Below, piece after piece: positions 1 through 22,135 of a stretch of 22,135 nt of DNA. Position numbers and translations under genes: made by a program. The stretch comes from a virus. The DNA lies in IMG/VR virus record IMGVR_UViG_3300021142_000200, positions 1-22,135 of that record; one strand, written 5' to 3'. The notes under the pieces are model-generated. The model saw only the letters and a list, made by a program, of their open reading frames with translations, was not told where the DNA came from and did not search any database. How positions within the stretch are numbered: position 1 is the stretch's first letter; every line of letters starts with the position of its first letter.

Positions 1-48
1 TGCCTTCACAAATGCTGTTGCTATTAACTTTCCACCTTGATTAGTCAT
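1..48 (-). CDS. N-terminal end of an unknown early phage gene (partial)
   Basis: Only the first 16 codons are in the window, reading MTNQGGKLIATAFVKA, and the gene runs off the left edge. The ATG (48..46) overlaps the TGA of the preceding gene (47..45) in an ATGA arrangement, which is typical of translational coupling in this operon. Nothing can be said about function. The call rests on the overlap and on the frame staying open to the edge. Confidence 0.5.
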   Translation of the reverse strand, partial: MTNQGGKLIATAFVKA

Positions 49-242
49 AATGTTCCCCATGTAATTAAAATAAATAAAATAAATGCAATAACAATACAGG
101 CTGTGATAACCATTTTGTCTTCTTTGTCAAAGCCTTCTTGCTCAAAGTTTGGCTCTGGATGCTCAGGAAATGCCTCAGCTAGTGTTCTTGGAAATGTTTT
201 TGTTGTGGGATTAATATTCCCTTTTCTAAATTTAATTGTCAT
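45..242 (-). CDS. Small protein with a C-terminal membrane anchor, unknown function
   Basis: The product is 65 residues if started at the ATG at 242, which overlaps the end of the upstream gene by 11 bases. A start 32 codons further upstream (338) is open but lies entirely inside the upstream gene, so I reject it. The first about 43 residues are polar and rich in Pro, Lys and Glu. Residues about 44-62 form one hydrophobic helix (VITACIVIAFILFILITWG), so the protein is probably a tail-anchored or single-pass inner-membrane protein. I do not recognise the family. Its place in a run of small early genes suggests an accessory or host-takeover role, which is inference only. Confidence 0.6.
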   Translation of the reverse strand: MTIKFRKGNINPTTKTFPRTLAEAFPEHPEPNFEQEGFDKEDKMVITACIVIAFILFILITWGTL

Positions 243-420
243 CTTCAAAGTCCTCTGGTTCGCAATTTGGGCATCCTGGATGGTCAGGGTCTTGGCAGTG
301 TGGATGTGCAAAATAATGGCTTTTGTATTGTTTTTCAAAAAAATCTTTAGCCCTTAATTCTGCATATTCAGGGTCTTCATCATAATCATTCTCAGGCTCA
401 AAATATGATCTTGTTCCCAT
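232..420 (-). CDS. Small acidic Cys/His-rich protein, unknown function
   Basis: The product is 62 residues with about one third Asp or Glu. The C-terminal half holds a dense set of possible metal ligands: His35, His39, His41, Cys42, His47, Cys50 and Cys53, around the motif HCQDPDHPGCPNC. The ATG overlaps the stop of the upstream gene (TAATG), and the 3' end overlaps the start of the downstream gene, so it sits inside a coupled operon. Acidity plus Cys/His could mean a zinc-binding protein or a DNA mimic, but I do not recognise the family and assign no function. Confidence 0.65.
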   Translation of the reverse strand: MGTRSYFEPENDYDEDPEYAELRAKDFFEKQYKSHYFAHPHCQDPDHPGCPNCEPEDFEDDN

Positions 421-710
421 TAGAAACTCCTAAATTTGTTAAATTCATTAACTAACTTAAAATAACTAATTGGGTATCTTCTTTTACCAATGACATCCCA
501 AAATACAACCACAGTATCTGAATCATATTTCCAGCAACCATCTTCAGTCTTGCCATCTTGTGTGTAGTTATAGGCTCTAGACATTGACACATCTTTTTGG
601 CAAGCATCAGTGGTTATTACAATCTTTCCTCCAGATTGGTTATCAGTCTCTGCAAAGTTACTAGCATGTGCTAGATTTGCAATTAATAAAAGTGCTAAAA
701 GTTTTTTCAT
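420..710 (-). CDS. Secreted or periplasmic small phage protein, unknown function
   Basis: The product is 96 residues. It starts with a clear Sec signal peptide: MKK, a Leu/Ala-rich core, and an AHA-S cleavage site after about residue 16. The mature part of about 80 residues has two cysteines (in DACQKD and DGCWKY) that could form a disulphide in the periplasm, and a Trp/Tyr-rich C-terminus. I have an impression that small exported phage proteins with a similar GGKIV / RAYNYT / GCW layout exist, but no function is known to me. Possible roles such as superinfection exclusion are speculation. The gene follows a probable terminator and has no strong ribosome binding site. Confidence 0.7.
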   Translation of the reverse strand: MKKLLALLLIANLAHASNFAETDNQSGGKIVITTDACQKDVSMSRAYNYTQDGKTEDGCWKYDSDTVVVFWDVIGKRRYPISYFKLVNEFNKFRSF

Positions 711-723
711 AATGTTTACTTAT

Positions 724-744
724 TAAAAGCCCCATTTCTGGGGC
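724..744 (-). terminator. Probable intrinsic terminator (minus strand) after the 104-residue gene
   Basis: Read on the minus strand there is a perfect 5-bp GC stem, GCCCC/GGGGC (plus positions 729-733 and 740-744), with a 6-base loop, followed by TTTT (728-725). It lies 9 bases past the stop of the gene at 753-1067 and about 14 bases before the next start. The stem is short but all G-C. It may attenuate rather than end transcription of the small downstream genes. Confidence 0.55.
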
Positions 745-752
745 ATGATTTA

Positions 753-1067
753 TTAAAATGGGTCAAATACTGCACAATTGCTAAAATCACCTATAACTCT
801 GGTTTTGTATTGTTTGCCATCAATCAAAACAATTTCACCATTTTTTACAGTTTCCATATTATTTAAACGATCTCTGTGATCTATATCTTTTTGGCTATAG
901 TTTGCTGACAAACAAGCACTATGTTGTAAACCCCAAAATATTCCATCATCTTCTGTTTTGTAACCTTGATACAAACTAACTTCAATATAACCATGTTTTG
1001 CACCAATATCCATTGTGAATACTTTGTCATATTGCATTGTTTGTGTTGTGATTGATAATGTTTTCAT
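753..1067 (-). CDS. Unknown small early phage protein (104 aa)
   Basis: This is the first gene leftward from the divergent regulatory region. It has a good ribosome binding site (AAGGAAAT about 6 bases before the ATG). The product is soluble, with no signal peptide or membrane segment, and has a mixed alpha/beta composition. The C-terminal part, with NGEIVLIDGKQYKTRV, resembles a small beta domain. I do not recognise the family. Being promoter-proximal and opposite the Cro-like gene, it is likely expressed early. A probable terminator follows it directly. Confidence 0.65.
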   Translation of the reverse strand: MKTLSITTQTMQYDKVFTMDIGAKHGYIEVSLYQGYKTEDDGIFWGLQHSACLSANYSQKDIDHRDRLNNMETVKNGEIVLIDGKQYKTRVIGDFSNCAVFDPF

Positions 1068-1218
1068 AATTTATTTCCTTAATTTATCTAGATTTAATGA
1101 GTATCAGTTTTGTGCTGATGTTTGTTATTGTAAACATATATTTACCCTTTTTTGTAGGTAGTTTCCCTAAAACCACAAAAATAATTAATTTAGTCAATAT
1201 TTGTGTACAATCAGCAAC
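1068..1218. promoter_or_regulatory. Divergent promoter/operator region between the leftward early genes and the Cro-like gene
   Basis: This 151-base AT-rich gap separates the two divergent operons. It holds small inverted repeats that could be operators: ATCAG/CTGAT (1103-1107, 1115-1119), GTAAA/TTTAC (1130-1134, 1141-1145) and TTGT/ACAA around the centre GT (1201-1210). TACAAT at 1206-1211 is a plausible -10 for the rightward gene. It would place the transcript start almost at the ATG at 1219, and no Shine-Dalgarno sequence precedes that ATG, so a leaderless mRNA is possible. No convincing -35 was found for either direction, so promoter positions are uncertain. Confidence 0.45.
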
Positions 1219-1386
1219 ATGACAAAGCAAAAAGCCATATTACTTGCAGGAACACCAGCCAAACTAGCCAAACTTTTAGGAGTTACTAGGCAAGCTGTAA
1301 ACAATTGGGATGAGATACCAAAGGGCAGGCTATGGCAGTTGAGAGTTCTTAAGCCTGAATGGTTTGATGAGCTGTTAAGATTTTAA
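1219..1386 (+). CDS. Cro/YdaS-like helix-turn-helix regulator
   Basis: The product is 55 residues from ATG 1219. A TTG six codons upstream is open but less likely. Residues about 10-27 form a helix-turn-helix (AKLAKLLGVTRQAVNNW), followed by a short wing region IPKGRLWQLRVLKPEWF, which is the usual layout of small phage Cro/YdaS-type repressors. It probably binds the inverted repeats just upstream to control the divergent early promoters, which is inference from position. No CI-type repressor or integrase is visible nearby in the window. Alternatives are any single-domain HTH protein of this size. Confidence 0.8.
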   Translation: MTKQKAILLAGTPAKLAKLLGVTRQAVNNWDEIPKGRLWQLRVLKPEWFDELLRF

Positions 1387-1422
1387 TATATAATTTTTTG
1401 AAACTGGGCTAGGTCTGAAGTC

Positions 1423-1494
1423 ATGAGCAGATCGAAAAGAGTACTCCCCTCCTGCCTTAGTTTCTTTTCTGGGAGTAACGCGGAGCATTTATGA
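1423..1494 (+). CDS. Possible 23-residue leader ORF coupled to the replication gene
   Basis: ATG 1423 opens 23 codons (start MSRSKRVLP, end GSNAEHL). Its TGA overlaps the ATG of the replication gene in an ATGA junction. It contains three CpG dinucleotides, whereas CpG is otherwise almost absent nearby. The 5' leader also folds TACTCCC (1442-1448) onto GGGAGTA (1471-1477) just before the ribosome binding site of the next gene. It could be a translational-coupling leader peptide. It could equally be chance in a structured untranslated region, since its own ribosome binding site is poor. Confidence 0.25.
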   Translation: MSRSKRVLPSCLSFFSGSNAEHL

Positions 1495-2180
1495 GAATAA
1501 AAAATTGGACTAAATTTCAGCATTTTAAGGACAGGAAACCACCCTGGGTCAAACTGTATCGTGACCTTTTGGATGACATAGACTGGCATGAGCTTGATCC
1601 TTTGTCAGCAAAAGTACTCTGTATGCTTTGGCTTATTGCCTCTGAAGATGATGGAAATATTCCTGAGCTAAAAACACTTAGTTTTAGACTTAGACTGCCA
1701 TTAAAGACTACTAAAGATTGCTTATCCAAACTTAATCATTGGTTGATACATGATGATATCAATGTGATATCAAAAGTATATCAACATGATGGTCTAGAGA
1801 CAGAGACAGAGACAGAGATAGAGACAGAGTTAGAGAAAGAGACAGAGGTAAAGACAAAAGCCTCAAGGCTTTCCCCAAACTGGAAATTATCTGAGTCTGA
1901 TTACAATTTTTGCAGATCAGAAAGACCAGACCTTGATCCACAAAAAATAGCTGAATCCTTCAAAGATTACTGGATTTCTAAACCTAAAGATGCAAGTAAA
2001 ACTGACTGGTCAGCAACTTGGAGAAATTGGGTCAGAAGACAGGATATTTCTAAAAACAAGCAAAAATCCTTTTACCAAAGTGATTTAGAAATTAAAAAAG
2101 CTAGACATGATGAAATGGTAGGGAAAACCAAAAGACCAACTATTGACATAACCCCTAATGACATATTGGAGCTGAAATGA
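1491..2180 (+). CDS. Phage replication initiator-like protein with winged-helix N-terminus and DnaT-like C-terminus
   Basis: The product is 229 residues. The N-terminal about 90 residues begin MRIKNWTKFQHFKDRKPPW and resemble the helix-turn-helix domain of phage replisome organiser proteins. Residues 103-122 are an ET-repeat linker encoded by tandem GAGACA-like hexamers. Residues about 127-180 (PNWKLSESDYNFC ... WSATWRNWVRRQ) match the DnaT/primosomal DNA-binding signature common in phage initiators. It probably binds the phage origin and recruits the helicase loader encoded next. A GGAG ribosome binding site lies at 1482-1485. Its stop overlaps the next ATG (ATGA). The closest functional analogue is lambda O; the role is inferred from domain pattern and neighbours. 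Confidence 0.8.
   Translation: MRIKNWTKFQHFKDRKPPWVKLYRDLLDDIDWHELDPLSAKVLCMLWLIASEDDGNIPELKTLSFRLRLPLKTTKDCLSKLNHWLIHDDINVISKVYQHDGLETETETEIETELEKETEVKTKASRLSPNWKLSESDYNFCRSERPDLDPQKIAESFKDYWISKPKDASKTDWSATWRNWVRRQDISKNKQKSFYQSDLEIKKARHDEMVGKTKRPTIDITPNDILELK
1797..1856 (+). repeat. Ten tandem GAGACA-like hexamers within the initiator gene
   Basis: The copies are GAGACA x3, GAGATA, GAGACA, GAGTTA, GAGAAA, GAGACA, GAGGTA and AAGACA, all in frame and encoding alternating Glu-Thr-like dipeptides (one Lys replaces Glu in the last copy). A 7-bp dyad, AAAGCCT-CA-AGGCTTT, follows at once (1857-1872). The repeats encode a flexible acidic linker and might also act as initiator-binding iterons, because lambdoid origins lie inside the initiator gene. 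Simple slippage expansion is the alternative. Confidence 0.8.
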
Positions 2181-2533
2181 GCCTACCTATAGAAGTTATT
2201 AATAAGGTTTTTTTAAGACTTTCCAACACTTATGGATCAAGTTGGGATTCCATGTGGGCATTAAATGACATTCATGAAGTCAAAGAACTTTGGGCTAGTG
2301 AGCTTAATTTTTTTCATGAAAAATGGGATTGTTTTAGATGGGCTTTTGAAAATCTACCTGAAAGACCTCCAAATTTAATTCAATTTAAAAAATTATTGAT
2401 GGAATGTCCAAAATTACGAATTGAAACTCAAGTTTATTTACCACCACCAGATGTTCCACCAATGTCTGATGAAATAAGAGAAAAAATAAATGAACTGCGA
2501 AAAAGTCTAACTGCTCATAAATATCAAAGGTGA
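2177..2533 (+). CDS. Probable helicase-loader-like (P-type) replication protein, short form
   Basis: The product is 118 residues, starting at an ATG that overlaps the initiator stop. The middle section reads WDCFRWAFENLPERPPNLIQF, then KKLLMECP. The arrangement W...A....P.PP....F..L..CP resembles the motif of lambda P-like and DnaT-like helicase loaders, where it is usually PPxxxEFxxLC. The C-terminus (SDEIREKINELRKSL) looks helical. A replication partner of the initiator is likely from this motif and the position. It is about half the length of lambda P, so it may be only the interaction domain. Confidence in the precise role is moderate. Confidence 0.6.
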   Translation: MSLPIEVINKVFLRLSNTYGSSWDSMWALNDIHEVKELWASELNFFHEKWDCFRWAFENLPERPPNLIQFKKLLMECPKLRIETQVYLPPPDVPPMSDEIREKINELRKSLTAHKYQR

Positions 2534-2536
2534 ACT

Positions 2537-3607
2537 ATGAAAACATTAATATCTACTGTTGAACAAGATGAAATTACAAAAGAATGTTCAAAATCTTTTG
2601 ATTTTCAATTTGATGGGTCTACCAAGTTTCAAGTTCCTTTTTTTGAAAAACCTGAAAATTTCCAAATAGGCTTGATTGTAGGGGCATCAGGCAGTGGCAA
2701 ATCTTCTATATTATCTACCATAGGAGAGACTGAGAAAGTGTCTTGGAATCCTAATAAAGCCATTTGTAGCCATTTTGAAAATGCTTTGGATGCTCAGAAC
2801 AAACTTAGTGCTGTTGGACTTAATTCTGTGCCATCTTGGTTAAAGCCATATCATGTGCTTTCTATGGGAGAAAAGTTTAGAGCTGATTTGTCAAGATCAC
2901 TTAAAGACAATGCCATCATTGATGAATTTACTTCTGTTGTAGATAGAAATGTGGCTAAATCTTGTTCTTATGCAATAGCTAGACACATAAGAAAAAATGG
3001 TTTGAAAAACATGGTGTTTGCTTCTTGTCACTATGACATTATTGAGTGGTTACAACCTGATTGGATTTTTGATACAACTACAAGCAGACTTACAGTCGCA
3101 AGGGGGTCAGTTCGGCCAGTTTTGGAATTGGAAATACTTCCTTGCACAACCGAAGCATGGTCAGTCTTTCGCAACCATCACTATATCTCAGGAAACCTTA
3201 ATAAAAGTTCACGATGTTGGATCGCAACATGGGAGGGAACGCTTGTTGGATTTGCCGCAGCTATCACTCTTCCCTCTGGAACTTTAAAAAAAGCATGGAA
3301 AGGTCATAGAACTGTGATACTTCCAGATTTTCAAGGACTTGGTTTTGGTGTCAGAATAAGTGATGCAATTGGACAAATATTTGTAAATGAGGGATGTAGA
3401 TATTTTTCTAAGTCTAGCCATATTAGACTTGGTGAATATAGAAACAATTCACCTTTGTGGAGACCAACAGCTCACAATATGCAAGATAGAAGTAGGCAAT
3501 ATAAAAAATCATTAGAACACAAAACAGACTTTTTTTGGTCTAAAGAAATGACCGAAAGACATGCAGATAGGATTTGTTATTGTCATGAATATATAGGAGC
3601 AATATGA
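2537..3607 (+). CDS. ABC-type ATPase fused to a GNAT acyltransferase; candidate nucleic-acid base-modification enzyme
   Basis: The product is 356 residues. The N-terminal domain (about 40-185) has a full ABC ATPase motif set: Walker A GASGSGKSS at 49-57, signature LSMGEKFR at 108-115, Walker B NAIIDEF at 125-131 with catalytic Glu130, and an H-loop His165 in ASCHYD. The C-terminal domain (about 200-350) is GNAT-like, with the acyl-CoA-binding loop QGLGFG at 266-271 after RTVILPDF, plus a Cys/His-rich tail (CYCH, 347-350). No membrane segments are seen, so it is not a transporter subunit. ATPase-GNAT combinations act on nucleic acids elsewhere: TmcA acetylates tRNA, and Mu Mom is a GNAT-fold DNA modifier. 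A role in modifying phage DNA or host RNA is inferred. A good ribosome binding site AGGTGA precedes the start, and the stop overlaps the next gene. Eight CpGs cluster at the domain junction. Confidence 0.8.
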   Translation: MKTLISTVEQDEITKECSKSFDFQFDGSTKFQVPFFEKPENFQIGLIVGASGSGKSSILSTIGETEKVSWNPNKAICSHFENALDAQNKLSAVGLNSVPSWLKPYHVLSMGEKFRADLSRSLKDNAIIDEFTSVVDRNVAKSCSYAIARHIRKNGLKNMVFASCHYDIIEWLQPDWIFDTTTSRLTVARGSVRPVLELEILPCTTEAWSVFRNHHYISGNLNKSSRCWIATWEGTLVGFAAAITLPSGTLKKAWKGHRTVILPDFQGLGFGVRISDAIGQIFVNEGCRYFSKSSHIRLGEYRNNSPLWRPTAHNMQDRSRQYKKSLEHKTDFFWSKEMTERHADRICYCHEYIGAI

Positions 3608-3906
3608 TTAAAACAATTTGGCAACCAGTTCCATCTTGGGACAATATGGTAAAAGATAGATTAACCACAAAATTCCCTATAGCAGAAAGGTTGCCAAAAT
3701 CAACCAGAAAGTCCAAGGAGCTATCCAAATGTGAAAAGTTAGGTGTATGTAGCCCATCAGAAAAAACTTGTCCAAAATGCCCAAACAAGAAAGCTATTAA
3801 AGTTTCTAAGAGTTTGCCTTTGGTTAATCACTTTCCTAGAATTTACAATAATTTGGGATCAATATATTCAAATGAAATGAGGAAATGGATTATAGAAAAT
3901 GTTTGA
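3604..3906 (+). CDS. Small basic Cys-containing protein, unknown function
   Basis: The product is 100 residues, coupled to the ABC-GNAT gene by an ATGA overlap. The middle has four cysteines in a CEKLGVC ... CPKCPNK arrangement that could bind zinc, flanked by a Lys/Arg-rich stretch (RLPKSTRKSKELSK). The C-terminus has a short conserved-looking element, NEMRKWIIENV. It may bind nucleic acid, and its tight coupling suggests it works with the upstream enzyme, but this is inference. I do not recognise the family. Confidence 0.6.
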   Translation: MIKTIWQPVPSWDNMVKDRLTTKFPIAERLPKSTRKSKELSKCEKLGVCSPSEKTCPKCPNKKAIKVSKSLPLVNHFPRIYNNLGSIYSNEMRKWIIENV

Positions 3907-4087
3907 TTGGGATGCTGAATATCAAAAAATAATCAAATTTTATGCTGAACTTGCTTTAAGAGATGGATGGATTGATTATGTAAGGTATGCAGTTAAACAA
4001 AAACAAGAAACAGAACCATTGCTGAAAAATTTGGCAAAAGATGTGGCTCAAAAAATTAAGGAATTAAAAGATGAGAACAGCAAGTAG
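3899..4087 (+). CDS. Small helical protein, unknown function
   Basis: The product is 62 residues, predicted almost entirely alpha-helical. It has an aromatic N-terminus (FDWDAEYQKIIKFYAEL) and a charged Lys/Glu-rich C-terminus. It overlaps the upstream gene by 8 bases and the downstream nuclease gene by 17, so it is embedded in the operon. No signal peptide, membrane segment or catalytic motif is visible. The start is well constrained by the overlaps. I do not assign a function. Confidence 0.55.
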   Translation: MFDWDAEYQKIIKFYAELALRDGWIDYVRYAVKQKQETEPLLKNLAKDVAQKIKELKDENSK

Positions 4088-4352
4088 GATTGATAATAAC
4101 CAAAAAGCCATTGTGGAGGCTCTCAGGGCTGTTGGGGCTACTGTTTACCATATAAAAGAGCCTTGTGACCTTTTAGTTGGCTATCATGGTCAGACTTTGC
4201 TTATGGAGGTCAAAAACTTAGACAATTCTTATGGCAAAAAAGGATTTAATGCAAACCAAAAACATTTTGCAGAAAATTGGAAAGGAGGAGCTTTTTGCCT
4301 TGTAGATAGTATTGAATCAGCTCTCAGAATGTTAAACATAATGGTTGATTAA
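4071..4352 (+). CDS. VRR-NUC-like PD-(D/E)XK nuclease
   Basis: The product is 93 residues with the compact PD-(D/E)XK layout. An N-terminal helix (NNQKAIVEALRAVGATVYHI) is followed by catalytic Asp33 in CDLLV, then Glu46-Val-Lys48 in LLMEVKN. A C-terminal helical part follows with an NQKHFAENWKG segment typical of VRR-NUC and Holliday-junction-resolvase-like phage nucleases. It probably cuts or resolves branched DNA in phage recombination, together with NinB and the HNH protein downstream. The catalytic triad is visible; substrate specificity is inferred from the family and context. Confidence 0.8.
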   Translation: MRTASRIDNNQKAIVEALRAVGATVYHIKEPCDLLVGYHGQTLLMEVKNLDNSYGKKGFNANQKHFAENWKGGAFCLVDSIESALRMLNIMVD

Positions 4353-4353
4353 T

Positions 4354-4767
4354 ATGCAATACAAACTTGTTAATCCCCAGCAAGGTTCAGCTCTAATGAA
4401 AACCCTGTGGGCAAAAATGAAAACAGCATTGGAATCAGGGAAAACCCTAGTTCTTAATGTCCAGGAGGAAACCAGGACACATGACCAAAATTCCAAATTT
4501 CATGCAATTATTGCTGACATAGCAAAGCAGGCAGAGCATTATGGAGCTAAGTGGGATGTGGAGAGCTGGAAAAGATTTTTAATAGACCAATTTGCTTCAG
4601 AAACAGGTCTAAGAGCTTCCAAAGTAGCCCCATCATTAGATGGGTATAGGATTGTGCAGTTAGGGCTTCAAAGCCGTGCTTTCACCAAAGACCAAGCCAG
4701 TCAATTTGTGGACTGGTTAGAGGCTTGGTGTGCTCAAAAAGGAATTGAACTTGAAAGCAAACCCTAA
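4354..4767 (+). CDS. ninB: NinB-family recombination protein
   Basis: The product is 137 residues from ATG 4354. A TTG three codons upstream is open and also possible. The sequence has the NinB pattern: KTLVLNVQEETRTHDQNSKFHAIIADIA, the basic ESWKRFLIDQFA segment, and a C-terminal FVDWLEAWCAQKGI helix. NinB (lambda Orf family) is a recombination mediator that binds single-stranded DNA and SSB and helps load recombinase. Length and order (nuclease, NinB, YbcO-like protein) match lambdoid nin-type regions. Identification by motif is fairly strong. Confidence 0.85.
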   Translation: MQYKLVNPQQGSALMKTLWAKMKTALESGKTLVLNVQEETRTHDQNSKFHAIIADIAKQAEHYGAKWDVESWKRFLIDQFASETGLRASKVAPSLDGYRIVQLGLQSRAFTKDQASQFVDWLEAWCAQKGIELESKP

Positions 4768-5107
4768 AAGGCAATATGTTAGAAGTGCCAAACTTTTAAA
4801 CAATATTAGATACCTACACTGCCATGCCTGTGGTGCTGATGACCAAACAATAGTGGGTGCTCACTCCAATAGCTCTGCACATGGAAAGGGCAGGGGAATA
4901 AAAGCTGATGATAATATGGTTGCTGCACTGTGCTGGGACTGCCATCATGCCCTAGACCAAGGACATTATCTAAGCAAAGAGGAAAAGGAACAGTTTTGGA
5001 TGGATGCTCATTTGAGGACTGTATTTAGCCTGATAAAGGCTGACTTGTGGCCGTCTAGTGTGCCACTACCCCAAACCTACCTTGACTACCAAAACAAGCT
5101 AAATTAG
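4730..5107 (+). CDS. YbcO-like HNH-type nuclease (DUF1364 family)
   Basis: The product is 125 residues from ATG 4730, overlapping ninB by 38 bases. TTG 4751, eight bases after AAGGA, would give a more compact product and may be the true start. Residues 31-76 carry the zinc/HNH-like pattern CHAC (31-34), GAHSN with His45, GKGRGIKADD, and CWDCHHALD with Cys68, Cys71 and His72. YbcO of the DLP12 prophage has this AH...GKGIKPDD...CxxCHxxxD core and is a DNase encoded next to ninB. The protein probably cuts DNA during phage recombination. It ends tail to tail with the minus-strand operon. Confidence 0.75.
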   Translation: MLKKELNLKANPKRQYVRSAKLLNNIRYLHCHACGADDQTIVGAHSNSSAHGKGRGIKADDNMVAALCWDCHHALDQGHYLSKEEKEQFWMDAHLRTVFSLIKADLWPSSVPLPQTYLDYQNKLN

Positions 5108-5109
5108 CT
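5097..5109. terminator. Possible weak bidirectional terminator at the convergent gene ends
   Basis: A 13-base palindrome, AGCTAA-A-TTAGCT, spans the two convergent stop codons and is followed on the plus strand by CTTTTCT. The stem is AT-rich and short, so termination efficiency would be low. The position between convergent operons is the main support. Confidence 0.25.
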
Positions 5110-5271
5110 CTTTTCTGGATGTGCCTTTTCCATAGGCAGATGCTCATGCTTTTTGAGCTTATCTTCTAATCTGTGCAACTCATGCTCAGTCTTCTTTTCA
5201 TGCTCCCTTAAAACCACATAATGTGATTTAGGAGACTCATAAGTTTTGCCTGTAATTTTAAAGTTTTTCAT
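5104..5271 (-). CDS. Short charged protein at the distal end of the late operon, unknown function
   Basis: The product is 55 residues, from an ATG (5271..5269) that overlaps the endolysin TGA in an ATGA junction to a stop at 5106..5104. It is very rich in Lys, Glu and His and probably a helix (VVLREHEKKTEHELHRLEDK). It has no signal peptide, lipobox or membrane segment, so it is not a recognisable spanin. It ends in a 4-base overlap with the convergent nuclease gene. It was identified from the coupled start and an uninterrupted frame. No function is assigned. Confidence 0.6.
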   Translation of the reverse strand: MKNFKITGKTYESPKSHYVVLREHEKKTEHELHRLEDKLKKHEHLPMEKAHPEKS

Positions 5272-5687
5272 GCTATTTTCTTTCCTTCTTGAAGTTCAGC
5301 TAAAGATAGTCCATTAGTGTATTGGAAATGTGCCATTTCTTTAAAGTGAATCCATTTGCCTGCCCACTCTAGACCAGCTTGTTCACCTAATTCACCTATT
5401 GTTGCCCAAACTGGGTGACTTCCATCCCAATCAGCTTTTCCATTGACCAGAGGCACAACATCAACAGCACACCTATAGTTATGGAAAGACTCACCCCCTT
5501 TAGCATTTGTAACAATTCTTCCTTCTGTGGTTCTACCTTGAGCATATAGTGCATCCTGGCTTTCATTATCCCTATATGTAGATGTAACCAACAAGTCAAT
5601 GCCAGAATGTTGGCAAGCCTTAATAAAATCTTCAACCTTTGCTTTAACTTCAGGTAGTAACTCATATAAATTCCTTGAATTAATCAT
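5268..5687 (-). CDS. Endolysin, M15 peptidase (L-alanyl-D-glutamate or D,D-carboxypeptidase type)
   Basis: The product is 139 residues. It has the M15 layout: TSTYRDNESQDALYAQGRT (Arg39 and Gln44 are typical), then zinc ligands His69 and Asp76 in SFHNYRCAVD, then KWIHFKEMAHFQY with the third ligand His120. The usual SxHxxGxAxD motif is altered, with Arg replacing Gly. The single-domain length is normal for this endolysin family. It would cleave peptidoglycan peptide stems at lysis. There is no signal peptide, so it needs the holin encoded immediately upstream; the two genes overlap by 4 bases (5684-5687). Confidence 0.88.
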   Translation of the reverse strand: MINSRNLYELLPEVKAKVEDFIKACQHSGIDLLVTSTYRDNESQDALYAQGRTTEGRIVTNAKGGESFHNYRCAVDVVPLVNGKADWDGSHPVWATIGELGEQAGLEWAGKWIHFKEMAHFQYTNGLSLAELQEGKKIA

Positions 5688-6184
5688 TTTTCCTCCAATG
5701 GTGATGATTTATGTAGCATTGCATCCTTGGCTTGTGAGCCTGCACTAGACCCAAAGTAGAAACTCATGATAGCAGTCCAGGCTGTGCCAAGACTACCTAA
5801 CATAAGTAGTAATGCATCTGATGTCTTGAATGTCTCCATCATCAATCCTACCAATATACCAAAAAACCCTAATGTGACCATAATAGCCAAGGCTGGAGGA
5901 ATAAATGAGTGAGTATTTGTTTGCATGTCCCTGGCTGACTTTCTGTCTTGGACTGCCAGTTGCTCGAAATCTAAACCCAATTCTTGTGCCTTTGCCTTGA
6001 GAGCTATCTCTGCTTGCTGGACACTTGCTATCTGGTCAGCAGTAAGTTTTCCATCATCAAGCATCTTTTTGGCATCATCTTGGGATATGCCAAGGACTTT
6101 GGAGACTGCTTCATATGCTAGACCTCCAAGAGGTCCTCCAATAGCTGTGGCAATAGTAGGTGCAATAGTTTTTAACCAATCCAT
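5684..6184 (-). CDS. Holin, three-TM GTA/phage type
   Basis: The product is 166 residues. It has a weakly hydrophobic N-terminal helix (about 5-25), a charged amphipathic middle (about 35-90), and two clear membrane helices at about 95-116 (PPALAIMVTLGFFGILVGLM) and 123-146. It ends in a polar tail. This matches the 3TM holin family first described for gene-transfer agents, and it sits directly before the endolysin, so the role is well supported. It would permeabilise the inner membrane and release the endolysin. A strong ribosome binding site (TAGGAG) overlaps the probable stop of the frameshifted gene upstream. Confidence 0.8.
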   Translation of the reverse strand: MDWLKTIAPTIATAIGGPLGGLAYEAVSKVLGISQDDAKKMLDDGKLTADQIASVQQAEIALKAKAQELGLDFEQLAVQDRKSARDMQTNTHSFIPPALAIMVTLGFFGILVGLMMETFKTSDALLLMLGSLGTAWTAIMSFYFGSSAGSQAKDAMLHKSSPLEEK

Positions 6185-6192
6185 ATTAACTC

Positions 6193-6833
6193 CTAGTTAC
6201 AGTATCTTGGTGAATACCCTGTTTCCTGAAAAATTTTATAACACTCATACTCTTTGCTATTTGGCTTGAATTTCTTTTGAAACTCAATATGCCATTGCTC
6301 CTCTACTTTACTTCTCTGATAATCCCAGTGGATGTAATACATCAAGCCTGCAACTGTGATGATGACCACCAAGATTGCAATACATATTGCAACTCTAAAA
6401 TTCCATTTTTCTCTGTTTCTTTTTTTTCTGTAAGACTCTTGCTCATCCTTTTTTTTTGAGCCTGTTCATACTTAGACTTGTCTTTCTCAAGTCTTGCTCT
6501 TTCCTCTTGAAAATCTGTCCACAAAGCACCTAGTTCTGGAGGAGCTTCATAAGTTAAAAGTTGCCTTAAATCATATTCAGCCTGCTGGAGTTGCTTTTTC
6601 TTGATGACATTCTCAAGAGCCTGTGCTTTTATGCTTTTGCCCTTTGGAGGATTCTTTTCTTTTTCTTTTAATTCTTTGTGGGCATTTTCCTGATGGTCAA
6701 AGAAATTACCAACTCCCTCACTTAGCTCTGCATAAATACCATAAACTTCTTTTCCAACATTTTTGGCATCTTTGTAGATTGCCACCCCTTGCTTGATGGC
6801 ACTCACAGCAGAGATGGCAAGCATGAAAGGCAT
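6193..6833 (-). CDS. Coiled-coil/TM late protein that appears to need a -1 frameshift at an A9 run
   Basis: Frame 0 from ATG 6833 gives 163 residues, ending at 6342 in a tail with no sensible pattern. At AAAAAAAAA (plus T run 6449-6457) the -1 frame is open and continues KDEQESYRKKRNREKWNF, then a clear membrane helix (about 148-168, ICIAILVVIITVAGL). It then has about 45 polar residues with Cys198 and Cys212, ending at TAG 6195..6193 just before the holin ribosome binding site. The joined product is 213 residues. The N-terminal part is helical and Lys/Glu-rich, with a PPELGALWTDFQEERARLEK segment. It is either programmed -1 slippage (heptamer A AAA AAA), transcriptional slippage, or a one-base homopolymer error. 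The family has no function known to me; position suggests virion or lysis. Confidence 0.75.
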
Positions 6834-6834
6834 G

Positions 6835-7071
6835 TTATTTCAAAGTTACATAGTGAGAAATAAAACCAACAAAGCTAGATAGTCCTGAAACAACCATCAT
6901 GCCTACCCAAAAACCACCCCTAGACTTATCAGCCATAGAAATAAGTTTATCAATAGATAACTCAAGTTTGTCTATTTTTCTTTCCATAGAGTCAAACTTT
7001 TTCTCATAATCTTCTACTTTTTGCCAAAGTACTCCATACTTGACAAGGTCAATTGGTGATTCTGTGCTCAT
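6835..7071 (-). CDS. Small coiled-coil protein with C-terminal TM helix (XhlA-like layout)
   Basis: The product is 78 residues. Residues about 15-46 are a heptad-like coiled coil (VEDYEKKFDSMERKIDKLEL), followed by one membrane helix at about 52-73 (GGFWVGMMVVSGLSSFVGFI) and a short tail. This is the layout of XhlA/haemolysin-like lysis accessory proteins and small phage holin-associated proteins. It overlaps the stop of the ejection gene by 4 bases (7068-7071) and precedes the lysis cassette, so a lysis or membrane role is likely but not proven. Confidence 0.6.
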   Translation of the reverse strand: MSTESPIDLVKYGVLWQKVEDYEKKFDSMERKIDKLELSIDKLISMADKSRGGFWVGMMVVSGLSSFVGFISHYVTLK

Positions 7072-9317
7072 GGTTTCAATAAGTCTTTAATTGGAATAAA
7101 TCTGCTTTGAGCATTTTCAAAGGCTTGTTTTTCTGCTTCAGCCTGGGTTTTAATAGTTTTTTTAGCTGTCATTTTTTCAAGATAGTGGCTTGTTGCAAGA
7201 GCAGGCAATCCCATGCCATGACCAGCAGTTACTGTTTCAGCAACCACTGGCAATCCCTTATTAACAATAAATTCACCTACTTTTTGACCAAGTTTTTTTT
7301 CTACATTTATTTTTTGAACCGCTGCACCAGGATAGCCAGTATTGGTTTTAAAAATATGTACATTATTATGATAATCTCTTATATTCTCCATTTCTTTTGG
7401 AGAAAATAATCTATTCATCACTTCTTTATTGTCATTCAAAAATGTAGTCAATTTTTCAGGTGTTTTGTCAGACATCTGATTTAAAAAATGAGATTTAATT
7501 TCACCAATAGCTTTTTGAGCTTTAGGTTGCAATTCATCAGGCATACTTTTTAAAGTATCAATTACATGAGTAAATTGATCCACAGGCATGCTAGTAATGT
7601 TTTGAGGTATTTTCTCAATTTGTACTTTTCTGTTTATGCCATTTGGCCCACTAGATTCCAATATATTAGATATTCCTTTTGGGTTATCTAATGTATTTTT
7701 TCTTAATTCAACTAATGCTCTAGCATCTTTATAAAGTGGTGTATCTCCACCAATAGTGTCTAATACATCAGCATCAACAGCTTCTTTTAATGCCCTATGA
7801 ATACCAGCATTTCCTGGTGACCAAACATTTTTACCATTTAGCCATTTTCTAAATTGTTCAGAAATATGAGCATTAGTAGGCAATAAATTACCATCTTCAT
7901 CAAGCATTTTAAGTTCTTGAAGTTTTGCTTTTGATGCTTCAGCTAATTTTGAATTTTCACCTAATGGCAATAATGTTGGATCATTTAATACTTGATTTAT
8001 ATGGCTAGTAAAAACAGGAACAGATTTTCCTTGTTCATCTCTAGCATTGTAAATCTCACTTGTCTTTTTATCAAAATAGTTTTCTAAATCTTTTAGAGGT
8101 TGAATAATAGTATTTCCTCTTTTATATATTGAAGATTCATCAAGACCTAATGTTCCACCAGTATCTTTAACTAATTTTTGTTGATAAGCATTAATTCTAT
8201 TTTGCTCATCAGCAAATCTTTCAGCTAAGTAGTTACCTAGAGCTGTATCAGTTTTAGATGTCTGGTAATTTGTGGCTCTTTCTTTTCCTTTACCTTCAAT
8301 AGCAGATAAATCAGCCTGATGATCTTCACCCATTACTTTTTGAGCTGTTTTAGCTCTAGCATATTGCTCATCTAAGGGCAGACCAGACTCACCATAATGA
8401 ACTTCTTTAAAGTCTGCATCTGGAGTTGTAGGTTTGGCAGTTCCCAAGTCTTGTGCAACTGGAGGAGCATTACCTTCTTGTACAACTTGTTCAATAGGTT
8501 GAATTTGCTCAGGATTAGCTTTTTTCTGTTGAAAGTCTTGTTCTAATTGCTGAAGATTTTGGGTAATTTCAGGAACTTTCTTTTGTTCTAATTGTTTTTG
8601 AAGTTCAATTTTTACTTTAGGTACTTTCTGACCTATAGCACCAGATATTAATTTAGCTTCCTCAACAACAGGCTTTGTTACTGCTTTAACAACAGGCTTT
8701 AATTCTGCTCCAGCTTCAGGAACAGCAAAACTTGCTGTAGTAAGCATAGCTCTAACATCTTGAACAGGCAAACCAGTTTTTTGAGCAATAAAGTCAGCAC
8801 CTTTATTTCCATATTCACCAATAACTTGGCTAATCTTATTACTTAATTCTTGCTTGTATGCAGGGTCTTCTGTAACACCAAAGAATTTACCAACTGGTTT
8901 TTCAAACAAAGAACTAACTTTTTGACCTAATTCTTCAGCTTTTTGAGGAGGCATTTGATTAACTCTAGCCCCTATTTGTGCCATATTTCCAAGAACAGTA
9001 GGAACAGGAGAATAAGCTACATCAGCAAGTGATGCTAAACCTTTGCCTACATCACTTAAAAATCCTGTGACTCTACCCTTTGGCTCTGGAGGAGGAGGCT
9101 CAGAATAAACATCTAAAACAGCTTTGTGCAAATCAAGTGGATGATATATTTCAGGAGTAGCAGTGGTTTGGGTCACAACATCAGCCATTGGCTGTGCAGG
9201 ATTAAAAGTAGTCATGCTACTTTTCTTTGGTGCAATTATGTCTTGTGAAGTCTTGGGTTTTTTTCCATAGACTTCATCAACTGCATTGTTCATCTCATCT
9301 AAACTTAGAATAGTCAT
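7068..9317 (-). CDS. Large ejection / internal virion protein (P22 gp16-position)
   Basis: The product is 749 residues and is the last of three consecutive ejection-type proteins. The N-terminus has two similar amphipathic segments, LSLDEMNNAVDEVYGKKP (about 4-21) and PLDLHKAVLDVYSEPPP (about 60-77), suggesting an internal repeat. Residues about 235-300 are Gln/Pro-rich (QQLEQDFQQKK). The rest is helical with few cysteines. No catalytic motif such as a lysozyme domain is seen. In P22-like phages the three ejection proteins follow the tail-stub genes and are injected with the DNA; order, size and composition fit this. The coding sequence contains a single CpG, near its 3' end (7320). Assignment is by context more than by motif. 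Confidence 0.65.
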   Translation of the reverse strand: MTILSLDEMNNAVDEVYGKKPKTSQDIIAPKKSSMTTFNPAQPMADVVTQTTATPEIYHPLDLHKAVLDVYSEPPPPEPKGRVTGFLSDVGKGLASLADVAYSPVPTVLGNMAQIGARVNQMPPQKAEELGQKVSSLFEKPVGKFFGVTEDPAYKQELSNKISQVIGEYGNKGADFIAQKTGLPVQDVRAMLTTASFAVPEAGAELKPVVKAVTKPVVEEAKLISGAIGQKVPKVKIELQKQLEQKKVPEITQNLQQLEQDFQQKKANPEQIQPIEQVVQEGNAPPVAQDLGTAKPTTPDADFKEVHYGESGLPLDEQYARAKTAQKVMGEDHQADLSAIEGKGKERATNYQTSKTDTALGNYLAERFADEQNRINAYQQKLVKDTGGTLGLDESSIYKRGNTIIQPLKDLENYFDKKTSEIYNARDEQGKSVPVFTSHINQVLNDPTLLPLGENSKLAEASKAKLQELKMLDEDGNLLPTNAHISEQFRKWLNGKNVWSPGNAGIHRALKEAVDADVLDTIGGDTPLYKDARALVELRKNTLDNPKGISNILESSGPNGINRKVQIEKIPQNITSMPVDQFTHVIDTLKSMPDELQPKAQKAIGEIKSHFLNQMSDKTPEKLTTFLNDNKEVMNRLFSPKEMENIRDYHNNVHIFKTNTGYPGAAVQKINVEKKLGQKVGEFIVNKGLPVVAETVTAGHGMGLPALATSHYLEKMTAKKTIKTQAEAEKQAFENAQSRFIPIKDLLKP

Positions 9318-10852
9318 TATTGACCACCAGTTACAAGTGAATAAATTTTGTTATATCTTGTGATTAAGTCAGCATAGCCCTTGGATTCTGGACCACCAAC
9401 TGCATCAATCACTTTTCTCAACTCTACTTTATCTTTATTTTTGATAGCATCATAATACTTGAGTGCATCAATATCAGCAACTGAAGACCATTTTTCTGTG
9501 TAATCTCTGCCTGCTAATGGATTGTTTCCTGCCTTTTTAATGGCATTATTCATTCCAATTCCATACAAATCTATTCCAGTTACTAATGCTCTATTAGTTC
9601 TGGCTGTAGCTTTAATTGCATCTGAAGTCCAATTAGTAGTTCCAATTTGTTCTTGAGCAATTGATCTACCTTGGTCTGTGCCTAAACCAGCTTGTTGTGC
9701 AAGATTGCCAGTCTGTAAAGCCATGTAATGACCAAGTTGTTGAAGATTGCTTGCCTCATCAGCTTTCCAAGGAATTGCTGAGTACCCACCCCCAAGTTTT
9801 GCAATTGCTTGAGCACCCACACCAGTAATAGATTTATCAGCCAAATCAATAATTTGGTTATAGTTATATGTGCTTTGTGCAACTGTTTTTCTTTGGTCAA
9901 TAGTATCAAGTTGTCTTTGTCTTTCTAATTTAACTGTTTCAGGAGTCTCATAAGGAGCTAATCTATTTGGTGCATTAGATGGAGGCTGATTTACTTGAGG
10001 CTGTATTGCCCCTGGTTGAATATTTCCTTTTTGTGCTCCACCAGGTTGAGTGATTTGATTTTGATTGACTCCAGCAGGAATAGTAACTTCACCAAGGATA
10101 TTGCCTTGTGCATCCTTAACATAAGCAGTTGGATTATTGCTTGCATCAACTCTGCCTGTAGCTTCATATCTTTGCCCATAACTTAATGGTGATGGACTTA
10201 CAGTTAATCCCCCACCAACAGGAGTTCCTGGTCTTGTTTCTGCAATTTTAGGGTTTCCTGTAGTGACTGGCTGAACAGTTCCACCAAGATTTTGAAATTG
10301 GACATTAGGAAACTTAGATGCAAACTGTTCAGATGGTGATGCAGAACTTCCAGCAACTCTATTTCTTAGTTCTTCATATCTGTTGTAGTCTTTTTTGGTT
10401 ACTGCATCTTCTAACTGACCAAGCAAATTAGATGGATGTTTTGGCAGACCTACAGCTTCAGTTCCTTTTCTGACAATATCTAAAGACCTAGTTAATGCTT
10501 TTTGATTTACTTCACCATTTTTATCTACATAATCATCAATTGGAGGCAAAGCATTAATCATTTTTCTTGCATAATCTTCACCAGAAACAAGATAATTTTG
10601 TTTTGCTTGTTGTGCTCCAGTCTGAGCAGTTTCTGTTCTGGCTTCAGCTTCTTTAACAGCTAATGGATTTAATTGTTGTGCTTGCTCAATAGCCATTTGA
10701 GCTTGCTGAAGTTGTAAAGGATTTAACTGTTGAGCTTGTTTGTAGGCTTGGATGCCATTTGCTGCGTTCACCATCTGTGCAATTGAATTACCCTGTACAG
10801 GAGTTGTTTGAACAGGAGTTGGTGTTGCTATTGGAAAAGATTGAATACCCAT
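9317..10852 (-). CDS. Ejection / internal virion protein (P22 gp20-position)
   Basis: The product is 511 residues. The N-terminal third is Gln/Ala-rich, with the repeated element QAQQLNPL at 39-46 and 57-64 and a long predicted helix (EAEARTETAQTGAQQAKQNY). The middle (about 215-305) is low complexity, rich in Gly, Pro, Gln and Asn. The C-terminal part is helical (TDQGRSIAQEQIGTTNW, GIGMNNAIKKAGNNPL). This composition and the position between two other ejection-type genes support an internal virion protein delivered with the DNA. The gene has only one CpG, near its 5' end (10764-10765). Confidence 0.65.
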   Translation of the reverse strand: MGIQSFPIATPTPVQTTPVQGNSIAQMVNAANGIQAYKQAQQLNPLQLQQAQMAIEQAQQLNPLAVKEAEARTETAQTGAQQAKQNYLVSGEDYARKMINALPPIDDYVDKNGEVNQKALTRSLDIVRKGTEAVGLPKHPSNLLGQLEDAVTKKDYNRYEELRNRVAGSSASPSEQFASKFPNVQFQNLGGTVQPVTTGNPKIAETRPGTPVGGGLTVSPSPLSYGQRYEATGRVDASNNPTAYVKDAQGNILGEVTIPAGVNQNQITQPGGAQKGNIQPGAIQPQVNQPPSNAPNRLAPYETPETVKLERQRQLDTIDQRKTVAQSTYNYNQIIDLADKSITGVGAQAIAKLGGGYSAIPWKADEASNLQQLGHYMALQTGNLAQQAGLGTDQGRSIAQEQIGTTNWTSDAIKATARTNRALVTGIDLYGIGMNNAIKKAGNNPLAGRDYTEKWSSVADIDALKYYDAIKNKDKVELRKVIDAVGGPESKGYADLITRYNKIYSLVTGGQ

Positions 10853-10860
10853 ATTTATCC

Positions 10861-11631
10861 TTAATAAGTTGGGTTATATGGTGATGGTGCTGTTACTTGA
10901 TAACTTGGTGCTTGATAAGGTGTTTGGAATCCTGTCATGTTAGTTGAAGTTACAGCATTAGCTCCTGCTTGGTTAGCTGGATTTAACAATGATGCCAAAG
11001 TCAAATTAGAACCCACACTATTCAAACCACTAGCCAAGGCACTGGCACTGCCCACTGTGCCTGCCGCTTGTGCATTAGCCGCCCCAACCCCTAAATTGCT
11101 AATATTTGTAGCATTTCCAGTAGAAAGATTAGAAAGATTAGCCAGGCTTTGTTGACCTATTCCTGCAATGTTTGCTAGTTTGTTATAAATATTAGATTGC
11201 TGTGTTTGATAATTATTAAATGCATTTTGATAAGCATTACTTGCATAATCTTCAGCAAACTTAGTGCCTGCAATCCCAATGTTAGAGCCACCACCACTAG
11301 CATTTAGGGCTTGGTTTTGAGCACCTAGACCTTGATTAAGCATGAACTGATAATTAGGGGCTAGGTTGCTTTTAAGTTGCTCTGGTCCAAAAGCCTGTGT
11401 CAAACTAGGAAGTTGAGACTGTAACTGAGCTAAACCTTGATTTCCTGCTTGTAGATAAGGCTGAAACTGAGGAGACAATTGCTGGTAGTTTTGTTGCAAC
11501 TGTTGTTGCCCTGCTAATGAAGCATTTGCCTGTGTTTGTGCCGCGCTTTGTGCCGCGTTTGCTTGATTCATAGACCCTATAAGTCCTAATCCTCCTGCAA
11601 TTGCTAATCCTGCTCCAAGTCCTATAGGCAT
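10861..11631 (-). CDS. Ejection / DNA-transfer protein, Gln/Ala/Asn-rich (P22 gp7-position)
   Basis: The product is 256 residues. It starts with a hydrophobic Gly/Ala segment (GLGAGLAIAGGLGLIGSM, about 4-21) that could insert in the membrane. A Gln/Ala-rich helical region follows, then YQFMLNQGLGAQNQALNASGG and GIAGTKFAEDYASNAYQNAF, a pattern I associate with podovirus DNA-transfer proteins. The C-terminus is Pro/Tyr-rich. It is likely one of the proteins that form a DNA conduit across the cell envelope. A local cluster of four CpGs at about 11540 contrasts with the CpG-free genes downstream. Confidence 0.7.
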   Translation of the reverse strand: MPIGLGAGLAIAGGLGLIGSMNQANAAQSAAQTQANASLAGQQQLQQNYQQLSPQFQPYLQAGNQGLAQLQSQLPSLTQAFGPEQLKSNLAPNYQFMLNQGLGAQNQALNASGGGSNIGIAGTKFAEDYASNAYQNAFNNYQTQQSNIYNKLANIAGIGQQSLANLSNLSTGNATNISNLGVGAANAQAAGTVGSASALASGLNSVGSNLTLASLLNPANQAGANAVTSTNMTGFQTPYQAPSYQVTAPSPYNPTY

Positions 11632-11633
11632 TT

Positions 11634-11984
11634 TTATCCCCTTTGAATTAAAACTTCATCCACTTTGGATGGGTCTTTTTCATCTGTTGCATGAATACAA
11701 AACCATACACAATCCTCCAAGGACTGAATAGAATGGTTTATCCCTGATTTTATTTCAAAACAGTAAGGAGCACTATACATTTCTTCTGTGCTGTCAGTCC
11801 TTACTATCACTTTTCCCTTAGCCAAAAGGCTCAAATGGCTATATTTATGTGCATGTTGGACAATAAAGTGGTCTTTGGGCAATACAAATTGCTTGGCATA
11901 CAAGCCATCAGAAAAATGGTGAACAATTTGAGGATCAAACTCCATCAAACCTTCATTGGCTTTCAAAATATCAGCTAAATTCAA
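11634..11984 (-). CDS. Cupin-domain protein in the virion operon
   Basis: The product is 116 residues, starting at TTG (11984..11982), which overlaps the upstream TGA. An AGGGGG ribosome binding site lies 6 bases ahead, which supports this unusual start. The sequence has a small cupin beta-barrel pattern: HFIVQHAHKYSHLSLLAKGKVIV supplies possible metal ligands HAHKYSH, and a later NHSIQSLEDCVWFCIHA segment resembles the second cupin motif. Cupins bind metals and small ligands; in phage tail operons their role is unknown. It could be a virion component or an assembly factor. The fold call is fairly secure, the function is not. Confidence 0.7.
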   Translation of the reverse strand: MNLADILKANEGLMEFDPQIVHHFSDGLYAKQFVLPKDHFIVQHAHKYSHLSLLAKGKVIVRTDSTEEMYSAPYCFEIKSGINHSIQSLEDCVWFCIHATDEKDPSKVDEVLIQRG

Positions 11985-12226
11985 AATGTACCCCCTGAAA
12001 TACCACTTAAAGCAGTCAAAGTGCCTTTTACAACTTCATTTCCATCAATTACTGAATTACCTGTAATTTCTTGACTACCTTGAATTGTTTGTTGTCCAGT
12101 TTTCATACTAACAAAATTAGGACTTTGCAACCAAAGTAGCCAAGGCAAAGCAGGCTGACCAGATAATTGATCTAGAAATGGCACTCTCGGCCAGAGTATA
12201 TTTCCACTAGAGCTTGAAGTAGCCAT
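11981..12226 (-). CDS. Small tail/head-completion protein, unknown role
   Basis: The product is 81 residues. It begins MATSSSSGNILWPRVPFLDQ, followed by a Trp/Leu/Pro-rich segment (QPALPWLLWLQSPNF), then a short repeat-like beta C-terminus (GSQEITGNSVIDGNEVVKG). Its ATG overlaps the gp10-like stop. In P22 this position holds the tail-needle gene gp26, but this protein is far shorter and not coiled coil, so I do not call it a needle. A role in closing the portal channel or linking the spike is possible from position alone. Confidence 0.6.
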   Translation of the reverse strand: MATSSSSGNILWPRVPFLDQLSGQPALPWLLWLQSPNFVSMKTGQQTIQGSQEITGNSVIDGNEVVKGTLTALSGISGGTF

Positions 12227-13695
12227 TAGTTTTCACCCATTTCTGCTTTGAGGTTGGCACTTACAATTACTGCTTTTACTGGATCGCTGATGCTAACCTC
12301 ATAAATTCTGTCTCTGGCAGTACCCAATCTGCGCCAAATAGCACGATTCCTGTATTTACCCACTTTGCCAATCGTACACCAATGCTCATTGGAATAGGTA
12401 GAGCCACCATCATTTGACCATCTAAGCATAGCCTGTGGATTCTGTCCTTGATCATTTTCTAAGCCAACACCAGGCTGAAATTGAATTTGTAATTCAGCAA
12501 AATATTGCCTTTGCAAATCAGTTACCAAATGTGGGCATCTTCTAAGCCTTCTAATGGTATTCCCTGCTTCTGTATATACAGAATTGTCTAGTTGGTAGAT
12601 TTGACCATTTTGATAGTCTCCAACCAAATAAACATTATTGAAAATAGCACCACAATTTGATCTATGCCTATTAAATTGCTGACCATCCCAAGAAAGCCAT
12701 TTATGCCACATTTCAGAATTTAAATCAAAAACCCAAGTAATGTTGATAGTTGGAAATGTAACTACATAAAATTCATGACCATCTAGCTGATAAGTATATG
12801 CAACTGCATCAGCAATATATTGGTTCATTAGGGTTTGCTCTACTGCATGGGTACTTATTCTCTTAAAAGAATAACCTTGCATTACACCAATAATGTTTTG
12901 ACCTCTTTGGTCTTGACTTACAAATGCAAATTGTTCACCAAATCTTGCAACTGAAAAAGGCGCTGCTATACCATGCTGTACAGATGTTCCTGTAACCCTT
13001 TGAAAAGGAAAGCTAATAATGCCAGGAATTACATTTCCAACATCTGTCCACATTTCAGACGTAAATTCACCAAGCAAAAATACTTGTCTGTGATCCACAA
13101 TTAAAGATACCAGTGGATCAGGAGCACCATCTTTCGAACCATAATAGGCATTAGTGGATGTAACTAAACCCAAGTCTGTGGCCGCCCACAACTGTGTACC
13201 AGGTTGATTGTAAATAATATAATTATCTACAACATCACAGACATTTGCCCCCTGCCACGGCCCATCTGTGCTTGGCAAAGTATTAAATGAGTTTGTACTT
13301 GCAACCCAATAATATCTATTTGCACCATCAACAATATAAGCATTTAAACCTGTATTGCTCATTATGTTATCTGTAATAGATACATATCCAGTTGATGTAG
13401 ATAATGTACCTATTTGTGTAGAAATATATGAACTTCCATAAATAACAGAATAGACAATGTTGCCTACTACTACAATTAAATATTTACCACCAGAAAGAGT
13501 CCTCATTCCTCTAACTGGAGCATTATTGAGCTGTAATATGCTTGTTAAGCCTGGGGTTGGATATAAAGCAACCACACCTCTACTTCCAGGAGGCTTTAAA
13601 GGATCAATTTCAGGATAGAAATTAATGCACTCTTGAGCTTCCTGATAAATAGAGGCCGCTTCATAAGAGGGGCCGACAAAACCAAAATCACTCAT
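12226..13695 (-). CDS. Packaged-DNA stabilisation protein, P22 gp10-like
   Basis: The product is 489 residues, close to the P22 gp10 length. The N-terminus GPSYEAASIYQEAQECINFYP, then PPGSRGVVALYPTPGL, is characteristic of this family. The remainder looks like a beta-propeller with repeated Trp/Tyr/Gly elements (VRGMRTLSGGKYLIVVVG, VSQDQRGQNIIGVM). In P22, gp10 binds gp4 beneath the portal and helps seal the head after packaging; the same role is inferred here. It overlaps the gp4-like gene by 4 bases (13692-13695). It contains about a dozen CpGs, unlike the ejection genes. Confidence 0.88.
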   Translation of the reverse strand: MSDFGFVGPSYEAASIYQEAQECINFYPEIDPLKPPGSRGVVALYPTPGLTSILQLNNAPVRGMRTLSGGKYLIVVVGNIVYSVIYGSSYISTQIGTLSTSTGYVSITDNIMSNTGLNAYIVDGANRYYWVASTNSFNTLPSTDGPWQGANVCDVVDNYIIYNQPGTQLWAATDLGLVTSTNAYYGSKDGAPDPLVSLIVDHRQVFLLGEFTSEMWTDVGNVIPGIISFPFQRVTGTSVQHGIAAPFSVARFGEQFAFVSQDQRGQNIIGVMQGYSFKRISTHAVEQTLMNQYIADAVAYTYQLDGHEFYVVTFPTINITWVFDLNSEMWHKWLSWDGQQFNRHRSNCGAIFNNVYLVGDYQNGQIYQLDNSVYTEAGNTIRRLRRCPHLVTDLQRQYFAELQIQFQPGVGLENDQGQNPQAMLRWSNDGGSTYSNEHWCTIGKVGKYRNRAIWRRLGTARDRIYEVSISDPVKAVIVSANLKAEMGEN

Positions 13696-14669
13696 CTAAA
13701 GAAACCTCCGCTAAGTATCCAACCTGCATCTTTTTGTCTTCCAACTAAAAGTGAGTCTGCATAAGTGGAAACAATAGCTGGATTCATGTTTGTTCTCTTT
13801 ACTGTTGACTTTCCTTGTGCGGCAAACTTCATAATCATTTGAATTTGTGTGGGAGAGGCTTTGCCATACATAGGCATTAATCTTTCTGCCAAGCACCACC
13901 TGAGAGCCATGTTGTAGCCTTGTGGCAAATTGATATTATCAAATTGTGTGGTAAATCTTTGAAAAAGTTGATCTACAAATATGTGCATTTCACCTTGGGA
14001 TGGGTTCGGCCACAGGTACACATTCCCCAAAGTCTCTGTGGGTTCATAGTACACAGCCTTCGGCCACGGCCCATTTAGTGTCTTCAGACCAATCATCTGA
14101 TACTGTTCTACATTCAACACAGAAACAGGATAATCCAAACCACCATTTGTTATAGGTTGACCATTTGAATAAGTATTAATTCTCACAAAAGCAGAATTAA
14201 ACCTCAAAGGTCTTTGATAATAAGAATTAATAGTTTCACTTGTTATAGGACTTGTATAAGTCTTATTAAGCAAATAAGTGCCTGCCTCATTTACATTGTT
14301 TCCTGCTCCTGTGAGCATTTGAACAATAGTTGTACCTGATGTAATGCCAGTTCCATTAAGAGTTTGACCAAGAGAAATACCACCAGACTGGATAGAAGTA
14401 ATAGTGAGCACATTACCAGTAATACTTCCAGTAAAGATAGCACCAATTTGACCACCTGGGCCGATGGTGTACTGAGTTTGTCCAGAAACAACAGGAAATA
14501 TGATTTCATTTTTATAAAACACCATCATATCTTCATTAGACCATTGGTCTAACATATCTTGGAGCATATCAAAAGCATCTTGAGATGCTTCAGCAGTTGG
14601 GACTTCACCCGCCTCTAATGCTCCAATATCTTTTAATGCTCTACTGATAATATCTAATGGTGTTGTCAT
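13692..14669 (-). CDS. Tail accessory factor, P22 gp4-like, with an inserted beta domain
   Basis: The product is 325 residues from ATG 14669 (a TTG three codons upstream is open). The N-terminus TPLDIISRALKDIGALEAGE, then DAFDMLQDMLDQWSNEDMM, is typical of gp4-like head-completion proteins that bind the portal. The C-terminal half (PKAVYYEPTETLGNVYLWPNP ... MALRWCLAERLMPMYGK) also fits. About 70 residues (roughly 78-147 from this start, GSITGNVLTITSI ... GTGITSGTTIVQML) interrupt the domain and resemble a beta-rich module that recurs in phage structural proteins. The gene is therefore longer than P22 gp4. It acts with the gp10-like protein encoded next. Confidence 0.82.
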   Translation of the reverse strand: MTTPLDIISRALKDIGALEAGEVPTAEASQDAFDMLQDMLDQWSNEDMMVFYKNEIIFPVVSGQTQYTIGPGGQIGAIFTGSITGNVLTITSIQSGGISLGQTLNGTGITSGTTIVQMLTGAGNNVNEAGTYLLNKTYTSPITSETINSYYQRPLRFNSAFVRINTYSNGQPITNGGLDYPVSVLNVEQYQMIGLKTLNGPWPKAVYYEPTETLGNVYLWPNPSQGEMHIFVDQLFQRFTTQFDNINLPQGYNMALRWCLAERLMPMYGKASPTQIQMIMKFAAQGKSTVKRTNMNPAIVSTYADSLLVGRQKDAGWILSGGFFR

Positions 14670-14671
14670 TT

Positions 14672-14941
14672 TTAGCAATCCACAGAGCCAACATATTCAG
14701 GCAACAACTTAATGTATTCGTAAGCCTGTGCAATAAAGTTTTTTGAGCCATCTGCAACTGAAGGTGTAAACGCAAAAGTTTCTTCACGATAAACTCGATT
14801 TTTTTCTGAATTCATCACATCCATTTTGATGTACATTTGTGCTTTGTCGCCAACCAGACGGCTGACTCTGCAATAGCAATCTGTCAATGTTGAAATTTGA
14901 CCAAAATTGTTTTCTGCGCTGATGCTGATTTTAAGTGCCAT
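14672..14941 (-). CDS. Small virion or tail-associated protein, unknown function
   Basis: The product is 89 residues with a good ribosome binding site (AAAGGAAA). It has alternating beta-type patterns (MALKISISAENNFGQISTL, AQMYIKMDVMNSEKNRVYRE) and a helical C-terminus (FIAQAYEYIKLLPEY). It lies between the tailspike and the gp4-like gene. About seven CpGs in 270 bases is high for this window, which links it to the tailspike block as recently acquired DNA. No family is recognised. Confidence 0.65.
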   Translation of the reverse strand: MALKISISAENNFGQISTLTDCYCRVSRLVGDKAQMYIKMDVMNSEKNRVYREETFAFTPSVADGSKNFIAQAYEYIKLLPEYVGSVDC

Positions 14942-14952
14942 GATTTTTTCCT

Positions 14953-17073
14953 TTACAAAATTGTGATTTGAGAATTACCAATACCGCCACCAATAACTTG
15001 AATTCCAATCCTTGCTGTTTCACTTGTTGATGCAGAAGTTGTTGTTCTAATGGTCAACAATGCTCCAGATAAAACAAATGAAAGGCTCATATTTGTGCCA
15101 GTAATGTTGGTAATGTTTTGTTCAACCAAAGTGCCTGATCCATTTTCATTGATTAGGCTTTCACGAGTAGCACAACGTGCGCCACTAGTATTTGATGCGT
15201 AATTTGCAACTACTTTAACTGTGGCCGCTTTGCCTGTAAATGAACCAAAATCAATCGTATACCAATCTGTTGATGAAACTGCTGAAACTGTTTTTACACC
15301 AGTATTTCCCCAAGTTGCATATTTTGAAACATAGTTGCCAATTACAGATGATCCACCAGAAAAATCAAGCATTGGCTTGGCTGTTGCTTGATTGGTAAAA
15401 GGTGAAAGCACACCAGCACCACGACCCATTGCAACTGCACTTATGTACATCGTAAATGGTGTGGCTGAAGTAAATTGCAACTTTCCTCCAGTCATCCCAG
15501 TTGACATAACCCATCCATTATTCAAACGAAAATCATTGTTTGAGCCATAAAGATCGGTTGAAGTGCCAGGAGATGAAACAACAATTGCTGGGCTACCAGA
15601 AATTATTTTATAAATAACTGCGTAAGACAGTGGAGTGTAGTTATTTGCATTGTCTGAAACAGAGTTTGTAACACCACAAACAGCAAAAGTGCCACCAGTT
15701 GCAAATTGAACAGCTTTTCCAAGACCAGTTGGTTCAGTGCTATCAGAAACAATTGATGCAGTCATATTGCTCTGATACAGACAAGAGGGATAGCCACTTT
15801 CATTCAAAACAGACCAATCACCACCCAATAGCACATTGCCACTTGGGTACAACTGAGGGGCATTACGGGCTTCACCAGCAAGTGGTGCTGGTTCTCCTGA
15901 ATATGGAATATTGAAGCCAATTTGACCACCACCCATTGTGTTGCCACTTTGACCAGAAAAGTGTGCGTTTTCAATTTGCCATGAATCTCCATAAACTCCA
16001 CGAACAGCAGATTCATTGTAAAGACCAATAATGTGGTTAATGCCTCCAGATGTAACGCCATTACCAAGGCTGTCACCAATCACCATTGCATAAATATTGC
16101 TATCTGGAGCTGTAATACCATTGCCTGTATCGCAAAACACTTCAGAAGACAATATTTGGTTCATTTGAAAACTTTGAATTGGATAAGATCCTACAGTCCA
16201 TCCAACATATCCAGTATTTTTAACCCACCAATTTCCCCATCTACATTCTGTCCAAGTGTTCAAATTGACAGTTCCATAACGCTGGTCACAAATTACATTA
16301 CCCAATGAACAATTGGTCAATGTGTTAAAGTAAAACCCAACAAAATTTCCCGCAGGTGGATAATCACCACCAAACCAAGATGTACCACTAACTGTCACAC
16401 CTGTATAAGCCGTGTACCATGATGAAAAACGACAATCACCAGTAATTCTGAAACTGGTTACTTCACATTGTTTTCCAAGAAAATATGGTGCGCTTGGAGC
16501 ACCAAATGTTGTATCACCAATAATGTTTATGTTTTGAATGATGTTGCAGTTGTAAACGCAAAACCATTTTTTATTCAAACCATAACCAACTCCAGCTGTG
16601 GCATAAGGATCAATAATTGTATCTGGAACAACTTTGTAAGACAAAGACAAACCATCAATTGTTTTACCAGCTGCGGCGGCAAACATAGAGTTCATGGCCG
16701 CTGTGTCATTTGTTGTACCATCACCCTTTGCACCAAACATTAAGGGAGTCAAAATGGGTGAAGTCAAATCACCAATAGATGTGATTGCAGGAATGTTGTC
16801 GTAGGTGTTTAACAATGTGTCACTTGATGTTTTGACAACATATTTATACAACTGGTTTGGTGCAACCCAAATTTCACCGCTTGGCACTTTACCAGATGAA
16901 TCCAACACAATTGGATTGCTTTGTGCAACTGTTCCAGAGCTATTTGTGTATGTTGCCACTTGTGTAGTTGTTCCAGCTAAATATGAATAAATCAAACCGC
17001 CAGACAAAGGCACACCATTATTGTCAAAAAATTGTTGACCAACTCCAGCAAAACATGAAAGTGCAACTGTCAT
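14953..17073 (-). CDS. Tailspike with pectate-lyase-type beta-helix
   Basis: The product is 706 residues. The N-terminal about 100 residues (FFDNNGVPLSGGLIYSYLAG ... DSSGKVPSGEIWV) match the common podovirus spike head-binding type. A linker ends at LTPLMFGAKGDGTTNDTAAM (about 109-128), the start signature of pectate-lyase-superfamily beta-helices. The long body is Gly/Asn/Ser-rich beta-helix. The last 103 residues (604-706, from WYTIDFGSF) are a separate domain that is also found at the C-terminus of the fibre gene upstream. It probably binds and may cleave surface polysaccharide. A good ribosome binding site is present. About 29 CpGs contrast with the CpG-free genes nearby. Confidence 0.83.
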   Translation of the reverse strand: MTVALSCFAGVGQQFFDNNGVPLSGGLIYSYLAGTTTQVATYTNSSGTVAQSNPIVLDSSGKVPSGEIWVAPNQLYKYVVKTSSDTLLNTYDNIPAITSIGDLTSPILTPLMFGAKGDGTTNDTAAMNSMFAAAAGKTIDGLSLSYKVVPDTIIDPYATAGVGYGLNKKWFCVYNCNIIQNINIIGDTTFGAPSAPYFLGKQCEVTSFRITGDCRFSSWYTAYTGVTVSGTSWFGGDYPPAGNFVGFYFNTLTNCSLGNVICDQRYGTVNLNTWTECRWGNWWVKNTGYVGWTVGSYPIQSFQMNQILSSEVFCDTGNGITAPDSNIYAMVIGDSLGNGVTSGGINHIIGLYNESAVRGVYGDSWQIENAHFSGQSGNTMGGGQIGFNIPYSGEPAPLAGEARNAPQLYPSGNVLLGGDWSVLNESGYPSCLYQSNMTASIVSDSTEPTGLGKAVQFATGGTFAVCGVTNSVSDNANNYTPLSYAVIYKIISGSPAIVVSSPGTSTDLYGSNNDFRLNNGWVMSTGMTGGKLQFTSATPFTMYISAVAMGRGAGVLSPFTNQATAKPMLDFSGGSSVIGNYVSKYATWGNTGVKTVSAVSSTDWYTIDFGSFTGKAATVKVVANYASNTSGARCATRESLINENGSGTLVEQNITNITGTNMSLSFVLSGALLTIRTTTSASTSETARIGIQVIGGGIGNSQITIL

Positions 17074-17085
17074 TTTTTAATCCTT

Positions 17086-18234
17086 TTACAAAACTGTGAT
17101 GCGGCTTGAAGTCATTTCATAACCTTCAACCAAAATTGCCATACGTGCTGTTTCACTTGTTCCACTAGTGGTTGTTCGAACAGTCAAGGTAGCACCAGAT
17201 AAAACAAAAGACAAAGTTCCATTTGCACCATTAACAGCATTTAAATTGTTTTCTGACAATGTTGCACCACCAGTTTCAAGAACCAAACTGTTTCTATACC
17301 AAATCCTTGAACCAGTACCACCTGAAATCAAACTGAAAACAACTTCAACGCGTGCTGAATGACCAGTATAAACTCCAAAATCTATGCTATACCAGTCATA
17401 GTTGCTACCACTGCTTATTGTTTTGATATTAGTGTTGTAATACAGAAGCGAATTGGCAACAGGCAAAACACCTGACACATCAGTAGCTAATGCAACTTGA
17501 GAAAACGAAACAGTTATTCCATCAGTTCGCAAAACACGATTAGCAGTTGTGCCTGAAGTCCAAGATGGAGCACCACTAGAATTGGTAATCAATGTTGATG
17601 TGTTGGCAGTTGTAATTGAAGACAACGTGTTGGCTGTAGTTGTGTAAAGCAATGTGTTTGTGCCTCCAAAGGCAGTTACACCAGTTCCACCATAACCAGT
17701 TCCAATTGTGCTCCCAGCCCATGCTCCTGCATAACTTGTTGCAGTCAAAGTACCTGTGCTTGGTACAAAACTTAATTTAGTGCTAGATGTTGTCTGAGGT
17801 AAATTACCAGTTGTTGCACTAACAATAGTTGGATACCAAGTAGCAGATGAACTTGTATTATCTGTAATTGCTGTGTTTGTGGCATTTGTTGCTGTTCCAA
17901 CAGATAAAGTAGATTGAGCTACCCAAGTTGGAGCAGAACCATTAGACTGCAAAACATATCCACTTGTTCCAATACCTAATTTAGATAATGCTGTGCCAGA
18001 TGAATAATAAGGCAAATCTCCTGCTGTATAGCTAGTTAATCCTGTTCCTCCAGCAGTTGTGGGAGTTGTCTTCCAACCAATTACTTGGATTGCAGAACTA
18101 TTATCTTTATAAAATAGTTTTCCATCTGTATAGTTAATAGCTAATTCACCACTTGCCAAATTACTAGCAGATGGAGCATTAGTGGTTGTCCCACTGTTGT
18201 ACAGTATTATTGGAGTGTAATTGGTTTGTGCCAT
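17086..18234 (-). CDS. Second tail-fibre protein, composite N- and C-terminal halves
   Basis: The product is 382 residues. The N-terminal about 200 residues are Gly/Thr/Ser-rich fibre repeats (GGTGLTSYTAGDLPYYSSG, GTSGYVLQSNGSAPTWVAQS) like those in the 18548 gene. Residues 281-382 (WYSIDFGVYTG ... SGTSETARMAILVEG) closely match the tailspike C-terminus, including the shared LSFVLSGA and RTTTS elements. The DNA encoding the first about 200 residues has no CpG, while the rest has about ten, so the gene appears to be a join of two sources. It probably forms a fibre whose tip carries the shared domain. The role in host binding is inferred. Confidence 0.72.
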   Translation of the reverse strand: MAQTNYTPIILYNSGTTTNAPSASNLASGELAINYTDGKLFYKDNSSAIQVIGWKTTPTTAGGTGLTSYTAGDLPYYSSGTALSKLGIGTSGYVLQSNGSAPTWVAQSTLSVGTATNATNTAITDNTSSSATWYPTIVSATTGNLPQTTSSTKLSFVPSTGTLTATSYAGAWAGSTIGTGYGGTGVTAFGGTNTLLYTTTANTLSSITTANTSTLITNSSGAPSWTSGTTANRVLRTDGITVSFSQVALATDVSGVLPVANSLLYYNTNIKTISSGSNYDWYSIDFGVYTGHSARVEVVFSLISGGTGSRIWYRNSLVLETGGATLSENNLNAVNGANGTLSFVLSGATLTVRTTTSGTSETARMAILVEGYEMTSSRITVL

Positions 18235-18236
18235 TT

Positions 18237-18548
18237 TTAAATATTAGGTGTAAAAACTTGAGGCATCCAAGGAGGAATTACAGCTTGCTTTTCCAAAGAT
18301 TTTAACTGTTCTTGTAGCCTTGAGGTAATAATATTTACCCCATCCTTCATGGTTTCAGCTTCAATCCAATTAGCCACCATTTGTTCAGTAATTTGTTCAA
18401 AAGGCACTTTAATTTCTGGATTCTGAAACCACCAATTGCCCTCAGTTTCTACTTTTTTGTCATCTTCAGTAGCAGTCACAAAATATTTGGCATGAGTAAT
18501 TAGCCCATTTTCAGCAGAAATTTCTGATATTTTCCAAGTGATTTCCAT
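18237..18548 (-). CDS. Small protein between fibre genes, unknown function
   Basis: The product is 103 residues. The N-terminal half is a beta-like domain (EITWKISEISAENGLITHAKYFVTAT, in parts) with several Trp residues (GNWWFQNPEI). The C-terminal half is helical (VANWIEAETMKDGVNIITSR) with a Pro-rich end. Proteins of this size and layout (start MxxTWKI) occur next to tail-fibre genes in phages and may be fibre chaperones or minor fibre parts. Its start overlaps the upstream fibre stop by a base. The family is not firmly identified. Confidence 0.6.
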   Translation of the reverse strand: MEITWKISEISAENGLITHAKYFVTATEDDKKVETEGNWWFQNPEIKVPFEQITEQMVANWIEAETMKDGVNIITSRLQEQLKSLEKQAVIPPWMPQVFTPNI

Positions 18549-20353
18549 TAGAAAGCACCTCCATTAAGTCCATTTGTAATACATCCAGTGCTTGGATAAT
18601 AGGTTAATTTGGTTGAACTGGTGTACTCAGTTGACAAATTTCCACTGGTTTGGTTAGCAAAAAGCAAGTATCTTGTGCCTGCTGTGGTTGTGTCATCAGT
18701 CACAGTTGCATAAGCAGTTGGGGTTGTCCAGCTAGGTGCAGATGCTCCATTGCTGGTTAAAACCTGTCCAGTTGTGCCATTTGCCAAGAAAGCAGTTGTT
18801 CCAGCTCCAGACTGATAGGGTATATTGCTTGCCACTCCTCCAGCCAAATTAGTAGCAGTTCCAACTGCCAAACTAGATTGAGCTGTGTATTGAGGAGCAG
18901 ATGCCCCAGCAGTTAAAACATATCCTGAAGTACCAAGGCTCAAAAAGCTAGTAGCTCCTGAACCAGTTTGGTAAGGAATTGCCCCTGCTGTGCCACTAGC
19001 AATATTTGTGGCAGTTCCAACTGTTAAGCTAGAAGTGGCAACCCAAATAGGAGCAGAAACTGCACCCAAAGTCATAAGTAATGAGCCAGATGTCCCAGGA
19101 CTTAAATAGGATGTAGTGGCTGACCCAGACTGATAAGGCAGTGAATACTGAGTTGTTCCAGCCAAGTTAGTGGCTGTTGTGGCTGTGTTGGCATTGCCTG
19201 TGGTGTTTTGGTTGAAAGTCGGCCAAGTGAATGTCCCTGTTGAGAAATTCCCAGACTGAGGAGTGCCTAGTATTGGGGTCACAAAAGTAGGTGATGTAGC
19301 TAGTGCTACAACTGTCCCAGAACCTGTAGTTGAATAACTTGTACCCCAAGCACTACCAGTTGAATTAGGGATGCCTGCACCTGGATAAACCATTGTGCTA
19401 GAGGCATTTATTGTGATTGCACTTGAGCCATTGTAGGTAGTGCCAGAGCTAAAAGTAATGTTAGTTCCAGCAGTCAAATTAGCTAAATTAGAACCAAGTG
19501 CAATTCCTGAAATTGTGGAATTTGTGAGTCCAGAATTAGGGATGGTTGCATTAATTTGGCTAGGTGCAATACTAATTGTTGTATTGGTTACAGATGAAAC
19601 CTGACCAGATGCATTTGTAACAAATACTGGAACACTAGAGGCAGAGCCATAAGTGCCTGCTGTGCCTACTGGAGTAATGCTAAAAGTGTATGCACTTAGA
19701 GTTAAGCCTGTGCCTGCAAAGTAGGAGGTCGCATTAGCTAACTGACTCCAAGTTACAGGAGTTGTCCCCAATGTTCCACCACTAGAGATAGTACAAACCC
19801 AGCCAGAATTTTGCTGAGTTGTGCCATTCATAATAAATGTAAAAGCTGAAATTAAGCTATTCCAAGTGTTAGCATCACTTGATCTAGCCCATGCTCCTGA
19901 AGATGCTACATAAATGCCATTTTGTGATGATGTGCTTTGGTTTTTGACCAAAACTCTATCATTTGCCAAAGTGGTATAGCCATCAATGGTCTGCAACCCA
20001 GATAATGTAATATTTACTGTGGTTGCAACTGCACATTCAGCCTTAATTGCATATCCTTGAACAAACATATCCACATAGTTTTTATTAACTAGGTCTGTAG
20101 GATTGCTTGGAGTTGTGCTAATTGATCCTGTTGTGGTGCTGATATTGGTAAAAGCACCTGAAGATGGTGTAACTAGCCCAATAGAGGAACTATTTATTGT
20201 GCTATTTGTGATTGTCAAACCACTTTGAACTGGGTTCAAAGTAGCATAAAAAGGCTGTCCTTGCCCTATAAAAGTATTAAAACTACCATCTAAATTGAAA
20301 TATGCCTGAACTGGCAGGATATTTTGGTCAGATGTTAGGGCAGGAGCACTCAT
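18548..20353 (-). CDS. Large repeat-containing tail-fibre-like protein
   Basis: The product is 601 residues from ATG 20353, just after the upstream stop; an ATG six codons earlier lies within the upstream gene. The N-terminal part contains PSNPTDLVNKNYVD and LQTIDGYTTLANDRVLVKNQ, a module common near phage fibre N-termini. The C-terminal about 200 residues hold at least three copies of a repeat with core NLAGG..(I)PYQSG..TTSFL..GTSGYVL...(S)APxW and spacer SSLxVGTATN. It ends NGLNGGAF, at what is a repeat boundary in the neighbouring fibre. It is a probable fibre shaft, with the next fibre gene possibly carrying the tip. CpG is almost absent (two). Confidence 0.7.
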   Translation of the reverse strand: MSAPALTSDQNILPVQAYFNLDGSFNTFIGQGQPFYATLNPVQSGLTITNSTINSSSIGLVTPSSGAFTNISTTTGSISTTPSNPTDLVNKNYVDMFVQGYAIKAECAVATTVNITLSGLQTIDGYTTLANDRVLVKNQSTSSQNGIYVASSGAWARSSDANTWNSLISAFTFIMNGTTQQNSGWVCTISSGGTLGTTPVTWSQLANATSYFAGTGLTLSAYTFSITPVGTAGTYGSASSVPVFVTNASGQVSSVTNTTISIAPSQINATIPNSGLTNSTISGIALGSNLANLTAGTNITFSSGTTYNGSSAITINASSTMVYPGAGIPNSTGSAWGTSYSTTGSGTVVALATSPTFVTPILGTPQSGNFSTGTFTWPTFNQNTTGNANTATTATNLAGTTQYSLPYQSGSATTSYLSPGTSGSLLMTLGAVSAPIWVATSSLTVGTATNIASGTAGAIPYQTGSGATSFLSLGTSGYVLTAGASAPQYTAQSSLAVGTATNLAGGVASNIPYQSGAGTTAFLANGTTGQVLTSNGASAPSWTTPTAYATVTDDTTTAGTRYLLFANQTSGNLSTEYTSSTKLTYYPSTGCITNGLNGGAF

Positions 20354-20355
20354 AA

Positions 20356-20715
20356 TTAATATGCAGTGCAAGTCATAACAATTACATCACCAGCAGACAT
20401 ATTTGTTGCAAGTCCAGTGGTAATACCATAGCCAGTCATTGTGACTGATGTGGTACTACTAGCTGTTTGTTGCAAAAATATGCCTGAACCATTGGTAACA
20501 TCATTAGCTATACACATCCAGCCATTTGGAGCTGGAGGTAGTGTAAGTGTCCCAGATGCCGCCCCTCCTGAACCCACAGTCACAGCAAAACAATTTGGAC
20601 TAACACCCTTAATTGTGGGTGAAGTACCAAATCCACTTGCTATAACTGGCTGAGTAGAGAAAGTAGTAACAGGAACAGTGTTAGTTGTATTTGTAAAAGC
20701 TACTTGGTTTGTCAT
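20356..20715 (-). CDS. Small virion-type protein, Thr/Ser/Gly-rich
   Basis: The product is 119 residues, all beta-like and low in charge (TVGSGGAASGTLTLPPAPNG, TASSTTSVTMTGYGITTG). It sits in a run of three similar-sized proteins between the coat region and the fibres. It has no signal peptide. Composition suggests a virion surface protein such as a decoration or fibre-base protein, but there is no identifiable domain. Its ATG overlaps the stop of the upstream gene by 4 bases (20712-20715). Confidence 0.6.
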   Translation of the reverse strand: MTNQVAFTNTTNTVPVTTFSTQPVIASGFGTSPTIKGVSPNCFAVTVGSGGAASGTLTLPPAPNGWMCIANDVTNGSGIFLQQTASSTTSVTMTGYGITTGLATNMSAGDVIVMTCTAY

Positions 20716-21065
20716 GATTGATCTGCCACAGGCATTACATATAAAGTATTTGCTGTTCCAACTGCACTCAGATTAAATCCATTAGCAGGCACTGCAATAA
20801 CAGTAGGCTGAGACATGGAAATACCAAGCACAAATGATGTGCTAGTGTTTCCTGCTGTAGGCAATACTGCTGGTGTAGGTGTAATGCTAGTAGGATTTAA
20901 AGGAGCAATTGAAATAGCAATAGGTGTAGAGCCAGTATTCAAAAATGCACAGTAGTTAATCTGGTCATTGCCAACTGGGACAATGCTCAAAGAACTACTT
21001 GCAGTTGTTGTTACTGCCACAGCATAGGTTTGACCTATGGGTCTGTAAACACTGGTATTTGCCAT
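20712..21065 (-). CDS. Small virion-type protein, Thr/Pro-rich
   Basis: The product is 117 residues, rich in Thr, Ala, Pro and Ile and low in charge (YRPIGQTYAVAVTTTASSSL, IAPLNPTSITPTPAVLP). It has a beta-sandwich-like pattern ending NLSAVGTANTLYVMPV. It is one of three consecutive small virion-type genes with the same operon spacing. No family is recognised. A head or tail surface role is inferred from composition and position only. Confidence 0.6.
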   Translation of the reverse strand: MANTSVYRPIGQTYAVAVTTTASSSLSIVPVGNDQINYCAFLNTGSTPIAISIAPLNPTSITPTPAVLPTAGNTSTSFVLGISMSQPTVIAVPANGFNLSAVGTANTLYVMPVADQS

Positions 21066-21071
21066 GATGCT

Positions 21072-21410
21072 TTAAGCCGCGTTAGTGGCTTGTGGGAATC
21101 CATCAATCCTCACAACCTGGAACTGATAAACCCCAGATGCAGGCTGGATAGCAGATGCAGAACCAGATGTATTCTGGAATTGCACTGTTAGCACATTAGC
21201 AGTTGCAACATCAACATTGGTAATAGCAATATTAGATGTTTGGTTGCCTTGGTATTGCTGAAAGCTAACAATATCTGTAGTCTGAAGACCAGAAATAGGA
21301 AAAGTCTGGAGTGATTGTGTAGAAGATGTTGTGAGTGTTGCTGGTGTAATGCTAGGAGCTATGTAGAAAGTCTCATGGGCATTGCCCCTGGCTAGAGTGG
21401 TAGATGGCAT
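21072..21410 (-). CDS. Small virion-type protein after the capsid-region terminator
   Basis: The product is 112 residues with a strong ribosome binding site (AAAGGAAA). It is the first gene after the terminator at 21453-21478. The sequence is Thr/Gln/Ser-rich with beta-type stretches (SLQTFPISGLQTTDIVSFQQ, DVATANVLTVQFQN), ending in YQFQVVRIDG. The pattern suggests a small beta-sandwich virion protein. Like its two neighbours it lacks an identifiable domain. Confidence 0.62.
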   Translation of the reverse strand: MPSTTLARGNAHETFYIAPSITPATLTTSSTQSLQTFPISGLQTTDIVSFQQYQGNQTSNIAITNVDVATANVLTVQFQNTSGSASAIQPASGVYQFQVVRIDGFPQATNAA

Positions 21411-21439
21411 GTTTTTTCCTTTGAAATGATTAAATTGTA

Positions 21440-21478
21440 CTGTTTAAAACAGAAAAAGCTACCCCTTTTGGGAGTAGC
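21440..21478 (-). terminator. Terminator after the coat-region genes, with an adjacent palindrome
   Basis: Read on the minus strand, the stem GCTACTCC/GGGGTAGC (8 pairs, one G-T) closes a CAAAA loop and is followed by TTTTT (stem at plus 21471-21478 and 21458-21465). This is a standard intrinsic terminator 24 bases past the 148-residue gene. Immediately after it is a perfect 6-bp palindrome, CTGTTT-A-AAACAG (21440-21452), that could be a second hairpin or an operator. Such a partial stop would raise coat and decoration expression relative to the tail genes. The minus strand also has a TACAAT just downstream that could be a -10, without a clear -35. Confidence 0.75.
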
Positions 21479-21501
21479 CCTTTCTATTTATTTAGCTTTT
21501 T

Positions 21502-21948
21502 TTAGCTAAAGTCATAACCATAAACATATACATCTCCTGTACCAGTAGCACCAGAGGCAACTGTTACATCAACATATAAAGTTTGATTGTTATAAGCTAA
21601 GCTAGTTGAGCTTGAATCAACATAAGCTGTGCCTAAAACTGCTGTTGACAATGCAGAAATTTGTGCAGTTGTCAAAGCACCAAACAAGCTAGATGGTGAT
21701 CCAGCATTTGTGGTTGTGATGCCTAAAGCTGTTGTTGTTGACAATGCAACTACAGAGCCTGCATTGTTTACATTGGTAACAATCATTTCTTTTGGCAAAT
21801 AAGCAGTTGAGTTAACAACTGGTACTGGTGTGAAAGCCACAGCATTTAGGTTAACACCTTTGGCAACACCAATCAAACGCAGAGCCTGATTAGTGGTTAC
21901 ATTTTGTGGATGTGCTGTGACTGTGGTTGCTGGTCCGGGATTACTCAT
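21502..21948 (-). CDS. Small head-associated virion protein (decoration-like by position)
   Basis: The product is 148 residues with a strong ribosome binding site (AAGGAAA). It directly follows the coat gene and is closed by a terminator, which is the place of decoration or head-fibre proteins in many phages. The sequence is Thr/Ala/Val-rich beta (VTAHPQNVTTNQALRLIGVA, NLNAVAFTPVPVVNSTAYLP) and ends GDVYVYGYDFS. High expression is likely given its position and ribosome binding site. The decoration role is inferred from context; no domain is recognised. Confidence 0.6.
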   Translation of the reverse strand: MSNPGPATTVTAHPQNVTTNQALRLIGVAKGVNLNAVAFTPVPVVNSTAYLPKEMIVTNVNNAGSVVALSTTTALGITTTNAGSPSSLFGALTTAQISALSTAVLGTAYVDSSSTSLAYNNQTLYVDVTVASGATGTGDVYVYGYDFS

Positions 21949-21974
21949 TTTTTAGTTTCCTTTAAATTAATGGG

Positions 21975-22135
21975 TTAAGCCGCGATTCTGCAAGCAAGCT
22001 CTTGGTACAGCGGTGCCCAACCATACAACACATCTAAACGAGTAGGAATACTATCGTTATTAATTGTGTATTGGCGGACAACCCGCATGGAAAGTCCAAC
22101 TTCTTTGTCAGATGCTCTGCCTGCAAAGTGGACTC
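21975..22135 (-). CDS. Major coat protein, P22 gp5-like, C-terminal end (partial)
   Basis: Only the last 52 residues are in the window; the gene continues past the right edge. The sequence VGLSMRVVRQYTINNDSIP, then TRLDVLYGWAPLYQELACR, matches the characteristic end of P22-type coat proteins (SMRxVRQYxI...RLDVLYGW). The stop TAA is at 21977..21975. It has a much higher CpG density (about eight in 160 bases) than the genes just downstream, which marks a composition boundary. This identifies the phage as having a P22-like HK97-fold capsid. Confidence 0.85.
   Translation of the reverse strand, partial: VHFAGRASDKEVGLSMRVVRQYTINNDSIPTRLDVLYGWAPLYQELACRIAA

What the first reader, a model, noticed from the sequence alone, without database searches (positions are those of the whole stretch)
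2537..3607. ABC-ATPase fused to GNAT in a replication operon: candidate phage nucleic-acid modification system
One 356-residue protein carries all ABC ATPase motifs (Walker A 49-57, signature 108-115, Walker B 125-131, His165) and a GNAT acyl-CoA loop (266-271), with no membrane segments. Energy-driven GNATs known to me act on nucleic acid (TmcA on tRNA), and Mu Mom is a GNAT-fold DNA base modifier. Its place between replication and recombination genes, coupled to a Cys-containing small protein, fits a base-modification or anti-restriction role. The substrate and acyl donor are unknown.
Basis: partly seen in the sequence, partly recalled or inferred. Interest (0 to 1): 0.75.

Follow-up and report, generated by a model that had tools for sequence, protein, structure and literature searches.

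The report
Phage ATPase-acetyltransferase, probable DNA modifier
A freshwater phage carries one protein that joins an ATP-burning motor to an acetyltransferase, and because close relatives of the phage carry known DNA-modifying enzymes in exactly the same gene slot, it very probably chemically marks the phage's own DNA to hide it from bacterial defences.

Summary
Observation confirmed: window 2537-3607 (+) encodes an intact 356-aa ABC ATPase (residues 1-195) fused to a GNAT (196-356), motifs where stated. By sequence the GNAT domain is neither Mom nor TmcA family. Gene context supports DNA modification strongly. In phages with near-identical flanks, homology stops at or before the start codon and resumes just after the stop codon; the slot holds instead a TET-associated glycosyltransferase or nothing, and sister phages carry C5 or N6/N4 methyltransferases or Mom. 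29 of 47 bounded slots hold such genes, versus 1 of 971 genes outside. Mom and ABC-GNAT also exchange positions in Porphyromonas and Arthrobacter phages, and in bacterial genomes a ParB-like gene precedes ABC-GNAT in 55 of 75 loci; some Mom genes have the same partner. The small Cys protein is not a dedicated partner. Best reading: ATP-dependent acylation of phage DNA bases against restriction; base and acyl group unknown. Side finding: some lactic-acid-bacteria phages apparently make the fusion by -1 frameshift.

The parts
2537..3607 (+). ABC ATPase-GNAT fusion gene (356 aa); the unit that is exchanged between phages
   Evidence: homology to phages that lack it ends at 2540-2542 (or 2448 in two) and resumes at 3608
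2537..3121 (+). ABC ATPase domain, residues 1-195, no coiled coil
   Evidence: model match Z about 14 to solved ABC domains; motifs invariant in 47 relatives
2681..2704 (+). Walker A GASGSGKS, residues 49-56
2858..2881 (+). ABC signature LSMGEKFR, residues 108-115
2909..2929 (+). Walker B with catalytic glutamate NAIIDEF, residues 125-131
3029..3031 (+). H-loop histidine 165
3122..3604 (+). GNAT domain, residues 196-356
   Evidence: Acetyltransf_1 E 1e-6 for the domain alone; model match Z 13-14 to solved GNATs
3176..3184 (+). HHY motif, residues 214-216; Y216 invariant, the position of the HY motif of Mom in a weak profile alignment
3332..3349 (+). acyl-CoA loop QGLGFG, residues 266-271
1491..2180 (+). 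replication-protein-like gene (REP), left anchor of the slot
   Evidence: phrog_26426 E 1e-15; used to find the slot in relatives
2177..2533 (+). second replication-like gene (REP2), left border of the slot
   Evidence: phrog_109 P-like helicase loader, weak, E 0.005
3604..3906 (+). 100-aa Cys-containing protein (CYS100), right border of the slot; not specific to ABC-GNAT
   Evidence: no family; follows the glycosyltransferase in L106-L120
4071..4352 (+). endonuclease-like gene
   Evidence: phrog_93 E 1.2e-6
4345..4767 (+). NinB/Orf recombination mediator
   Evidence: PF05772 E 3.6e-25
4730..5107 (+). HNH endonuclease
   Evidence: phrog_131 E 2.9e-24

Best explanation
The protein is a phage DNA-modification enzyme. 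Its GNAT domain transfers an acyl group from acyl-CoA to a base of the phage's own DNA, most likely an exocyclic amino group, and its ABC ATPase domain, working as a dimer, uses ATP to engage or distort the duplex so that the base is reachable. The product would protect phage DNA from restriction enzymes. Shown here: both domains with intact predicted catalytic motifs, exchange of this gene with known DNA-modification genes, and the shared ParB-like partner elsewhere in the family. Inferred: DNA as substrate, acylation, the use of ATP, and the anti-restriction benefit. Unknown: which base, which acyl group, which sequence motif.
For: (1) Single-gene exchange: against TAGT-bearing relatives the window's homology ends at 2540-2542 (ORF starts 2537) where REP2 is shared, or at 2448 where REP2 diverges, and resumes at 3608 (ORF ends 3607), at about 88-96% flank identity. 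Alternatives in the slot: TAGT (PF20691, E 8.5e-46), C5 MTase (PF00145), N6/N4 MTase (PF01555), Mom (PF25680, E 3.8e-20). 29 of 47 bounded slots hold one of these or ABC-GNAT, against 1 Mom among 971 genes outside; without ABC-GNAT, 26 in the slot against 1 outside, and an unbiased motif check adds only two ParB-MTase fusions outside. In the window's own cluster (REP at least 90% identical): 6 TAGT, 5 ABC-GNAT, 3 empty. (2) Mom and ABC-GNAT exchange in Porphyromonas phages (flanking proteins 83-95% identical) and Arthrobacter phages (nearest flanking proteins 46-78%); a split pair sits at the comparable place in Enterococcus phages. (3) A ParB-like gene lies within 1.1 kb upstream in 55 of 75 genome loci; homologous ParB genes precede Mom in Microbacterium and Arthrobacter phages. 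(4) ABC-GNAT is directly followed by Mom in L031, L036, L038, L042, L043. (5) Independent published prediction.
Against: No biochemical evidence. The GNAT domain falls with generic GNATs, not Mom or TmcA. The window's copy has no ParB gene beside it. A hospitable slot for accessory genes is partly an alternative, since two slots carry a small SAM methyltransferase beside the MTase and one a lone GNAT. The loci are related, so counts are not independent. The slot queries were themselves picked from slot genes.
Confidence: 0.75

Rival explanations
1. It acetylates a host protein (RNA polymerase, a restriction or defence enzyme), as phage phiKMV Rac does, so protection is indirect.
For: The GNAT domain matches generic GNATs, including RimI-like folds. 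Phage protein-acetylating GNATs are known (PMC7824862).
Against: It alternates with DNA methyltransferases, a DNA glycosyltransferase and Mom at one slot, exchanges with Mom in unrelated phages, and shares the ParB-like partner of some Mom genes and of MTase fusions. An ABC ATPase is not needed for protein acetylation.
Confidence: 0.12
2. It acylates RNA, for example a tRNA, in the manner of TmcA, to escape tRNA-targeting defences or tune translation.
For: TmcA is an ATP-dependent GNAT acting on tRNA (general knowledge). ABC domains also act on ribosomes (ABC-F), and ABC-F members appear among the profile matches.
Against: No TmcA helicase domain was found; GNAT_acetyltr_2 matches only 1 of 33 members, E 0.084. 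Gene context is DNA modification throughout.
Confidence: 0.06
3. It is an accessory exclusion or defence gene in a slot that tolerates any cargo, and its company of DNA-modification genes is incidental.
For: Empty slots exist (L113, L115, L117), and some slots hold genes of other or unknown function, such as a lone GNAT in L127.
Against: 26 of 34 slot genes of at least 150 aa are DNA-modification genes even without counting ABC-GNAT (another 4), while only 1 DNA-modification gene was labelled outside; parallel exchange with Mom at unrelated loci.
Confidence: 0.07

Closest known systems
Predicted phage GNAT + ABC ATPase DNA-base acyl modification system (Iyer et al. 2013, as restated in PMC7824862; exemplar Tenacibaculum phage pT24)
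   Same: Same domain pair; pT24 homologue 41.5% identical over 88% of the query, E 3e-69; same predicted function
   Different: Here a single intact ORF in a small fragmentary phage genome without an adjacent ParB gene; the exchange slot is new evidence as far as could be read (the 2013 paper was not held)
Mom (PF25680), phage Mu methylcarbamoylase
   Same: GNAT fold, an HY motif in a comparable place, occupies the same exchange slots, in some phages the same ParB-like partner
   Different: Not a Mom by Pfam or profile comparison; carries an ABC ATPase that Mom lacks
TmcA tRNA acetyltransferase
   Same: ATPase joined to a GNAT
   Different: The ATPase is ABC-type, not helicase-type; the GNAT is not GNAT_acetyltr_2; DNA rather than tRNA context
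TET-associated glycosyltransferase (PF20691)
   Same: Occupies the same slot in phages with 88-96% identical flanks
   Different: Unrelated enzyme; glycosylates, does not acylate

Membership tests
Phage ABC ATPase-GNAT predicted DNA-modification family | ABC ATPase with Walker A, signature, Walker B and H-loop | tested here: met
   motifs invariant in 47 relatives; fold match
Phage ABC ATPase-GNAT predicted DNA-modification family | GNAT domain with acyl-CoA loop, fused to or next to the ATPase | tested here: met
   Acetyltransf_1 above cut-off; QGLGFG 266-271; domain matches in 33 of 33 members
Phage ABC ATPase-GNAT predicted DNA-modification family | Homology to the published exemplar (pT24) | tested here: met
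   41.5% over 88% of the query, E 3e-69
Phage ABC ATPase-GNAT predicted DNA-modification family | ParB-like gene next to it (common in the family, not universal, so not strictly defining) | tested here: not met
   present in 55 of 75 genome loci but the gene before the window's copy is REP2; the window is a fragment
Phage ABC ATPase-GNAT predicted DNA-modification family | Acyl-modified base in DNA | not testable with these tools
   needs nucleoside mass spectrometry
Mom (PF25680) | Match to the Mom family profile | tested here: not met
   no hit for P0001 up to E 1; 2 of 33 domains, best E 0.014; hhalign probability 7%
Mom (PF25680) | Gene position equivalent to mom | tested here: met
   Porphyromonas and Arthrobacter exchanges; Mom in the same slot in L136, L141
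Mom (PF25680) | Similarity to the solved Mom structure 8bv8 | tested here: inconclusive
   not among the 50 rows listed; the GNAT domain folded alone gave an unusable model
TmcA | GNAT_acetyltr_2 domain with helicase-type ATPase | tested here: not met
   ATPase is ABC type; GNAT_acetyltr_2 matches 1 of 33 members at E 0.084
ABC transporter | Permease domain or neighbouring permease gene | tested here: not met
   chain is accounted for by two soluble domains; neighbours are replication and recombination genes

The most novel reading that the evidence does not exclude
An ATP-driven acyltransferase that puts a so far undescribed acyl group on DNA bases, a modification chemistry distinct from Mom and from methylation, exchanged between phages as a single-gene cassette, and in phages of lactic acid bacteria produced through a programmed -1 ribosomal frameshift that sets the ratio of free ATPase to ATPase-acyltransferase.
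Probability: 0.55. Interest if true: 0.75.

Novelty: new member of a known kind. Interest (0 to 1): 0.52.

Why it matters
The family was predicted over a decade ago to modify DNA bases with an acyl group, and no experimental report was found in the library searched. The exchange-slot evidence makes the prediction much firmer and gives a clean comparison: nearly identical phages that differ at this slot by this gene, a DNA glycosyltransferase or nothing. Cultured phages with homologues exist (Lactococcus P335, Leptospira LE3/LE4, Gordonia Axumite, Aeromonas PX29, Arthrobacter EastWest against Mom-bearing BarretLemon), so mass spectrometry of virion DNA could settle it. The slot is also a way to find other unknown DNA-modification genes.

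Tried and rejected
Mom membership by Pfam and profile-profile comparison: not met. TmcA membership: not met. The Cys protein as dedicated partner: rejected, because it stays with the glycosyltransferase variant and is lost beside a 96%-identical ABC-GNAT. Folding the GNAT domain alone from a single sequence gave a useless model (pLDDT 37), a wasted job. The structure searches list mostly ABC domains, so the absence of Mom 8bv8 in the rows shown says nothing. Paper searches for COG2401, for ABC-GNAT and for acetylated phage DNA found no experimental paper; Iyer 2013 and Krishnan 2020 are not held. An archaeal COG of the same architecture is recalled from memory only and was not tested, though one archaeal MAG locus turned up (L201).

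Full report
OBSERVATION. Window 2537-3607 (+) is an intact 356-aa ORF. All ABC motifs and the GNAT loop are at the stated residues and the key ones are invariant in 47 relatives. Pfam finds Acetyltransf_1 above cut-off and ABC_tran weakly; PHROGs gives phrog_11143 (unknown function) over the whole chain at E 4e-109. The AlphaFold model (pLDDT 85.8, pTM 0.62) has an ABC domain at 1-195 and a GNAT at 194-356, each with Z about 13-14 to solved structures. The window is itself an IMG/VR virus record of 22,135 bases.

KNOWN FAMILY. tblastn finds 52 INPHARED records, among them Aeromonas PX29 (47%, full length) and Tenacibaculum pT24 (41.5%). [quoted passage not shown] 2013 and naming pT24. The 2013 paper itself could not be read.

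IS IT MOM OR TMCA? Not by sequence. Across 33 GNAT domains, Pfam assigns Acetyltransf_1 to all, Mom to 2 (best E 0.014) and GNAT_acetyltr_2, the TmcA type, to 1 (E 0.084). hhalign against a six-member Mom profile gives 7% probability, though a first run aligned the HHY motif with the HY motif of Mom. The best solved-structure profile matches are ordinary GNATs. A solved Mom exists (8bv8) but was not compared directly.

THE EXCHANGE SLOT. A search with the upstream replication-like gene found 71 viral loci. In these, the place between REP/REP2 and the CYS100, p62, endonuclease-like, NinB and HNH genes holds different genes. Pfam identifies them as TET-associated glycosyltransferase, C5-cytosine methylase, N6/N4 methylase and Mom, besides PAPS-reductase-like genes. 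Nucleotide comparison with phages carrying the glycosyltransferase shows that homology to the window resumes at 3608, one base after the ABC-GNAT stop codon; on the left it ends at 2542 in three phages (L106, L108, L114) and at 2448, within REP2, in L110 and L111. Empty-slot phages (L113, L115, L117) keep homology to 2540 and resume at 3875, lacking CYS100 as well. Of 47 bounded slots, 29 carry one of these DNA-modification genes or ABC-GNAT (9 TAGT, 11 C5, 4 N6/N4, 2 Mom, 4 ABC-GNAT genes), whereas 971 genes outside the slot include one Mom. Leaving ABC-GNAT out, 26 against 1; for genes of at least 150 aa Fisher p is 2e-30, not to be taken literally because the loci are related. A motif check independent of my queries found only two further candidates outside, ParB domains fused to a DPPY methyltransferase. 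In the cluster with REP at least 90% identical to the window's, the slot is TAGT in 6, ABC-GNAT in 5 including the window, and empty in 3; the sister cluster has C5 MTase, N6/N4 MTase, Mom or none. TAGT is regarded as a likely DNA glucosyltransferase in T6-like phages, where it sits at the place of the beta-glucosyltransferase of T4 (PMC13390438), a precedent for exchange at one position.

SAME PATTERN ELSEWHERE. Porphyromonas phages 008a and 015a have tail genes 83-95% identical, followed by ABC-GNAT plus a formyltransferase-like gene in one and by Mom in the other. Arthrobacter phages EastWest and BarretLemon share the flanking genes, including the ParB-like gene (50%) and a DNA-binding gene (78%), with ABC-GNAT in one and Mom in the other. 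Enterococcus 9184 and PMBT2 show ABC plus GNAT or Mom between DNA polymerase and the lysis genes, with a rearranged polymerase end. In bacterial genomes a ParB-like gene lies within 1.1 kb upstream, same strand, in 55 of 75 loci; away from there it is rare, 11 bin counts, all 1-3 kb upstream. Pfam confirms ParB_N in several of these and in the Mom-linked one. Five viral loci have ABC-GNAT directly followed by Mom.

MECHANISM. Most likely the GNAT acylates a DNA base from acyl-CoA while the ABC dimer uses ATP to open or scan duplex DNA; where ParB-like partners exist they may help load or target it. This is inference: domains, motif integrity and exchange are shown; substrate, donor and the use of ATP are not. 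Three relatives have a Formyl_trans_N gene and two a PanD gene just downstream, so the transferred group may differ between lineages.

The Cys-containing small protein overlaps the ABC-GNAT stop by four bases, but it follows the glycosyltransferase too, is absent beside nearly identical ABC-GNAT genes in L008 and L009, and is short and Cys-free in L118.

SIDE FINDING: FRAMESHIFT. In phages of lactic acid bacteria (Streptococcus Javan141, Javan523, MismyG; Lactococcus P335; Oenococcus Vinitor) and in similar viral contigs (L279-L283) the GNAT is in the -1 frame relative to the ABC ORF. In 8 of 10 there is no ATG, GTG or TTG before the GNAT domain, and in all ten the GNAT frame is open for about 150-165 codons at 30-90% pairwise identity, with most differences at third codon positions. 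A U-run (GUUUUU, or U UUU UUU) lies at the shift site, followed 5-8 bases later by a stem in 8 of 10. The stem keeps 84% of cells paired, with four pairs changed on both sides, and beats all slid controls. L283 and L088 lack a clear stem, and L282 has a further frame break in its ABC part. This suggests programmed -1 frameshifting between ATPase and acetyltransferase; I know of no report of it, but no paper search was made for it. A fused homologue in one frame exists close by (L284).

VERDICT. Real, functional-looking gene; DNA modification well supported by context; hypothesis already published; new member of a known but untested kind, with new evidence that makes it testable.

Noticed in passing
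L084:4450-4560, L089:3474-3580, L279:3073-3180, L280:3070-3176, L281:3079-3185, L285:1950-2060, L286:1953-2063: Conserved -1 frame relation between ABC and GNAT ORFs with a U-run slippery site and a covarying downstream stem in phages of lactic acid bacteria; probable programmed ribosomal frameshift.
   Followed up: partly
L086:4619-4621: Tenacibaculum phage pT24, the published exemplar, has an in-frame TGA inside the GNAT domain (codon 254), so its record shows two ORFs.
   Followed up: partly
L085:6044-6661, L092:1805-2452, L094:5002-5475: A Formyl_trans_N gene lies just downstream of ABC-GNAT, with overlapping ends, in three unrelated phages; possible hint at the transferred group.
   Followed up: partly
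L091:4095-4520, L273:7121-7375: An aspartate 1-decarboxylase (PanD) gene follows ABC-GNAT in an actinophage and in a planctomycete contig.
   Followed up: partly
L031, L036:5543-7967, L038, L042:3617-6047, L043: ABC-GNAT directly followed by a Mom gene; in L036 and L042 preceded by a cytidylyltransferase-like gene.
   Followed up: partly
L137:7958-9193, L152:3273-4514: ParB-like domain fused to a DPPY-type DNA methyltransferase, a third kind of DNA-modification enzyme with this partner.
   Followed up: no
L092:1-606, L100:4321-4875, L099:2469-3002, L101:4136-4711: ParB partners of ABC-GNAT end in a similar tail of about 35 residues, while those of Mom end in a stretch with a CPxC motif (by eye); different adaptors on one ParB core.
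   Followed up: no
L102:5519-6349: In Enterococcus phage 9184 the GNAT ORF, annotated as DNA polymerase, is joined to a stretch matching 80 residues (62%) of the related phage's polymerase.
   Followed up: no
L115:2352-3185: A PAPS-reductase-like gene sits between the endonuclease-like gene and NinB in empty-slot relatives; another (L128) sits directly after REP.
   Followed up: no
L005:4250-4549: A 99-aa protein with two CxxC pairs precedes ABC-GNAT with a 4-base overlap, recalling the Com zinc finger before Mom; a somewhat similar small protein precedes a C5 methyltransferase in L149, so it may belong to the replication region.
   Followed up: no
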